Source of the DNA: SAR86 cluster bacterium | Lineage (GTDB): Bacteria; Pseudomonadota; Gammaproteobacteria; Magnimaribacterales; AG-339-G14 | Assembly: GCA_028135785.1 (NCBI GenBank) | Contig: JAOIHS010000002.1 | Span: 89,386-153,385, forward strand | Reading direction: 5' to 3' | DNA length: 64,000 nt | In this document: one piece after another, positions 1-64,000 of the stretch | Numbering within the stretch: the first letter of the stretch is position 1 | Layout of the letters: each line of letters begins with the position of its first letter | Translations under genes and position numbers: made by a program | The notes under the pieces: generated by a model | Databases searched by the model: none | What the model was told of the DNA's origin: nothing | The model's input: only the letters and a program-made list of their open reading frames with translations

Positions 1-1107
1 TTAAACATTAGAGCTCAAGAAAGTTTTAATGGTTTTAACATACCTATCATCAGGAAATAAAAATCCATCATGACCTTGATAAGAGTCTATGTTGACATAG
101 CTGACGGATTTCTTTGCGGCAATCAATGAATTAACTATTTCTTTTGATCTTTTAGGAGAAAATCTCCAATCGGATGAAAATGAGACAACAAGAAATTCAG
201 ATTTAGTATTTTCTAAAGTCGATATTAAATCACCTTCAAAATATTTTGATGGATCAAAATAATCTAATGCCTTGGTCATGAGTAGATAAGTATGAGCATC
301 AAACTTATCCGAGAAGTTATCTGCTTGGTATCTTAAGTAGCTTTCAACTTCAAATTCAATGCCATAGCCATATTCAATTTTATCTTTTTTTAAATCTCTA
401 TCGAACTTTTCTTTCATAACTTCTTCAGATAGATAGGTAATGTGTCCAAGCATTCTTGCTAACCCTAAACCTCTTTTAGGATGATGAGTGCCTTTTTCAA
501 AATTTGGGTCAGTTACAATGGCTTGTCTTGCCACTTCATTAAAAGCTATGTTTTGAGCACTTAATTTCGGAGCTGCCGCTATGACCACAGCTTTTTTAAT
601 TTTTTCAGGGTAGTCTATTGACCATTGCAAAGCCTGCATGCCTCCTAAACTTCCACCGGCGACAGAATGCCAGCAGTCTATTTGAAGAAATTCTCTCAAA
701 ATATTTTGACTATTTATCCAGTCTTTAACGGTAACCAGAGGGAAATCTTTTCCAAATTTACTGCCTGTTTCTGGATCTATACTGGATGGGCCAGTAGAGC
801 CATGGCATCCGCCTAAATTATTAAGAGAAACGATAAAAAATTTATTTGAATCAAATGCTTTGCCTGGACCGATTAATTCATTCCACCATCCAGGTTTTTT
901 ATCATCATCTGGAGCAAATCCTGCAGCGTGGTGATTTCCACTCAAAGCATGACATATTAAAATAGCATTATCTTTACTTTTAGATAATTCGCCATAAGTC
1001 TCATAGATTAAATCAAACCCTTTAAGATTTTTCCCCGATTCAAGGGGGAAATTTTCTTTATATGAAAAGATTTCCGGTTTAACGATACCCAAAGATTTAT
1101 TGCTCAT
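1..1107 (-). CDS. metX: Homoserine O-acyltransferase (MetX family, probably succinyl-specific)
   Basis: It transfers an acyl group to the hydroxyl of homoserine in cytoplasmic methionine biosynthesis. The alpha/beta-hydrolase fold is clear: the nucleophile elbow GGSLGG has Ser153, an Asp lies in DWRFSP, and a His in GHDGF near the C-terminus completes the triad. The loop LNNLGGCHGSTGP resembles gammaproteobacterial MetX proteins that use succinyl-CoA (Pseudomonas type) rather than the GGCKGTTGP acetyl type, so substrate choice is an inference. The length of 368 aa is normal and the stop codon is at the window edge, so the gene is complete. Its ATG overlaps the yggT stop by one base (TAATG), making it the last visible gene of the efp-argS-yggS-proC-yggT-metX run. 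Confidence 0.93.
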   Translation of the reverse strand: MSNKSLGIVKPEIFSYKENFPLESGKNLKGFDLIYETYGELSKSKDNAILICHALSGNHHAAGFAPDDDKKPGWWNELIGPGKAFDSNKFFIVSLNNLGGCHGSTGPSSIDPETGSKFGKDFPLVTVKDWINSQNILREFLQIDCWHSVAGGSLGGMQALQWSIDYPEKIKKAVVIAAAPKLSAQNIAFNEVARQAIVTDPNFEKGTHHPKRGLGLARMLGHITYLSEEVMKEKFDRDLKKDKIEYGYGIEFEVESYLRYQADNFSDKFDAHTYLLMTKALDYFDPSKYFEGDLISTLENTKSEFLVVSFSSDWRFSPKRSKEIVNSLIAAKKSVSYVNIDSYQGHDGFLFPDDRYVKTIKTFLSSNV

Positions 1108-1661
1108 TAATATAGTGCGGGAAATCCTAGTGAAAACCTTAAATTCTCTAGGACTCTATCAAATTGGATTAAAATAAAAAATACAATTATCGGAGAAAAA
1201 TCAATCCCACCGGCAGCTGTAAACCTCTGAAAGGGCTGAAGAAGAGGTTGAGTAATATTATGACAAATACTTAAAAAGGGACTATTGCTAGTTGGAGAAA
1301 CCCAACTACCAATGATAGATATAAAAAGAGAAAATCTTAAAATTTGAGAAATTACAAAAAATAAACTTAAAGCAGCCCAACCAAAAGCATTGAAAAAATA
1401 AAATTCTAAATCCTTACTTATGCTGAATAAATAGTAAGAGAGAAATTTCAAATCAACTATCCACGCTATGCAAGCAAGATCAATACCAAAGAAAATTGGC
1501 AAAGCAAAACGAAAAGGTTTGCAAAGTGGATCTAAAGTTGCAAAAGAAGTTTTCACTAAGGGATTCAGCATGCTCACTTGAAAGAATCTAAATAAGAGGT
1601 AAAAAGTAAACAAAATAGCTATAAGGTTTGTTAAGACGGATGAGGCGTATAATGGATCCAT
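1107..1661 (-). CDS. yggT: YggT family integral membrane protein
   Basis: This is a small inner-membrane protein of the YggT family, whose exact role is not settled (links to osmotic tolerance and envelope/cell-division organisation have been reported). It has hydrophobic segments near residues 7-27, 50-70, 85-115 and 153-170. The two family half-repeats are visible as the pattern 'LNPL...DP..KPFRF' near residues 32-52 and 'SPTSNSP...ITQPLLQPFQR' near 121-145. It lies between proC and metX with 3-bp and -1-bp spacing; the proC-yggT neighbourhood is conserved in Gammaproteobacteria. The ATG start follows the proC stop directly. Confidence 0.9.
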   Translation of the reverse strand: MDPLYASSVLTNLIAILFTFYLLFRFFQVSMLNPLVKTSFATLDPLCKPFRFALPIFFGIDLACIAWIVDLKFLSYYLFSISKDLEFYFFNAFGWAALSLFFVISQILRFSLFISIIGSWVSPTSNSPFLSICHNITQPLLQPFQRFTAAGGIDFSPIIVFFILIQFDRVLENLRFSLGFPALY

Positions 1662-1664
1662 TTG

Positions 1665-2450
1665 TTAGTCTCCTAGAGATTTAGATTTTTTGATGGCATC
1701 GTTGATGGCTTCACGCCAAATATCCTTTAACCCAGAAGAATCAATTTTCTTTAGAGCTGCTTCTGTAACTCCTCCTTTTGATGCAACCATGGTTTTTATA
1801 TCTTCAAATTTTTTAGAGCCTTCATTAGATTTATGAATAAAAGAAGTGCCATCGAGCATATCTCTTATCCATGGCTCAGGTTCTATAAATCCATGTTCTT
1901 TGGCTATCTCAGCAAGCGTATCTGAAAGATGGCTTATATAAGCAGGACCTGCTCCAAATATTGAAGTAAAAGCATCAAACTGATGCTCATCAATATGCAA
2001 ACATCTGCCTAATAGATTTAAAACGCTCATTACCGAAGATTCATTGATATCGACCTCTGAGTGGATAGCAATAGGACTAGAACCGCTGCTTATCCCTAGT
2101 GTAGGCATTGCTCTATAGATGTTTTCATAATTATTGAGTAATTTTTTTAATGTATTTAATTTTAAACCCGCTACAAATGAGATGACTGACTGGGAAGAGA
2201 GAAGTTTAGATATATCGAAAGCAATTTCTTCTACTTTATTTGGTTTGATAGTTAAAAAAATTATTTCCGAACCATTAACTAACTCATTAATATCAACATA
2301 ATTAACGCCAAAGTTAAGCATCTTTTTATCTTCAATTGGATCAAAGGCTAATATGTTATGGCTAGGCGCAAGTCTTTCTATGGCATGTTTGCCTAAATTT
2401 CCTGCCCCAATAAAACCTATAGTGTTGATTTCTTTAATTTCTTTCACCAA
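1665..2450 (-). CDS. proC: Pyrroline-5-carboxylate reductase
   Basis: It reduces pyrroline-5-carboxylate to proline with NAD(P)H in the cytoplasm. The N-terminal dinucleotide site is IGFIGAGNLG (residues 11-20). The C-terminal dimerisation domain carries FGAGPAYISHLSDTLAE and ASKGGVTEAAL, both family signatures. The length of 261 aa is slightly short of the usual 270. The start is non-ATG: TTG at 2450 or the adjacent GTG at 2447, inside the yggS 3' end, with an AGG a few bases upstream. Overlap with yggS by about 17 bp indicates translational coupling. Confidence 0.93.
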   Translation of the reverse strand: MVKEIKEINTIGFIGAGNLGKHAIERLAPSHNILAFDPIEDKKMLNFGVNYVDINELVNGSEIIFLTIKPNKVEEIAFDISKLLSSQSVISFVAGLKLNTLKKLLNNYENIYRAMPTLGISSGSSPIAIHSEVDINESSVMSVLNLLGRCLHIDEHQFDAFTSIFGAGPAYISHLSDTLAEIAKEHGFIEPEPWIRDMLDGTSFIHKSNEGSKKFEDIKTMVASKGGVTEAALKKIDSSGLKDIWREAINDAIKKSKSLGD

Positions 2451-3114
2451 ATATACCTGTTCCTATCCTAATCATTGTAGAACCATTTTCTATTGCAAGA
2501 CTATAATCACTACTCATTCCCATAGAAATCTCACCGGCAGTTTCAAATTTCATCATTAGTTTCTTTGATAATAAAAAAGTTTTTTTAAAACTTTCACTTA
2601 GATCATATTTATTTCCTTTATTTTCCGGTATCACCATTATCCCTTTTAAGTTTAAGTTAGGCAGGCTATCAATTTCCATTGCAATATCTAATAATTGATC
2701 TTCAGATATACCAGATTTAGTTTCTTCAGAATCAATATTTATTTGGATTAAAATATTAATTTCTTTTCCAGCAGGACAAAATTTAGACAAAAGCTTCGCA
2801 GTCTTTATTCTATCAACTGTATGAACCCAATCAAAATTTTCAGCAATTTGTTTACATTTGTTAGACTGAATTGAACCAATAAAGTGCCAAATAATTTTAC
2901 TATTTTTAAAAAAATTAATTTTCTCTATAGATTCCTGTAGATAGTTTTCTCCAAAATTCAATATTCCAGCTTCTAGGGCTTGAGAAATCAGTTCTATTGG
3001 TTTTTTTTTGCTTACTGCTATTATTTTTAATGTTCTATCTTCTCTATTAGAGAGACTTAATGTTTCTTGAACGGACTTTTGTGTCATTGAAATTTTTTTA
3101 TGTATTTCGTGCAT
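2434..3114 (-). CDS. yggS: YggS/PLPBP family pyridoxal phosphate homeostasis protein
   Basis: This PLP-binding protein of the alanine-racemase fold keeps free PLP and amino-acid pools balanced; it has no established enzyme activity. The PLP lysine is in IIAVSKKKP (Lys36, the same position as in E. coli). NFGENYLQE and the C-terminal SMGMSSDYSLAIENGSTMIR are the family signatures; IGTGIFGER is the phosphate-binding end. The length of 226 aa is typical. Its ATG overlaps the argS stop by one base, and the gene runs into proC, the usual yggS-proC pairing. Confidence 0.94.
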   Translation of the reverse strand: MHEIHKKISMTQKSVQETLSLSNREDRTLKIIAVSKKKPIELISQALEAGILNFGENYLQESIEKINFFKNSKIIWHFIGSIQSNKCKQIAENFDWVHTVDRIKTAKLLSKFCPAGKEINILIQINIDSEETKSGISEDQLLDIAMEIDSLPNLNLKGIMVIPENKGNKYDLSESFKKTFLLSKKLMMKFETAGEISMGMSSDYSLAIENGSTMIRIGTGIFGERN

Positions 3115-4823
3115 TACATTTTTTCAGGAGCAGATACAGATAGTATTTCTAAACCACTTTTTATGGTTTTCTTGGTAGCCAGAAGAAGGGCAAATTTAGC
3201 GTTTCTCTTCTTTGGATCATCATCAATAATTACTTCAGAATTATAGAAAGTGTGAAATTTTGAAGCTAAATCTCTCAAGTAAAAACATATCGGATGTATT
3301 TCTAAATCTCGATATGATTGTTCTAAAATATCTTGATAATGCTCAATAAAAGAAATCATTTCAGATTCTTGTGGCTGATTTAATTGATATAAATTTTCGC
3401 ATCCCTCTTCAATATCAAAATGCATTCCTCTTTTAATCAATTCTTTCTCTAAACTACAGATTCTTGCGTGAGCATATTGAATATAATACACAGGATTATT
3501 TTTATCCTCTGAGGTTGCAATATTTAGATCAAAATCTAAAGATTGATCTCCTTTTCTAGCCAAGAAAAAAAACCTAGCAGCATCAACACCCACTTCATCT
3601 ATAAGACTACTCAATGTTATAAATTCACCAGCTCTTGTAGACATGGATACTAGCTTTCCGTCTCTTATTAAAGAGACAAACTGAATAAAAATAGTTTTTA
3701 AAATATCTTTATTTAGACCTAGAGCCTCAACTGCTCCTTTTATTCTAGGTAGGTAGCCGTGATGATCGGCCCCCCATATATTTATAAGTAAATCAAAGCC
3801 TCTATGATACTTTGAGTCGTGATAAGCAATATCCGAGGCGAAATATGTAGGCTCACTATTTTCTCTAATAAAAACTCTATCTTTTTCATCACCATAATTT
3901 GATGATTTAAACCATGTAGCTCCATCTTTTATCGATAAATTATTAGACGCCTTCAATTTCTCGCTAGTTTTTAAAAAATTACTCTTTTTAGTTGATTCAT
4001 AAAGGGATGACTCGTTAAACCAAGTATCATGATTTACTCTAAACTTTTTTAAATCAGATTTTATTTTTTTAATCTCAAAATCAATAGAAAAGTTAATCAG
4101 CAGGCTAAATTCTTTAAAATTTTTATTAATAAATTTTTTCATTTCTTCTGATTCATCAATTTTTAAAAACGTATCTATCTCTCTGATAAGAAATTTATCC
4201 TGAAAAGATTTTTTAAGTTCTTCTGCCGTATTTTTGATGTAATCACCTTGATAACAATCTTCGGGAAGACTTATATCAACACCAAATAATTCTTGATATC
4301 TTAAGAAGACACTTAGGCCTAAAGTCTCAGATTGGAGACCTCTGTCATTAATGTAATATTCTTGAATGACATCATTACCCGCCTTCATTAATAAATTAGT
4401 TAAAGCAGATCCGAAAGCAGCCCCTCTTCCATGGCCAACATGTATGGGGCCAGTAGGATTGCAAGAAACGTATTCTATAAGAATTTTTTTTGGGGCATCT
4501 TCTGCAAAAGGAAAATAAGAATCTTTACTCTTTATTAGTTTCTTTAAATAAGCTAAGGACGCATCATTGGAAAGAAAAAAATTAATAAACCCAGGACCAG
4601 CGATTTCAACTTTATCAATCCATTCATGATCTCCTAGAGCAGAAATTATCTCATATGCTAAATCACGAGGATTTTTTTTTAATTCTTTAGCTAAAATCAT
4701 AGCCACATTAGTAGTCCAGTCTCCGTGAACTTCTGATTTTGTTCTAAGAACCTCCATCGAAATACTGGTTTTAGTTATTGTAGAGATAGTTTTTTCTAAC
4801 AAATCTTGAATATCTTTTTTCAC
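3114..4823 (-). CDS. argS: Arginyl-tRNA synthetase
   Basis: This class I aminoacyl-tRNA synthetase charges tRNA-Arg. The N-terminal Add-1 tRNA-binding domain covers about residues 1-100. The HIGH-type motif is NPTGPIHVGHGRG (HVGH at 128-131). The KMSKS-like loop is degenerate (LVSMSTRAGEFITL), as usual in ArgRS. The C-terminal DALR anticodon-binding domain is recognisable by NPVYYIQYAHARI. The length of 569 aa is normal. The start is GTG at 4823, immediately after the efp stop, and the 3' end overlaps yggS by one base, so the gene is cotranscribed with both neighbours. Confidence 0.96.
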   Translation of the reverse strand: MKKDIQDLLEKTISTITKTSISMEVLRTKSEVHGDWTTNVAMILAKELKKNPRDLAYEIISALGDHEWIDKVEIAGPGFINFFLSNDASLAYLKKLIKSKDSYFPFAEDAPKKILIEYVSCNPTGPIHVGHGRGAAFGSALTNLLMKAGNDVIQEYYINDRGLQSETLGLSVFLRYQELFGVDISLPEDCYQGDYIKNTAEELKKSFQDKFLIREIDTFLKIDESEEMKKFINKNFKEFSLLINFSIDFEIKKIKSDLKKFRVNHDTWFNESSLYESTKKSNFLKTSEKLKASNNLSIKDGATWFKSSNYGDEKDRVFIRENSEPTYFASDIAYHDSKYHRGFDLLINIWGADHHGYLPRIKGAVEALGLNKDILKTIFIQFVSLIRDGKLVSMSTRAGEFITLSSLIDEVGVDAARFFFLARKGDQSLDFDLNIATSEDKNNPVYYIQYAHARICSLEKELIKRGMHFDIEEGCENLYQLNQPQESEMISFIEHYQDILEQSYRDLEIHPICFYLRDLASKFHTFYNSEVIIDDDPKKRNAKFALLLATKKTIKSGLEILSVSAPEKM

Positions 4824-5390
4824 TTATTTGGCTCTACTTTGATATTCGTTATTTCTTGTATCTATCTTTATTACATCACCTTGGTCAATAAATAAGGGCA
4901 CTTTAACTTCTAGACCATTAGCCAACTTAGCTGACTTAAGAGTATTTGTTGTTGTGTCTCCCTTGAATCCTGGTTCTGTTTCTAAAATTTTAATTTCAAT
5001 AAAAGTATCAATATCCACTGAAACTAGAGTATCTTCCCAAAGGGCAATTTCATAAGTTTCACCTTCCTTGATCCAAAGGCTTTTATAACCCATTAACTCA
5101 AGATCAAAATTTATTTGCTCATAACTATCAAGATCCATAAAAACGGCACTATTAGCCTCTTTATAAAGATACTGCATATTTGAAGTAGAAATATCAGCTT
5201 TTTCGACAGACTCACCAGTTTTGAAAGTCTTATCTAGAACTCTTCCAGTTATTAAACTTCTATATTTGACACGCATTACAGCCTGTCCTTTCCCTGGCTT
5301 GTGGAATTGGTTGTCTACGATTTCACAAAGCTCATTTTCTATAAGTACTTTTAAACCTGGTCTAAACTCATTTGTGCTGATCATTGCCAT
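4824..5390 (-). CDS. efp: Translation elongation factor P
   Basis: EF-P relieves ribosome stalling at polyproline by entering the E site next to peptidyl-tRNA. All three OB/KOW-type domains are present in 188 aa. The modified lysine is Lys34 in KPGKGQA, the same context that EpmA/EpmB lysylate in E. coli. The C-terminal signature IKIDTRNNEYQSR is present. ATG at 5390 aligns with known EF-P starts. It is the first gene of the argS-yggS-proC-yggT-metX run and is divergent from the DUF3450/TonB operon across a 183-bp AT-rich gap that must hold both promoters. Confidence 0.96.
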   Translation of the reverse strand: MAMISTNEFRPGLKVLIENELCEIVDNQFHKPGKGQAVMRVKYRSLITGRVLDKTFKTGESVEKADISTSNMQYLYKEANSAVFMDLDSYEQINFDLELMGYKSLWIKEGETYEIALWEDTLVSVDIDTFIEIKILETEPGFKGDTTTNTLKSAKLANGLEVKVPLFIDQGDVIKIDTRNNEYQSRAK

Positions 5391-5514
5391 AAAAAACTTC
5401 CTTGAAACTTTGCTAAAATATCACGATTATGTTTTGCAAAATCGACATAATGTTGCAATATATTATGCAAAATTTTAAAGTACCTGCATTAAAAGATTAG
5501 TTTACCTAAGGAGA

Positions 5515-5537
5515 TACAAGTTTTTCTTGTTTTTTTT
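5515..5537. other. Short hairpin followed by T-run in efp / DUF3450 intergenic region
   Basis: ACAAG-TTTTT-CTTGT followed by seven or eight Ts lies about 40 bp upstream of the DUF3450 start. In the plus direction it looks like a weak terminator or attenuator in the leader of the TonB operon. The stem is only 5 bp and AT-rich, so chance is a real alternative. Nothing else is obvious in 5391-5573 apart from repeated TGCAAAAT-like words near 5436-5473. Confidence 0.25.
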
Positions 5538-5573
5538 TACAAATTTACATTTATTTCAAGAGAAGGGGATTTC

Positions 5574-6338
5574 ATGATTAGACATTTAACAAAATTGATA
5601 CTTATACCTTTGTTGGTAGTGTTTTCTTTATCTACGATGAGTCAATTAGATTCTGTCATGGATGAAAATAAAGACAGAACAAAAGCTGCTGCAGTTTCAC
5701 AAGCAAAAATTGATTCAACACAAATTAAAACAGATAAAGCATCTACAGAATATAAAAGCGTAAGTAAACAAATAGAAGGCTTAAAAGTCTATAACGCCCA
5801 AAAAAGAAAACAGATAAGAAGACAAATTGAACGCATGCGCGAAATAGAGAAAACTATGAAGTATGCATCTGTCTTACAGAGACAAATTCCACCTTTAGCC
5901 AGAAGAATGCATGCTGGCTTAGAGCAATTTGTTGCTCTAGATCTTCCTTTTAGTTCAGGCGAAAGGACAGAAAGACTTAAATTCATTAAAGACGCGCTTG
6001 ATAATCCTACTGTATCTCCTGCTGAAAAACTAAGACAAGTACTAGAAGGGTTTGATATTGAAGCTGAATATGGAAGAAAAATAGATACCTATAAAGATAC
6101 AATTTTAATCGGCGATAAAGAAAGAGATGTAAATATTCTTCGAGTTGGAAGATTGGTTCTTGCGTATCAAACCTCAGACCAAGATAGAACGGGAATTTGG
6201 AATAAAGAATCTAAAACATGGGAAAGACTGCCTGGCCGATATAGGGGAGTCGTAAGAGATGGCATTAGTATGGCTAAAAAACTTAAAACAGTAGACATGC
6301 TTGAACTTCCAGTTCCAGCAGCGGAGATAGTTAAATGA
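5574..6338 (+). CDS. DUF3450 family protein of the TonB energisation operon
   Basis: This is a DUF3450 family protein. It has an N-terminal hydrophobic export signal (residues 5-23) followed by a charged, heptad-like coiled coil (about 35-110). A globular part carries PLARRMHAGLEQFVALDLPF and SPAEKLRQVLEGFDIEAEYGRKI, which are typical of the family. Length is 254 aa. A GAGAAGGGG ribosome-binding site precedes the ATG. It is the first gene of a six-gene operon with TtpC-like ExbB, ExbB, ExbD, TonB and a TPR protein, an arrangement known from Vibrio and Shewanella. It probably acts in the periplasm as an accessory of the ExbBD-TonB2 motor; its biochemical role is unknown. Confidence 0.85.
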   Translation: MIRHLTKLILIPLLVVFSLSTMSQLDSVMDENKDRTKAAAVSQAKIDSTQIKTDKASTEYKSVSKQIEGLKVYNAQKRKQIRRQIERMREIEKTMKYASVLQRQIPPLARRMHAGLEQFVALDLPFSSGERTERLKFIKDALDNPTVSPAEKLRQVLEGFDIEAEYGRKIDTYKDTILIGDKERDVNILRVGRLVLAYQTSDQDRTGIWNKESKTWERLPGRYRGVVRDGISMAKKLKTVDMLELPVPAAEIVK

Positions 6339-7732
6339 GAAATATAATGTTTAAAATTTTATTAGTAGTTTCAATTTCTTTTGGATCATTCAATGCAATT
6401 GCAGAAGATAAAAAACCTCAATCAGAGGCTTTGAACTTAGACGAACTTCTTGAATTAGTAAAATCTGGAAAGTTTGCTGAATCGGAAGAGGCAACAAAAA
6501 GAGAAAATAGATTCTCAAAAGAAAGAAACAGACAACAAACTCTTTTAGCTAACGCAAAAATAGAACGAGCAAAGTTAGAAGCCACTGCTACGACTTTAGA
6601 AACTAGATTTGAAGCGAATGATGCAAAATTAACCCTGTTAGAAGAACAATTGAAAACTAGATTGGGCTCTTTGTATGAAACTTTCGGACATCTGCAAGGG
6701 GTAGCTTCTGATACAGAGGATTATTTTAAGACAGCAATTACTTCAGGACAGTTTGGTAAAGAAAGAGAAGTTTTCTTAGGTGATTTAGCTAGGAAAATGG
6801 GTGAAGGAGTAAGTGTTGCAACTATTGAGGAGATAGAGCAGCTTTGGTATGAGCTTTCAAGAGAATTAGTTGCATCTGGAAATGTTCAAAGATTTTCAGC
6901 TACTGTCATTGACAATGAAGGCGAGTCTTCAGTTGAAGACGTCGTAAGAGTTGGAAACTTTAATGCTGTAGCAGAAGGCAGATATTTAACTTATCTTTCT
7001 AAAAGAGGCGCGTTTGAGACTCTTCCAAAACAACCAGGAAGATACCTAGACGGAACTTATGATGTATTTGACGAAGATTCAGGTTTTGTTCAATTTGCTG
7101 TAGATCCTACTGGTCCTCAAGGCGGAGCTTTATTAGTCAATCTTATTTCTCTTCCGTCTTTCTTTGAACAAATTCAATATGGAAGAATAACTGGTTATAC
7201 AATTATAGTTTTATTCTTAATCGCCATTGGTGTTTTTGGATGGCGTTTTTATGCTTTATTCACGATAAATGGAAATGTTAAAAAACAGGCAGCTGGAGAA
7301 TCAGCTGATGAAAATCCATTATCAAGAATATTCGATGTAGCGGATAAAAATAAAACCGATACTGAAACGTTAGAGCTTAAATTGTCAGAACAAATTCTTA
7401 TTGAGAGAGCCGATATAGATCAATATATTTGGGTTGTTAGATTAATTTCAGTTGTATCTCCTTTGCTTGGTTTATTTGGAACCATCATAGGAATGATAAA
7501 TACTTTTCAAGCAATTACTTTATTCGGAACTGGAGATCCCAAAACAATGGCTGGGGGTATATCAGAAGCGTTAGTTACAACTATGCTTGGACTAATGTGT
7601 GCTATTCCAACGACCTTTATGGCAGCAGCATTATCTAATTACTCTAAAGGAATCTTAGCTATTTTAGAAGAGCAAAGTACGGGTATGGTAGCAGTCAGGT
7701 CTGAAGAAACTCATGCGGGAAGTTCTGTCTAA
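6335..7732 (+). CDS. ttpC: TtpC-like MotA/TolQ/ExbB proton-channel protein with long periplasmic domain
   Basis: This long ExbB-family protein (465 aa) is of the type required by TonB2 systems. A signal peptide ends near AIA|ED (about residue 24). A predicted coiled coil (50-115) and a periplasmic domain follow. The first clear TM helix is near residues 283-305 (YTIIVLFLIAIGVFGWRF). The C-terminal ExbB/TolQ domain (about 370-440) contains LLGLFGTIIGMINTF and AIPTTFMAAAL. It overlaps the DUF3450 gene by 4 bp (ATGA) and ends 5 bp before the short exbB. It is expected to couple the proton-driven motor to TonB-dependent outer-membrane uptake, for example by the receptors at 27639 and 32033. Confidence 0.87.
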   Translation: MRNIMFKILLVVSISFGSFNAIAEDKKPQSEALNLDELLELVKSGKFAESEEATKRENRFSKERNRQQTLLANAKIERAKLEATATTLETRFEANDAKLTLLEEQLKTRLGSLYETFGHLQGVASDTEDYFKTAITSGQFGKEREVFLGDLARKMGEGVSVATIEEIEQLWYELSRELVASGNVQRFSATVIDNEGESSVEDVVRVGNFNAVAEGRYLTYLSKRGAFETLPKQPGRYLDGTYDVFDEDSGFVQFAVDPTGPQGGALLVNLISLPSFFEQIQYGRITGYTIIVLFLIAIGVFGWRFYALFTINGNVKKQAAGESADENPLSRIFDVADKNKTDTETLELKLSEQILIERADIDQYIWVVRLISVVSPLLGLFGTIIGMINTFQAITLFGTGDPKTMAGGISEALVTTMLGLMCAIPTTFMAAALSNYSKGILAILEEQSTGMVAVRSEETHAGSSV

Positions 7733-7737
7733 AAACC

Positions 7738-8262
7738 ATGAGTTGGTTTTTTAATTTACAGGACACTCTATTTTCCTTCCTTGAAAAGGGAGGTGGGGTG
7801 GTTTTATTAATAAGCCTTTTAGTCGTATTGATGTGGTTTTTCATTTTTGAAAGGATTTGGTATTTTTCTCTAGTGCATCCTTTAGTTGAGAAAGAAACAA
7901 TTCAAGAGTGGTCAAATGTTCCAGAGCATAAATCATGGAAAGGGCACATGATCAGGTCAATGCTCGTTTCCAAAGCAAATTTACAGATAAGAAACAACCT
8001 TGAATTGATAAGAGTTTGCGTTGCAATTGCTCCTTTGTTTGGATTACTAGGAACCATAGTCGGTATGATCGAAGTTTTTCACATTCTTGCTGTAACTGGA
8101 GGAGGCGACGCCAAAGCAATGGCAGGCGGAGTAGCTAGATCAACTATTCCTGCGATGGCAGGTCTAATGGCTGCCATACCAGCAAGTATTGCTGCTAGAT
8201 GGCTAGAAAATAATGCAAAAAAGAAATCAGATTTATTATCAGAACGTTTAACATATGAGTAA
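7738..8262 (+). CDS. exbB: ExbB-family TonB motor subunit
   Basis: This short ExbB (174 aa) forms the pentameric inner-membrane channel with ExbD. TM1 is near residues 20-43. The ExbB/TolQ core with APLFGLLGTIVGMIEVFH and AGLMAAIPASIAARW spans about 88-150. It is preceded and followed by very short gaps (5 and 6 bp), so it is translated from the same transcript as the ttpC-like gene and exbD. Having both a long and a short ExbB in one operon is the hallmark of TonB2-type systems. Confidence 0.92.
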   Translation: MSWFFNLQDTLFSFLEKGGGVVLLISLLVVLMWFFIFERIWYFSLVHPLVEKETIQEWSNVPEHKSWKGHMIRSMLVSKANLQIRNNLELIRVCVAIAPLFGLLGTIVGMIEVFHILAVTGGGDAKAMAGGVARSTIPAMAGLMAAIPASIAARWLENNAKKKSDLLSERLTYE

Positions 8263-8268
8263 AGAGAA

Positions 8269-8679
8269 ATGAGAAGATCTTTAATAAGCCAAGCAGTAGA
8301 AGAAGTAGATGAGCCGAATATAACTCCCATGTTGGATGTTGTATTTATTCTTTTAATATTTTTTATAGTCACAGCAAACTTCATCAAAGATCCTGGTTTA
8401 GAAATAAATAGGCCGGATTCTGAGACTGCAGAAATAACCGAGAATGCTGCAATTTTAATTGCTATAGGTCCTGCTGGAGAAATATATATGGATGGCAGAA
8501 GAATAGATGTCCGCCAAGTGAAAGCAAACGTAATTCGACTAATGGCAGAAAACCCTCAAGGAGCTGTTGTTATGCAAGCAGATAAAAAAGCGACAGCTGA
8601 AAAAATAATTGCCGTTATGGATGAAGTTAGAGAAGCTGGCGTTATTGATATTTCAATTGCATCAGAACCTAATTTTTAA
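8269..8679 (+). CDS. exbD: ExbD-family TonB motor subunit
   Basis: ExbD has a single TM helix with the proton-carrying Asp and a periplasmic domain. The signature NITPMLDVVFILLIFFIV has Asp23 at the start of the TM helix; residues 45-136 form the periplasmic ExbD domain (AILIAIGPAGEIYMDG, VVMQADKKA). The length of 136 aa is normal. Its stop overlaps the tonB ATG by one base. Confidence 0.93.
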   Translation: MRRSLISQAVEEVDEPNITPMLDVVFILLIFFIVTANFIKDPGLEINRPDSETAEITENAAILIAIGPAGEIYMDGRRIDVRQVKANVIRLMAENPQGAVVMQADKKATAEKIIAVMDEVREAGVIDISIASEPNF

Positions 8680-9398
8680 TGTTTCAAAACTTACTAAATT
8701 TATTTAAAAAATATATTCCTATTGATATAGAAGCATTTATTTCAGGCTCTCTAGATGACTCTAATATATATCAAAAATATGGGATAGCCGCCGCAGCAGC
8801 AACTGCAGTTGCCTTATTTTCGCTATTACTAATGGCTTTTCTAATCGCAACCGGCGAAGTTAAGTTAGATGAAATTAAAACAAGAAAAATAGCAGATATC
8901 GTTATGCCTCAAAGAGACCCGGAGCTTCTTGATAATGTTGAGCGTCCAGATGAAGCCGAGCCAGAACCAGACCAAGTTCCTCCTGAGGTAGATATAGAAC
9001 AAATAGATCAGGTACTTGATGATTCTTTAAACCTGAATTTTAAATTCAAAGCAAAAAGACAGGGAGTCTTTGCTGACGGATCATATGTTCCTATTTTTCA
9101 AGTACCACCTCAATATCCAAGAAGAGCAGCTGAGAGAGGTATAGAAGGATGTGTTTTATTAGAATATACCGTTACTCCCTCTGGAGCTGTTAGCGAACCA
9201 ACAGTTCTAAATGCCATTCCCAAAGGACTTTTTGATAGAGCAGCAACGAGAGCTGCGTTAAGATATAAATATAAGCCTTTAATAAGAGACGGTGTTGCTG
9301 TTGCTGTTGAAGGCGTGAGGCAAAGAATAACTTTTATCTTGGAAGGCGAAAATAAGGGAGCTGGGTATATTCCAGAGAATTGTAGAGGCATGATGTAA
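8679..9398 (+). CDS. tonB: TonB-family energy transducer
   Basis: TonB transmits ExbBD motor motion to outer-membrane receptors. The cytoplasmic N-terminus of about 33 residues is long for TonB. A TM helix lies near 34-58, a short acidic/proline-containing linker (EPEPDQVPPEVD) follows, and then the TonB C-terminal domain (about 140-215: PPQYPRRAAERGIEGCVLL, DRAATRAALRYKYKP). The linker is short compared with E. coli TonB, as in TonB2 proteins. It overlaps exbD by one base and the TPR gene starts on its stop codon. Confidence 0.92.
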   Translation: MFQNLLNLFKKYIPIDIEAFISGSLDDSNIYQKYGIAAAAATAVALFSLLLMAFLIATGEVKLDEIKTRKIADIVMPQRDPELLDNVERPDEAEPEPDQVPPEVDIEQIDQVLDDSLNLNFKFKAKRQGVFADGSYVPIFQVPPQYPRRAAERGIEGCVLLEYTVTPSGAVSEPTVLNAIPKGLFDRAATRAALRYKYKPLIRDGVAVAVEGVRQRITFILEGENKGAGYIPENCRGMM

Positions 9399-10789
9399 TG
9401 AAATTAAATTATTTATACATAACGTTACTTTTATTGAGTTTTAATTTATTTGTAAATTCTGCTGAGGAAGAAAAAGAAGAATTTAATTTTCCGGGGTTTA
9501 CTCTTTCAAAATGTCTAAAAGATTACGACATAAAAAAACAATCAGGAAGAAGAGTAGCAAAACTTCCAAGTAGAAGCGCTCAAAAACATTTAAAAACTTT
9601 ATTTCCTGTTTTGGAGGAAGATGATCTACCAAAAGCTTTAGAAATTCTAGATAGAATGAAAGCCGATAAAGAATTACAGGAAAGAGATAAAGCTCAGATG
9701 TATTATTACTATGCATACGTTTATTTCAGTCAAGAAAATTTAAGAAAAGCAAAATCAGCTTATAAAGACTTTTTAAATATTGATGAAGCAGATCCAAGGC
9801 TAAGATCTAATGTAATTTTTAGCTTGGCTCAAATTGCTTATTCAGAAGAAAAATATAGAGAATCTATTTCTAAAATGAAAGAATGGCTTTCTATGGAAGC
9901 GAACCCAAGTTCAACAGGATTTGACATCATGGCCGCTTCATACTGGCAGCTAAAGGATAAAAAAAGAGCTTTGAAAAATGCACAAACAGGATTGTGTGTG
10001 GCGAAGGCCAACAAATCAAAACCTAGAGAATCGACCTACAATTTGCTGTTAGCTTTGTACAATGAAAAAAAACAAACAAAAAAAATGCTCCCTCTTTATG
10101 AAGAGCTAGTTAAATTTCATCCTAAGAAAAAATATTGGACCCAGCTATCTGGAATTTATGGAGAGTTAGAGCAAGAAGATAACCAACTTACTTCTTTGGA
10201 AGCAGCATTTGATCAAGAGTTGCTTGACAAAGAAAATGAATATATCGCTTTATATCAGCTTTTAATGAGAGCAGAAGCTCCTCTGAAAGCAGCTAAAGTA
10301 ATGAGTTATGGTTTAAATAAAGAATTTGTAAAGGATAATGAAAAGCACTTAAAAATGTTAGCTCAAGGTTGGCATTTGGCACAAGAATTAGAAACAGCAG
10401 AACCCATTTATGAAAAAGCGGCAAAGAAATCTGAAGAAGGTGAGCTTTATGTTTTTTTAGGTCAAATATATCTGGCTACTGATAGATATGACCTCGCTAT
10501 GGATACATTAAAATTAGGATTAAAAAAAGGAAAGCTTAAAGACCCAGTCACAGTTAATATTCTACTAGGACAAGTTTCTTATGAAATGCAAAATTTTGAA
10601 GATGCTACTAAGTTTTTTAGGACTGCATTAGATAGACTTTCTGATTTAAAAATTAAAGATAAAGAACGCTTAGAAAAAAGACAAGATAAGCTAAGAACAC
10701 AAGCATTGACCTGGCTAACATATACAGAGAAAGAAGCTAAAAGGGTTAAGATGCTAGAGCTAAGAAGAAAAGATTTAGAAAAAAGTTAA
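9398..10789 (+). CDS. TPR-repeat exported protein of the TonB operon
   Basis: This exported tetratricopeptide-repeat protein of 463 aa has a signal peptide in residues 1-22. Several degenerate TPR units follow, for example QMYYYYAYVYFSQENLRKAK near 106-125 and DPVTVNILLGQVSYEMQNF in the C-terminal third; basic, heptad-like helices close the protein. It begins at the tonB stop, so it belongs to the energisation operon, where a TPR partner is common in TonB2 clusters. It probably scaffolds periplasmic contacts, but this is not shown. The stop overlaps the folA stop by 4 bp. Confidence 0.82.
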   Translation: MKLNYLYITLLLLSFNLFVNSAEEEKEEFNFPGFTLSKCLKDYDIKKQSGRRVAKLPSRSAQKHLKTLFPVLEEDDLPKALEILDRMKADKELQERDKAQMYYYYAYVYFSQENLRKAKSAYKDFLNIDEADPRLRSNVIFSLAQIAYSEEKYRESISKMKEWLSMEANPSSTGFDIMAASYWQLKDKKRALKNAQTGLCVAKANKSKPRESTYNLLLALYNEKKQTKKMLPLYEELVKFHPKKKYWTQLSGIYGELEQEDNQLTSLEAAFDQELLDKENEYIALYQLLMRAEAPLKAAKVMSYGLNKEFVKDNEKHLKMLAQGWHLAQELETAEPIYEKAAKKSEEGELYVFLGQIYLATDRYDLAMDTLKLGLKKGKLKDPVTVNILLGQVSYEMQNFEDATKFFRTALDRLSDLKIKDKERLEKRQDKLRTQALTWLTYTEKEAKRVKMLELRRKDLEKS

Positions 10790-11274
10790 ATCTTTCTATG
10801 ATAAATAGTTAGCCGGCAGTTAATTTGACTTTTTTCGTCAAAAAACTTTTCTTCACTTTTTATCTTCCATCTAGACCAATTAAAATCAGGAAAATAAGAG
10901 TCACCTTCAAATTCTTTTTCTATATGTGTTATGGCTAATTCATCTGCATCAGATTCAAATAATTTATATATTGAGGAGCCGCCGATAATAAAGATTTCTT
11001 CATTTAATTTTTTTATAAGATTTCTAGCTTCAATAAAACTATTTGTTATATCAATTCCTTTGAAAAAATATTTTTCATCACTTGTAAGAACTATATTTTT
11101 TCTATTTGGCAAAGGCCTACCTATAGATTCGAATGTTTTCCTTCCCATTAAAATATGATGACCTGAAGTCATAGCTTTAAATCTTTTTAAATCTTCAGGA
11201 ATATTCCAAGGCAGAGCATTATTTATACCAATGACATTATTTTTAGCTATCGCAGCAACTAAAGTGATTTTCAT
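10786..11274 (-). CDS. folA: Dihydrofolate reductase
   Basis: It reduces dihydrofolate to tetrahydrofolate with NADPH, completing the cycle with the adjacent thymidylate synthase. IAKNNVIGINNALPWNIPEDLKRF has the substrate loop and the catalytic acidic residue (here Glu after NIP). GRKTFESIGRPLPNR and IFIIGGSSIY are the NADPH-binding motifs. I place the start at ATG 11274 (162 aa), where the thyA stop and this ATG share one base (TGATG). An upstream TTG would add one residue but is less likely. Its 3' end overlaps the convergent TPR gene. Confidence 0.95.
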   Translation of the reverse strand: MKITLVAAIAKNNVIGINNALPWNIPEDLKRFKAMTSGHHILMGRKTFESIGRPLPNRKNIVLTSDEKYFFKGIDITNSFIEARNLIKKLNEEIFIIGGSSIYKLFESDADELAITHIEKEFEGDSYFPDFNWSRWKIKSEEKFFDEKSQINCRLTIYHRKI

Positions 11275-12068
11275 CAAACTGCAATCGGAGCAGAAATGCC
11301 AGGATGAGATTCATAATTTATAATTTCAAAATCTTCAAACTTAAAATCAAATAAGTCCTTAATTTTTGGATTAATTTTTAATTCAGGAAGAGCTATAGTA
11401 TTTCGAGATAATTGAAGTTTAGCTTGTTCAAGATGATTGGTATAAAGATGAGCATCTCCTAAAGTATGAACAAACATGCCCGCTTTCAAATTACAAACTT
11501 GTGCGATCATATGTGTCAAGAGAGCATAAGAGGCAATATTGAAGGGGACGCCTAAAAATACATCAGCACTTCTTTGATAAAGCTGGCAAGAAAGTTCACC
11601 ATTAGCAACATAGAATTGGAAAAGAGAATGGCAGGGAGGCAATGCCATGTTATCTACTTCTGCCGGATTCCAAGCACTGACAATATGTCTTCTTGAATCA
11701 GGATTTAGATTAATACTATTTATTAAGTTTTGAATTTGATCTATAGACCCGTTATTACCATCGGGCCAAGATCTCCATTGAGCTCCATATACAGGACCAA
11801 GATCTCCATTTTCATCTGCCCATTCATCCCAAATAGAGACTCCATTTTCTTTTAGATATGAAATATTGGTAGAACCTTGCAAAAACCAAATTAATTCATG
11901 AATAATAGATTTTAAGTGCACTTTTTTTGTTGTTACTAGCGGAAAGCCTTCTGTGAGATCAAATTTCATTTGATGACCAAAAATACTTAAGGTTCCTGTT
12001 CCCGTTCTATCAGACTTTCTCTGACCTTCGGATAAAACCTTTTGCATTAAATCAAGATACTGTTTCAT
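11274..12068 (-). CDS. thyA: Thymidylate synthase
   Basis: It makes dTMP from dUMP using methylene-tetrahydrofolate. The 264-aa length equals E. coli ThyA. The nucleophilic cysteine is in [13 protein letters not shown] (about Cys146), with [20 protein letters not shown] binding dUMP and [14 protein letters not shown] at the N-terminus. It is coupled to folA (one-base overlap) and overlaps lgt by 17 bp; lgt-thyA-folA is a common gammaproteobacterial order. Confidence 0.97.
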
Positions 12069-12855
12069 TTTTATTTCTATTACTTAAAGTTATTAAAAAT
12101 AGACCAACTAGGACCATAGGAATGGATAGCAATTGACCTCGTGTAATTATATCTAAAAAATCGAAGCCTATATGAGCATCTGGCATTCTAAAAGTTTCCG
12201 TGATGATTCTAAACACTCCATAGACTGCCAAAAATAATCCAGATAAAAACATTCTAGGTCTAGGCTTTCTAGAAAACCAGAATAAAATAATAAAAAGTAT
12301 TAATCCTTCAAAAAATGCTTGGTAGAGTTGAGAAGGGTGCCTATTCAATTGAAGAGGATCACTCCAAAATGTCATTCCCCAAGGCAGATCTGTAGGCCTA
12401 CCTAGCAATTCGCCACCCAGAAAATTCCCTATTCGAACACTACCTAAACCAATAGGAAATGCTAATGCTATGTGATCTGATAATTGAAAAAAATTTATAT
12501 TCAATTTCCTTGTAAACAAAAGGAATGATGTGAGAACCCCTATTAACCCGCCATGAAAGGAAAGACCTCCTTCCCAAACTTTAAAAACACTTAAAGGATC
12601 ATAAAAGATTTGATCAGTTCCATAAAAAAGCATGTATCCAAATCTGCCTCCAATTATTGCACCAAGTACTCCATAAAAAAGAAAGTCTTCAATATCATCC
12701 TTTGTAAATGGAGAGCTATTTGTAACTGTTTTTTTTGCATACCAATGAATGCCCAGAATTCCTGAAAGCCATGAAATACCATACCAATGGACAGGCCACC
12801 ATCCCAAAAAAGGAAAAGGTATATAAAAAGCTACTGGATCTATTAAGATGTTCAT
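12052..12855 (-). CDS. lgt: Prolipoprotein diacylglyceryl transferase
   Basis: Lgt adds diacylglycerol from phosphatidylglycerol to the lipobox cysteine of prelipoproteins in the inner membrane. The protein (267 aa) has about seven TM segments. The signature [21 protein letters not shown] (minor variant of GRIGNFINGELWGR) and the [10 protein letters not shown] loop with its essential His are present. It lies between the TauE-like gene (4-bp overlap) and thyA (17-bp overlap). Confidence 0.96.
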
Positions 12856-13652
12856 ATAAAATTTTTAAGGAATATCCTTGCAGCGCCTATAATTACTAGT
12901 AAAGCAAATGCATACCTAAGAGTTTTATCTTCGGATTTAGAAGATAAGTTTGCTCCAACCTTAGCGAAATAAATACTAGTTAAGCCGACAATTAAAATAG
13001 CTGGCACATAAAGAGAACCGAACGCATAGGGTATATCTTCTTCAGTTTCTGGATAAACAAAAAAAGCAGTTATAGTCATAGTTAAGGCTATGAACCAACC
13101 AAGAGTTGAGGAATTTCCAATCGCTTTGTGCATAGTTGAACCTCTATACTTGAAGTAAGGAACCATAATAATACCTCCGCCAATCCCAACTATAGAAGCC
13201 AAAAAACCCATAGACGAAGACCCGATAGTTTTTTCAAACACAGAAGAATTAACACTCACCTTTTTGGGTTCAAAATTAAGAGCAAGTTGAAAGGCTACAG
13301 CTATTAGAAAGATTGATATTAATAAATTAACATTTTCAAATCCTATTTCTAGAGATGCAAACCTTCCGAGAATAGTCCCAATAATAATTCCAGGGATCAT
13401 AAATTTTATAATATTTAATTCGACATTTTTATTGCTGTTATGAACATAAGCGCCGGATGAAATTGCGAATACCATGGTTGCCCCGGAAGATCCAGTTGCC
13501 ATATACGGAATTATTTCAGGAGGAAAACCTAAGTGCTCAAAAAGAAAAATATAAGCTGGTACTAAAATAATTCCACTTCCAATTCCAAAAAAACCGGAAA
13601 GAAGACCGGAAAATATACCAAGAGTTATTAAAGGAAGAATTAGCTCAATCAT
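12852..13652 (-). CDS. TauE/SafE family sulfite/sulfur-compound exporter-like permease
   Basis: This is a polytopic membrane protein (266 aa, about eight TM segments) of the TauE/SafE family, whose members move sulfonate-derived or other anions. The duplicated glycine-rich motifs GLLSGFFGIGSGIILVP (residues 16-32) and GFLASIVGIGGGIIMVP are diagnostic. Its substrate cannot be read from the sequence. It is the first gene of the tauE-lgt-thyA-folA run and is divergent from the NRDE gene, with a short 55-bp gap for both promoters. Confidence 0.87.
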   Translation of the reverse strand: MIELILPLITLGIFSGLLSGFFGIGSGIILVPAYIFLFEHLGFPPEIIPYMATGSSGATMVFAISSGAYVHNSNKNVELNIIKFMIPGIIIGTILGRFASLEIGFENVNLLISIFLIAVAFQLALNFEPKKVSVNSSVFEKTIGSSSMGFLASIVGIGGGIIMVPYFKYRGSTMHKAIGNSSTLGWFIALTMTITAFFVYPETEEDIPYAFGSLYVPAILIVGLTSIYFAKVGANLSSKSEDKTLRYAFALLVIIGAARIFLKNFI

Positions 13653-13707
13653 GAATATGTCATTATCTCTTATCTATAAGCTCTGATAAACTTATGTTTT
13701 TCCAATT

Positions 13708-14463
13708 ATGTGTTTAATTTTGCTTGCTCAAAAGCCTACAGATGAATTCAAGTTTGTTATGGCATCAAATCGAGATGAATTCTATTCTCGAGCAACCACT
13801 CCTACACATTGGTGGCCAGATATAAAACATCTTCTAGCTGGTAAAGATCTTGAACAAGGTGGTACTTGGATGGGCGTGTCAAAGAGTGGAAAATTTGCTG
13901 CGGTAACTAATGTTAGAGATTTTTACGCTGACAATTATTTAGAAAAAAATTACTTATCTAGAGGAGACCTAGTTAAAGACTTTTTTATCTCTTCACAATC
14001 TCCAGAAGATTACTTAAGCGAACTTAATTATAATGATTATCTTGGATTTAATTTATGTCTTTATGATCGAGGTAAACTTTCTTTTTTTTCATCAAAAGGT
14101 AAGGAAAACTTAGAAAAAGAAAGTCTTTTCGTAATAGGAAATAAAAGAATTGGCGAAAAATCTAAAAAAATTAACTTGGCAAAAGAAGACTTCAAAAATA
14201 TTTTGAAAAAAAATTTTAAAAATACTGATCTTTTGAAATTAATGCAATCTCCAGAAGAGGAATATGAATTCAAAGAAAATACTCTCAAGTCCAATCATGG
14301 AAATGAATTTTCAGCTAGATTCATCAAATCAAAAATATATGGAACTAGATCTACAACAGTAATGACAATAAACAATGACAATATTGTTTCTATATCTGAG
14401 CAAGTTTATGAAAAAAGTGGATTGTATGGACCGATTACTAATTTTGAGTTTCAAATTAAATGA
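13708..14463 (+). CDS. NRDE family (TANGO2-like) protein
   Basis: This NRDE-domain protein (251 aa) begins MCLILLAQ and carries the ASNRDEFYSR motif that names the family, followed by GGTWMGVSKSGKFAAVTNVRD. Cys2 could act as an N-terminal nucleophile after Met removal, as proposed for related Ntn-like folds. Eukaryotic TANGO2 relatives are linked to lipid, acyl-CoA or heme handling, but no bacterial function is established here. Its stop overlaps the rppH start (ATGA), so the two are probably cotranscribed. Confidence 0.85.
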   Translation: MCLILLAQKPTDEFKFVMASNRDEFYSRATTPTHWWPDIKHLLAGKDLEQGGTWMGVSKSGKFAAVTNVRDFYADNYLEKNYLSRGDLVKDFFISSQSPEDYLSELNYNDYLGFNLCLYDRGKLSFFSSKGKENLEKESLFVIGNKRIGEKSKKINLAKEDFKNILKKNFKNTDLLKLMQSPEEEYEFKENTLKSNHGNEFSARFIKSKIYGTRSTTVMTINNDNIVSISEQVYEKSGLYGPITNFEFQIK

Positions 14464-14933
14464 ACATGAAAATTAAAGAAGGTTATAGACCAAATGTAGC
14501 AATGGTTGTCATCAATAGTGAAAATAAAGTTTTAATTTGTAGAAGAAGAAATACTCAAACTTGGCAATTTCCTCAAGGAGGAATAGATGCTGATGAAGAT
14601 ATTAAGGAAGCAATGTATAGGGAATTATTTGAAGAAGTAGGACTTTCTAAACAAGACATAGAAGTTATTGGAGAGTCAAAAGCTACTATAACTTATGACA
14701 TACCCAAAACTTTAAGGTCATTAGTTTTAGGGGGTAAATTTAAAGGTCAAGATCAAAAATGGTTTCTTTTAAGAATTAAAAATGATGAATGTAATATAAA
14801 TTTGGAAAATGAAGCTTTACCTGAATTTGAAGAGTTTGAATGGGTTTCTTATTGGCGCCCCTTAGACAGAATAATAGACTTTAAAAAAGAAGCTTATCGC
14901 CGTGCTTTAATGGAGTTGAGGCACTTGCTATGA
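14460..14933 (+). CDS. rppH: RNA pyrophosphohydrolase (Nudix)
   Basis: RppH removes pyrophosphate from 5'-triphosphorylated mRNA to start decay. The Nudix box GX5EX7REUXEEXGU is intact at residues 40-62 (GGIDADED...YRELFEEVG). The N-terminal EGYRPNVAMVV and the WQFPQGG segment match RppH rather than other Nudix enzymes. Two ATGs are possible (14460 and 14466); the first gives an ATGA overlap with the NRDE gene. The downstream HAD gene overlaps its stop. Confidence 0.94.
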   Translation: MNMKIKEGYRPNVAMVVINSENKVLICRRRNTQTWQFPQGGIDADEDIKEAMYRELFEEVGLSKQDIEVIGESKATITYDIPKTLRSLVLGGKFKGQDQKWFLLRIKNDECNINLENEALPEFEEFEWVSYWRPLDRIIDFKKEAYRRALMELRHLL

Positions 14934-15574
14934 AATTAGCTATATATGACTTGGACGATACATTACTTTGCGGAGACAGCGAGTTTAAATGGGCTCAATT
15001 TACTGTAAAAAAAGGCCTTATAGCTGAAGAAGTTTATATAAAAGCAATATCACAATTTGAAAAAGAATATAGAAGTGGAAATCTTGACTTTGAGGCTTAC
15101 TGTAAATTTTTAATTAACCCTCTTATTGGTAAACACATCGCAGAAGTTAAAAATCTTGTAAGAGAATTTATATCCGAATGCAAAGACCAATTAATTGATC
15201 AACTGACTTACGATCTATTGGCTAGACATAAAAAAGATGAGGTGATCATCGCTTCTGGCTCCTTGGATTTTATTGTTGAGGGGTTTTCAGAGATATTTTC
15301 GGTAAATAATACCTTAGGCTCTCCAGTAGAGTTAAATGAAGGATTGGTTACAGGAAATCTAGGAGGAACTCCTACTTTTGCGGAAGGTAAATTAACGGCA
15401 GTGACTAAATGGTGCCAAGAAAAAAATTATATTTTAAGTGATGCATACTTTTATACTGATTCCATTAATGATTTGCCTCTCGTAAAAGCATGTAAAAATA
15501 GTATTATTATTTCACCCGATAAAAAATTAAGAATTTTTGCTGAAAATAATTCTTTAGAAATTGTAGAAAGATAA
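14930..15574 (+). CDS. HAD superfamily subfamily IB phosphatase (SerB-like)
   Basis: This cytoplasmic HAD phosphatase (214 aa) of subfamily IB is close to the PSPase-like proteins often annotated as TIGR01490 members. Motif I is YDLDDTLL with nucleophile Asp7 and acid/base Asp9. Motif II is ASGS (Ser after IIASG). The Mg-binding motif IV is YTDSINDLPLV. The substrate is not determined; a small phosphomonoester such as phosphoserine or a lipid/nucleotide phosphate is plausible. It overlaps rppH by 4 bp and is followed 8 bp later by the aminotransferase. Confidence 0.85.
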   Translation: MKLAIYDLDDTLLCGDSEFKWAQFTVKKGLIAEEVYIKAISQFEKEYRSGNLDFEAYCKFLINPLIGKHIAEVKNLVREFISECKDQLIDQLTYDLLARHKKDEVIIASGSLDFIVEGFSEIFSVNNTLGSPVELNEGLVTGNLGGTPTFAEGKLTAVTKWCQEKNYILSDAYFYTDSINDLPLVKACKNSIIISPDKKLRIFAENNSLEIVER

Positions 15575-15582
15575 AATTTAAA

Positions 15583-16800
15583 ATGATGAAATTAAGTAAA
15601 TCAGAACTACAAAAAAAATATAAAGCTTTTCAAAAGTTAAGATTGAATTTAGATTTAACTAGAGGCAAACCTTCCGAAGAGCAATTGAACCTTTCTAATT
15701 CAATGCTGACAAATTTATCTATAGCAAGAAGCTATAAATCAAATGGAATTGATATTCGAAACTACGGAGAAATTGATGGGCTTCCAGAAGCAAAAAAATT
15801 GGGAGCTGCCTTTCTAGGCATTAAACAATCAAATGTAATCGTGAATGGAACAAGCAGTTTAAATTTAATATCTGCGATGATGCAGACATTATTTTTTAGG
15901 GGAAATAGAGATTTGCCTTGGAAAGAAAGAAAAAAAGTATCTATTATTTGCCCAGTTCCAGGATTTGATCGTCATTTTTCTCTTTGCGAAGAAATGGGAA
16001 TTAATATGATCAATGTTCCTCTTACAGGCAATGGTCCTGATATGGACAAAGTTGAAGCTATTGTCAAAAAAGATAAATCCGTGAGAGGCATAATCTGCGT
16101 TCCAAAAAATTCAAACCCTACAGGAGAAACGTATTCAGGAGACGTCGTAAAAAGATTGGCAAAATTGCCCAAGTTAGGAAATAAGGATTTTATGATTTTC
16201 TATGATAATGCGTATGCTGTTCATGATTTTTCAAAATCAAAAAAATTGGCAAATATATATAGACTTTGTGAAAAGTTTAAAACAGCAAATAATATTTCAC
16301 TATTTGCTAGTACTAGCAAAGTTACTTTCGCTGGATCGGGAATAGCTTTTATGGGTGGTTCAGAAAAGACATTAAAAAACTTCTTATCTTTCTTTAGTAA
16401 AACCATAGTGGGCTCAGATAAGGTCAATCAAGCAAGACATATTAACTTTTTAAAAGACACGAAAGCTCTAAAAAAGCACATGGAAAATTTAGGCACATTA
16501 ATTAAACCAAAATTTGATATTGTTGAATCATACTTAGCGAAACTTCCAAAAGGGATAGCAGAATGGAGCAGGCCTAAAGGAGGATATTTTGTATCTTTCA
16601 ATGCTAAACCAGGAAAAGCTTCTAAGATTTATAAACTTTGTTTTGAAGCAGGGCTCAAATTAACTCCGGTTGGAGCAACCTTTCCTTACGGAATAGATCC
16701 TGATGATCAAAATCTACGTTTATCACCCACCCAAGTAAAAAATTCAGATTTAAAGAAATCGATGGAAATTTTTATATTGGCAGTTCTTTTATCAGAATAA
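15583..16800 (+). CDS. Aspartate aminotransferase, class Ic (PF12897 type)
   Basis: This is a PLP aminotransferase of 405 aa. The N-terminal LTRGKPSEEQLNLS motif distinguishes the subgroup Ic aspartate aminotransferases (Corynebacterium AspT type) from the Ia/Ib AspC enzymes. PLP-binding features are NPTG (178-181), YDNAY (207-211) and the Schiff-base lysine Lys246 in STSKVTFAGSG. It likely interconverts aspartate and oxaloacetate and may be the main one in this genome. Start is at the first of two adjacent ATGs. It ends the NRDE-rppH-HAD-aspT block. Confidence 0.85.
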   Translation: MMKLSKSELQKKYKAFQKLRLNLDLTRGKPSEEQLNLSNSMLTNLSIARSYKSNGIDIRNYGEIDGLPEAKKLGAAFLGIKQSNVIVNGTSSLNLISAMMQTLFFRGNRDLPWKERKKVSIICPVPGFDRHFSLCEEMGINMINVPLTGNGPDMDKVEAIVKKDKSVRGIICVPKNSNPTGETYSGDVVKRLAKLPKLGNKDFMIFYDNAYAVHDFSKSKKLANIYRLCEKFKTANNISLFASTSKVTFAGSGIAFMGGSEKTLKNFLSFFSKTIVGSDKVNQARHINFLKDTKALKKHMENLGTLIKPKFDIVESYLAKLPKGIAEWSRPKGGYFVSFNAKPGKASKIYKLCFEAGLKLTPVGATFPYGIDPDDQNLRLSPTQVKNSDLKKSMEIFILAVLLSE

Positions 16801-16801
16801 A

Positions 16802-16835
16802 AAGGTAGATTAACCGACAATAAGTCGGTAACCTT
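16802..16835. other. Hairpin in leader of the beta-barrel gene
   Basis: An inner stem ACCGAC (16813-16818) / GTCGGT (16824-16829) with loop AATAA is enclosed by an outer AAGGT / ACCTT pair. It sits between the aspT stop and the inverse-autotransporter start, 25 bp upstream of the ATG. No T-run follows, so it is not a standard terminator. It could be an mRNA leader structure or an operator. Confidence 0.35.
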
Positions 16836-16859
16836 ACACTATTAAGATTTGGAGCAGTT

Positions 16860-17765
16860 ATGTTTAGAAAATTAGGAACACTAATAGCGGTTATGGGAAT
16901 AAGCGGCCTAGCTTTTGCTGGCGGCGGAGAATTGGCATTAAAAGAAGCGGCTAAATCAAAAATAGAGTCCGCTATTTCAAAAAAAATTACAAATACCGCG
17001 AAATCATATTTGCCAAGTATAGAGATTTCAGGAATAAATTTTGATGCTTCAGCTTCTCAATTTGAAATGTTTCTAGTTCAACCTCTGATTGATGATGAGT
17101 TAAATGGTAAAGCAGTTTTTTTTCAAGGAAGCCTTATTTCACAAGATCATCGCAATACTGCCAATCTTGGAATAGGTGCAAGAAAAATAGCGGATGACGG
17201 CAAACGAATTTTTGGAATAAATGCATTCTATGATCAAGAATTTAAATATGACCACAAAAGAGTTAGTCTTGGAGGAGAGTATCTAACAAGTGTAGGAGAC
17301 TTTAGAGTAAATAAATATTGGGCCATAAGTAATTCTTTAACTACTAGGCATGGAATTGAAACAGCTCTCGATGGCTATGATTTAGAGTTTTCTTTGCCTA
17401 TTCCTTTCATGCCAACAACCAGATATGCAGCAAAATTATTTAACTGGTCTGGTACAGGTTCAAACGTTGATATAGAAGGCGAAGTTCATTCAATAATTAT
17501 TAAAATGCCTTTTGGAACACACAATCTAATTTTAGAAGCTGGAAAAAAACATTTTGACGCTTCTTCAATTTTAGATGAAGAATTTTTTAGATTTTCCTAT
17601 TTAATAAACCTAGGAAGTGTAAAACCAAAGCCGATGAACTTATTCTCTGAGCAAGCATTTAATCTTACTGAAATAAAAGATCGTCGTTTTGAAAAGGTAA
17701 GACGAACAAATACTATCGTTAAAGAAACTGCAGCAAACAACCAAATAATAATTAGCGGGTACTAA
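16860..17765 (+). CDS. Passenger-less inverse autotransporter (intimin/invasin-type) beta-barrel
   Basis: The signal peptide ends near AFA|GG (residue 21). Residues of about 60-260 match the inverse-autotransporter beta domain: VFFQGSLISQDHRNTANLG, LGIGARKI, FGINAFYDQEF, HKRVSLGGEY. The C-terminal VRRTNTIV segment looks like the linker that in intimin and invasin leaves the barrel and leads to the Ig-like passenger. Here the protein (301 aa) stops about 20 residues later, so no passenger is attached. It is an outer-membrane protein. The next gene begins 2 bp after its stop and encodes a separate secreted protein that may be its cargo or partner. Call of the barrel family is by motif recognition. 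Confidence 0.72.
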   Translation: MFRKLGTLIAVMGISGLAFAGGGELALKEAAKSKIESAISKKITNTAKSYLPSIEISGINFDASASQFEMFLVQPLIDDELNGKAVFFQGSLISQDHRNTANLGIGARKIADDGKRIFGINAFYDQEFKYDHKRVSLGGEYLTSVGDFRVNKYWAISNSLTTRHGIETALDGYDLEFSLPIPFMPTTRYAAKLFNWSGTGSNVDIEGEVHSIIIKMPFGTHNLILEAGKKHFDASSILDEEFFRFSYLINLGSVKPKPMNLFSEQAFNLTEIKDRRFEKVRRTNTIVKETAANNQIIISGY

Positions 17766-17767
17766 TC

Positions 17768-18709
17768 ATGAATAAATTAAAATTAATAATATTAACGACA
17801 ATTTTATCTTTATCGGCATCCATTGCCTCTGCACAAAGCTCTGAATCGTGCACTAAAAGCTCTGGTACTATCATAAAAATAGAAAATGGAGCAACAACCT
17901 ATCCTTTTAAAGTTTCAAGTGGTCTTAATACGGATGCATGCTCAGAGATTCCTGATAATTATCGTATTAACATATTTAAATTTGGGCTTTGTACAGCTAA
18001 TCCTATGACAGCAAATGACTTTTCTAGTTGTTCTTTATTGATTGATAGCGATACTGCGGTTACTCAAGTAATTTCAGGAGTAGGGGTAGGTAGCGCTTTA
18101 AACACTAATAAGACTATAGCTCCAGGTACCTACGGTTATTTGGTCACATTAATGACTAATAAATTAGAAATAGAACATACTCAAACATATAACGGAACTA
18201 TTTATGCTAAGCCTAACGGAGGCACAGAAACTTCTGGAGTTAAATGCTGGTCTCTTGCAGATTATGGCACTTCTTTTGGTAACTGGGGAACTGAATTCGA
18301 TGACAAAGGATCTCCAGATAACTCTGGCCTAACTTGTGGTGATGCAGATGCTACTCTTGTCAATCATGGATATACTAGTGAAACTTTTGACACCATGGGA
18401 CCTGGTGAAGGAGAAGGATCTTGGACGGCTGAAATTGATGAAGGTTTTCAACAGGAAGCTGGAACAATGAATGGCAAATTATTGCAAATTGATAATGCTA
18501 CTACAGCCACTTCTTATGCAGATGCAAAAAGAATGTTAATAGTACTAGATTTCACTACTGATAAAGTTGTCACCCCAAATAGTAAACTTGAACTAAAATT
18601 TAAATTAACTGACGCAGTAAGTGTTGATCATTCATTATCTGATAGCAAAATTTATGCAGTTAAATTGGGTGCAGACCCTATTCAAGTTGATTTTGTGGTC
18701 ACAAATTAA
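17768..18709 (+). CDS. Secreted protein of unknown function paired with the inverse-autotransporter barrel
   Basis: I do not recognise a family. The signal peptide ends near ASA|QS (residues 20-24). The mature part is Gly/Thr/Ser/Asp-rich, acidic and appears beta-rich, with six cysteines (first near residue 28, last in LTCGDAD), enough for three disulfides. Notable segments are PDNYRINIFKFGLC, PGTYGYLVTLM and MGPGEGEGSW. Length is 313 aa. The gene follows the barrel gene by 2 bp and is followed by a strong terminator, so the two form a bicistronic unit. A cell-surface adhesin or stalk component is plausible but not shown. Confidence 0.75.
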   Translation: MNKLKLIILTTILSLSASIASAQSSESCTKSSGTIIKIENGATTYPFKVSSGLNTDACSEIPDNYRINIFKFGLCTANPMTANDFSSCSLLIDSDTAVTQVISGVGVGSALNTNKTIAPGTYGYLVTLMTNKLEIEHTQTYNGTIYAKPNGGTETSGVKCWSLADYGTSFGNWGTEFDDKGSPDNSGLTCGDADATLVNHGYTSETFDTMGPGEGEGSWTAEIDEGFQQEAGTMNGKLLQIDNATTATSYADAKRMLIVLDFTTDKVVTPNSKLELKFKLTDAVSVDHSLSDSKIYAVKLGADPIQVDFVVTN

Positions 18710-18724
18710 AAAAGACTAATAACC

Positions 18725-18755
18725 AAAAAAGGCATTTTTATAAATGCCTTTTTTT
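18725..18755. terminator. Bidirectional rho-independent terminator
   Basis: GGCATTT-TTAT-AAATGCC stem-loop flanked by six As on the left and seven Ts on the right. It serves the barrel/secreted-protein unit on the plus strand and hspQ on the minus strand, which converge here. Confidence 0.85.
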
Positions 18756-18769
18756 GTTTCAAGGATTAA

Positions 18770-19102
18770 TTAATTTCTAGCGCCCTGTAATATCTCGTAT
18801 GAATTATCCTTGTAAGGACCAAAATTATCCATGACATCCGGATGCGAGACAGGTTCGTTTGAACTATCAGCTAGAAGATTCTGTTGTGACACATAAGCCG
18901 TATAGAAAACGTCATCATTCTCTGCAAATACGTGATAAAACGGTTGCTCCTTCTTTGGTCGCATTTGAGCAGGAATGCTTTGATACCACTCTTCGGTATT
19001 ATTGAATTCTGGATCTACGTCGAAGATTACTCCTCTAAAATCTAAAAACTTATGTCTTATTACTTGCCCAATGGCAAAATTTGTTTCAATAATTTCATTC
19101 AT
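18770..19102 (-). CDS. hspQ: Heat shock protein HspQ (hemimethylated-DNA-binding-like)
   Basis: HspQ modulates Lon protease and was first seen as a hemimethylated-DNA-binding YccV-like protein. AIGQVIRHKFLDFRGVIFDVD, the QPFYHVFAENDD segment and TAYVSQQNL are the family hallmarks. Length is 110 aa with ATG at 19102. The DPEFNNTEEWYQSIP insert also matches the family. It is in the same orientation as zapE, separated by about 50 bp. Confidence 0.92.
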   Translation of the reverse strand: MNEIIETNFAIGQVIRHKFLDFRGVIFDVDPEFNNTEEWYQSIPAQMRPKKEQPFYHVFAENDDVFYTAYVSQQNLLADSSNEPVSHPDVMDNFGPYKDNSYEILQGARN

Positions 19103-19151
19103 TTTATATTCTCATCTTACACTATTATATTTGGTGTCACTTAAATAAAAT

Positions 19152-20207
19152 TCAAGGTTTATGAGGCTCACTTAAGTAATTTTTTGATTGCATTTCTATT
19201 AATCTACTAACGGTTCTTTTATATTTATCTATTAATTTAGGCATTGAATAAAGTTCTGGAAAATGAGTTTCCGACGAGACAATTACCTTAACTTTGCGGT
19301 CATAACATTCATCTATCAAACTTATAAATCTTCTAGCTTCATCATCAGATTTAATTATAGGAATATTTGAAATTAGAACATTGTGAAATTCACGAGCAAT
19401 TTCAATATAATCAGCAGAGCTTCTTGGCGAAGAGCATATTTCTTTAAAATCAAACCAAATTGTTCCTTCAGAGCTCCTTATTATGCTGATCTTCCTATCC
19501 AATATTTTGATAGACTTTTCATTATGTTCTGAAGCTTTAGACAATGTTTCATAAGCTTTAGACATATTTTTTTCTGCGTTAGTTCCTAGCGGCATAAAAA
19601 ATAGATCGGTTTGTTCCAAAGCTCTCAACCTATAGTCATTTTCAGAATCTAAAAAAAATATTTCACAGTTCTCTTCGATAGATTGAATTGCAGGTAGAAA
19701 TAATTTTCTCTGTAATCCATTGAGATAGAGATTTTTAGGCTCTATATTCGATGTTGTGACTAAACTTACCCCAGTGGCAAATAGTTCAGTCATAAATCTA
19801 CCTAAGAGCATTGCGTCTCCAATATCTTCAACAAAAAATTCATCAAAACAAAGTACTGAATATTTCTTAGAAAGACTTTTCACTATTTTTTTCACAGGAT
19901 CTTTTTGCTTATCTAAAGAGTGCAAGTCTCTATGCAAATTATTCATGAACCTATGAAAATGGAGACGTATTTTTCTTTCTGTTTTTAAGTGATCAAAAAA
20001 TAAATCCATGACAAACGTTTTACCTCTTCCCACTTCTCCATGAATATATAAACTCCTTGGTTTCTTATCTTTTTTTAAGAAACTAAAAAAGTTTGAAGAG
20101 GCATCCAATATTTCAACTCTTTCTTGAAGTCTTTCAATCAATGAAAGCTGGAATTCATCCAGCTTAATCTGCCCATTATTGACAGCTTTTAAGTATGTAT
20201 CTTTCAG
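19152..20207 (-). CDS. zapE: AFG1-like ATPase ZapE
   Basis: This AAA-like ATPase is associated with the division ring in E. coli. Walker A is HGEVGRGKT, Walker B is VLCFDEFFVEDI, and SLVTTSNIEPKNLYLNGLQR is the sensor region. The first recognisable start codon by convention is TTG at 20141. However, the frame is open upstream to a stop at 20217-20219 and encodes residues typical of the ZapE N-terminus (TYLKAVNNGQIKLDEFQ). The only plausible start there is CTG at 20207, in a CTGA overlap with the upstream ABM gene. I annotate from that codon (351 aa); the exact start remains uncertain. Confidence 0.88.
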   Translation of the reverse strand: MKDTYLKAVNNGQIKLDEFQLSLIERLQERVEILDASSNFFSFLKKDKKPRSLYIHGEVGRGKTFVMDLFFDHLKTERKIRLHFHRFMNNLHRDLHSLDKQKDPVKKIVKSLSKKYSVLCFDEFFVEDIGDAMLLGRFMTELFATGVSLVTTSNIEPKNLYLNGLQRKLFLPAIQSIEENCEIFFLDSENDYRLRALEQTDLFFMPLGTNAEKNMSKAYETLSKASEHNEKSIKILDRKISIIRSSEGTIWFDFKEICSSPRSSADYIEIAREFHNVLISNIPIIKSDDEARRFISLIDECYDRKVKVIVSSETHFPELYSMPKLIDKYKRTVSRLIEMQSKNYLSEPHKP

Positions 20208-20491
20208 TTGATGCTTTTATGAACTGTTATCTCAGGAGCACCAGCCATAAATGGAGCTAGGGCCATTCCAAGAGTCTTGAAATGTTCAGTCTGCACATGA
20301 TTTGCATGAGCTTCTTCAGTTTTATACAACTCAATCATCATTATTGTTAAAGGATCTTCTGTTTCATGCATTTCATAATAAAAGCAATCTGCTTCATTAG
20401 CCGAAACTGCTTGAACCAGTTTCTCCATTGCTTCAATAAAATTATCTCTTTCTCCTTCTTTTATTTTTAATTTTGCTATAGCTCCAATCAT
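20204..20491 (-). CDS. Antibiotic biosynthesis monooxygenase (ABM) domain protein
   Basis: This single ABM ferredoxin-like domain of 95 aa resembles YgiN-type quinol monooxygenases. Recognisable parts are IGAIAKLKIKEGERDNFIEA, CFYYEMHETEDPLTIMMIELY and the HANHVQTEHFKTL segment. The function is not determined; related proteins oxidise quinols or act as heme/aromatic-binding dimers. It is immediately upstream of zapE with a 4-bp overlap and divergent from a glutathione transferase gene. Confidence 0.82.
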   Translation of the reverse strand: MIGAIAKLKIKEGERDNFIEAMEKLVQAVSANEADCFYYEMHETEDPLTIMMIELYKTEEAHANHVQTEHFKTLGMALAPFMAGAPEITVHKSIN

Positions 20492-20562
20492 TTTTATCCT
20501 CTTTTTTGTTATGATTATTGATTAAGGTTTTAGTATAACCATTTAATTCCAGAGGAGAAATC

Positions 20563-21177
20563 ATGATTAAAATATGGGGAACAGAAAATTCAAGAGCAAT
20601 GCGACCAATATGGACAGCTGAAGAAATGGGGCTGGATTACGAGCTAAATATGATGCCTTTTCCACCGAGAGTTTTTATGAAAGAGTACTTAGATATAAAT
20701 ATGTTGGGAACGATTCCATACATGATTGATGGGGATATAAAAATGACTGAGTCAGTTGCAATGTCTCAATATTTAGTAGAAAAACATGGACCAACTGCTT
20801 TAAGAGTAACGCCTGAAGAAAAAGATTATCCTACTTATTTAAATTGGCTTTACCATTCCGATGCAACTTTAACTTTTCCACAGACAGTTGTACTGAGATA
20901 TAAACTGCAAGAACCTGGCGTTGCTGATGCTGCAGTAGAAGGCTACAGCAGATGGTTTGTTTCAAGATTAAAACTTTTAGAGACAGCTCTGGAAGATAGA
21001 GAATACCTTTGCTCGGATAGATTTACCATTGCGGATATCTGCGTTAGTTATGCAATTAATTTGGCAGATTCCTTGGGGATTCATCAGGCTTTTAAACCTA
21101 ATATTAAAAGATGGACAGATTTGCTCTTTGAAAGAGATGCATTTAAGAAATCGAAGAGTTATAAGTTTGAAGAATAG
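20563..21177 (+). CDS. Glutathione S-transferase family protein
   Basis: It has an N-terminal thioredoxin-fold domain (residues 1-80) with GTIPYMIDGD (cis-Pro) and MTESVAMSQYL, the glutathione gamma-glutamyl-binding ES motif. The C-terminal helical domain has FTIADICVSYAINLADSLG. Length is 204 aa. The catalytic residue at the N-terminus is probably Ser/Asn in TENSRAMRP. A strong GAGGAGAAA Shine-Dalgarno precedes the ATG. The substrate is unknown; neighbours are other redox enzymes. Confidence 0.87.
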   Translation: MIKIWGTENSRAMRPIWTAEEMGLDYELNMMPFPPRVFMKEYLDINMLGTIPYMIDGDIKMTESVAMSQYLVEKHGPTALRVTPEEKDYPTYLNWLYHSDATLTFPQTVVLRYKLQEPGVADAAVEGYSRWFVSRLKLLETALEDREYLCSDRFTIADICVSYAINLADSLGIHQAFKPNIKRWTDLLFERDAFKKSKSYKFEE

Positions 21178-21184
21178 GTTAAAG

Positions 21185-22054
21185 CTATTTTTTTGGCGGT
21201 AAAGGAATTAGAACTGAAGTTCTTTCAAGATAAGCCATGTATTCAGAGTTACCTGACCATCTTTTTAAACCTCGAGCCTCCAGCAGATTTACTCCGCTAA
21301 CCCTTGTTAACAGAAAGATAATAAAAACAGGCGAAATATAAGCAACAGATTGCCATCCGCTTATGGTGGGAGCTGCAATTATGGCTATTCCAATCCAAAG
21401 TGTAATTTCTCCAAAATAGTTCGGGTGACGAGACCAAGACCATAAACCACTGGTAATAAAAGAATCTCTATTATTTGGATTCAATTTAAAATTAGATTTT
21501 TGTTGATCGGCAACAACCTCCATCAAAAATCCTGAAATCCAAACAATCGAACCTATTAAAGCAAACAGATCTAGGGCTTGTTTATCAGAAGACGTAATCG
21601 CTGCTAAAGCCATTGCTGAAGTTAAAAAGACCCATAGACCTTGAATTGTCCAAGTCATCAAAAACCACCAAAAGTCTAATTTCATTCGATCAAATCTGCC
21701 GTCCTTGCCATCCCTTTTAACTCTCGAAAAGAGAAAAGATCCTAGTCTAGCTGCCCAAATCCAAATTAATAATGTTAAAAGAATATCTCTTAACGAAATA
21801 TCAATCGTTATCAACATAGCTAATAGAACTACTGATAAGTAAGTTAAAGATCCTGTTAAATCAAAATAATGTTCAGTTGAATAAATATAAGATGGGATGA
21901 AGACGATCCATTGGATTATAAAGATCATAAAAAAACATGCAAAAATTAAAGAAACACCTGAAACAGAAACACTTCCTTGGTGTATGCCCAGAGCCACCAA
22001 AGCTCCAATTAAAACGGATATTATTGTTGAGGGTATTGTTACTTTAGGAGACAT
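21185..22054 (-). CDS. DUF1295 (steroid 5-alpha-reductase-like) membrane protein
   Basis: This polytopic membrane protein of 289 aa belongs to the DUF1295 branch of the steroid 5-alpha-reductase/isoprenylcysteine methyltransferase fold. The signature SGLWSWSRHPNYFGEITLWIG (near residues 203-223) includes the NADPH/SAM-site His-Pro-Asn-Tyr. RFDRMKLDFWWFL is also family-typical. It probably reduces a lipid-like enone, but the substrate is unknown. It converges with the GST gene and is divergent from the nitronate monooxygenase gene. Confidence 0.82.
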   Translation of the reverse strand: MSPKVTIPSTIISVLIGALVALGIHQGSVSVSGVSLIFACFFMIFIIQWIVFIPSYIYSTEHYFDLTGSLTYLSVVLLAMLITIDISLRDILLTLLIWIWAARLGSFLFSRVKRDGKDGRFDRMKLDFWWFLMTWTIQGLWVFLTSAMALAAITSSDKQALDLFALIGSIVWISGFLMEVVADQQKSNFKLNPNNRDSFITSGLWSWSRHPNYFGEITLWIGIAIIAAPTISGWQSVAYISPVFIIFLLTRVSGVNLLEARGLKRWSGNSEYMAYLERTSVLIPLPPKK

Positions 22055-22126
22055 ATTTATTAAAAGTATATATTGATTTAAGTTTTTTTTTAATAGATAT
22101 TAACCATATAAAAAAATGGAGTCAAA

Positions 22127-23272
22127 ATGAAATCACCAATATGTGAAATGCTCGGAGCAGAATTCCCACTAGTAGCATTTAGTCATTGTAAAGATGTAGT
22201 AGTAGCTGTATCAAAAGCTGGGGGAGTAGGCGTTCTTGGAGCGGTAGGAATGTCACCTGAAATTTTAGAGCAAGAACTTAAATGGATAGATGAAAGAATC
22301 GATGGAATGCCTTACGGAGTTGATGTCTTGATTCCAAATAAAATGTTGGGCAAAGGTGAAGAATTTAATGCACAAAAGCTTGTAGATATGATTCCACAAG
22401 AATATCGAGATTTTAGAACAGATGTTTTAAAAAATCATGACATCGATGCGCCAGAATTAAGAACAAATGAAGATGATTTATCTTCTTCTGGTTTTGCAGA
22501 AAATACTGCAGACGAGGGGGCAAAAGCGTTACTGGATGTTGCCTTTTCTCATCCTATAAAATTGATAGCAAACGCTTTAGGTGTTCCGCCAGAATGGATG
22601 ATTAAAATGGGTAAAGATAATGATGTAAAAGTTGCAGCTCTCTTAGGAACTAAAGAACATGCAATAGCTCAGGTAAAAGCAGGCGTGGATATTTTAGTTG
22701 TATCCGGCACTGAAGCTGGAGGGCATTGTGGAAGCGTTTCAACTATGGTCTTAGTCCCCGAAGTGCATAGAGCAATACAACCTTATGGAGATGTCCCCAT
22801 ATTAGCAGCAGGTGGAATAGTTACCGGAGAACAAATGGCTGCTTCAATGGTTATGGGGGCCTCAGGAGTCTGGACAGCATCTGTATGGCTAACAACTGCA
22901 GAAGCAGAAACACATCCCATTGTTAAAGAAAAAATGTTGAAAGCTAGCTCAAGCGACACCGTAAGGTCTAGAAGTAGGACTGGTAAACATTCAAGACAAC
23001 TAAAATCTTCTTGGACAGATGCTTGGGAAGCGGAAGGTGCTCCAGAACCTTTACCAATGCCTCTACAACCAATTGTTGCGGAACCAGCACTGCGAAAAGT
23101 TAATCAACTTGCCGAAGGTGGTCATGATGGGGCAGTCGATCTAGCTACGTATTGGGTTGGACAAGGAGTTGGTATGATGACTGAAAGCTTATCAGCAGGA
23201 ACAGTCGTTCAAGAATTTAAACAAGATTTTATAAACGCATACGAGAGATTTGAGGGTTTTCTTCAAGAATAA
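22127..23272 (+). CDS. Nitronate monooxygenase family FMN enzyme
   Basis: This TIM-barrel FMN protein (381 aa) is of the nitronate monooxygenase / 2-nitropropane dioxygenase family. VVVAVSKAGGVGVLGAVG at the N-terminus and GTEAGGHCG near residue 194 (His-containing active-site loop), with VPILAAGGIVTGEQMAASM for FMN phosphate, are visible. It oxidises alkyl nitronates or acts as an enoyl-ACP-reductase-like flavin enzyme; the specific substrate is unknown. It converges with the COQ4-like gene with no gap between stop codons. Confidence 0.87.
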   Translation: MKSPICEMLGAEFPLVAFSHCKDVVVAVSKAGGVGVLGAVGMSPEILEQELKWIDERIDGMPYGVDVLIPNKMLGKGEEFNAQKLVDMIPQEYRDFRTDVLKNHDIDAPELRTNEDDLSSSGFAENTADEGAKALLDVAFSHPIKLIANALGVPPEWMIKMGKDNDVKVAALLGTKEHAIAQVKAGVDILVVSGTEAGGHCGSVSTMVLVPEVHRAIQPYGDVPILAAGGIVTGEQMAASMVMGASGVWTASVWLTTAEAETHPIVKEKMLKASSSDTVRSRSRTGKHSRQLKSSWTDAWEAEGAPEPLPMPLQPIVAEPALRKVNQLAEGGHDGAVDLATYWVGQGVGMMTESLSAGTVVQEFKQDFINAYERFEGFLQE

Positions 23273-23788
23273 TTAAGAAGAAATGGTTCCTGACCATCTA
23301 AGTTTAGGAACCATTCTATCTTTTTCATTGAGAATCTCGATTCCATATTCCTTTCTCAAATCAGATATTTTTCTTTCCATATAAAATTCAGGGGGAGTAA
23401 AAGGCCACTTTTTTTTCATTTTTTTAATTTTTTTAAAAATCTTAAAGTGAGTAGGAATAATTTTTATATATAAAGAAACGAACTTACGATAGCCTATTTC
23501 CTTAGCTAAATATTTAGTGAGCCCTTTTAGTTCAGGTAATTTTGTATAAGATAGTAAATATCTTAATTTGTAAGAACAGCCAAATATAAGCCAAGAATCT
23601 AAAAAAGACTCTTCCTCTAAAGAAGTATCTAGTCCAAAAATTACATGTGAAGCGTCATGATCCCTAATTAGGGTGGAGTTGTCTTTATCTACTAATAGTT
23701 TTTTATTATTATCTAGTAGATATTGGTCATAAACCTCAATTCCTTCTTTCAAAGTCAAAGAACAGTTTTGTTCTTGAAAAGCTAGCAT
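23273..23788 (-). CDS. COQ4-like protein (ubiquinone biosynthesis family)
   Basis: The motif HDxxHx11E of the COQ4 family is exact (His44, Asp45, His48, Glu60 in the 171-aa form). It is followed by WLIFGCSYKLRYLL and a basic C-terminal half ending with MVPKLRWSG. COQ4 acts in C1 decarboxylation/hydroxylation of coenzyme Q precursors. The role here is inferred from the motif only. I place the start at ATG 23788, one base after the SDR stop; a GTG at 23815 would add nine residues inside the SDR gene. It is the last gene of the five-gene DUF1330-MBL-ADH-SDR-COQ4 run. Confidence 0.72.
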   Translation of the reverse strand: MLAFQEQNCSLTLKEGIEVYDQYLLDNNKKLLVDKDNSTLIRDHDASHVIFGLDTSLEEESFLDSWLIFGCSYKLRYLLSYTKLPELKGLTKYLAKEIGYRKFVSLYIKIIPTHFKIFKKIKKMKKKWPFTPPEFYMERKISDLRKEYGIEILNEKDRMVPKLRWSGTISS

Positions 23789-23789
23789 C

Positions 23790-24554
23790 TTAAGTATTCC
23801 ACCAAGCCTGATCACTAAAAGATCTAATATCTATTTCATGAGTCCACGAGGATCTATGCTGTTGGGCAATATGCCAATAAGTTTCAGCAATTTTTTCAGG
23901 AACCAATAATCCATCGTTTTCCATGCCTTTAGTTTCTCTCAGTTTTTGGAAATTTTCTTCACCAAGCATTTTTCCCAGAGTATCTGGAGCATCTACAGCT
24001 CCGTCTATAATAATATGAGCAATATGAATATTTTTTGAGGCAAATTCTGCATTCAAAGATTGGCAAATCATTCTTCTTCCTGCCATGGCTGACGCATGCG
24101 AAATTTGACCTTTATTCCCTCTAACGGCAGAAGTTGCTGATGTTACTAAGATAGTTCCAGATTTTCTTTCTTCCATGAGTGGAGTCAAAACTTGAGCTAA
24201 ACGAAATAAACCAAAAGTTGCCATTCTCCAGCCCATCTCAAAAGCTTTATACGAAGTATCTTTTAGGTCTCTATTACCTATCTGAGCTCCAATGTTATAA
24301 ACAGCTACTTCGATAGGGCCTATTTCTTTTTCGATATGATTAACGATATCTTCGATACTATTTTCATCTATTACATTAAGTAAACTCCCAGATGCGACAC
24401 CGTCATCTGCTTCAATTTCATTGATGAGTTTATTTAATCCATCTTGATCAGTTCTGCGACATAGATAAACATGAAATCCTTCTCTAGCGAATCTCTTCGC
24501 AACATTTCCTCCAACACCAGCTCCAGAACCTATTACCAAACAAACTTTTTTCAA
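23790..24554 (-). CDS. Short-chain dehydrogenase/reductase family protein with altered active site
   Basis: This Rossmann-fold SDR (254 aa) has the nucleotide-binding GSGAGVGG at residues 9-16 and VAVYNIGAQIG in the NNAG position. The expected catalytic YxxxK is not seen: the aligned segment reads SHASAMAGRRM, with His and Met where Tyr and Lys are normal, after the Ser in VTSATSAV. It may be a non-canonical oxidoreductase or a binding protein. It lies 14 bp after the zinc ADH gene and 1 bp before the COQ4-like gene. Confidence 0.83.
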   Translation of the reverse strand: MKKVCLVIGSGAGVGGNVAKRFAREGFHVYLCRRTDQDGLNKLINEIEADDGVASGSLLNVIDENSIEDIVNHIEKEIGPIEVAVYNIGAQIGNRDLKDTSYKAFEMGWRMATFGLFRLAQVLTPLMEERKSGTILVTSATSAVRGNKGQISHASAMAGRRMICQSLNAEFASKNIHIAHIIIDGAVDAPDTLGKMLGEENFQKLRETKGMENDGLLVPEKIAETYWHIAQQHRSSWTHEIDIRSFSDQAWWNT

Positions 24555-24568
24555 TTTATGTACTTCTT

Positions 24569-25615
24569 TTAGTCGTGAGTTAATGAAACCAGACCCACAA
24601 GCTTTCCTGCTTTCATTTCCTCAAGAGTTCTATTAGCCTCAGAAGCATTTCTCGATTCCACCTTTACAGGTTCTATTTTGCCTTCGGCAACGAGCGTCAT
24701 CAATTCCTTCATTTCTCCTAGACTGCCCACATATGATCCAAGTAATCTTTTTTCAGTAAGTGTGTGTATTGGTAAAGGAATAGTTATTTGACCTCCAAAT
24801 AATCCAACCACTACTTGAATACCACCTCTAGTAAGGTTGTTGTATCCAAAATTTACCGATGCTTCAGCTCCTACAAAATCGACAATAGCTTTTGCTCCAC
24901 CGCCGGTAAGTTCGGTAAGTTTTGCAGCAGCATCTTCAGAAGCAGAATTAATTACATGTGAAGCACCAAGATCTTTAGCAATCTTCAACTTGTCATCATC
25001 TATATCCATGACAATAGGGTTGATGCCGTATGCCGCTCTTGCAATTTTAAGCGCCAACAAACCTAAACCTCCGGCACTAATAATTACTAAGGAATTATCT
25101 GTTGTAAAAGGCTCAGCTTTTTTAAGAGCACTATAAGCAGTTAAACCTCTACAGGCATAACTTCCGGCTAGACTATCAGGAGTATCTCCTGCAGCAAATA
25201 AATATTGTTCTCCTGGAACTAAAACATGATCTCCATAACCACCGCTCACATTTATACCCAGATTTGAATTATTCATGCAGTAATGAGTTTTATCAGAGTC
25301 ACAAAGCTCACAGTTTCCGCAACCTATCCAGGGATAAGCTACATATCTTTCTCCAATACTTACGTTCGAAACTTCATCACCAATAGCTACGACTTCGCCA
25401 AAAATCTCATGCCCCATAGTTAACGGATCATTTACAGGAGTTGGAAGTTGAGCTCCTCCACCTAGATCAAAGTAACCATCAAGAATATGTACATCTGAAT
25501 GACAAACTCCGCACGATATAGTTTTTATTAGGACTTCTTTCCCCTTTGGCACTGGAGTTTCCAATTCCATTTCTTTTAGGGGCTTGCCATTTTCTACTAC
25601 CTGATATGCTTTCAT
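24569..25615 (-). CDS. Zinc-dependent alcohol dehydrogenase
   Basis: This medium-chain dehydrogenase has 348 aa. Catalytic-zinc ligands are Cys and His in CGVCHSDVH and the GHE of MGHEIFGEVV. The structural zinc site is GCGNCELCDSDKTHYC. The NAD(P) motif is ISAGGLGLLALKIA. Substrate is not readable. It is cotranscribed with a downstream SDR (14 bp) and an upstream MBL lipoprotein (15 bp), suggesting stepwise oxidation of an alcohol or aldehyde. Confidence 0.92.
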   Translation of the reverse strand: MKAYQVVENGKPLKEMELETPVPKGKEVLIKTISCGVCHSDVHILDGYFDLGGGAQLPTPVNDPLTMGHEIFGEVVAIGDEVSNVSIGERYVAYPWIGCGNCELCDSDKTHYCMNNSNLGINVSGGYGDHVLVPGEQYLFAAGDTPDSLAGSYACRGLTAYSALKKAEPFTTDNSLVIISAGGLGLLALKIARAAYGINPIVMDIDDDKLKIAKDLGASHVINSASEDAAAKLTELTGGGAKAIVDFVGAEASVNFGYNNLTRGGIQVVVGLFGGQITIPLPIHTLTEKRLLGSYVGSLGEMKELMTLVAEGKIEPVKVESRNASEANRTLEEMKAGKLVGLVSLTHD

Positions 25616-25630
25616 TTTCTCTCCTTATTA

Positions 25631-26605
25631 TTAATTTATTAAAGATGCATAAGCTCTATTAACTAAAACTAATGAATTTTTGCCTAAAATATCCTCAAAC
25701 TCCTTGGCTGGGTTTATTTCTAGTACCTCTTCCAAAGATATTCCTTTGTATATTAAAGAAGCAATTCTATCTCTTACTATTATCAATTTTTCTAAATAAA
25801 TTTTAACTGTTTTTTTATCCGATAATTTACCATGTCCAGGCACAATAATAGTTTTATCGTCTATGATTTTTAAAATCTCACTGATAGAGTCAATCATTCC
25901 ATTAATTGAGCCGCCATTATCTGCATCTATAAATATAAAATCTCCGGATAAATTAATTATATCTCCAGCATGCAAAACATTCGATTTAGAAAAGTACACG
26001 AAAGCATCTCCAGTAGTGTGAGCGGGTCCAAAATTCATAATCTTAATTTTTTCTTTATTTAAAAATAATTCCATAGAATCATTGAATGTAATATTTGGAA
26101 GAGCCGAACTTTCAAAAGCTTGTTGTGGATATTTTAAAATTACCAAATTCACTAGGTTATCTCTCTTCATAAATTCCCGAGAATTTTGATGAGCAATTAT
26201 TTCTGCTCCTAATGGCCCAAAAGCTCTATTGCCTTCAGCATGATCATAATGCCAATGAGTATTAATTACGTAGTCAACTTCTTCCCCGCCTAACTCTGAG
26301 ATCGCTTTCAAAACTTTTTGATGATATTGCGGATATTGATCATCAACTATTACTACACCGTCCTCACCAATAGAAACAAGAATATTTCCTCCAACGACCG
26401 GACCTTCAGCAAACAAAACAGACAAACTATTATTAATTTTGACGACTTTTATCTCATTTTTATCGAAACCAGGAAATTGAATAGCTTCAAATAATTTTTC
26501 TTGATCTTGAGTAAATTTTGTAAAGTCTGGCAATGGGTCTTGAGTACAAGAGAAAATTAGATTAACAATTAAAAGCAGTGTTAAATTTTTAATCATTTTT
26601 TTCAA
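25631..26605 (-). CDS. Metallo-beta-lactamase fold hydrolase, probable lipoprotein
   Basis: An N-terminal signal ends in LIFSC, with Cys20 as a probable lipidation site. The MBL fold contains THWHYDHAEGN (metal ligands His117, His119, Asp121, His122), GPAHTTGDAFVYF and IIVPGHG. Length is 324 aa. Such exported MBL proteins resemble the quinoprotein relay/SoxH-like group that often accompanies alcohol oxidation, but the substrate is unknown. It precedes the zinc ADH by 15 bp. Confidence 0.86.
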   Translation of the reverse strand: MKKMIKNLTLLLIVNLIFSCTQDPLPDFTKFTQDQEKLFEAIQFPGFDKNEIKVVKINNSLSVLFAEGPVVGGNILVSIGEDGVVIVDDQYPQYHQKVLKAISELGGEEVDYVINTHWHYDHAEGNRAFGPLGAEIIAHQNSREFMKRDNLVNLVILKYPQQAFESSALPNITFNDSMELFLNKEKIKIMNFGPAHTTGDAFVYFSKSNVLHAGDIINLSGDFIFIDADNGGSINGMIDSISEILKIIDDKTIIVPGHGKLSDKKTVKIYLEKLIIVRDRIASLIYKGISLEEVLEINPAKEFEDILGKNSLVLVNRAYASLIN

Positions 26606-26622
26606 TCTAGATTTCTAAAAAA

Positions 26623-26937
26623 TTATCTACCAGGCATGCTATGAACAACAGTTAAATTGAGCAATTCGGTAGCAGGTCTTCTATATGTATCTGATAATTT
26701 TTGATAGTTTTCTGAGTTATACCAATTATTTAAATCTTCTTCGTTTGAAAAAGACCAGAGAATAACTCTACCTTGGATTGGAGAAGTTCCTTCCAAATGC
26801 TGAGTACTATCGTCCATAGTAATGAATTCTCCGTTATGTTCTTTAATGGTTCCGAAAAAGCCTTTTTCATAACCTCTGAATACTTCAGCATCTTTAATGT
26901 GAACATTAGCTATACAAATTACTTTCTGATCTGACAT
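26623..26937 (-). CDS. DUF1330 family protein
   Basis: This small ferredoxin-like dimeric-alpha/beta-barrel protein has 104 aa. VICIANVHIKDAEVFRGYEKG, PIQGRVILWSF and the NWYNSENYQKLSDTYRRPAT segment are typical of DUF1330. No function is known. It heads the MBL-ADH-SDR-COQ4-like operon (17-bp gap) with a TAGGAGT ribosome site. Confidence 0.83.
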   Translation of the reverse strand: MSDQKVICIANVHIKDAEVFRGYEKGFFGTIKEHNGEFITMDDSTQHLEGTSPIQGRVILWSFSNEEDLNNWYNSENYQKLSDTYRRPATELLNLTVVHSMPGR

Positions 26938-26973
26938 TTTTTACTCCTAATTTCTTTATTACTAATATATACG

Positions 26974-26999
26974 AAAAAGCCCCGCGTAAGCAGGGCTTT
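26974..26999 (-). terminator. Rho-independent terminator of the winged-helix gene
   Basis: AAAGCCC...GGGCTTT stem with a C/A mismatch, an inner GC pair set and a GTAA tetraloop. Read on the minus strand it is followed by a run of five Ts. It separates the winged-helix regulator gene (ending at 27113) from the DUF1330 operon. Confidence 0.72.
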
Positions 27000-27112
27000 C
27001 CTCAAAAATCCTTTTCGATTAATCCCAAATCCTTGGGGGAAAAAATATTATAAAAAAAAATAAACACTTTTGTTGAAAAATCAACCGTATGAAATGTGCA
27101 TATTTTTTTTGC

Positions 27113-27604
27113 TTAGTCGCGCACGAGATTATTTAATGTCTCATCCATTTCTTTTCTCGAAATTCCGGCTTTATCAAAAAATATATTTGCATCATCACCA
27201 ATCATAAACATAACTTTATCTAGGACATCAAAATGAGCTTTGATTAAGCCAAAAGATCGATCGGTAGGAAAATATTCAATAACTCTCTTATCTTTTCCGG
27301 GTTTTTTAATATAGTAACCTTGTTGAGTTGATCGACTTATCAATCTTTCAATGCTTCTAGTGTTCAGATTCGTTACTCCAGTCAAATCACTCATTGTGAA
27401 GAAGCCTTTTTGTATCCAGCAAGTTAGCATAACCAGACGAATTAACTCATAACGTGTATCGTTTACATAAATATCATTCCAATCATCGGAATTTCCAATA
27501 TCCTGAAATGTTTTATATTTTTCCAATTCAAAATTAAGAATTAAGGCAGCAATTCCTTTTAGCTTAGAAAGTCCTTTTATTTTTTTGGGGTTAGATTTAT
27601 CCAT
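27113..27604 (-). CDS. Winged-helix (MarR-like) transcriptional regulator
   Basis: This 163-aa protein has a central helix-turn-helix and wing: RLVMLTCWIQKGFFTMSDLTG, then TNLNTRSIERLISRSTQQGYYIKKPGKDKRVIEYFPT. This is the MarR-type arrangement of recognition helix followed by a basic beta-wing. The C-terminal helices (LDKVMFMIGDDANIFF) are probably for dimerisation. It lies 34 bp downstream of a TonB-dependent receptor gene on the same strand and upstream of the DUF1330 operon, either of which it might control. Its family assignment is tentative. Confidence 0.65.
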   Translation of the reverse strand: MDKSNPKKIKGLSKLKGIAALILNFELEKYKTFQDIGNSDDWNDIYVNDTRYELIRLVMLTCWIQKGFFTMSDLTGVTNLNTRSIERLISRSTQQGYYIKKPGKDKRVIEYFPTDRSFGLIKAHFDVLDKVMFMIGDDANIFFDKAGISRKEMDETLNNLVRD

Positions 27605-27638
27605 AATTAAAGTCTAATTATTCTAATACATTTTAGTT

Positions 27639-30194
27639 TTAAAAAGAGTTGGTGAAGTTAATGCCTGCTTCTCTTGGCGGCTGATAAAAACGAAAGATAA
27701 ACCCAGCAGCCGAACCATCATTGTTACTTCTTGCATAAACTTCATCGGTTGCGTTTTTTATATAAAACGAAGCAGACGAACTTTCGTTAAAACTCCACTT
27801 AGCATTAATATCTACTAAGCTATATGAAGGAGTTACTAAGTTTCTTGATGCAGTGAATAAAGGAATCGAAGTTGGAGTGGTTATATTATCCTCAGTAATA
27901 TCGGCTCCATAATATTTCCATGTGACGCTTGAAGATATCATTTCATTGGGACTATAAGTCAAGACGACACCAAACTGTTCTGGAGTTCCAGGAAGCTCTA
28001 CTTCATCAATTTTATATGCGGCATTACCATTAAGAAAATCATATCTAGTTCTCGGAACAGGGTATCTCCCTTCGATGACTGAGCCAAAGACTCTGAGACT
28101 TAAAGTGTCGTTAATAAATGCTGTTGCATCTAATTCGATTCCTTCGATATCAATCTCACCGATATTAGTTTGAGTACAGACAATTGCACCAGTTGCGTCA
28201 ACCTGACAAGAATTATCCTGTCTATTGTTATAAGTTGAAGTAAAAAAAGAAGCGTTAACTCTTAGCAGGCCATCAAGATAATCGCCTTTATGGCCTATTT
28301 CATAAGATTTAATATCTTGAGGTTTTGTAACAGTTATAGGAGGTGAATTATTCACATTTCCGGAAGTATAAGCTTCGGAATAAGATGCAAAGATCATATT
28401 ACCGTTATCAAAAGTGTAGTCAGTTATGAAACGTCCAGAAGTATTACTAAAACTTTGATAAACCTTGCATTCGCCATTTGCGTAAGTTCCTGCTGAACAC
28501 TTAGTTGCTAAACCTCTGCCTGCTGTAGAAGCAACTTTGTTTGAATTTGCCCAAGATCTGATATTAAAAGTTTTATCATCATCAGAACTTCGCATGCCAA
28601 AAGTAATATTCATCTTATCGTTATATTTATAGACCACTTCAGCAAATAAGGCTTGAGATTCATTTACTACATCATATTCATCGTATCTGCTTCCTACAAA
28701 AGAAGCTCCAAAAGGTGCTTGAGCTGCCGCTGCTATAAGAAAGTTTGTGTATGCTGTTGTTGTGGCGCCAGATCCTCCCTCATTTCCAAGTTGAGTGGCT
28801 AAAGCTATAGTTCCAGAAGTCGCCCCTGTTCCGGAAACGGCAATACTCGGGGCTGTTATCGCAGCAGTTGTGCCATTAAGTGCCGCACCTGCATTAGCTA
28901 ATAAAGCTGCAGAGGAACCAGCTAATATGCCTCCCGCAGTTGAAGCTGCAGATGAATATAGAGTACTGACGTCTATCTCAGGATAGAGTTGAACATCAGT
29001 TTGAGAATATCCGGTTTCTTCCGATTCAAAATACCCTAATGTGTAGGTAAATTTGTCAATACTGCCAGTTAATCTTAGTTCTAAAGAATTGCTTTCAGTA
29101 TCTGATATCAGCGGACCCACATTTGCGTATTCTGCGGTTGAAGCTCGATGAATTCCCATATTCCAGGTGCTCTGTAAAACATGTTCAGTACTATCTGCAT
29201 AAATTAGTGTTGCTAACCCATAATCAGTATCAGAGTTTAATTCTATAATCATTCTATCGGCATCTACTTTGTTAACTCCTCTAGACTCATCCGCGTAAGA
29301 AGCAAATGGTGTAGAAGTATTACAAGTATTGAACTGATCATCTGCTATTCCAGCGATGCTATTGACCCAAGGAATAGAAGCCGCAGGTGCGCGATTTTGA
29401 GTATCATAAGAAAAGTCATTACAGTCTGCTAAGTATCCTCGACTATGGTCTTGGTAATTGTGACTGGTAATGGTTAAGTCGGTTTTATCATCAATTTCTG
29501 TATAAATAGAGGCACGGTAAGTAGCAGTATCTTCGTTACCATAATTATTTCCGGTATCTATATTTCTTACAAAACCATCCTGATCATTTTTGACAGCTAC
29601 AAATCTAGCAGCAGTGCTTTCAGTCAATGGCAAATTTAGCATTAGTTTTCTACCTTCTTTCTCTCTAGATCCCAGGGTGATACTAACTTTCCCATCAAAA
29701 CCTTCTAAAGAGGGCTTATTATAAAAAACTTGAAGGGCGCCACCTGTCGAATTTTTCCCAAAAAGTGTTCCTTGAGCTCCTCTTAAAATTTCAACTTGTC
29801 TTACATCAAATAAATCAGAAAGCAGACCAGTATTTCTATGCACATATGCTCCATCTAAATAAATACCAACAGCATTTTCAATATTTATTGAGTATCTCGA
29901 ACTTCCAATACCTCGAATAGAAACCATCGCAGCAGAAGAGTTGCGACCATCTCTTCTGACAAAAAGACTAGGTGAAGTAGCCTCAATTTGAGTAAAGTCT
30001 TGCATAGCATTATCTGCTAAAAATTCACCAGTTACTGCTGAAAGCATAATGGGAACGTCTTGTGAACTCTCTTCTCTTTTTCTTGCTGTTACTGTTACTT
30101 CTTCTAGAACAACTGATTGAGCAAAGCTTATTGGAGTAAATGAAAAAGTTAAGCAAACAGCTAGACTTAAGAAAAAAAGATTAAATTTATACAT
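27639..30194 (-). CDS. TonB-dependent outer-membrane receptor
   Basis: This is a beta-barrel receptor of about 851 aa. I start at ATG 30194, which has a TGGAG ribosome site and gives a clean signal peptide (MYKFNLFFLSLAV...SFA|QS); an upstream ATG at 30242 would place 16 hydrophilic residues before it. The TonB box region is VTVTARKREESSQDVP. The plug domain has SIRGIGSSRYSINI and VEILRGAQGTLFGKNSTGGA. The barrel ends in the aromatic-type Phe (INFTNSF). It resembles the marine TonB receptor class often annotated as FyuA/Fe-transport-like, but the ligand is unknown. An Ala/Gly/Thr-rich insert occupies an extracellular loop. Confidence 0.93.
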   Translation of the reverse strand: MYKFNLFFLSLAVCLTFSFTPISFAQSVVLEEVTVTARKREESSQDVPIMLSAVTGEFLADNAMQDFTQIEATSPSLFVRRDGRNSSAAMVSIRGIGSSRYSINIENAVGIYLDGAYVHRNTGLLSDLFDVRQVEILRGAQGTLFGKNSTGGALQVFYNKPSLEGFDGKVSITLGSREKEGRKLMLNLPLTESTAARFVAVKNDQDGFVRNIDTGNNYGNEDTATYRASIYTEIDDKTDLTITSHNYQDHSRGYLADCNDFSYDTQNRAPAASIPWVNSIAGIADDQFNTCNTSTPFASYADESRGVNKVDADRMIIELNSDTDYGLATLIYADSTEHVLQSTWNMGIHRASTAEYANVGPLISDTESNSLELRLTGSIDKFTYTLGYFESEETGYSQTDVQLYPEIDVSTLYSSAASTAGGILAGSSAALLANAGAALNGTTAAITAPSIAVSGTGATSGTIALATQLGNEGGSGATTTAYTNFLIAAAAQAPFGASFVGSRYDEYDVVNESQALFAEVVYKYNDKMNITFGMRSSDDDKTFNIRSWANSNKVASTAGRGLATKCSAGTYANGECKVYQSFSNTSGRFITDYTFDNGNMIFASYSEAYTSGNVNNSPPITVTKPQDIKSYEIGHKGDYLDGLLRVNASFFTSTYNNRQDNSCQVDATGAIVCTQTNIGEIDIEGIELDATAFINDTLSLRVFGSVIEGRYPVPRTRYDFLNGNAAYKIDEVELPGTPEQFGVVLTYSPNEMISSSVTWKYYGADITEDNITTPTSIPLFTASRNLVTPSYSLVDINAKWSFNESSSASFYIKNATDEVYARSNNDGSAAGFIFRFYQPPREAGINFTNSF

Positions 30195-30263
30195 TGATTT
30201 TTCTCCACAGAAATAATTAAAAATGATGTAAGTATGATACATGACTAATTGTCATCTTCTAAT

Positions 30264-31310
30264 TTAAAAGGATTTTTGATATCCAAATTGAATTTTATAG
30301 TCACTTTTCATTTGAAGACCATTTTTATTTTCATAGATAGGAAATAGAATTTCTAAACCAAATCTATCTCTATGCTCGCCACCTAGTAAATTGAAAAGGG
30401 TGTTAAAACCGAAACCTAAATTCATAGTTCTTCCTCCATAATTCATAGGATTAGCTGACTGTACTGGACCACTAATTTCAATATTTCTTCCAGATATTTT
30501 TCTTTGGTTTATAAAATGTAACCTAGTTGATAATGCCACGTTGTCATTCAAAGATTTCTGAACCCAGGTTGAAATTTCATACTTATTTCCAAAAGACCAT
30601 ACTTTATCGTCGATCACAGTTTTCATTCTAAATTGCGAGCCAAAGATAAAATTTTTAAAACTGAGGCTATTTGTTAATCCAAAAATTAAGCGTGTTGAAT
30701 TATCATTTTGCATGGCATAGGGCATAACCATATTCATGACCGCATTCATTGGCGTAAGTATTTTATGTTTTCTATTATTATCCCCAATCGATTTATCAGC
30801 TCCAATTTCTAAATGCATTCTAGATTTATCACTTTGATTCAGCCTGTAGAGGACTGAAAAAGAAATATTCGATATATCTTCAGTACTAGTTTGAAAACCT
30901 CCTAAAAACTCTCTTCCCATCATGCCTCGAAAGGTCTTTAGATCCATTTCATTTTTCATAAACATAAGCATTCCCATCAAAGTAATATCATTTGAAGGCG
31001 CATACATACCGCCCAGCATAAGCATCTTCATATTCATTTTTTGCGGGACAATACTCAACATGCTAGGAGCACCAGACATTGCAGCGTATGGATTACTTTG
31101 AGTAGTAATTAAAGATTGATCGTTGATGCTGTCACCATGCAACGCATTTCCATTCATTTGCATATTAGAAAATCTAGCAGAAACCATTTTTTCTCCAGAG
31201 CTGTGAAAATGATCAGCCATGACTCCTATTGGCGCATGGCCAATAGCGATATCGTTGGAAGCTATAAAATTACAAAATAAAACCGATATAAAAAAATAAA
31301 AAGTTTTCAT
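30264..31310 (-). CDS. Outer-membrane 'transporter' family protein of metal-associated loci
   Basis: I start at ATG 31310, giving a signal peptide (MKTFYFFISVLFCNFIAS) and a mature protein of about 330 aa; a longer frame upstream lacks signal character. GHAPIGVMADHFHSSGEKM, the Met/His-rich segments (MGMLMFMKNEMDL) and MHLEIGADKSIGDN are typical of proteins annotated simply as 'transporter' near copper/zinc genes in Gammaproteobacteria. It ends in Phe, as outer-membrane barrels do. It is downstream of the MerC-like gene and a ZnuD-like receptor, so a metal role is likely. Confidence 0.68.
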   Translation of the reverse strand: MKTFYFFISVLFCNFIASNDIAIGHAPIGVMADHFHSSGEKMVSARFSNMQMNGNALHGDSINDQSLITTQSNPYAAMSGAPSMLSIVPQKMNMKMLMLGGMYAPSNDITLMGMLMFMKNEMDLKTFRGMMGREFLGGFQTSTEDISNISFSVLYRLNQSDKSRMHLEIGADKSIGDNNRKHKILTPMNAVMNMVMPYAMQNDNSTRLIFGLTNSLSFKNFIFGSQFRMKTVIDDKVWSFGNKYEISTWVQKSLNDNVALSTRLHFINQRKISGRNIEISGPVQSANPMNYGGRTMNLGFGFNTLFNLLGGEHRDRFGLEILFPIYENKNGLQMKSDYKIQFGYQKSF

Positions 31311-31407
31311 GTAAATAAGAAGATTTTGAAAAAAACATTCTATCTTTTTTATAAAATTATTAAAGAAATAGTTGATAGAAATTTGTTCAGATGTTCGAAT
31401 TGGTAGC

Positions 31408-31545
31408 ATGAAATACATTTACATGTTTTTGTCTCTCATTTTGCTCACCATACTCATCAATCATGAGTACACCCAATATAAAAAGTTTAAATATATTGAA
31501 GAAATTCTAGATGTAGATTTAAAAGAAGCGAAAAAACTATATTAA
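31408..31545 (+). CDS. Possible 45-aa single-pass membrane peptide
   Basis: An ATG-initiated frame of 45 codons encodes a hydrophobic helix (MFLSLILLTILI, residues 6-17) followed by a charged amphipathic tail (KKFKYIEEILDVDLKEAKK). It lies in the 231-bp gap between the transporter gene and the MerC-like gene, on the opposite strand. There is no convincing ribosome-binding site, so it could be fortuitous. Confidence 0.28.
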   Translation: MKYIYMFLSLILLTILINHEYTQYKKFKYIEEILDVDLKEAKKLY

Positions 31546-31970
31546 TTTATAGATTTTATATCGTGACATTCACAGTCTATATTTTTACATATTTTATAAT
31601 TTTTATAATGAGAAGTAGCAACAATTAACGATCCAACTAAAGTTAAAGTTTTTTCTCCAAATTCTCCTAAGAAACTTTCACCAAGGACTGCTGCTAACAC
31701 AAGCAATATGAGCCCTGCGGCGCCATTAAGAAAAATAGTATAGTTTTTGTGATTTGAGTGACCTGAAATCAAAGCGAATAAACTTATTGGAACTGCCAAA
31801 ATTAAAATCAATTTGTGAACCATCTCGTTATCAAGCGACAAAGAAATGAAGCCAGATGAAAGAATCAGAAAAGATGGAACAAAAAAACAGTGTGCCACAC
31901 AAATTAGCGATAATGATATCGCTAATTTGTCAGACATAAATTTTACATTCATATGATCATTTAAACTCAT
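31542..31970 (-). CDS. MerC-domain integral membrane protein
   Basis: This MerC-like small membrane protein has four hydrophobic segments. The motif DKLAISLSLICVAHCFFVP contains the metal-binding Cys/His-Cys of the MerC family, and the C-terminal tail has CKNIDCECHD, another metal-like cluster. I use ATG 31970 (142 aa); 31988 would add six residues and ATG 31952 is also possible. It follows the ZnuD-like receptor by about 60 bp. Small MerC-domain proteins near Zn/Cu TonB receptors are plausible inner-membrane metal-uptake partners; mercury resistance is not implied. Confidence 0.82.
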   Translation of the reverse strand: MSLNDHMNVKFMSDKLAISLSLICVAHCFFVPSFLILSSGFISLSLDNEMVHKLILILAVPISLFALISGHSNHKNYTIFLNGAAGLILLVLAAVLGESFLGEFGEKTLTLVGSLIVATSHYKNYKICKNIDCECHDIKSIN

Positions 31971-32003
31971 TAGACGCCAAAGTTTCAACTTATTTGACGT
32001 CTA
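31971..32003. promoter_or_regulatory. Inverted repeat upstream of MerC-like gene
   Basis: TAGACGCCAAA (31971-31981) and TTTGACGTCTA (31993-32003) are complementary at 10 of 11 positions around an 11-bp spacer. It directly abuts the MerC-like ATG and lies 29 bp past the ZnuD-like receptor gene. It could be an operator for a metal regulator or an mRNA hairpin hiding the start codon. Confidence 0.5.
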
Positions 32004-32032
32004 ATTAACTTTAAAAAAATATTACTATTATC

Positions 32033-34048
32033 TTAAAGTTGAATGGCTAGTTTTAAGCCTAAGTTTTTACCTGGTAAAGGTAATTCATTTTTAACAATAG
32101 AAGAATGATTTCTTGCGATTTCATTTAGCAGATTGTCAGCAAAAAATACTACCTTAAAGTTTTCGATACCTTCAACTGCAAAAGTTTGACTAATACTAAA
32201 ATCAAGCATTTCATAGCCAGCTGTAGCAGTCTCACCCGCACCTAAATCATTTTGAGGCTTAACATTGGTTAAACCTAAATCAATTGATAAGTTGTCTTCT
32301 TCATAAGAAAGCGAATAAAGAACTCTAGCAGGCAAAACTCGAAGAACATTTTCACCATTAGCAAAAGTACCTTCTACTTGGTCTCTTCCAATTGAAAGGT
32401 CTAAGCTTCCGTTATAGAAATCCATTTGAGTGCCAAATTGAATCTCATAGCCTGAAAACTCAGCATCTTTTTGGAGGTAGTTAGCAACTACAGTTCCACT
32501 GATTGTCTCGGAAGAATCTTTGAGATAGATGTAGTTATCAATATCATTTTGATAAAAATTTATTGATCCATAAAAATTATCATTATCAAAGTTTAAAGAA
32601 AGATCGATATTTTGAGTTTCTTCAGATTTAAGATTGGGGTTTCCTTTTTCGAATCTGTTTATGGCAGCATGTTTTCCATTCATAAACATTTCCACTGACG
32701 AAGGGGCTCTTTCTACTGAACCAAAACTAAGGTTTAAATCTGCTATCGCACTAAGCTCGTAACACAAACCCAGAACGTAACTGGTAAGATCTATATCTTT
32801 GTCATAAGCAGTAGAGCTAATTAAACTTTTTCTATTTACTTCATCTCTTCTGACTCCAAAATCCAAGTGAATTGAAGAAAATTGTTTAGCTAAGTAATAC
32901 CCAATACTCGTTTCCTCGCTTTGAACAGGCTTCATAAAAGCTTCATCACCAAGAATAGCAGTATCTTCATCCATAGATCGCATTACAATTTTTTGCGTTA
33001 GGGAATTATCTGAAGTTATGTCTAATATTGCTCCATATTCTTTAGCATCGTTTGTAAAAGTTGTTTCTTCTCCATCTTCATCTCCACCTATATGACCTTC
33101 AATAAGAGAGTAATCAGAATCGCTGTAAAAATAATCTATTTTATTTAATAGATCACCTGAAACTAAATAAGAACCTTTAAGACTAGAAGTATCTGAGTCA
33201 GTAGAAGAAAAAATTCTTTCATCTTCTTCAGGAGGAGAGCCGGGGGCAGGGTCTTCATGCACACCGTGAAAAGGAATTCCATAGAGATTTTCTATATTTT
33301 TAAAAGATAAACCAATGTAGCCCCAATCTTCCACTACTGAAAAGCCAGCTTTATACGCAGACGATTTTGAATCGGAATTAGACATATGATCTTTCTCTTC
33401 TTCGTCATGACCTTCTTCGTGAATAACTGCTTCAGCTGGTATTTCAAAATTATTAAAGTTTGAATGAGCGTATGAAAGACTCAAATTAACACCTTGAAGA
33501 TTATCGCTAAAGTTAATGTTATGAACTTTCCCATCGTTGACCGAATTATGCTCAACGCCAAGATTGATGATTTGTTCAGAAAAATCTTTTGCAGTGATTG
33601 AATTATCAACAACGTTGACAATTCCTCCAAGAGAACCATTAGAGTAAAGCAAAGACATTGGACCTCGCACAATTTCTATTTGTTGAACATTACTCAATTC
33701 AACGTCATTTTGATGGTCCGAACCAATTCCAGAAACATCACGTATTACCAAGCCATTTTCTAGAACCTTAACTCTAGGACCTGAAAGGCCTCTGATGACT
33801 GGTTGTCCAACAGCGGAACCATAATCAGAAGAAGCGACTCCTAAAAGGTTATCTAGAGATTCACCCAAACTTAAAGTTCCTGTTCTAGAAAGATCTTCTC
33901 CAGTGATTACATGAATTGGATTTTCGATTTGATTTTCTGTTAAGCCTAATATCGATGAATTTACAGTTACGTATTCAATGTCATCTGCAAAGGCTAGATT
34001 TGTTATAAAGATGCTCAGAATACTGAGCAAAAATGCTGATTTTTTCAT
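32033..34048 (-). CDS. ZnuD-like TonB-dependent receptor
   Basis: This is a TonB-dependent receptor of 671 aa with a signal peptide (residues 1-21, SIFITNLAFA|DD). Its plug has VIRGLSGPRVKVLENGLVIRD and VEIVRGPMSLLYSNGSLGGIVNVVD, and its barrel ends in Leu. Its His/Glu/Asp-rich loops, HEEGHDEEEKDHM (near 210) and GGDEDGEE, are like zinc-binding loops of ZnuD receptors. Zinc (or another divalent metal) is therefore the most likely ligand, inferred from composition and from the neighbouring MerC-like and small exported proteins. It would be energised by the TonB operon at 5574-10789. Confidence 0.88.
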   Translation of the reverse strand: MKKSAFLLSILSIFITNLAFADDIEYVTVNSSILGLTENQIENPIHVITGEDLSRTGTLSLGESLDNLLGVASSDYGSAVGQPVIRGLSGPRVKVLENGLVIRDVSGIGSDHQNDVELSNVQQIEIVRGPMSLLYSNGSLGGIVNVVDNSITAKDFSEQIINLGVEHNSVNDGKVHNINFSDNLQGVNLSLSYAHSNFNNFEIPAEAVIHEEGHDEEEKDHMSNSDSKSSAYKAGFSVVEDWGYIGLSFKNIENLYGIPFHGVHEDPAPGSPPEEDERIFSSTDSDTSSLKGSYLVSGDLLNKIDYFYSDSDYSLIEGHIGGDEDGEETTFTNDAKEYGAILDITSDNSLTQKIVMRSMDEDTAILGDEAFMKPVQSEETSIGYYLAKQFSSIHLDFGVRRDEVNRKSLISSTAYDKDIDLTSYVLGLCYELSAIADLNLSFGSVERAPSSVEMFMNGKHAAINRFEKGNPNLKSEETQNIDLSLNFDNDNFYGSINFYQNDIDNYIYLKDSSETISGTVVANYLQKDAEFSGYEIQFGTQMDFYNGSLDLSIGRDQVEGTFANGENVLRVLPARVLYSLSYEEDNLSIDLGLTNVKPQNDLGAGETATAGYEMLDFSISQTFAVEGIENFKVVFFADNLLNEIARNHSSIVKNELPLPGKNLGLKLAIQL

Positions 34049-34092
34049 AATACCTCCTATGAAAAATTAAAATTTAAATTAAAACGAGAAAT

Positions 34093-34365
34093 TTAAATTT
34101 TTGGAGGCGCTCTAGATTGAAAGTTTTTTTGATCTTGAGGGAGAACAATTATTTTTTTTTCAAAAACAAAAACATTGCTTACATAAAAATTTTCATCAAG
34201 AGAACATGCTGAAAGGAGATTAGTAAGTTCATTATTATAGAATTGACATGCTATTTCAGAAGATTCTTCTGAAAAATGATCATGAACTATAGGATCTAAA
34301 GATGCTGTTGCAACTAGTAAAAGACCAGATAATAATAAAAAGTTTGTATTGGAAAAAATTTTCAA
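34093..34365 (-). CDS. Small exported protein upstream of ZnuD-like receptor
   Basis: This is a 90-aa protein with an N-terminal hydrophobic segment (NTNFLLLSGLLLVATASL), HDHF after the signal, two Cys and a C-terminal SRAPPKI tail. Small proteins ending in RAPP-like sequences (DUF2946-type) often precede copper/zinc TonB receptors; that resemblance is by eye only. It is 44 bp upstream of the receptor and in the same direction, so it likely leads the metal operon (90-aa protein, receptor, MerC-like, transporter). No clear Zur box was found upstream. Confidence 0.55.
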   Translation of the reverse strand: MKIFSNTNFLLLSGLLLVATASLDPIVHDHFSEESSEIACQFYNNELTNLLSACSLDENFYVSNVFVFEKKIIVLPQDQKNFQSRAPPKI

Positions 34366-34422
34366 GTGATTATAGTAATGTAATTTTACAAAAAATAAAG
34401 TTTTAATGATTTAAAAAAATAA

Positions 34423-35388
34423 TTATTTTTCTTCACTAAATTTATCCGTTGTTTCAATAAGCATTTTCGTTATTTCTTTCTCGAAAGCAGAATGTCCAGA
34501 AAAAGGAGCAATTCTTAGTTCCGCCTCAGGCCATTTAGAGTAGAGTTCGTAGGCAGTTGTTGGAGGACAAACAACATCATATCTTCCTTGAATAATTACA
34601 GCAGGGATATGTCTAATCAAATCTATATTGTCTAAAAGTTGATTTTCATAATCTAAAAATCCTTTATTTACAAAATAGTGATTTTCAATAAGAGCAAAGG
34701 CTAAGGCAAACTCTGCATTCACAGAATCTTTTATTGCATTAGGATTGTGATTGATAAAACTTGCTGATGCTTCCCATTTAGACCAAGCTTGCGCAGCAGA
34801 TAATTTTTTTTCTTTATCTTCGCCATTGAAGATTTTCCTATAAGCATTTATTAAATCCAATCTTTGATCTTCTGGTATTTGGCTAATGAATCCCTGCCAT
34901 GCTTCAGGATATATTTCACTTGCTCCATATTGGTAAAACCAACTAAGTTCTTTGTCTCTAAGCATAAAGATACCTCTTAAAACAAGTTCCGTAACTCGTT
35001 CTGGATGACTTTGAGCATATGCAAGCGCAAGGGTACTTCCCCAAGAGCCACCAAATACAAGCCAATTATCTATCTCTAATTTTTTCCTAATAGATTCAAT
35101 ATCCTCAACAAGATGCCAAGTAGTATTTTCCTCGAGGCATGTATGAGGTTTGCTCTTACCACAACCCCTTTGGTCGAAAAGAATTATTCTATATTTTTTT
35201 GGGTTGAAAAATCTTCTCGAAAGTTTTCCTGCGCCACCACCAGGACCTCCATGTAGAAAAATAGCTGGCTTGCCTTTTGGATTACCACACTGCTCAAAAT
35301 AAATTTCATGAATTCCTTCTTTGATATAGCCCGAGTCATAAGGTTCTATGGATGGGTATAATTTTTTTTCTTTATTAAAAAACTTCAT
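34423..35388 (-). CDS. pip: Proline iminopeptidase (alpha/beta hydrolase, S33 family)
   Basis: It removes N-terminal proline from peptides. HGGPGGGAGKLSRRFFNP, DQRGCGKSKPH and the nucleophile elbow GGSWGS (Ser115) followed by LALAYAQSHPERV are diagnostic. The Asp in IIQGRYDVVCPP and His in FSGHSAFE complete the triad. Length is 321 aa. It lies just outside the left end of the tRNA-Phe island, reading away from it. Confidence 0.93.
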   Translation of the reverse strand: MKFFNKEKKLYPSIEPYDSGYIKEGIHEIYFEQCGNPKGKPAIFLHGGPGGGAGKLSRRFFNPKKYRIILFDQRGCGKSKPHTCLEENTTWHLVEDIESIRKKLEIDNWLVFGGSWGSTLALAYAQSHPERVTELVLRGIFMLRDKELSWFYQYGASEIYPEAWQGFISQIPEDQRLDLINAYRKIFNGEDKEKKLSAAQAWSKWEASASFINHNPNAIKDSVNAEFALAFALIENHYFVNKGFLDYENQLLDNIDLIRHIPAVIIQGRYDVVCPPTTAYELYSKWPEAELRIAPFSGHSAFEKEITKMLIETTDKFSEEK

Positions 35389-35447
35389 AGTATTATTTTA
35401 CTTTAAGTTTTCGGCTTAGACTTTAAAAGAAATTTCGAGTTAAAGTT

Positions 35448-35491
35448 GTGCCCAGAGGTGGAATCGAACCACCGACACAAGGATTTTCAGT
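35448..35491. repeat. Left direct repeat (att-like copy of tRNA-Phe 3' half)
   Basis: A 44-bp perfect copy of 38397-38440, starting GTGCCCAGAGGTGG and ending in TTTTCAGT. It corresponds to the tRNA-Phe sequence from the anticodon stem to the discriminator region. The flanking base breaks the CCA end and the 5' half is absent, so it is not a functional tRNA. It is interpreted as the distal attachment site of an integrated element. Confidence 0.93.
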
Positions 35492-35566
35492 TCTAGTCTC
35501 TTATTGATATAAGCTTTTCGAAATAATAATATTAGGTAATGAGAATTAATTTTAAGGTCTTTAAAT

Positions 35567-36286
35567 ATGCCAAAGAAGATTAAGGGTATAAATGTCTCAG
35601 TCTATTCAAAGAAGATTGAATCGCTCAAAAAAAACTTCAGCATTCTTAGTGTTGACGCAAATAAAATATTAAATAAATACGAAAATATATCTTTTGAAGA
35701 CACATATTTATCAAAAAAAGAATCTTTTATTTCATTAATGAGATTAAACCCAAGCATGGCACTTATAAGGTATCTTGACTCAAAGACAGACCTTTGGCAC
35801 TTCAAAGATAAAAGAACAAACATTGAATATGCAATTGATTTAGTATTAGGTTGGTTAAGTGAAGATATAATTATTTCTCATCTAAGAGAAAAAAGCATTA
35901 AATGTGATTTAAATGGCAGAGATAAGTATAGAGAGTTTCTAAGTCCAAAATATATCTCTGCACAACCTGACATAAAGATAAAAATTAATGAACGATATAG
36001 AACACTTGAAATTGCGAATGATTGGAATGACTACTGGATTAGGTCAGATATGCTGGATCTAAGAGATAACAAGTTTCTAAAACTAAGAAATGAAAAATCA
36101 TTATTTCTTGGAATTGCGCCACTATCCTCAAAGGGAATCTTCTTAGATTTCTCTGAAAAATTAGATTTTATTAAGAGATTTAATCCCGCATACGGTAAGA
36201 GCGCTTATACTTTAAAAAAAATTCGAAATAGAATGAATAATATTGATATATCGATACAAGAATTGTTATCAGTAAAATATGAATGA
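35567..36286 (+). CDS. Candidate restriction endonuclease subunit of the island
   Basis: I do not recognise a named family. The protein (239 aa) is lysine-rich and mostly alpha/beta. A possible PD-(D/E)xK-type core is seen as Pro134-Asp135 and, after a beta strand, Glu148-Ile-Ala150-Asn in RTLEIANDW; the last position is not the usual Lys, so this is tentative. Upstream EYAIDLVLGWLSEDII could supply a further acidic residue. It overlaps the HNH gene by 8 bp and lies with a C5-methyltransferase, which is why a restriction role is inferred. Confidence 0.55.
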   Translation: MPKKIKGINVSVYSKKIESLKKNFSILSVDANKILNKYENISFEDTYLSKKESFISLMRLNPSMALIRYLDSKTDLWHFKDKRTNIEYAIDLVLGWLSEDIIISHLREKSIKCDLNGRDKYREFLSPKYISAQPDIKIKINERYRTLEIANDWNDYWIRSDMLDLRDNKFLKLRNEKSLFLGIAPLSSKGIFLDFSEKLDFIKRFNPAYGKSAYTLKKIRNRMNNIDISIQELLSVKYE

Positions 36287-36896
36287 TACAGAATTTAAAA
36301 AGTATGCAAAAATTTTAAAAGATAGTTATGTTGAACATCTTGAGAAAGAACAAGTAAAGTTTCCAAGTGGAATCAAGTTATATGAGCTTTGTTATTTATA
36401 TAAAAATTTTAAAAAACCATTAGCGATAAGTGAAATATCAAATGCAGTTCAAAAAAAATACCCTAACCAGGATGGCAAACAAGCAAGACACTTAGCAGGG
36501 TCTGGTTGGTATCTAAAGACTGGAACAAAGACAGCAACAATTTTTCAATATGATGAAAATATACCTCATGCTCACCTGATGTTATTTTCAATAAAAGAAA
36601 AAAATCCAAAATATAATCCAAAAAAAAGGGATGACATAATTAATGCAACAGAATGGGAAGATATTTTGAAGTTATTCAATAAAAGAGGTTGTGCAGTATG
36701 CGGCATTAAGGATGTAAGTTATGACAAAGGACATTTAGATGATGAAAAAGGATACAGAGATAATGTTGTACCAATGTGTAGATCTTGCAATAACTGGGGC
36801 ATGAAATACAAATTAAAATTTGAATTAGATAAAAATAATCCTCTTATTGCAAGACCAGTTCTCAAAGGAAGAAATTTTAAGTTTTCAGAGATTTAA
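36279..36896 (+). CDS. HNH endonuclease, candidate type II restriction enzyme
   Basis: This is a 205-aa protein with a C-terminal HNH/zinc domain: C-x2-C in RGCAVCG (138, 141), KGHLDDEKGYRDN (His152 and the following Asn162) and C-x2-C in MCRSCNNW (167, 170). These match the GHL...N...CRSCN pattern of HNH nucleases. The N-terminal 100 residues are probably for DNA recognition. It overlaps the upstream candidate by 8 bp and its last 20 bp overlap the stop region of the convergent methyltransferase, consistent with one restriction-modification unit. Confidence 0.78.
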   Translation: MNDTEFKKYAKILKDSYVEHLEKEQVKFPSGIKLYELCYLYKNFKKPLAISEISNAVQKKYPNQDGKQARHLAGSGWYLKTGTKTATIFQYDENIPHAHLMLFSIKEKNPKYNPKKRDDIINATEWEDILKLFNKRGCAVCGIKDVSYDKGHLDDEKGYRDNVVPMCRSCNNWGMKYKLKFELDKNNPLIARPVLKGRNFKFSEI

Positions 36897-37950
36897 ATAT
36901 CTCTTTACCTAGCGCCTTTGCTAGATGAAATGGAACTGCATTTCCAATTTGAAGATTTTTACTAGTTTTACTTCCATAAAATATATAACTATCTGAAAAT
37001 CCTTGTAATCTTGCTCCTTCTCTTGTTGACAGCGCTCTGTTTTGAAAAGGATGTATACATCTAGATGATGAAGGCGTACCAAAATTCCTTGTTATTGTTG
37101 GCGAAGGCAAGTCACTATCAAGTCTTGCATAAGTATTACCAAAATAACTCTTGGGTCTCAGTTGGTCTGGCAAATCTTTGATGGAACCATTTTTAGGAAC
37201 TAAAGACATTATAAGTTTCATTTTCTCGCCATAATTAGTTGAATTATGTTCAGAAAGAATTTTTTCCTTGCCTCTTAATTCTTTTTGCAGCGTAGTTTTT
37301 GGTTCTAAGTATGTATCACTTTTATCATTAGAGCCTAACGGCGGGAGGTCAGAGATTGCATCCGAAAGAATATTATATTTCTTTGTAAAAAGATTCCCAT
37401 CTTTGCTGTGGGTAGGCACAGGAAAGTCAAAAATTATTCCATCTTTGTAACCTACTACAATTGTTCTCTTTCTATGTTGTGGAGAACCATAATTTGCTGC
37501 ATCAAGAATCCCACTTTTTACTTTGTAACCAATATCGCTTAGTTCAGAAACAAGCGTATTAAATGCTATTCCTTTATAAAGTTTTTTGAACCCTGAAACA
37601 TTTTCAAACAAAACCATTCTAGGATTGATTTCTTCAACCGCTCTAAGAAATTGCCAAAATAAAGAATTCCTTTTGTCTTTCTCATTTTTCTTTCCAACTG
37701 TGCTGAAACCTTGACATGGCGGACCTCCGCATACCAGATCAAGTCTTTCAGGATGAATATGTTTTAAGACCTCAGAATAATTTACATTTCCTATGTCCTC
37801 ACTAATAACTAGGCACTTCTTATGATTTCTCTTAAATGTTTCTGCGAAATCTTTATTAATTTCTACTGCAACCAAAGATCTAATACCTTCTTGTAGTAAC
37901 CCACAAGACAATCCTCCTGCACCTGAAAATAGATCTATTGAATTAAACAT
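36877..37950 (-). CDS. DNA (cytosine-5-)-methyltransferase
   Basis: It transfers methyl to C5 of cytosine in DNA to protect against the cognate nuclease. Conserved motifs are in order: I DLFSGAGG (residues 6-13), IV GGPPCQGFS (nucleophile Cys79), VI ENV (116-118), VIII QHRKR (158-162), a target-recognition region of about 100 residues, IX REGARLQGF and X IGNAVP. Length is 357 aa. It converges with the HNH gene. The recognition sequence cannot be read from this sequence. Confidence 0.93.
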   Translation of the reverse strand: MFNSIDLFSGAGGLSCGLLQEGIRSLVAVEINKDFAETFKRNHKKCLVISEDIGNVNYSEVLKHIHPERLDLVCGGPPCQGFSTVGKKNEKDKRNSLFWQFLRAVEEINPRMVLFENVSGFKKLYKGIAFNTLVSELSDIGYKVKSGILDAANYGSPQHRKRTIVVGYKDGIIFDFPVPTHSKDGNLFTKKYNILSDAISDLPPLGSNDKSDTYLEPKTTLQKELRGKEKILSEHNSTNYGEKMKLIMSLVPKNGSIKDLPDQLRPKSYFGNTYARLDSDLPSPTITRNFGTPSSSRCIHPFQNRALSTREGARLQGFSDSYIFYGSKTSKNLQIGNAVPFHLAKALGKEIFKSLKT

Positions 37951-38004
37951 AAATTATTTTATTAAGTAATCTTAGGAATAATAACTTAACCTAAAATATT
38001 AGTA

Positions 38005-38334
38005 GTGGATACATCTAGAAGAGATTTTTTAAAAGTAATTCTGGCAGGTGGGATTTAAATTCCAACTTTCTCAATGGCAGAAAGTTTTTTATTAAATAAC
38101 AAAAAAGATCCAAATATCAGTGAAGTTATTATCACTTCTGATGCTTTACAAAGAAGTTATAGCGATCTTGACGAGATAAATCTTAGTTTTGTATTTTATT
38201 CTTTACTGCTTGAATATTCAGAATACCTATATTCATTTATGATCATTGTTCTTGCCTTGCTGGTATTCTCAATTAGCGGCATTCCAATGATAGATACTCT
38301 TTATCTTGGTATTGAAGAACACTTTAAAATATGA
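38005..38334 (+). pseudogene. Broken Tat-signal protein gene (in-frame stop)
   Basis: The reading frame starts at GTG 38005 with DTSRRDFLKVILAGGI, a classic twin-arginine signal (SRRDFLK). It meets a TAA at 38056-38058, then continues IPTFSMAESFLL and runs to a natural stop at 38334. The 110-codon frame has a further hydrophobic stretch (SFMIIVLALLVFSISGI). A start at ATG 38074 could still give an 86-aa fragment without the signal. It is a gene fragment or pseudogene in the island; a sequencing error in the TAA is possible. Parent family is not identified. Confidence 0.62.
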
Positions 38335-38364
38335 ACACTCAAACTAATGTTCATAAGTGTTCAT
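38331..38364. repeat. Perfect 9-bp inverted repeat after pseudogene
   Basis: ATGAACACT (38331-38339) and AGTGTTCAT (38356-38364) are perfect inverted copies with a 16-bp spacer, which also contains a direct duplicate of GTTCATAA. It lies between the pseudogene and the right att-like repeat. There is no T-run, so it is not a standard terminator. Confidence 0.45.
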
Positions 38365-38394
38365 AAAACTCTAATTTAAGAAATGCTTTAAGAG

Positions 38395-38470
38395 TGGTGC
38401 CCAGAGGTGGAATCGAACCACCGACACAAGGATTTTCAGTCCTTTGCTCTACCAACTGAGCTATCTGGGC
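38395..38470 (-). tRNA. tRNA-Phe (GAA)
   Basis: The minus strand gives a 76-nt tRNA: acceptor GCCCAGA / TCTGGGC, D arm AGCTCAGTTGGTAGAGC, anticodon loop CTGAAAA with GAA, T arm GGTTCGATTCC, and an encoded CCA end. It folds fully with no mismatch seen. The 3' half is the repeated att-like sequence. Confidence 0.97.
38397..38440. repeat. Right direct repeat (att-like, within tRNA-Phe)
   Basis: A 44-bp perfect copy of 35448-35491, forming the 3' half of the intact tRNA-Phe gene from the anticodon stem to the discriminator. It marks the island's tRNA-proximal boundary. Confidence 0.93.
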
Positions 38471-38483
38471 AAAAAGAAGTTGG

Positions 38484-38511
38484 ATTTTATATAAGTTTAG
38501 CTAAATAACAA
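38484..38511 (-). promoter_or_regulatory. Promoter of tRNA-Phe
   Basis: On the minus strand TTGTTA (-35, 38506-38511) and TAAAAT (-10, 38484-38489) are separated by 16 bp, and the -10 ends 13 bp before the tRNA 5' end. Confidence 0.5.
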
Positions 38512-38572
38512 AGCATAGTTTTTATACGATCGGTAAAGTAGAGTGATAATTAAATTATAGATCTTAAAACCT

Positions 38573-39916
38573 ATGAACAAACTTTCACTATCTAATAAAG
38601 TAAGAGCTGGATACGGCATTGGCGATTTTGCAATATGTCTTTATTGGAGTGGTGTAGGTCTATACCTTTTATATTTTTATACAGATGTAATAGGCATTTC
38701 CCCGTTATTGGCAGGCTGGATCTATGCTTTAGGAATAGCTTGGGATGCAGTCACTGATCCATTTATGGGTTACATAGCTGAAAGAACCAGAACTAAAATG
38801 GGAAGTTATAGGCCTTATATGTTTTACGGATCCATACCCTTGGCTTTTTCATTTGTTTTGCTTTTTTGGGCACCTCCTTTTGAAGGAAATTTATTATTCT
38901 TCTTTTTGCTAATCGTTAATCTTTTCCACAGATCTTGCTTCACTATTGTTAGTGTTCCTTATTCGTCACTTACAGCTCGTATGACAGATGATAGTGACGA
39001 GAGAACAAAGTTAACTACAGCAAGAATGATCGCAGCTTCTTTTGGAACTCTCTCTATGTCTGCATTAGGTTTTCCAATAGTGGCTTGGTATGGAGAAGGT
39101 AATGAGGCGTTAGGGTTTGTATTTTTAGGAGCTATTTCAGGCTTAATAGCTTTAGTTGTTCTTGGGGTTACCATTAAATCTGTTCAAGAAAGACAGTTTA
39201 AATTCAATAAAGAAAGCCTTCCTAGCTTTTCAAAAGTTACAAAATCAGTTGCCAATAATTATCCATTCTGGATTGTTTTTAGTTCAATTTTAATTCTTGG
39301 TTCAACTTCAATTATGTTCAATAAAAACTTAATCTATTACGTTAAATATGCTTTGGATATGCATGATTCTCAAGGATTGATTTTAGGAGTATTGAGTGCC
39401 ACTGCATTTTTATCAATTCCCTTTTGGTCGTTTTTGGCTTTAAAAATAGGAAAAAAGAATGCTTGGCTTGGCTCTATGACAATATTATTTTCAGGGCTTA
39501 TAATTTTTTATTTATACCCAATTAAGGGAATTTCTGAGTTACTTATAATTCTAGGCTTTATCGGGATTGGTAATGGAGCTACGGGAGTGCTTTTTTGGTC
39601 GATGTTGCCAGACACAATAGAATATGGCGAGTGGAAAACGGGCATAAGAACCGAATCCTCTTTGTATGGATTTATGACATTTGCTCAAAAAGGAGCAATA
39701 GCAGTTGCCGCGCTCAGTCTAGGATGGATTTTAACCATAATTGAATTCACTCCTAATACTATTCAATCAATAGAAACCATAGAAAATTTAAAGTTCATTA
39801 TGGCTTGGATTCCTATAGCTGGGATATTTATAAGTTTTATTTTAGTCTGTTTTTATCCAATAGATTCAAGCTTTCATAAAAAGCTAATAGAGGAAATTAA
39901 TGAAAAAAGTGAATAA
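38573..39916 (+). CDS. GPH-family sugar:cation symporter (MelB-like)
   Basis: This is a 12-TM major-facilitator-like transporter (447 aa) of the glycoside-pentoside-hexuronide:cation symporter group. The N-terminal GYGIGDFAICLYWSG, DAVTDPFMGYIAERTRTKMG and the late LPDTIEYGEWKTGIR are the family's fingerprints. It probably imports a sugar or glycoside with H+ or Na+. It overlaps the downstream fusion oxidoreductase gene by 17 bp and is near a GH3 glycosidase, so uptake and breakdown of a glycoside is likely. Confidence 0.9.
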   Translation: MNKLSLSNKVRAGYGIGDFAICLYWSGVGLYLLYFYTDVIGISPLLAGWIYALGIAWDAVTDPFMGYIAERTRTKMGSYRPYMFYGSIPLAFSFVLLFWAPPFEGNLLFFFLLIVNLFHRSCFTIVSVPYSSLTARMTDDSDERTKLTTARMIAASFGTLSMSALGFPIVAWYGEGNEALGFVFLGAISGLIALVVLGVTIKSVQERQFKFNKESLPSFSKVTKSVANNYPFWIVFSSILILGSTSIMFNKNLIYYVKYALDMHDSQGLILGVLSATAFLSIPFWSFLALKIGKKNAWLGSMTILFSGLIIFYLYPIKGISELLIILGFIGIGNGATGVLFWSMLPDTIEYGEWKTGIRTESSLYGFMTFAQKGAIAVAALSLGWILTIIEFTPNTIQSIETIENLKFIMAWIPIAGIFISFILVCFYPIDSSFHKKLIEEINEKSE

Positions 39917-41900
39917 AGTAAAATGGGGCATCATAGGAACCGGCAGTATAGCTAGCTCGTTTGCGCATTCCATTAAAAGTAGTAAAAATGCAGATTTAAC
40001 AAGTGTTTATGGTAGAAGCAAATCAAAACTTCATGATTTCTCTCAAAAATTTAATTTAAAAGATTTTAATTCTTTAGATCATTTTTTGTCTTCAAAAGAG
40101 ATTGACGCAATTTATATAGCAACTCCTCATAGCTCACATTTTCTATATTCATATGAGGCAATAAAAAATAAAAAACACGTCTTGTGCGAAAAGCCAATAG
40201 CCCTTAATTCTTCAGAAAGCATGGTGCTTGTAAATGAAGCAAGAAAGAATGAAGTTTTTTTAATGGAAGCTTTTATGTATCGAACCCATCCTCAAACTCA
40301 AAATATAATTGAACTTACCAAGAAAGAATTTTCAGGTAAAAAAATCAAAATAGAATGTTCTTTTGGATTCAATGCAAAGGTATCAGAAGATCATAGGCTG
40401 AGAAATTTAAATCTCGCCGGCGGAGCCATTTTAGATGTTGGTTGTTATCCATTATCAATGGTTAGATTGATAGCTGGAGCATTAAGCGATAAAAAATTTA
40501 TAGAGCCTTTAGAAATTAAAGTATCAGCAGAAATAGACAAAACAGGAGTTGATATTAGCTCAACAGCTGAATTAATTTTTTCAGAAAATATTAGCGCTGA
40601 AATAAAGACAGCAATCAATAATGATCTGCCTAACAATTTAATTATTAAAAGCAGTGATAAAACTTTAGAGGTTAGCCAGCCCTGGCATTGCGGTCAATTT
40701 CAAGATGGAAAGTCTTCAATTTCTCTCTCAGTAGCCGGCAAAGAAACAAAAGAATTTCATGTTAAAGATGAAACTGGTTTATTTACAAGAGAAATTAATC
40801 ATGCTTCTGAAGCTATCTTAAGTAGACAGATAGAGTCAGATTTTATGTCTCATGGCGATACTTTAGGAAATATGATCTCGTTGGAAAACTGGTATAAATC
40901 GGCTGGAGTAATTTACCCTCAAAATTTTCCAGAAAATTCTCCTATTTTTTTTCCGATCGATAAATCAAAAAAAATTATTGATAAAGTGAATATTGATGAA
41001 ATCGATAAAGTAGGCTCAAGAATAGTTTTTGGATGCGATAATCAAACCTCATCTCTCCATGCTTCAACCATGTTTGATCATTTTTTTGAACACGGTGGAA
41101 ATATTTTCGATACAGCATATATCTATAATTCTGGTAAATCTGATTCATATTTAGGGGAATGGATTTCTTCTAGAAAATTATCTAATGAAGTAATTGTTAT
41201 AGGGAAGGGCGCTCATACGCCTGAATGCGATCCAAAATTCATAAGGCCGCAATTAGAAGAATCTCTAGATAGGCTTAGACTTGATGCCTTAGACATTTAT
41301 TGTTTGCACAGAGATAATTTGGAAATCCCAGTTTCTGAATTTATAGATGCTTTAAATGAACTAAAGGATGAGGGATTAATAAAATCTTTTGGTGCATCTA
41401 ACTGGACTTTCGAAAGATTTAAAGAAAGCACGGACTATTCAGAAAAGAGTAACAAAGTAGGTTTTAAAATTCTTAGTAATAATTTTAGTCTAGCAGAGAT
41501 GATAAGCCCCGTATGGCCAGGATGTATTCATTGTGATGAAGACTATCTATCTTATTTAATCAAAAAAAATGTTTTGCTTTTTCCTTGGTCAAGTCAAGCA
41601 AGAGGGTTTTTTATACAAAGAGACTTATTTCCAAAAAAAGATCATTTTTCAAATCCCACATCAGAAGAAGAAAAAAGAGTCTGGCACAACGAAATCAATC
41701 TAAGAAGAAGAGAAAAGTGCTTTAAGCTTGCTAAAGATCTAAATTGTACTTCTATTGAATTAGCTCTGGCATATGTTCTTAACAAAAATAAAAATATTTT
41801 TCCATTAGTTGGACCAAGGACATTGTTTGAGTCGGAAAGTTGCATGAAAGCAACGAAAATAGAATTATCTCAAAGTCAGATGGATTGGCTTGTTGAGTAA
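39900..41900 (+). CDS. Fusion of Gfo/Idh/MocA dehydrogenase and aldo/keto reductase
   Basis: This is a single 666-aa reading frame with two complete domains. Residues of about 1-335 are a Gfo/Idh/MocA oxidoreductase: WGIIGTGSIASS nucleotide motif and EKPIAL (Glu97-Lys98-Pro99). Residues of about 350-666 are an aldo/keto reductase: FDTAYIYNSG with Asp/Tyr, VIGKGAH with Lys, YCLHRDN with His, all four catalytic positions retained. The fusion likely couples oxidation of a sugar to a second redox step. It overlaps the GPH symporter gene and belongs with the GH3 glycosidase locus. Confidence 0.9.
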   Translation: MKKVNKVKWGIIGTGSIASSFAHSIKSSKNADLTSVYGRSKSKLHDFSQKFNLKDFNSLDHFLSSKEIDAIYIATPHSSHFLYSYEAIKNKKHVLCEKPIALNSSESMVLVNEARKNEVFLMEAFMYRTHPQTQNIIELTKKEFSGKKIKIECSFGFNAKVSEDHRLRNLNLAGGAILDVGCYPLSMVRLIAGALSDKKFIEPLEIKVSAEIDKTGVDISSTAELIFSENISAEIKTAINNDLPNNLIIKSSDKTLEVSQPWHCGQFQDGKSSISLSVAGKETKEFHVKDETGLFTREINHASEAILSRQIESDFMSHGDTLGNMISLENWYKSAGVIYPQNFPENSPIFFPIDKSKKIIDKVNIDEIDKVGSRIVFGCDNQTSSLHASTMFDHFFEHGGNIFDTAYIYNSGKSDSYLGEWISSRKLSNEVIVIGKGAHTPECDPKFIRPQLEESLDRLRLDALDIYCLHRDNLEIPVSEFIDALNELKDEGLIKSFGASNWTFERFKESTDYSEKSNKVGFKILSNNFSLAEMISPVWPGCIHCDEDYLSYLIKKNVLLFPWSSQARGFFIQRDLFPKKDHFSNPTSEEEKRVWHNEINLRRREKCFKLAKDLNCTSIELALAYVLNKNKNIFPLVGPRTLFESESCMKATKIELSQSQMDWLVE

Positions 41901-41929
41901 TTACACTTTAGCTGTAAAATTATTATATA
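41901..41929 (+). promoter_or_regulatory. Promoter of small membrane protein gene
   Basis: TTACAC (-35) and TATATA (-10) are separated by 17 bp, 25 bp upstream of the ATG at 41955, with AAGGAGAAA as ribosome site. Confidence 0.42.
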
Positions 41930-41954
41930 AGTATTTTTAATTTAAGGAGAAATT

Positions 41955-42347
41955 ATGACTAATAAAGAATTTATTTTTTTAGGAATCAACATAGAAAAAA
42001 TTTCCATAATCTATGGAGCTTTTTTAATTCTATGGGGAGTTTCCGTTTCTTTTCTTTCTGGGAGTGAATCAGTAACCTCTTTTATACCTTCTTTTTTTGG
42101 TATACCCATCTTAATATTTGCTGTTTTGACGATACTTTTTCCAGAAAGAAAAAAACTTTTTATGCACATAATCGTACTAATTGGATTAATTATTTTTCTA
42201 GGTGGTTTAGATTTTTTAAGAAGCCTATCTAATCCGTTTGAAAATATCTGGGCAGATTCTTCAAAACTTATGTTACTTGTTACCGGACTGATTTTTACTT
42301 ATATAAACGTCAAGTCATTTATTTTTATTCGCAAAAATAGAGATTAA
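41955..42347 (+). CDS. Small four-helix membrane protein of unknown function
   Basis: I do not recognise this protein. It has 130 aa and about four TM segments (near residues 14-35, 42-62, 68-87 and 103-123), with PERKKLF in the short inner loop. No metal- or nucleotide-binding motif is seen. It has its own likely promoter and strong ribosome site, sits between the sugar fusion-enzyme gene and the GH3 gene and converges with the latter with a 2-bp gap. Confidence 0.7.
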   Translation: MTNKEFIFLGINIEKISIIYGAFLILWGVSVSFLSGSESVTSFIPSFFGIPILIFAVLTILFPERKKLFMHIIVLIGLIIFLGGLDFLRSLSNPFENIWADSSKLMLLVTGLIFTYINVKSFIFIRKNRD

Positions 42348-42349
42348 AA

Positions 42350-44782
42350 TTAATCAATAATTAGAGATTGTTCCAATTGAATTTGATTACTAGATGAGCC
42401 GATCAAAATTTTATAATTTCCTTTTCTTACTTCCCATTTTTTTGAATTAATATTCCAAAAAGAAAAATTTCGGCTCTTTAATACAAATTTTAAATTACAG
42501 CTTTCATCTTGCCTAATCATAGGCTTTTCAAAAGCTTGAAGGCCTTTAATAGGTTCATTTTCATCACCATCTAAATAACTTACGTAACATTGAGCAACTT
42601 CCTGACCATCCATTAGACCAGTATTTTTGATAACCAAAGAACACGATACATCTCCTGAATCTTCTTTAGTAATAGACAAATCTTTATATTGAAAAGAAGT
42701 ATAAGAAAGACCATGGCCAAAAGGGTATAACGGATTTATATCCTTTCTTTCGTACCATTTATAACCAACTAACAGTTTTTCTTCATAATTCATTTGTAAA
42801 TCTTGGCCGGGATATGAAGAGAAGGCGGGAGTATCTTTAATGCTAATTGGGAAAGTAGTAGGAAGTTTTCCAGATGGGTTCACATTACCAAATATAATAT
42901 CAACTAGTGCATTCCCATGCTCTTGCCCGCCAAACCAAGATTGAATTATTGCGCGGGTATCTTCTTGCCAAGGCATAGATACTGGAGCTCCCGAATTAAT
43001 GACAACTAAAGTATTAGGATTAGATTTTAAAACTTCCGCAATTAATATATCTTGATCAGCTGGCAAATCTAGATTTTCTCTATCATGACCCTCTGTTTCC
43101 CAGTCTGAATTTGTACCTATAATAAGAACCACCGCATCACTTCGGCTTGCAGTTTTTTTAGCTTCATCAAGTAAATTGAAAGAATCAGGAACAGCGCACC
43201 CAAAGTGAATTGCTGGAAATCTGCCCTCAAAATAATATTCTATTTCTATTTTATAAATTTCTCCTTTCACTAAACTTTGTTTTTTTCTTATTGGTTTGGA
43301 TGCGAATGAAAAGAAAGCTTCTCCGGGTTCTGTTTTGGTCCAGTTATCTATTATTTCGTTTCCATTTATTTTTAATCTGCTTTTGCCAATAGCAAAAACC
43401 TCAAATTCAAATTCTCCAGAAATATCAGGAACATAGTCACAGGAAAATTTAACGGATACATCTGGCCTCTCAGATTTATTAATAATATCTTTAGCGAAAC
43501 CATCGAACACCCAATATTTATTACCTGTCAAAATTTCAGAATCAATAAGGATATTTTTTTCTATTTGACCTTCAAAGTATTCAACTAAAAAGCCTTTAGT
43601 ATTTTTGAATAATCTCTCATCAAGTTTAGGAAGATATTTGTAAGTATGCATTCCTTTTGCATAATTTATTTCGACAGAATTTCCTACAAAGTTTTCTATT
43701 GATTGAAGAGGGTGAGTCTCATAATGAGGTTTTAAGCTGGCACTTCCTCCCCCAATTATTTGACTAAATTTCGAGTTTGGCCCGATAACAGCAAGGGAAT
43801 TAATTTTTTCCTTATCTAAAGGTAAAAAACTTTCATTTCTCAAAAGAACCATTCCTTCACAAGCTACTTTTTTTAATAATTTTTGATGACTTGATCTATT
43901 ATTTTCTTTTTCAGCTTTATTTTCTGGATGTGTAAATCTTTCTGTAAATGAAGCCATGGAAAGTATCCTTTTGACTTTGTCATCAATTAAAATTTCTTCA
44001 ACATTTCCTCTTTTAATTTCTTCTATTAGTTTTGCACCCCAAGTTCCACCCGGACCAGGCATTTCCATATCCAATCCACCATTTGCATTGTCTATTGTTT
44101 CTAATGCGGCTCCCCAATCACTCACAACATAACCATCGAAATTCCATTCATTTTTTAAAATATCGATAAGAAGTTCCTTATGAGAGCTACAGTAAATATT
44201 ATTTAGCTTGTTATAAGCAGACATAACAGATTTTGCATTCCCTTCTTTTATACTCATCTCAAAAGGTAGAAGGTATATCTCTCTTAACGTCCTCTCATCA
44301 ACATTTGAGCTCACAGTATGTCTTTGATATTCAGTATCATTTGCTATGAAATGTTTAACGCAAGCAGCAACTTTTTGCGACTGAACTCCTTTAACATAGC
44401 TAGTGGCGAGAATTCCTGTAAGAACAGGATCTTCAGAATAACTTTCAAAATGTCTTCCACCCAAAGGATGTCTATGAATATTTATCGTTGGACCTAATAA
44501 AACATCTACATCCTTATCTTTTGCTTCTTCACCAAGTGCAATACCTACTTTATTCATCAAGTCAGAATTCCATGTAGCTCCCATTAAAATAGGACTCGGG
44601 AAACAAGCCGATCTTTTATTCGATGTAGAGTCTCCTCGAACCCCATTAGGCCCATCAGACATTTTTATGGATGGAATAGACAGTCTTTCAACTTTATTTG
44701 AATACCAAGAATTAAACCCGCTCAATAAAGAAACTTTCTCTTCTAAAGTTAAATCATTTACTAGATTATCTATATCAGGCAT
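42350..44782 (-). CDS. Glycoside hydrolase family 3 beta-glucosidase-like, with PA14 insert
   Basis: This is an 810-aa GH3 enzyme. The N-terminal TIM-like domain has MSDGPNGVRG, GRHFESYSEDP, KHFIANDTE and the nucleophile Asp222 in GYVVSDWGA. A PA14 insertion begins near residue 390 (FLVEYFEGQ) and ends near 530. The (alpha/beta)6-sandwich part has the likely acid/base Glu in DRENLDLPAD, and the fibronectin-like C-terminus has GLSYTSFQY. No signal peptide is seen, so it should act in the cytoplasm on imported glycosides from the GPH symporter. Confidence 0.93.
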   Translation of the reverse strand: MPDIDNLVNDLTLEEKVSLLSGFNSWYSNKVERLSIPSIKMSDGPNGVRGDSTSNKRSACFPSPILMGATWNSDLMNKVGIALGEEAKDKDVDVLLGPTINIHRHPLGGRHFESYSEDPVLTGILATSYVKGVQSQKVAACVKHFIANDTEYQRHTVSSNVDERTLREIYLLPFEMSIKEGNAKSVMSAYNKLNNIYCSSHKELLIDILKNEWNFDGYVVSDWGAALETIDNANGGLDMEMPGPGGTWGAKLIEEIKRGNVEEILIDDKVKRILSMASFTERFTHPENKAEKENNRSSHQKLLKKVACEGMVLLRNESFLPLDKEKINSLAVIGPNSKFSQIIGGGSASLKPHYETHPLQSIENFVGNSVEINYAKGMHTYKYLPKLDERLFKNTKGFLVEYFEGQIEKNILIDSEILTGNKYWVFDGFAKDIINKSERPDVSVKFSCDYVPDISGEFEFEVFAIGKSRLKINGNEIIDNWTKTEPGEAFFSFASKPIRKKQSLVKGEIYKIEIEYYFEGRFPAIHFGCAVPDSFNLLDEAKKTASRSDAVVLIIGTNSDWETEGHDRENLDLPADQDILIAEVLKSNPNTLVVINSGAPVSMPWQEDTRAIIQSWFGGQEHGNALVDIIFGNVNPSGKLPTTFPISIKDTPAFSSYPGQDLQMNYEEKLLVGYKWYERKDINPLYPFGHGLSYTSFQYKDLSITKEDSGDVSCSLVIKNTGLMDGQEVAQCYVSYLDGDENEPIKGLQAFEKPMIRQDESCNLKFVLKSRNFSFWNINSKKWEVRKGNYKILIGSSSNQIQLEQSLIID

Positions 44783-44796
44783 ATAAATATATTTTC

Positions 44797-45063
44797 TTAA
44801 GTTGGTTGATAGCCTTCTGGTTGATCTGTAATTTTATTATCTAAAAAATTTTGAAGCTGTTCGTTAAGATATTTTCTCGTTTCACTATCGGCTAAACTCA
44901 ATTGCTTCTCATTGATTAACATTGTTTGAAAAGAAAGCCATTCTTGCCATGCTTTTTTTGAAACATTATTGAATAAATCTACTCCATTTGGACCAGGAAA
45001 TGGAGCTCTGTCCATTCTAGGGAGATCTTTTTTATATTTTCTACAAAAAACAGTACTACTCAT
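44797..45063 (-). CDS. yggX: YggX family Fe(II)-trafficking protein
   Basis: A small 88-aa protein linked to Fe-S cluster protection. VFCRKYKKDLPRMDRAPFPG and the central WQEWLSFQTMLINEKQL are the family fingerprints. Its start overlaps the mutY stop by 4 bp; the mutY-yggX pair is conserved in Gammaproteobacteria, consistent with MutY needing an Fe-S cluster. Confidence 0.95.
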   Translation of the reverse strand: MSSTVFCRKYKKDLPRMDRAPFPGPNGVDLFNNVSKKAWQEWLSFQTMLINEKQLSLADSETRKYLNEQLQNFLDNKITDQPEGYQPT

Positions 45064-46073
45064 AAATAATTATTAATAATTTCTTTAACGGGTTTGGGTA
45101 AACCCATCTTACCTGAATCAGATTTTTTAACCCAAGCAAAAGAAGATCTATCAATTTTTAGTCGATCTCTCTGTTCTATTGAATATTTCATAGTAGAGAT
45201 TGTTAATTTTTGATGAGATAAATTATGGGTCAGAAGCGGAAGAACTTCTTTTTTTTCTAATAAATTTAGATTGCTTTTGCTAAACATATTCTTTTCAGGA
45301 AAAAGCCAAAGATTTTGCCATATTCCCTTTTTTTCATTTCTTCTTAGTAAAACCTTATCTTTTGAAAAAATAAAAAACCAATTTATGTCTCTTTCTTTTT
45401 TTGGCTTAGAAGGAACTTTAAAAGGAATCTGATTTTGAAAATTTAGTTCTTTGGCTAAACAGTTTCTTTTAATCGGACACTCACAACATGTAGGATTTTT
45501 AGGTTTGCATAATAATGAACCTAAATCCATTATTCCTTGCGAATAAGATCTGAAATTTTTTTCAGGCAGTAGATTTTCCGCGAACTTTAATAAGTTTTTT
45601 TGAGTCTTAATATTATTGATTGGCGATTGATCTCCTGAATACCTAAGTAAGACTCTTTTTACATTCCCATCAAGAATTATTCCTGGTTTTTCGAAGGCAA
45701 GACTTAAGATTGCTCCAGCAGTTGATATACCAATTCCTGGAAGCTTTATTAAATCTTCATAATAATTTGGAAGAATATTATTAAATTCTTTCTGAAGGAT
45801 GATCGCAGTTTTATGAATATTTCTAGCTCTTGAGTAATAACCTAGTCCTGACCATAAAGCTAAAACTTTTTCCGGTTTTGCTTTGGCTAGCGAGTCGATG
45901 TTAGGAAAATTTTTAATAAATTTATGAAAATAAGGAATTACGGTCTTAACTTGAGTTTGTTGCAACATAATTTCCGATATCCATACATGATATGGATTTT
46001 TTGTTTGCCATGGCAGATCATTTCTTCCATCTCTTTTTTGCCAATTAATAATTTTTTTTGAGAATGTTGTCAT
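45060..46073 (-). CDS. mutY: A/G-specific adenine DNA glycosylase
   Basis: MutY removes adenine mispaired with 8-oxoguanine. [12 protein letters not shown] contains the catalytic Glu. The HhH-GPD part has [13 protein letters not shown] and the Asp in [11 protein letters not shown] [4Fe-4S] ligand set CxxxxxxCxxCxxxxxC is intact ([18 protein letters not shown]). The C-terminal Nudix-like domain follows. Length is 337 aa. The gene is divergent from hisB. Confidence 0.95.
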
Positions 46074-46101
46074 CTTGCTTATTTTAACCTTTTCCGTCCG
46101 C

Positions 46102-46107
46102 TATAAT
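46102..46107 (+). promoter_or_regulatory. Likely -10 element of the hisBHAF operon
   Basis: A consensus TATAAT lies 21 bp upstream of the hisB ATG at 46129. The -35 is weak (TTGCTT is present but spaced 20 bp away). The site lies between divergent mutY and hisB. Confidence 0.4.
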
Positions 46108-46128
46108 GATCCTTTAGAAGAGATAATT

Positions 46129-46716
46129 ATGAGAAATACAAGTATTGAAAGAAACACAAAAGAAACTCAGATTTCATTGAGTTTAGAATTAGACGGAATA
46201 GGCAAAAGTTCCCAGGATATAGAAATTCCTTTTTTTGCTCACATGCTAGATCAAATCGCAAAACACGGAGACTTCGATATAGATCTTAAAGCAACAGGAG
46301 ATTTGGAAGTGGATGCTCATCACACAGTTGAAGATGTCGGAATTACCTTAGGCGAAGCTTTTAATAAAGCTCTGGGCGATAAAAAAGGAATCACGCGTTA
46401 TGGATATGCTTATGCTCCCTTAGATGAAGCTTTATCTAGAGTAGTGATAGATTTTTCTGGGAGACCTGGTTTGATGTGGGATGTTAATTTTACTAAACAA
46501 ACTATAAATGATTTTGATTTGCAATTAATTAAAGAATTTTTTCAAGGCTTTACTAACAAATCCTTGGCAACGATACATATTGATAATTTAAAAGGTGATA
46601 ATGCTCATCACCAAGCTGAAACGATCTTCAAAGCTTTTGCACTAGCTTTAAAACAATCTTGTTCATTAGATGAAGCAAAATCTGGTCAGATTCCTTCAAC
46701 TAAAGGATGTCTCTAG
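46129..46716 (+). CDS. hisB: Imidazoleglycerol-phosphate dehydratase
   Basis: It catalyses the sixth step of histidine biosynthesis. I start at ATG 46129 ([14 protein letters not shown]), which has an AGAAGAG ribosome site; the longer frame from 46075 would put the -10 box inside the gene. The duplicated fold has [19 protein letters not shown] and [16 protein letters not shown], with the two Mn-binding HHxxE sets. At 195 aa it is the monofunctional form without the N-terminal phosphatase domain of E. coli HisB. Confidence 0.95.
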
Positions 46717-46731
46717 AAAGGCACAAATATT

Positions 46732-47349
46732 ATGAAAATTGGCGTCATTGATTATGGTGCAAGTAATATCTTTTCTGTTGTCAGAGCTTTAAACAGCCTT
46801 GGTGCAAACACTTCAGTTGTAAAAAAACCAGAAGATTTTAATGGAATTGATAAGTTAGTTTTCCCTGGTCAGGGTTCTATGGGTTCTTGTATGTCGAGGC
46901 TTAATAAAGCCGAAATGGTTATTCCTATAAAAGAATTTATAGAGGAAAAACCTTTTCTAGGAATCTGTTTAGGGCTTCAAGTTTTATTTTCAGGTAGTCA
47001 AGAAAGTATAGAAGAGAAAGGGTTGGGAGTGTTTTCTGAAGAAATAAAAAAATTTGAATCCCCAGAAAATACTAAACTTAAGATTCCCCATATGGGATGG
47101 AATCAAGTTGACTTTAGCCAAGATCATTTTTTATGGAATGGATTGGAAAGTGGAGCAAATTATTACTTTGTGCATTCTTATCTTTCTTGCAAACTCAAAG
47201 AAGAGTTTATTTATTCAAAAACTGAGCATGGTCAAATTTTTAATTCAGCTATTTCAAAAGATAATATATTTGCAACTCAATTTCATCCCGAAAAAAGTGG
47301 AAAGCTGGGTTTAAAGTTCCTTGAAAATTTTTTAAATTGGAGGCCTTAA
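46732..47349 (+). CDS. hisH: Imidazole glycerol phosphate synthase glutaminase subunit
   Basis: A class I glutamine amidotransferase (205 aa) that supplies ammonia to HisF. GICLGLQVLFSGS has the nucleophile Cys. TQFHPEKSGKLG has the His and Glu of the triad. IDYGASNIFSVVRAL is the N-terminal signature. It lies 15 bp after hisB, and hisA starts directly at its stop. Confidence 0.95.
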   Translation: MKIGVIDYGASNIFSVVRALNSLGANTSVVKKPEDFNGIDKLVFPGQGSMGSCMSRLNKAEMVIPIKEFIEEKPFLGICLGLQVLFSGSQESIEEKGLGVFSEEIKKFESPENTKLKIPHMGWNQVDFSQDHFLWNGLESGANYYFVHSYLSCKLKEEFIYSKTEHGQIFNSAISKDNIFATQFHPEKSGKLGLKFLENFLNWRP

Positions 47350-48075
47350 TTGATTCCTATACCAGCGATTGACATTCAAAATGGTAGATGTGTGAGACTA
47401 AAAATGGGAGATTTGAGTAGCGCTACTACTTACTACGAAAACCCTTTAGAAGCCGCAGAATTTTGGTTAAATAAAGGCACAAAAAAAATTCATATTGTAG
47501 ATTTGGACGGAGCCTTGGCTGGCGATTCTTCTAATTCAACTTCGGTAATTTCAATTCGAGAAACCTTCCCTGAACTTGATATTCAATTAGGAGGAGGAAT
47601 AAGAAATATGAAAACTTTAGAAAATTATTTTGAAAAAGGCATCGACTCCTTAATTTTAGGAAGTGTTGCTATTAAAAATAAAATTTTTTTTACAGAAGCT
47701 TGCAAGAAATACCCTAAAAAAATAATCTTAGGAATAGATGCAAGAAAAGGGTTTGTCTCCACTGAAGCCTGGACAGAATCCTCACAAATTTTAGCTACTG
47801 ATATTGTGAAAAGTTTCTCAGATTTGCCAATAAAAGCTCTGATTTATACAGATATAAGCAAAGATGGAATGATGCAAGGACCAAATATTGAAGAAACAAA
47901 GCAAATTTCTTTGAGTACTCAGATACCTGTTATAGCATCTGGCGGAGTAAGAAATTTAAACGATTTAATAGAGCTTTCTAAAATAAATAATATCTATGGA
48001 GCAATTTGTGGAAAATCATTATACGAAGGAACCCTTGATTTTTCTGAAGCCACTGAGTATTTTAAAAAAATATGA
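47350..48075 (+). CDS. hisA: Phosphoribosyl-formimino-AICAR ribotide isomerase
   Basis: A TIM-barrel enzyme of histidine synthesis (241 aa). PAIDIQNGRCVRLK has the first catalytic Asp; the second is in YTDISKDGMMQGPN. GGGIRNMKTL and ASGGVRNLNDL are the phosphate-binding motifs. The start is TTG at 47350, abutting the hisH TAA, so it depends on translational coupling. The last 4 bp overlap hisF. Confidence 0.94.
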   Translation: MIPIPAIDIQNGRCVRLKMGDLSSATTYYENPLEAAEFWLNKGTKKIHIVDLDGALAGDSSNSTSVISIRETFPELDIQLGGGIRNMKTLENYFEKGIDSLILGSVAIKNKIFFTEACKKYPKKIILGIDARKGFVSTEAWTESSQILATDIVKSFSDLPIKALIYTDISKDGMMQGPNIEETKQISLSTQIPVIASGGVRNLNDLIELSKINNIYGAICGKSLYEGTLDFSEATEYFKKI

Positions 48076-48830
48076 GCTTAACTATAAGAATAATTCCATG
48101 TTTAGATGTTCGAGGAGGTCGAGTAGTTAAAGGAATAAACTTTAAAGATATCATAGACGCTGGAGATCCAGCCGAAGCAGCATTGAGATATGATCAAGAA
48201 GGAGCAGATGAAATATGTATGTTAGATATAGATGCTTCATATGAGGCTAGATCTACTACTTTAGAAACTGTAGAAAAAATAGCTAACCAAGTATTTATAC
48301 CGTTTACTGTTGGCGGGGGAGTCAAAAGCATTGAAGATGTTGAAATTTTATTAAAATCAGGTGCGGATAAAGTTTCTATAAATACCTCTGGAATTACTAA
48401 TCCTAAACTTATTTCAGAAGCTTCAAAAGAATTTGGATCGCAATGCATTGTTGTAGCAATAGATGCTAAGTACGATTCTGAAAACTGGCATGTTTATACG
48501 CATGGAGGTAAAAACAAAACAAAATTAGAGGCTTTATCATGGGCAAAAGAAGTAGAACAATTAGGGGCAGGAGAGATTCTAATGACCTCTATGGACAAAG
48601 ATGGAACCAAGTCAGGATTTGATAATGCGCTCAATAGTAAGTTAGCTAGCATATTAAAAATTCCTCTTATTGCATCTGGAGGAGCTGGAAAACTAAATCA
48701 TCTAGTTGATGCTGTTAAATTAGGAAAAGCAGATGCCGTTCTCGCTGCTAGTATTTTTCACTATCAGGAAATATCTATAAAAGAAGTTAAAAAAGCTCTT
48801 CAAGAAGAAGGTTTGAGTACAAGATTATAA
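48072..48830 (+). CDS. hisF: Imidazole glycerol phosphate synthase cyclase subunit
   Basis: A 252-aa TIM barrel forming IGP synthase with His[16 protein letters not shown], with catalytic Asp, and [16 protein letters not shown], with the second Asp, are diagnostic; [13 protein letters not shown] and [10 protein letters not shown] bind phosphate. It overlaps hisA by 4 bp. It ends the hisBHAF operon and converges with gpmA with a 6-bp overlap. Confidence 0.95.
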
Positions 48831-49454
48831 TTCACTTCTCTGGAATTTCATTTCTTCATTGGAGTAATTAAAGACAATAGGTTCTCCTGTCCCTATTTCT
48901 AGTTTTACTATCTCCTCAGGTGAAATATTTTCTAGTGACATTATTAAAGACCTTAAAGAGTTTCCATGTGCGCAGACCAAGACATTTTTTCCAGTCTCTA
49001 CTAATGGTTTAATTACCGCTTCAAAATAAGGCAAAACTCGCTCTGAAGTATTTTTAAGACTTTCGCCGCCTGGTGGAGGAATATCATAAGATCTTCTCCA
49101 AATATGAACTTGATCTTCGCCCCATTTTTCTCGAGCATCATCTTTATCTAAACCTGATAAATCTCCATAATCTCTTTCATTTAAATCTTGGTTTTCAATA
49201 GTTAATAAATTTATTTGATCTAATCTTTTTAGAATAATTTCGCCAGTTTTCTGAGCTCTAATGAGTTTTGAAGTGAAGTGAATATCAAAATTTATATTTA
49301 AACTCTTAATTTTAATTCCTGCATTTTCAGCTTCGATTATTCCTTTTGGTGTTAGAGGAGGGTTCTTCCAACCAGTAAAAAGATTTTTTTCATTCCATTC
49401 ACTTTGCCCATGACGAACTAAAATAAGATGAGAATTTTTTTTTTCCATATGCAT
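48825..49454 (-). CDS. gpmA: 2,3-bisphosphoglycerate-dependent phosphoglycerate mutase
   Basis: A glycolytic/gluconeogenic mutase of 209 aa. [18 protein letters not shown] contains the phosphohistidine; [22 protein letters not shown] and [12 protein letters not shown] are characteristic. It is somewhat shorter than E. coli GpmA (250 aa) because the middle loop is reduced. The ATG at 49454 is one of two near the start. Divergent from the rhodanese gene. Confidence 0.93.
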
Positions 49455-49491
49455 AGTTAATAGGTTTATTTCAGTTTATGATACCCGACCT

Positions 49492-49899
49492 ATGGGTTAT
49501 TTTATTCAGTTTTTATTAGATAATTGGTTTATTGTTATACCTCTAATTATTTCAATATTTATCTTTTTCAAACTAGAAGGTATAAGAAATTCCTTTCTAT
49601 TAGATCCTCAACAGATGGTCTTTTTTCTAAATAGAAAAAATGCTGTTTTGATAGATATTAGAAATGAGAAAGATTTTTTAAAAGGTCATATTAGTCAAGC
49701 TGTTCATACAGGTCCAGATATAGATTCGTGTAAAAAAGAGATCAAAAAATCTCCAGAGCAACCCATAATTATTGTTTGTCAAAATGGAAATTACTCATCT
49801 CGAATGGCAAGTGATTTAAAAAAAGAAGGTCAACAGACCTTTATTTTGAAAGGCGGAATAAATTCTTGGACCAGTGAAAAATTACCTCTAATCAACTAA
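49492..49899 (+). CDS. Membrane-anchored rhodanese-domain protein (YibN-like)
   Basis: An N-terminal TM helix (residues 8-27) is followed by one rhodanese domain (about 40-135) with VLIDIRNEKDFLKGHISQAV and the active Cys in VCQNGNYSSRMA. Length is 135 aa. E. coli YibN has the same layout and also lies next to a phosphoglycerate mutase gene. The sulfur or selenium substrate is unknown. Its 3' end overlaps ntrC by 4 bp. Confidence 0.87.
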   Translation: MGYFIQFLLDNWFIVIPLIISIFIFFKLEGIRNSFLLDPQQMVFFLNRKNAVLIDIRNEKDFLKGHISQAVHTGPDIDSCKKEIKKSPEQPIIIVCQNGNYSSRMASDLKKEGQQTFILKGGINSWTSEKLPLIN

Positions 49900-51296
49900 A
49901 GATCTAATTCATTCATTTTTCTAGCTAAAGTATTTCTTCCCCAGCCAAGGAGATTGGCGGCTTCACTTTTTTTCCCTTTAGTGGCTTTCATGGCAACTTT
50001 AATCATAGTTCTCTCAAATATAGGAATTGTAGAATTAAGTAGATGATCGTCACCCTTAGAAAGTTTTTCAGCTGCCCAAATTTCTAATAAATCATTCCAA
50101 TTCATTTCAGGCCCTCTCTTTTGAAGCATTAAATCATTTGGAAGGTCAGATGTTTGGATTTCTTGACCAGAAGAAAGAACAGTAAGTGAATGGCAGAGAT
50201 TCTGCAGTTGAAGAACATTTCCCGGCCAAATTAATTTAGAAAATAACTCTTCCACTTCAGAGGATAAGATTTTTGATTCTGAGCCAATCTCTTCTGAAAA
50301 CTTTTCAAAAAAGTAATTAGTAAGTAGAGGGATATCTTCTTTTCTTTCCCTTAATGCAGGAAGGGCAATTCTAATAACATTAAGCCTATGAAAAAGATCT
50401 TCTCTAAATGCACCACTACTAACTTTATCATTCAGATTTTGATTAGTTGCAGCTATTATTCTTACATCTACCTTTACAGGGTCACTACCACCTATTCTAT
50501 AAAACTCACCGCTTGAAAGAACTCTAAGAATTCTTGTTTGAGTTTCGTATGGCATATCACCAATCTCATCTAAAAAAAGAGTAGCATTATGAGCCTGTTC
50601 AAATCTTCCAATTTTTTTATGGTCTGCCCCAGCAAAGGCTCCTTTTTCATATCCAAATAATTCTGATTCTAAAAGTTCAATAGGAATATCTGCCATGTTT
50701 AGAGAAATTAATTTTTTCTCAGCTCTGTCGCTATGCTCATAGATAGCTTGAGCAACCAATTCTTTACCAGTCCCTGATTCACCTACTAATAAAACCGTTG
50801 AACTAGAATGCGATAACTTTCCAATCGAATTAAAAAGATCTTGCATTGCTGGAGACTTACCTATAATTCTGCCTTTCTCTAAATGAATTTCTTCGTCGCT
50901 GATTACTTTTTTCGATCTAATTTTTTTTTGTTCTAACGCTTTAGAAATTTTTGAAATTGCATCATTGATATCAAAAGGTTTCGCAATATAGTCCCATGCT
51001 CCATTTTCAAAAGCATCTACAGTTGTTTCAAGATCTGAATGAGCAGTCATCATTATTACAGGAATATTTGAATGTTCACTTTTAAAAGTATCTAAAAGAT
51101 CCATGCCATCTCTTCCTGGCATTTTCAAATCTGTTAGAAGAACATGAGGTTTTTCTATATCAAGTTGATTAACGACCTCATTTCCATCTTCAAAAACAGA
51201 TACATTAAAACCGGCATCAATAAGTCCTTTTTTAAGGACAAACCTTATTGATTCATCATCATCAGCTATCCAAACTTTTTTTAATTTAGGCATCAT
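49896..51296 (-). CDS. ntrC: Nitrogen regulator NtrC with altered GAFTGA loop
   Basis: A three-domain response regulator of 466 aa: a receiver with phospho-acceptor Asp56, an AAA+ domain with Walker A GESGTGKE (172-179) and FLDEIGDMP, and a Fis-type HTH (AANLLGWGRNTLARKM). The sigma-54-contacting loop reads GAFAGA (219-224, Ala222) where GAFTGA is standard. It should be phosphorylated by the adjacent NtrB; their genes overlap by 11 bp. The targets are probably the upstream glutamine synthetase genes of the same operon. The Thr-to-Ala change may alter how it activates transcription. Confidence 0.93.
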   Translation of the reverse strand: MMPKLKKVWIADDDESIRFVLKKGLIDAGFNVSVFEDGNEVVNQLDIEKPHVLLTDLKMPGRDGMDLLDTFKSEHSNIPVIMMTAHSDLETTVDAFENGAWDYIAKPFDINDAISKISKALEQKKIRSKKVISDEEIHLEKGRIIGKSPAMQDLFNSIGKLSHSSSTVLLVGESGTGKELVAQAIYEHSDRAEKKLISLNMADIPIELLESELFGYEKGAFAGADHKKIGRFEQAHNATLFLDEIGDMPYETQTRILRVLSSGEFYRIGGSDPVKVDVRIIAATNQNLNDKVSSGAFREDLFHRLNVIRIALPALRERKEDIPLLTNYFFEKFSEEIGSESKILSSEVEELFSKLIWPGNVLQLQNLCHSLTVLSSGQEIQTSDLPNDLMLQKRGPEMNWNDLLEIWAAEKLSKGDDHLLNSTIPIFERTMIKVAMKATKGKKSEAANLLGWGRNTLARKMNELDL

Positions 51297-52377
51297 ATGC
51301 TCCTATATCCTTTGTTTTATAGCTATCTTCTAAAATTGGAATGAGTATTGAAAAATTAGTTCCAGTTGAGTCACTAGAACAATCTATAGAGCCGTTATGC
51401 TGATTAATTATTCCTCTAGCTATTGCAAGTCCTAAACCCGAAGAAACTTGTTTTGTTGAAACAAGGGGAAAAAAAATTGAGTCAATAAAATCTTCAGAAA
51501 TACCAGGGCCATTATCGATAAAATCAATTTCACAGGCGGTTTTATAAAACTTACCATTTATATGAACTTCATAAGCAACTCTAGTCCTAGCTATTATTTT
51601 ATTTCCAGTGTTAGTTTTCTCCATTGCTTCAATAGAATTTCTAGTAAGGTTATAAAAAACTTGCATGATTAGAGATGAATCAATTTTAATTAAAGGAAGG
51701 CTTGGATCGTAATCACGTTCGAAATCTATATCCTTGAAATCTAATGAATTTATAAAATCTGGAAGTTTCTCAAGAACACTATGAATATTCTCCATTGCCA
51801 AGGTTAATTTAAAATTCTTCTCCGAAACTTGATTAACTATATCCGTGATCCTTTCAGTTTCTCTCAGAATAATATTTAAAAGATCCTGATTGTCTCTCGC
51901 TTTTAATTTATTGCTTAATAATTGTGCAGCTCCTTTGATGCCACTTAGAGGGTTTTTAATTTCATGAGCAAGACCTTTAGAAAAAGCTGCAGTCACAACT
52001 CCTCCAGCTGATTTTCTTCGGCTTCTTTTTGCCATAGCTTGTTTATCTGCATCAAAAAACTCAAATACGATGAATTCTTCAGCTTCGTCATAATATGTTG
52101 CTAAAAATGAACATTTTTTTTTCAAATTATTATTTAAAAATAAAGTAGTTATATGTCTCTTAAGATGAGTTTTGGATGCAGCTAATTCAGAAAATTCAAG
52201 GCTGTTATCAGGCTTTTCGGTAAAAATTTTATTAACTGACTTTCCTTCACATTCAGAAAAATTAATATTAAGGAAATCTTCAGCTGAACTATTTATAAAA
52301 ACTATATTGAAACTTTTGTCTGTTATTAAAAGTTTCGAAGAGATATTTTTAAGTGCTGTATCAAATGAATTTTGCAT
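51286..52377 (-). CDS. ntrB: Nitrogen sensor histidine kinase NtrB
   Basis: This 363-aa kinase has an N-terminal PAS domain (residues of about 7-115), the H box GLAHEIKNPLSGIKGAAQLL (His138) and an ATPase with NLTRNSIEAM (N box), FIDNGPGIS (G1) and SSGLGLAIARGI (G2). It has no TM helix, so it is cytoplasmic and likely senses PII. It is 19 bp after glnA and overlaps ntrC, the standard glnA-ntrB-ntrC order. Confidence 0.94.
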   Translation of the reverse strand: MQNSFDTALKNISSKLLITDKSFNIVFINSSAEDFLNINFSECEGKSVNKIFTEKPDNSLEFSELAASKTHLKRHITTLFLNNNLKKKCSFLATYYDEAEEFIVFEFFDADKQAMAKRSRRKSAGGVVTAAFSKGLAHEIKNPLSGIKGAAQLLSNKLKARDNQDLLNIILRETERITDIVNQVSEKNFKLTLAMENIHSVLEKLPDFINSLDFKDIDFERDYDPSLPLIKIDSSLIMQVFYNLTRNSIEAMEKTNTGNKIIARTRVAYEVHINGKFYKTACEIDFIDNGPGISEDFIDSIFFPLVSTKQVSSGLGLAIARGIINQHNGSIDCSSDSTGTNFSILIPILEDSYKTKDIGAYDA

Positions 52378-52396
52378 ATCTCTAAATTAATAAAGA

Positions 52397-53803
52397 CTAG
52401 ACACTGTAGTACATATCAAATTCTACAGGACTAGTCGTTTGGTTTAAGTAAGTAACTTCTTCAGATTTAAGAGCAATGTATCCGTCAATCAAATCATCTG
52501 AAAAAACATCTCCTTCTTTAAGAAATTCTCTATCTTTATCCAAGGCATCAAGAGCCTCTTCAAGAGATCTTGCAACGGTTGGATATTTTTTAGCCGACTC
52601 TTCGGGGTTTTTAAAAAGATCTTCATCTCCAGGACCAACAGGATCTATTTTATTTTTAATTCCATCTAAGCCAGCCATTAATAATGCTGAAAAGCATAAA
52701 TAAGGATTAGCTGTTGAATCAGGAAATCTAACTTCTATCCTTCTTGCTTTCGGAGAATCAACCCAAGGAATTCTTACTGCTGCTGATCTATTCCTAGCTG
52801 AGTAAGTAAGGACTGTAGGCGCTTCAAAACCAGGCACTAATCTTTTATAGCTATTAGTTGAGGCATTGGTGAAAGCATTTAGCGCTTTACCATGTTTTAT
52901 AATTCCTCCGATATACCAAATTGCTTCTTTAGACAATTCAGAGTAACCATTTTCATCATAGAAAACAGGCTCACCGTTTTTAAATAATGATTGATGAACA
53001 TGCATTCCGTTTCCATTATCTCCTACTAAAGGTTTGGGCATAAAAGTAGCAGTTTTGCCATATGCAGCAGCAGTATTATGGACGCAGTATTTATAAATCT
53101 GAACTTCATCAGCTTTCCGAACCAAAGTATTAAACTTTGCACCAATTTCGCATTGACCAGCATTAGCTACTTCATGATGATGAACTTCTATGCCAAGACC
53201 CATTTCTTGCATGGTTTCACACATAGAAGACCTTATTTCGTGAAGAGAATCGACTGGAGGTACTGGAAAATAACCGCCTTTGATACCTGGTTTATGAGCT
53301 AAATTTCCACCATCATACTTTTCTCCAGTTTCCCAAGCGGCTTCTTCAGATCCAATTTCAAAAAAATTACCTTTCATTTGAACATCAAATCTAACATCAT
53401 CAAAAATAAAAAATTCATTTTCAGGACCGAAGTAAGCTGTATCTCCTACGCCACAATCTTGCATATATTTTTCTGCTTTTTCAGCGGTAGACCTTGGACA
53501 TCTTGAATATCCTTTCATAGTAGATGGCTCTACTACGCTACAAGTAATGTTGAGGGTAGGAGTCTCAAAAAAAGGATCCATTACGGCCGTATTTTTATCT
53601 GGCATGAGAATTTGATCAGACTCATCAATTGACTTCCAACCAGCCACTGATGAGCCATCAAACATTTTTCCTGATCTTAGGAAATTAGCGTCCACTTCTT
53701 CTGAGGCAACAGTCACATGCTGTTCTTTGCCTTTCGTATCTGTAAATCTTAGATCAACCCATTTAACACCATTCGATTTAATCAGATCTATAACTTTGGA
53801 CAT
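52397..53803 (-). CDS. glnA: Glutamine synthetase type I lacking the adenylylation tyrosine
   Basis: A 468-aa dodecameric-type GSI that makes glutamine from glutamate, ammonia and [13 protein letters not shown], the [11 protein letters not shown] metal site, [10 protein letters not shown], and [12 protein letters not shown] are all present. The loop that carries adenylylated Tyr397 in E. coli (NLYDLPPEE) here reads DLFKNPEE, so the acceptor is Phe397 (codon TTT at 52613-52615). It should not be controlled by GlnE adenylylation. It lies 17 bp after a GSII gene and 19 bp before ntrB. Confidence 0.96.
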
Positions 53804-53820
53804 ATTTCTCTCATGAAAAT

Positions 53821-54801
53821 TTACTTAGTTAATGTTCCAACAATATGTGTAAGAATCTTGTATGGATCTGCATTAGAGGCAGGTCTTCTGTCTTCTAAGT
53901 AACCATTCCAATTATGTTCAACAGTGTAGACAGGAATACGAATGCTTGCTCCCCTGTCACTAACACCATAAGAAAACTGATCAATGCTTTGAGTTTCATG
54001 AAGACCCGTAAGTCTCATTTCGTTATCTGACCCATAAGCTTCAATTCCATCTTTATGAACTTCGCCTAACTTTTCGCACATTGATGAAAATAGTTCTTCA
54101 GAACCACCTGTTCTCATTGCTTCATTTGAAAAATTGGTATGCATTCCTGATCCATTCCAATCTCCTGTTTTAGGTTTTGGATGAATATTAACGCCAACGC
54201 CATATTCTTCTGCAATTTTGTATAAGAGATATCGGCTAACCCATAAGTCATCAGCTGCTTTAATGCCTTTTCCAAGACACTGGTATTCCCATTGACCAAG
54301 AGCCACCTCAGCATTTGTTCCGGTTAAAGTTATTCCAAGATCTAAACATGCTTGAAGATGATCATCAGAAATCTCTCTTCCAACAACATTTCCCGCACCA
54401 ACTCCACAATAGTATTCTCCTTGCTCTTTAGGATCGCCATCTTCCCAACCAAGAGGTTCGCCAGTTTTTGGATCGGTAAAAAAGAACTCTTGTTCAAACC
54501 CGAACCACCATTCATCAGTGACAACTTCAGCAGCAGCTGCCCTAAAATTCGTAGGATGAGTTGTATGATCGGCTGACTGAACTTGAGTCATTACTAAATC
54601 ATGACCATTCGGATTAGAGTATGTTTCAACTGGTATAAGAAGACAGTCAGAGCTTCCGCCCTCTGCTTGTTTTGTTGATGATCCATCGAAAGACCAATCA
54701 GGTGGAGTCTTATCATCTGTTGCTTTTACCTTGCTTCTCATGAAAGGCTCTGGCTTGTATCCATCTAACCATATATATTCGTACGTTTTGTAATCTGACA
54801 T
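53821..54801 (-). CDS. Glutamine synthetase type II (eukaryote-like)
   Basis: A 326-aa GSII, the class found in eukaryotes and some bacteria. [18 protein letters not shown], the [11 protein letters not shown] metal site, [31 protein letters not shown] and [12 protein letters not shown] are diagnostic. It is the first gene of a GSII-glnA-ntrB-ntrC operon, with an AGGAG ribosome site and two NtrC-like dyads upstream. GSII beside GSI in a gammaproteobacterial-type genome is unusual and may result from transfer. Known GSIIs are not adenylylated. Confidence 0.95.
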
Positions 54802-54883
54802 TTTTTCTCCTAAAATTTAACAAATCCTCTAAATGAGGTTAGTTGATTTTATCAAAATAAATGTATTCAAATAGTGCAGAAAT

Positions 54884-54900
54884 TGTACTATTTTAGAGCA
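54884..54900. promoter_or_regulatory. NtrC-like binding site 1 upstream of GSII operon
   Basis: TGTACTATTTTAGAGCA resembles the 17-bp NtrC dyad (TGCACnnnnnnnGTGCA) at most half-site positions. It lies about 90 bp from the GSII start and is 22 bp (centre to centre) from site 2. Confidence 0.48.
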
Positions 54901-54905
54901 ATATT

Positions 54906-54922
54906 TGCACTAATTTAATGCA
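54906..54922. promoter_or_regulatory. NtrC-like binding site 2 upstream of GSII operon
   Basis: TGCACTAATTTAATGCA matches the NtrC half-sites TGCAC and (G/A)TGCA around a 7-bp AT spacer. It overlaps the stop of the yqiA gene. Two such sites two helical turns apart suggest cooperative NtrC binding. Confidence 0.5.
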
Positions 54923-55481
54923 AAAAATCTAGAATAAAGGGTATTTTTGATTCAAAGTCAGAATATTCATGAGTTCCTTGTTGATCTATGTTCATGATTG
55001 CTTTATCAAAATAATTAATAGTTTTTTTATGATCGAGAACCTCATCCTTAAGTTTGATGAGGCATAAATGATTTAATGGCTCTTCTAAAGTTTCAACTTT
55101 TAAATGTAAAAGTTCATTAAACATCTTAGTAGTAAATTTATATTTTTTATTACTATGATAATTTGTTTGAGGTCCAATTAAATCTTTCATATTTTTAAGA
55201 TGTGAATAAATAACTGGGTTAATGGTGACCGATCTGAGATTATATTTATTTGATAAAAAACTTGCATAGAGCCCACCCAAAGAACTTCCGATAAGAGAAA
55301 TATTTTCCGAGTTAATTTTAATTACTTTTTCTATTTCTTGAATAGCTTTACTAGGCGAATTTGGAAGATCAATAAGAATAATTTCAAATCCAAGGTTTTT
55401 AACAACTTCAGAATTTTTTAAAATTTGTGCTTTTTTTGAATTAGAGGATGAATTAAATCCGTGTAGGTAAATAATTTTCAA
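54915..55481 (-). CDS. yqiA: YqiA-type esterase (UPF0227)
   Basis: An alpha/beta hydrolase of 188 aa. YLHGFNSSSNSKKAQIL at the N-terminus and the nucleophile elbow LIGSSLGGLYAS are typical of YqiA acyl-CoA esterases; the C-terminal His is in GTHEYSDFE. It overlaps the upstream yqiB-like gene by 29 bp, the same pairing as in E. coli (yqiB-cpdA-yqiA). Confidence 0.9.
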   Translation of the reverse strand: MKIIYLHGFNSSSNSKKAQILKNSEVVKNLGFEIILIDLPNSPSKAIQEIEKVIKINSENISLIGSSLGGLYASFLSNKYNLRSVTINPVIYSHLKNMKDLIGPQTNYHSNKKYKFTTKMFNELLHLKVETLEEPLNHLCLIKLKDEVLDHKKTINYFDKAIMNIDQQGTHEYSDFESKIPFILDFLH

Positions 55482-55902
55482 GAGATCTTCCAGAATTAAT
55501 GCTGTGAGTAAGAAAATGACTTAAAAAAGAGTTCCACTGAAACCTCTCATCTTTTGTAAATCCAAACCTTTTATAAACTGGAAGGATTGAAATTAAACTA
55601 TTATGGAATCCTTGAAATTTCATTACTTCTGCCATTTTTGCTTCTTGATAAAGCCTAACTTCGATTTCTATATTTCTATTTAAGGAAGAATCTTTAAAAT
55701 ATATATTTATATCAGTAGTGAATTTAGAGATTTTTTTTGAAGTAATTTTTATTTCATGAACTTCGAAGTCTTCTTTTGGCAGTCCATATAAAAATTCATG
55801 ATCTTTACATAAATTTGGTAAAAGCTTAGATAACAACAAGAAATTCTTTTCATAAGTAAAATGAAGTTCTTTAAGAGATAGATATTTTTTATTCGATTGC
55901 AT
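55453..55902 (-). CDS. yqiB: DUF1249 family protein (YqiB-like)
   Basis: A 149-aa protein of the YqiB/DUF1249 family. It starts with LSLKELHFTYEKNFLLLSKLLP, has IEIEVRLYQEAKMAEV in the middle and ends with QWNSFLSHFLTHSINSGR, all family-specific. No function is known. It is cotranscribed with yqiA, an arrangement conserved in Gammaproteobacteria. Confidence 0.88.
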   Translation of the reverse strand: MQSNKKYLSLKELHFTYEKNFLLLSKLLPNLCKDHEFLYGLPKEDFEVHEIKITSKKISKFTTDINIYFKDSSLNRNIEIEVRLYQEAKMAEVMKFQGFHNSLISILPVYKRFGFTKDERFQWNSFLSHFLTHSINSGRSLENYLPTRI

Positions 55903-55939
55903 TTTAGATTAGTCTACTTATAAAAACATATTATTCAAA

Positions 55940-56572
55940 TCAGTCGTAAGAAGCCCATAGCACATTAGCAACTATTGATCTATAAGGCTCCCAAGGCTTT
56001 GCTAATAAAATCATTTCTTCCTCGTTCGGTCTTTTTTTTAACTTTTTAATGCCATGAAGAGCAGCTTGTAGTCCTAAATCTTTAATAGGCCAAATATTTT
56101 TTCTTGATAGTGAGGCCAGCATATAGCATTCTGCAGTCCAATCTCCAATTCCTTTGATCTCACAAAGTTTCTTCCTTAATTTATCATCATCAAGTTTATG
56201 CAAAGATCGAAAAGATAACTCTCCAGATAAAATACTTTTAGCAAGGATTTGACAGTAATTAATCTTTTGTCTGCTTAAGCCCGTCTTCTGCAAATCCTCA
56301 TTAGTTAAATTTAAAAATTCTTTGGGATTAAATTTAGTGAGTAGTTTTTTTATTCTCAAGAAAATAGCTTTTGCTGAGGCTACAGAGAGTTGCTGTTCAG
56401 TTATAAGCCTTACTAAACCTTCAAAACCCTTAGGCCTTCTAAAAGGCCCAAAGTTTGGATTCTCTGCAAATAATTTCTTTAAATCATCATCTTTTTTTGA
56501 AAGAAAAAGCACTTCCTTTTTATAAGGATGATCTTTAAATAGTTTTGAAAGGGAGATATTTTTTTGCTTCAT
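55940..56572 (-). CDS. DNA-3-methyladenine glycosylase II (HhH-GPD)
   Basis: An AlkA-type base-excision glycosylase of 210 aa lacking AlkA's N-terminal domain. LVRLITEQQLSVASAKAIF, the hairpin LCEIKGIGDWTAECYML and the catalytic Asp in WPIKDLGLQ match HhH-GPD glycosylases that remove alkylated purines. No Fe-S cluster is present, which separates it from MutY/Nth. It overlaps the FemAB-like gene by 38 bp. Confidence 0.87.
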   Translation of the reverse strand: MKQKNISLSKLFKDHPYKKEVLFLSKKDDDLKKLFAENPNFGPFRRPKGFEGLVRLITEQQLSVASAKAIFLRIKKLLTKFNPKEFLNLTNEDLQKTGLSRQKINYCQILAKSILSGELSFRSLHKLDDDKLRKKLCEIKGIGDWTAECYMLASLSRKNIWPIKDLGLQAALHGIKKLKKRPNEEEMILLAKPWEPYRSIVANVLWASYD

Positions 56573-57680
56573 TTACGTATTTTCTTATATGTGATTCTTC
56601 TCTTATTACGAAGTCATCTATTGCAGATCGAAATCTTTCGTCCGCAATCCAATGAGCCGAGAAAGTCTCAGTAGGCTTAAATCCTCTTTTAATTTTATGT
56701 TCTCCTTGAACCCCAGGATCAAATTTTTTAAGATTATTTTTAATGCAATAATCGATACCTTGATAATAACAACATTCAAAATGGAGACAATCAAACTCCT
56801 CCAAACACCCCCAATATCTTCCATATAAATTTTCTTTATCTTTAAAAAAGAAAGATCCGCCAACTATTCTACCCGATGACTTTTCCGTTGCCATCATCAG
56901 AACAATATTTTGAGAGAGGTTGTTTATAGCCTGTTTAAAAAAATTTTCAGTTAAATATCCTTCGTGCCCGCTTCTCTTTAAATTTGTTGAAAGATAAAAA
57001 TTATAGAAATTATCCATTAAATTTTGATTTAGATCTTCACCTGAATAATGATTTATTTCTAGATTTTGTTGAGATAGCTTCTCTCTTTCTTTTTTTACAT
57101 TCTTTCTATGTCTAGCTCTAAAAGAATCAAGGTAATCATCAAAATCTTTATAATTCTCGTTAAACCAAATGAATTGCGCATTCTTTCTCACACTTAAAGA
57201 AGATTCTTGATATGCATCTAGTTCGAGTTCTTCAGGAAATAAAATATGCCAAGATGAAATACTATTTATTTCTGATATTGATTTAATTGCGTCTAAAATA
57301 ATAGGTACTATTTCTTTTAATTTATAACTATTTTTAATGAGTATTCTAGGCCCTGTTGCAGGTGTGTGAGGAATCGAACTTACTAATTTAGGATAATAGT
57401 CTAGACCGTGCTGATAAAATGCATTTGCCCAGGCATGATCAAATACAAACTCTCCTTGAGAGTGATTTTTGAGATAAAGAGGCACAGCAGCAATGATTTT
57501 ATCCTTATCTTCTAAAGTTAAATGCATGGGTACCCAACCCGAGTCTTGACCGACAGAATTTGAGGACTCGAGTAAATTTAAAAAATCATATTTAAGAAAG
57601 GGGTATTCATTTTGAGGTATTAATGAATCCCAATCATTCTTTTTAATTTCACTTACAGATTTATTAAAGATTATTTTCAA
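56535..57680 (-). CDS. FemAB-like GNAT-fold protein (COG3146/DUF482)
   Basis: A 381-aa protein with two GNAT-like halves. PFLKYDFLNLLESSNSVG, VPLYLKNHSQGEFVFDHAWA, the RHRKNVKKEREKL segment and the late FDPGVQGEHKIKRGFKPTETFSAHW match the DUF482 'peptidogalycan biosynthesis' group. Its acyl or aminoacyl substrate is unknown. It follows ubiA with no gap (stop and start adjacent). Confidence 0.86.
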   Translation of the reverse strand: MKIIFNKSVSEIKKNDWDSLIPQNEYPFLKYDFLNLLESSNSVGQDSGWVPMHLTLEDKDKIIAAVPLYLKNHSQGEFVFDHAWANAFYQHGLDYYPKLVSSIPHTPATGPRILIKNSYKLKEIVPIILDAIKSISEINSISSWHILFPEELELDAYQESSLSVRKNAQFIWFNENYKDFDDYLDSFRARHRKNVKKEREKLSQQNLEINHYSGEDLNQNLMDNFYNFYLSTNLKRSGHEGYLTENFFKQAINNLSQNIVLMMATEKSSGRIVGGSFFFKDKENLYGRYWGCLEEFDCLHFECCYYQGIDYCIKNNLKKFDPGVQGEHKIKRGFKPTETFSAHWIADERFRSAIDDFVIREESHIRKYVNEAKKYLPFKTI

Positions 57681-58532
57681 TTAATTTAGACCTATTAAAA
57701 CAGTAAAGAAGATCAGAGCTCCAACCCAATTATTTTTTTTAAAAAAATTTAAGCAAGAATCTTCGTGATTAAAATCAGTTGAAGATATTAAATGAATTAC
57801 ATAGATACTTGTTAAAAACATTCCTAAATAAAAGGATAAATTAATTTCTTTAGAAAGGCCCACCATAAAAATTATCAATAAATTGAGCAAACTTCCTAAC
57901 CAGATAATATTTTCTTCTTTGCCTTCAAAATAAATTGCCGAGCTTTTTATGCCGATTGAAAGATCATCTTTTTTATCTGTCATTGCGTAAGAAGTATCAT
58001 AAGCGAGTACCCAAAAATAATTTCCAATAAATAGTAAAAAAGCTGGAATTGACAAATTATTTGAAGTTGCAGCGAAAGCCATTAATATTCCTCCTGAGAA
58101 AGCTAGTCCCAAAACTAATTGAGGAACTTTAAAAAAACGCTTTGCTAAAGGGTAAAATAGAACAATACAAAAAAGGCTTAACGCTACTTTTAAAGCCAAC
58201 ATATTTAAAAAGGTTAAGAGCAAGCAAGAAAGAATGATTAAAAAACAAAATAAAATTAATGCTTCTTTTCTTGAGACAGCTCCAGAAGCAATAGGTCTAG
58301 TGCTAGTTCTCAATACCTTTTTATCAAAATCTCTATCAAAATAATCGTTGATGACACAACCCGCAGATCTCATTACTAAAGTGCCTAAACAAAAAACAAT
58401 AAGAAGATCAGTTCTAATAAAGCCATTTCCTGCATAAATTAAAGCAATTAAAGTTGGCCATAAAAGTAAAAGAGTACCTGTCGGCCTATCTAACCTCATA
58501 AGATAATAATAGTTTTTAATAGAATTAAGCAC
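57681..58532 (-). CDS. ubiA: 4-Hydroxybenzoate polyprenyltransferase
   Basis: An integral-membrane prenyltransferase that attaches the isoprenoid tail to 4-hydroxybenzoate in ubiquinone biosynthesis. MRLDRPTGTLLLLWPT, NDYFDRDFDKKVLRTSTRPIASG (first Asp-rich motif) and YAMTDKKDDLSIGIKSSA (second) are diagnostic. I use GTG 58532 (about 284 aa), giving a normal short N-terminus; TTG 58568 is an alternative. Divergent from the rubredoxin gene. Confidence 0.93.
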   Translation of the reverse strand: MLNSIKNYYYLMRLDRPTGTLLLLWPTLIALIYAGNGFIRTDLLIVFCLGTLVMRSAGCVINDYFDRDFDKKVLRTSTRPIASGAVSRKEALILFCFLIILSCLLLTFLNMLALKVALSLFCIVLFYPLAKRFFKVPQLVLGLAFSGGILMAFAATSNNLSIPAFLLFIGNYFWVLAYDTSYAMTDKKDDLSIGIKSSAIYFEGKEENIIWLGSLLNLLIIFMVGLSKEINLSFYLGMFLTSIYVIHLISSTDFNHEDSCLNFFKKNNWVGALIFFTVLIGLN

Positions 58533-58578
58533 AGTGTTATATAATTTACAAAAATTATAACTTACCAAGATTTACATT

Positions 58579-58770
58579 ATGGAAGAATATAAAAAATGGG
58601 AATGTATCGTATGCGGTTGGATATACGACGAAGAAGAAGGGTTGCCTGAAGAAGGAATAGCGCCTGGAACTAAATGGGAAGATGTTCCAGTAGATTGGGT
58701 CTGTCCTGATTGCGGAGTAGGAAAAGAAGACTTCGATATGGTTCCTTTTGAAGGTGGGAAAAGCTACTAG
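58579..58770 (+). CDS. Rubredoxin
   Basis: A 63-aa iron protein with the two CxxC knuckles CIVCGW and CPDCGVG, plus GLPEEGIAPGTKWEDVP and the GKEDFDMV tail, all typical. It carries one electron in the cytoplasm; its partner is not visible. It is 5 bp ahead of the symporter gene. The short divergent ubiA gap must hold both promoters. Confidence 0.97.
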   Translation: MEEYKKWECIVCGWIYDEEEGLPEEGIAPGTKWEDVPVDWVCPDCGVGKEDFDMVPFEGGKSY

Positions 58771-58775
58771 AAGTT

Positions 58776-60029
58776 ATGTCTTTTACAGCTAAGATTTTGC
58801 TAGCTATGTTTTTGGGCATAGCCTTAGGCAGTTTATTGAATAGTTTGCAGGGCTTTGCTTATACTAATTTTATTTATGACTATTTAGTGTTTGGTCTTTT
58901 CGATGGATTGGGGCAAATCTTTATAAATTTATTAAAGCTACTCGTTGTCCCTCTAGTTTTTGTTTCTTTGGTTTGTGGAGTAGGGCAAGTTAAATCAGGC
59001 TCCCAATTAGGTTCTATTAGCATTAAAGCAGTTTCTTTATATCTTCTCACCACTGCTTTTGCTATTTTTAGTGCTTTATTGATTGCATCTTTTTTTAATC
59101 CCGGAAAAGGTATGAATATTGAAGGAGCCAATTCGTTCATTGCCCCAGCAGCGCCTTCTCTAAAAGAGACATTTATAAATATTTTTCCTTCTAACCCAAT
59201 TAGTTCCATGGCAGAAGGAAATATGCTTCAAATAATTGTCTTTGCGCTTCTTTTTGGTTTTGGACTATTAAAATTAGGAGATTCAGGTCAAAAAATTAGA
59301 TATTTTTTTGATGATATCTACAAGGTAATACTAGAAATTGTAAACGTTGTTATTTGGATATCTCCATTAGGAGTTTTTTGTTTATTAATTAACATTTTTG
59401 CATCTCTAGGGATCAGCATTATCTTGGATTTAATAAATTACTTTTTAGTCCTTTCTTCAATTTTAATTTTTCATGCTTTCTTCACCTACAGCTTGTTGTT
59501 AATTGGTTTGAGTAATTTAAGCCCATTTACCTTTTTTTCAAAAATGCGTGAGACCATGTTGTTTGCCTTTAGCACCTCGTCAAGTAGTGCAACTATGCCT
59601 ATTACGTTAAAAACTGTTGAGGAAAAATTAGGCGTAGGAAAATCGATCAGTTCATTTTGTATTCCTTTAGGCACAACAATCAATATGGACGGAACTGCAA
59701 TAATGCAAGGAGTAGCTACCGTATTTATTGCTCAGGCGTATTCCATCGATTTAACTCTGGCTGAATACTTAATGGTAATTCTAACAGCAACGTTAGCTTC
59801 AATTGGAACAGCTGGTGTACCCGGAGTAGGCCTTATTATGCTTGCAATGGTTCTTCAGCAAGTAGGTTTACCTGTTGAGGGAATAGCTTTAATAATTGGA
59901 GTGGATAGATTGCTGGATATGCTGAGAACCGCGGTTAATGTTTCGGGAGATGCTATGGTTGCATGTGTCATTGCTAAATCTGAAGGGCAATTGAATGAAA
60001 GTATTTTTGTAGAGAATAGTAATCGTTAA
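58776..60029 (+). CDS. Dicarboxylate/amino acid:cation symporter (DAACS family)
   Basis: A glutamate/dicarboxylate symporter-like protein of 417 aa with eight TM helices and two re-entrant hairpins. The serine-rich motif STSSSSATMP (HP1), TTINMDGTAI (TM7 NMDGT) and GTAGVPGVGLIML (HP2) are all intact, as in GltP/DctA. The substrate (glutamate, aspartate or C4-dicarboxylates) cannot be distinguished. Confidence 0.92.
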   Translation: MSFTAKILLAMFLGIALGSLLNSLQGFAYTNFIYDYLVFGLFDGLGQIFINLLKLLVVPLVFVSLVCGVGQVKSGSQLGSISIKAVSLYLLTTAFAIFSALLIASFFNPGKGMNIEGANSFIAPAAPSLKETFINIFPSNPISSMAEGNMLQIIVFALLFGFGLLKLGDSGQKIRYFFDDIYKVILEIVNVVIWISPLGVFCLLINIFASLGISIILDLINYFLVLSSILIFHAFFTYSLLLIGLSNLSPFTFFSKMRETMLFAFSTSSSSATMPITLKTVEEKLGVGKSISSFCIPLGTTINMDGTAIMQGVATVFIAQAYSIDLTLAEYLMVILTATLASIGTAGVPGVGLIMLAMVLQQVGLPVEGIALIIGVDRLLDMLRTAVNVSGDAMVACVIAKSEGQLNESIFVENSNR

Positions 60030-60085
60030 TGAATGAAATTGACCATATTTTCTGTTAAATTAGCGTTCTTTTAAGGAGAAATTTT

Positions 60086-62083
60086 ATGGAATCAATGTTG
60101 TTTATTCCTCCAATATTTGGAGTAGTAGGTTTACTAGTTGCACTTTTTATTTACTTTTTGCTACTTCAGTATGATGGAGGCACGGATAAGGTAAAAAAAA
60201 TAGCTGATCAAATTCATTTAGGCGCAATGGTATTTATGCGTCGAGAATATACATATTTATTCTATTTCGTTTCTATTTTAATTATTCTTTCTTATTTTGC
60301 TCTCGGAGCTAATACTGCTATTGCAGTAACAGCTGGAGCTATTTCATCTGCTCTAGCCGGATGGTTGGGAATGTTTTCTGCTACAAAAGCAAATTCTAGA
60401 ACTGCTACCGCAGCGTCTGATCATGGAGCAAAAACAGCTCTTTCGGTAGCTTTCTATGGCGGTTCAATAATGGGATTATGCGTAGCTTCTCTTGGTTTAG
60501 TTGGATTAGGAGGTCTGTATTTTTATTTTGGTGGAGATCCAGACACAGCAAGATCCATTGAAGGTTTTGGAATGGGAGCATCTTGTGTTGCCTTATTCTC
60601 GAGAGTTGGCGGAGGAATTTTTACTAAAAGTGCCGACGTTGGGGCCGATTTAGTAGGAAAATTAGAAGCAGGGATTCCTGAGGATGACCCCAGAAACCCT
60701 GGAGTAATAGCAGATAATGTTGGCGACAATGTTGGCGATGTCGCTGGAATGGGTTCAGATATATTCGAATCATATTGTGGAGCAATGATTGCTTCGATAG
60801 CGATTGCTGCGACTCTGGATGATTCAGGAAGAATGCTTTTGCCTTTAGCATTAGCATCAATAGGTTTGATAGCCTCTATACTAGGAATATTTATTGTTAA
60901 AGCTGTAGCTTCTTTAGATGCTGCAACAGCATTAAGAACCGGAACAATAGGCTCAGCAGTTTTATTTATAATTGCAGCATATTTCTTAACCGAGGCAATG
61001 CTTGGAGAAGATGGTTTGAATGTATGGCTTGCCGTCTTAACAGGAGCAGTTGGAGGAGTTTTAATAGGATTAATCACCGAGTATTATACTGGAAGCGCTC
61101 CTGTCGTTAAAATTGCAGAATCTGGAGAAACAGGTGCTGCGACAGTTATGATTACAGGATTAGCAGTAGGCATGCAGTCTGTTGTTTTACCTATTTTAGT
61201 TTTAGCCTCAATTATTTGGATATCCACTGCTTTAACTGGACTGTACGGAGTAGGAATTGCAGCAGTAGGAATGTTAGCTACAGTCGGTATAACTATGGCA
61301 ATCGATGCATACGGACCAGTTGCAGATAATGCAGGTGGTATTGCTGAAATGGCCGGCATGGGAGAAGAAACAAGGAAAATTACGGATTCATTAGATGAAG
61401 TTGGAAATTCCACTGCAGCTATTGGAAAGGGTTTTGCAATTGGAGCTGCTGCATTAGCCGCACTGGCAATCATCGCAGCTTTTGTAGAAACAGTTACTCA
61501 CAATAGAGAGTTACAAAATCTTCCAGAATTTGTATTACTCCTTTCAGATCCAAAAGTGTTAGTTGGAATGTTTATTGGAATTTCAATCCCTTTTTTAATT
61601 TCATCAATCACTATGACCGCTGTTGGCGACGCAGCTTTTGAAATGATCAATGAAATTAGAAGACAATTTAAAGAAATTCCAGGATTGTTAGAGGGAACTG
61701 CTGAGCCTGATACTGCAAAATGTGTAGATATAGCAACTTCAGCAGCCTTAAAGAAAATGCTTCTTCCAGGTGTTATAGCGGTTGGAGCACCAGCTGTAGT
61801 AGGTTTTGGATTAGGAGCAGAGTCCTTAGGAGGAATGCTTGGTGGAGGCTTAGTTGGTTGCGTTTCTATGGCTTTAATGATGGCTAACGCAGGGGGTGCA
61901 TGGGATAACGCTAAAAAATATATTGAAAAAGGAAATCTTGGTGGAAAGGGAACAGAGACTCATGCAGCTGCAGTTGTTGGAGATACTGTTGGAGATCCAT
62001 TCAAAGATACCTCAGGACCAGCGATGAATATCCTTATTAACGTTATGGCAATCGTTAGTTTGGTGATTTCTCCACTTCTTTGA
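60086..62083 (+). CDS. hppA: Membrane-bound proton/sodium-translocating pyrophosphatase
   Basis: A 16-TM ion pump of 665 aa driven by pyrophosphate hydrolysis. [42 protein letters not shown] and the late [12 protein letters not shown] form the PPi/Mg site. The [14 protein letters not shown] segment has Ala where K+-independent enzymes have Lys (GNTTKA), so it is probably K+-dependent; whether it pumps H+ or Na+ is not clear. Strong AAGGAGAAA ribosome site. Confidence 0.95.
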
Positions 62084-62096
62084 GAAACATAAAAAT

Positions 62097-62128
62097 AAAA
62101 AAAAGCCGGCTCAAACACCGGCTTTTTT
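62097..62128. terminator. Bidirectional terminator between hppA and recG
   Basis: AGCCGG-(8 nt)-CCGGCT stem with an A-rich left flank and a run of six Ts on the right. The recG stop codon lies inside its last bases. It serves the convergent hppA and recG genes. Confidence 0.88.
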
Positions 62129-64000
62129 ATTGAGCTGCAATTAATTTTTGTTTATGACCAATCCATCTATTCATTAAAATATTCATTTCTTTTGGATGGT
62201 TAGAAATAACATCTGCTAATTCCTGAGCTACTTCAAGATAATGAGCATCTCTAATAAGATCTGCGATTCTTAATTCCATTCCGCCAGATTGTTTTGTTCC
62301 TAAAATTTCTCCAGAACCTCTTAATTTCATATCTATTTCAGAGATTTCAAACCCATCATTAGTTTTCTTCATCGCTGACATTCTTGCTTCTGCTATATCC
62401 CCAAGACTTCCTTGGTAAAGTAGAACACAATGAGCATTCATATCTGGGCCTCTTCCAACCCTTCCTCTAAGTTGATGAAGTTGAGATAACCCAAGACGTT
62501 CAGCATTTTCAATTATCATTAGGCTTGCATTAGGAACGTCCATTCCAACCTCAATAACTGTCGTACAAACTAAAACATTTGTTTTGCCTTTTCGAAAATC
62601 TTCGATAGCTAAATCTTTTTCTAATTTATTAAGTTTGCTATGAACTAATCCAATATTTAAATTCTGACTTTTTTTCTCTATCCATTCTTTAGCAGATTCT
62701 GCAGCCTGAACATCCAAGCTTTCCGATTCTTCTATCATGGTGCATAGCCAAAAGGCTTGATTTCCACCTTTACAGATAACTTCGAGACGTTCAATTAAAT
62801 CATCTCTTTTATCATTAGACATTACGGAAGTTATGACAGGATTCCTTCCAGGAGGCATTTCATCTATTTTAGAAACACTAAGATCTGCGAATATTGTCAT
62901 TGCTAAAGTTCTAGGAATTGGTGTTGCCGTCATAAATAATTGATGAGGTAAAAGATCATCATTAGTTTTTTGAAGCATCTCATATCTCTGTTTGACGCCA
63001 AATCTTTGTTGTTCATCAACAACTATTAAAGAGAGATTATTCATTTTAACTCTTTCTTGAAATACAGCATGAGTACCTATAAGAATTTTTATCTCTCCCG
63101 ATTTAAGTTTTTTATCAATTAATTCCCATTCCTTTTTTTTTGTCTTTCCTGTTAATAATTCGACACTTATTTTTTCACTTTTAAACCAATTGGAAAAATT
63201 CTTGAAATGCTGTTCAGCTAGAACTTCAGTAGGACAAAGCAGAACAGATTGTAAATTATTTTTTGCACAAGTAAGCATTGCACCAGCTGCCACAACAGTT
63301 TTTCCAGAACCAACATCACCTTGCACAAGTCTCCTCATGGGTTTAGAGCTATTAATATCTTTTTGAATTTCATTAATCACTCTTTGTTGAGCATTGGTAA
63401 GAGAGAAGGGAAGTTGCTTATAAAAACCGTCTAGAGTTTCTATATCACTCTTTACTTTAGGCGCAGTCATTCTATCTATTTTATCTGTTGAAATCTTTAC
63501 ACCTATCAAATTGGTAACGAGCTCTTCGATAATTAATCTTTTTTGTGCAGGATGTTCGAAATTTTTTATTTTTAAAATATCATCTTCAAGAGAAGGGTTG
63601 TGGATAATTTTCAGAGCATCTTTAATATTGAGATCTGAAATTTCTTTTTTTAAAAATATCTTATCAATCTCTTCTTCCTCTAAATTTGATTCATTTATTT
63701 GTTTCAGGCAATTAGAAATAACTGTTCTTAATCTATATTGAGTTATTTTATTTGATCCAAGCGAATATATTGGAGTGAGCGTGTCATCTAATGGAGGTCT
63801 AAATTTAGAGTTGAATATTTTATAACTTGGATGAATAACTTCTAATTTATTTCCTGAATTCCTTACAATTCCATAAATTCTAATGGAAAGGCCTTTCTCA
63901 AAAGATTTTGCTTGAGTTTGAGAAAAAAAGAAAAGTCTAATTTGCATGTATCCAGTGCCATCAGTAATTTTTGCATAAAAAGATCTTCTGCCTGGGTAAT
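62127..64000 (-). CDS. recG: ATP-dependent DNA helicase RecG (3' part; 5' end outside window)
   Basis: RecG remodels stalled replication forks. Walker A is GDVGSGKT, motif II is VVDEQQRFG, and motif VI includes QLRGRVGRG, with the TRG region [14 protein letters not shown]. The frame is open through the window end; upstream codons spell [24 protein letters not shown], the wedge-domain core, so the true start lies beyond 64000. About 624 of the usual ~690 residues are present. Confidence 0.97.

Follow-up and report, generated by a model that had tools for sequence, protein, structure and literature searches.

COQ4 is a human disease protein, and its chemistry was assigned only recently. In animals, this protein was described as a decarboxylase that depends on Zn and acts at C1 (PMC7615680); for human cells, it was characterized as an oxidative decarboxylase (reviewed in PMC11495197); the metal-ligand motif of COQ4 was defined as HDxxHx(10-13)E (PMC9774615). 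In R. capsulatus, a UbiD-independent C1 step is carried out by the salicylate-hydroxylase-like flavoprotein UbiN, which hydroxylates C1 with decarboxylation (PMC10626278). One flavin hydroxylase can serve more than one ring position (PMC5069965).

The COQ4-like gene studied here (COQ4L) is located in a stretch of 64,000 nucleotides (hereafter, the window) from a SAR86-cluster genome of 0.95 Mb that is 65% complete. Five ORFs, all on the minus strand, were confirmed at positions 23273-26937. The first gene of the cluster encodes a DUF1330 protein (26623..26937; PF07045, 8e-16) and is followed by genes for a metallo-beta-lactamase (MBL)-fold hydrolase that is possibly a lipoprotein (25631..26605; Pfam Lactamase_B, 9e-14), a zinc-dependent alcohol dehydrogenase (ADH; 24569..25615; Pfam ADH_zinc_N and ADH_N), a short-chain dehydrogenase (SDR; 23790..24554; adh_short, 6e-27) and COQ4L (23273..23788). 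The intergenic gaps along the cluster are 17, 15, 14 and 1 bp when COQ4L is taken from the conserved ATG at 23788; with the alternative GTG start at 23815, its ORF comprises 180 aa and overlaps the SDR gene by 26 bp. The five genes, their shared direction and the tight gaps described in the sequence-only reading were all present, and the genes are packed like those of one transcript. The 3' end of COQ4L abuts the convergent gene of a nitronate monooxygenase (NMO)-like protein (22127..23272, plus strand; NMO, 2e-44). Upstream of the DUF1330 gene, a hairpin resembling an intrinsic terminator was found (26974..27001, minus strand; 12-bp stem and T tail); the region overall shows no excess of terminator-like sites in comparison with shuffled sequences. 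Judging from the spacing and the flanking signals, the five genes likely form one transcription unit.

COQ4L is a divergent, short protein of 171 aa (HDASHVIFGLDTSLEEE). As had been noted earlier, it carries an exact HDxxHx11E motif (HDASH...E). The COQ4L family was assembled from SAR86 and other genomes, and in an alignment of 37 diverse homologues only 9 columns were invariant, including H44, D45, H48 and E60 of this motif; therefore, the motif is not a chance match. COQ4L shares this motif, its surroundings HVIxGxDT and a C-terminal LRxExxI motif with COQ4/Coq4 (PF05019; human COQ4, Nostoc Alr8543, PDB 6E12, formerly 3KB4) and, like these, is largely helical in its predicted fold. However, COQ4L comprises approximately 170 aa, whereas the canonical bacterial Coq4 proteins used here comprise approximately 215-290 aa, and it lacks their N-terminal part. 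Unlike canonical Coq4, the window protein alone, taken as the 180-aa ORF, is below Pfam detection and gave no match in Pfam or NCBIfam. PF05019 was by far the commonest Pfam match among the relatives of COQ4L, with weak matches for 20 of 27 (best E 2.9e-4) and 21 of 37 (best E 7.2e-4) of them. When the COQ4L family was compared by hhalign with six canonical bacterial Coq4 sequences, an E value of 2.6e-6 and a probability of 88.7 were obtained, against an E value of 0.12 for an unrelated control, and the profile-profile alignment paired both the metal motif and the LRxExxI motif. The AlphaFold2 model of COQ4L was confident (pLDDT 92, pTM 0.88). Its top Foldseek match in the PDB was the Coq4 homologue 6e12, at a weak score (E 0.45, TM 0.39), which may be counted against a ubiquinone role; when the PDB was searched with the COQ4L sequence and profile, the matches did not exceed chance level. 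Considering mainly the motif and the profile comparison, COQ4L very probably belongs to the COQ4 superfamily, with its metal motif intact, and the family assignment made earlier was upheld.

SAR86 is among the most abundant bacterial groups of the surface ocean. UbiD was found in none of the 199 SAR86 genomes, and the same search found UbiD in E. coli, which was used as the positive control. Other ubiquinone genes were kept despite the absence of UbiD: UbiA was present in 33 of 33 sampled SAR86 genomes and COQ7 in 31 of these 33, which is consistent with a UbiD-independent pathway in SAR86. At most one strong UbiH-family hydroxylase was found per SAR86 genome (25 of 33 over the curated cut-off); since a single hydroxylase may cover more than one position, no conclusion can be drawn from this count by itself. 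The ubiA gene in the window (4-hydroxybenzoate polyprenyltransferase; 57681..58568, minus strand; TIGR01474, 297.9 bits, over its cut-off) is evidence that the host makes ubiquinone. This gene is 33.9 kb away from COQ4L; the earlier description of COQ4L as far from other quinone genes is thus roughly correct, but one such gene is present in the same window. Among the paper titles searched, none linked SAR86 to ubiquinone synthesis genes.

COQ4L was detected in 138 of the 199 SAR86-order genomes and in 35 of the 40 good ones and is therefore near-core. Two COQ4L paralogue groups were seen in the tree of the window's SAR86 family. Outside SAR86, COQ4L was found in Halieaceae and in a small number of further gammaproteobacteria of marine origin; the only carrier among 399 sampled Pseudomonadota was the window's own genome, and canonical Pfam Coq4 was likewise rare in the class (2/274). 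Several SAR86 genera (g225, g227, g232 and g236) have neither UbiD nor COQ4L and possess a salicylate-hydroxylase-like flavin monooxygenase (FMO). COQ4L is therefore not universally needed, which is an argument against a ubiquinone role. Another such argument is that 13 of the 18 non-SAR86 carriers of COQ4L, mainly Luminiphilus/Halieaceae, also had a strong UbiD match, and COQ4L as a strict replacement of UbiD was rejected as a general rule. The presence of UbiD in these carriers makes the absence of UbiD from SAR86 a weaker argument when taken by itself; it is compatible with a ubiquinone role because R. capsulatus has UbiD and UbiN together.

The gene neighbourhoods of relatives were compared. 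The order DUF1330-ADH-SDR-COQ4L was common to five genomes of the window's genus g1 (G017-G020 and G022), and the ADH slot of G022 was occupied by an unrelated iron-type ADH. The MBL gene was missing from the equivalent place in these five genomes; among the g1 genomes examined, it was found only in the window genome and in its closest relative, G023 (99% identity of the NMO). G023 lacks COQ4L, and alignment revealed a deletion of approximately 450 bp flanked by the first ~22 and the last ~50 bases of the gene. Since both gene ends are still visible in this scar, a recent insertion of COQ4L in the window was rejected. Probably, the ancestor of the genus already had COQ4L at this site, with a single later loss, and the cassette persists without it. 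Orthologues of the SDR were present in 36 of 40 genomes of the window's SAR86 family, and the SDR gene adjoins COQ4L only in g1. In g2 and g4, it lies within the same wider block (GST, DUF1295, NMO and TonB receptor), with an iron-type ADH instead of the zinc ADH and with the COQ4L slot filled by a different protein of 154-158 aa that has no Pfam match. COQ4L is located elsewhere in the g2 and g4 genomes, and its separation from the SDR gene in g2, g3 and g4 amounts to approximately 830 kb in G006 and 72 kb in G026. The position of the NMO gene beside the cassette was kept in g1, g2 and g4. Outside g1, COQ4L was found in unrelated neighbourhoods, for example, beside acyl-CoA dehydrogenase in g4 and beside a YihA-type GTPase and PolA in f173; because there was no common theme, recurrent neighbours were dropped as a functional clue. 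The sequence-only reading had named ubi genes next to the COQ4-like gene in relatives as a finding that would speak against it. No ubi gene was recognized beside COQ4L in the contexts examined, so the reading was not refuted in this way; the same result counts against a ubiquinone role.

These comparisons bear on the earlier view that the five genes may constitute one dedicated pathway for a quinone-like or lipid metabolite. The location on one strand with gaps of 1-17 bp and the conserved DUF1330-ADH-SDR-COQ4L order in most g1 relatives are in favour of this view. However, the core was found without COQ4L in g2, g4 and G023, COQ4L was found without the core elsewhere, and the MBL gene was variable too, so that the expected co-occurrence of all five families did not hold. 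Since the cassette exists without COQ4L and COQ4L without the cassette, the five genes are not one evolutionary unit; a single five-gene pathway was rejected on the basis of the neighbourhoods and is highly improbable. The locus almost certainly consists of two joined parts, an older DUF1330-ADH-SDR cassette and a separable COQ4L passenger. Because UbiD is absent from SAR86, UbiA and COQ7 are kept and animal COQ4 is a C1 decarboxylase, the passenger suggests itself for the missing step and is one of two candidates in SAR86. Most likely, COQ4L binds a divalent metal via HDxxHx11E and, like COQ4, would act on the carboxyl-bearing C1 of a prenylated ubiquinone precursor. If so, it would perform the same C1 decarboxylation as UbiD/UbiX, although UbiD is unrelated to COQ4L as a protein. 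In lineages without COQ4L, the same step would probably be performed by a UbiN-like FMO, and the two enzymes may overlap in other lineages. By analogy with COQ4, a role of COQ4L in the ubiquinone C1 step is a tentative assignment with a somewhat less than even chance. The complete explanation, combining the two-part locus, COQ4L as a C1-acting COQ4 in an order without UbiD and the overlap with the FMO, is held equally tentatively. A stronger version is doubtful: that SAR86 dropped UbiD and a minimal COQ4 of 170 aa performs the (oxidative) C1 decarboxylation interchangeably with a UbiN-like FMO, giving the eukaryotic layout of COQ4, one COQ6-like hydroxylase and COQ7. Alternatively, COQ4L could organise a ubiquinone enzyme assembly or bind lipid within it without being a catalyst, as was long proposed for yeast Coq4. 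Roles in complex organisation were proposed for COQ4 (PMC11495197), and the confident model of COQ4L shows a small, largely helical protein. However, the strict invariance of its metal motif suggests a metal-dependent function, and the activity of COQ4 is lost when its metal site is mutated (PMC7615680); this alternative is rather improbable.

The ubiquinone role of COQ4L is about level with its main rival, a possible but similarly tentative explanation according to which COQ4L acts outside ubiquinone synthesis and the C1 step is carried out by a UbiN-like FMO or by the single UbiH-family enzyme. COQ4L would then have some other prenylated or fatty metabolite as its substrate, which is presumably also the case for the cyanobacterial Coq4 proteins. 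Coq4 proteins are encoded on cyanobacterial plasmids, and to our knowledge, cyanobacteria make no ubiquinone; therefore, the COQ4 superfamily extends beyond organisms that make ubiquinone. A salicylate-hydroxylase-like FMO was found in 160 of the 199 SAR86 genomes and in all 22 sampled genera, and the best PDB relatives of the SAR86 FMOs include decarboxylative vanillate, 4-hydroxybenzoate and salicylate hydroxylases. UbiN, a flavoprotein unrelated to COQ4L, hydroxylates C1 with decarboxylation and complements E. coli without ubiD and ubiH (PMC10626278); the SAR86 FMOs, encoded outside the window, are of the same general type and are putative counterparts of UbiN. The co-occurrence of COQ4L with UbiD outside SAR86 is also in line with a role outside ubiquinone synthesis, as is the retention of the FMO in G023 after the deletion of COQ4L. 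On the other hand, COQ4L occurs without a close FMO of this group in an f2 lineage (G070, G316, G334, G337 and others), G070 being 97% complete and G316 consisting of one contig. Moreover, the participation of the FMO in ubiquinone synthesis is likewise putative, and the only FMO found in g4 and in most of g1 is a more distant one.

The distributions of COQ4L and the FMO were compared. All 40 good genomes had COQ4L or a salicylate-hydroxylase-like FMO, COQ4L being missing in 5, all of which had the FMO, and the FMO being missing in 6-7. The absence of good genomes lacking both (0/40, with approximately 1 expected by chance) was not significant. Among the 199 SAR86 genomes, 107 had both, 31 COQ4L only, 50 the FMO only and 11 neither (approximately 12-13 expected); a clean either/or pattern was rejected, since the association across all genomes did not reach significance (Fisher p 0.57). 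When only the close FMO group was considered, a p value of 0.01 was obtained, which is confounded by phylogeny and genome incompleteness.

If COQ4L does act at C1, the human disease protein would have a minimal bacterial counterpart that is simple to work with experimentally, and the way in which ubiquinone is made in a dominant marine lineage lacking UbiD would be explained. Should COQ4L have nothing to do with ubiquinone, the lack of UbiD throughout SAR86 is still a clear gap for which two candidate genes can be named.

The MBL-fold protein of the window matched the model of a SoxH-related PQQ relay hydrolase at 1.5e-24, under the model's cut-off. The alternation between zinc and iron enzymes in the ADH slot suggests that the older cassette needs an alcohol or aldehyde step. 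Together with the neighbouring convergent NMO gene and the DUF1295 and GST genes, this cassette probably serves the processing of an imported alcohol or aldehyde.

COQ4L, the short divergent COQ4-superfamily gene at the 3' end of the DUF1330-MBL-ADH-SDR cluster (window 23273-23788, minus strand), was found to be deleted in the closest relative of the window genome, where a scar was left (L242:6854-6925) in which both ends of the gene were still recognisable. An inverted repeat within the 3' end of COQ4L, GGTTCCT...AGGAACC, was kept in this scar, and it may be a terminator that also serves the convergent nitronate monooxygenase-like gene. In the sister genus g4 (L041-L051), COQ4L was duplicated, in tandem or nearby, with copies from two paralogue groups, and an acyl-CoA dehydrogenase gene adjoined the duplicates. 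The operon slot of the zinc ADH was occupied by an unrelated iron-type ADH at two loci (L034:5463-6593 and L243:3114-4241).

Among ubiquinone genes, ubiA, encoding 4-hydroxybenzoate polyprenyltransferase, was located at window 57681-58568 (minus strand), 33.9 kb from COQ4L. UbiD was found in none of the 199 sampled genomes of the SAR86 order. The salicylate-hydroxylase-like flavin monooxygenases grouped in alignment A5 (L221-L232 and L238-L240) are candidates for a ubiquinone enzyme of SAR86 resembling UbiN, the R. capsulatus flavoprotein of the UbiD-independent C1 step.

Other genes of the window were read from translations only. At 35567-37950, a gene similar to cytosine-C5 DNA methyltransferases converges on a pair of small genes, of which one is HNH-like, in an arrangement resembling a restriction-modification island. 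The translation of a 666-aa protein (39900-41900, plus strand) suggests a Gfo/Idh/MocA-type oxidoreductase fused to an aldo-keto reductase. At 49896-54801 (minus strand), NtrB/NtrC-like regulators adjoin a pair of neighbouring glutamine synthetase-like genes that differ in size (468 and 326 aa).
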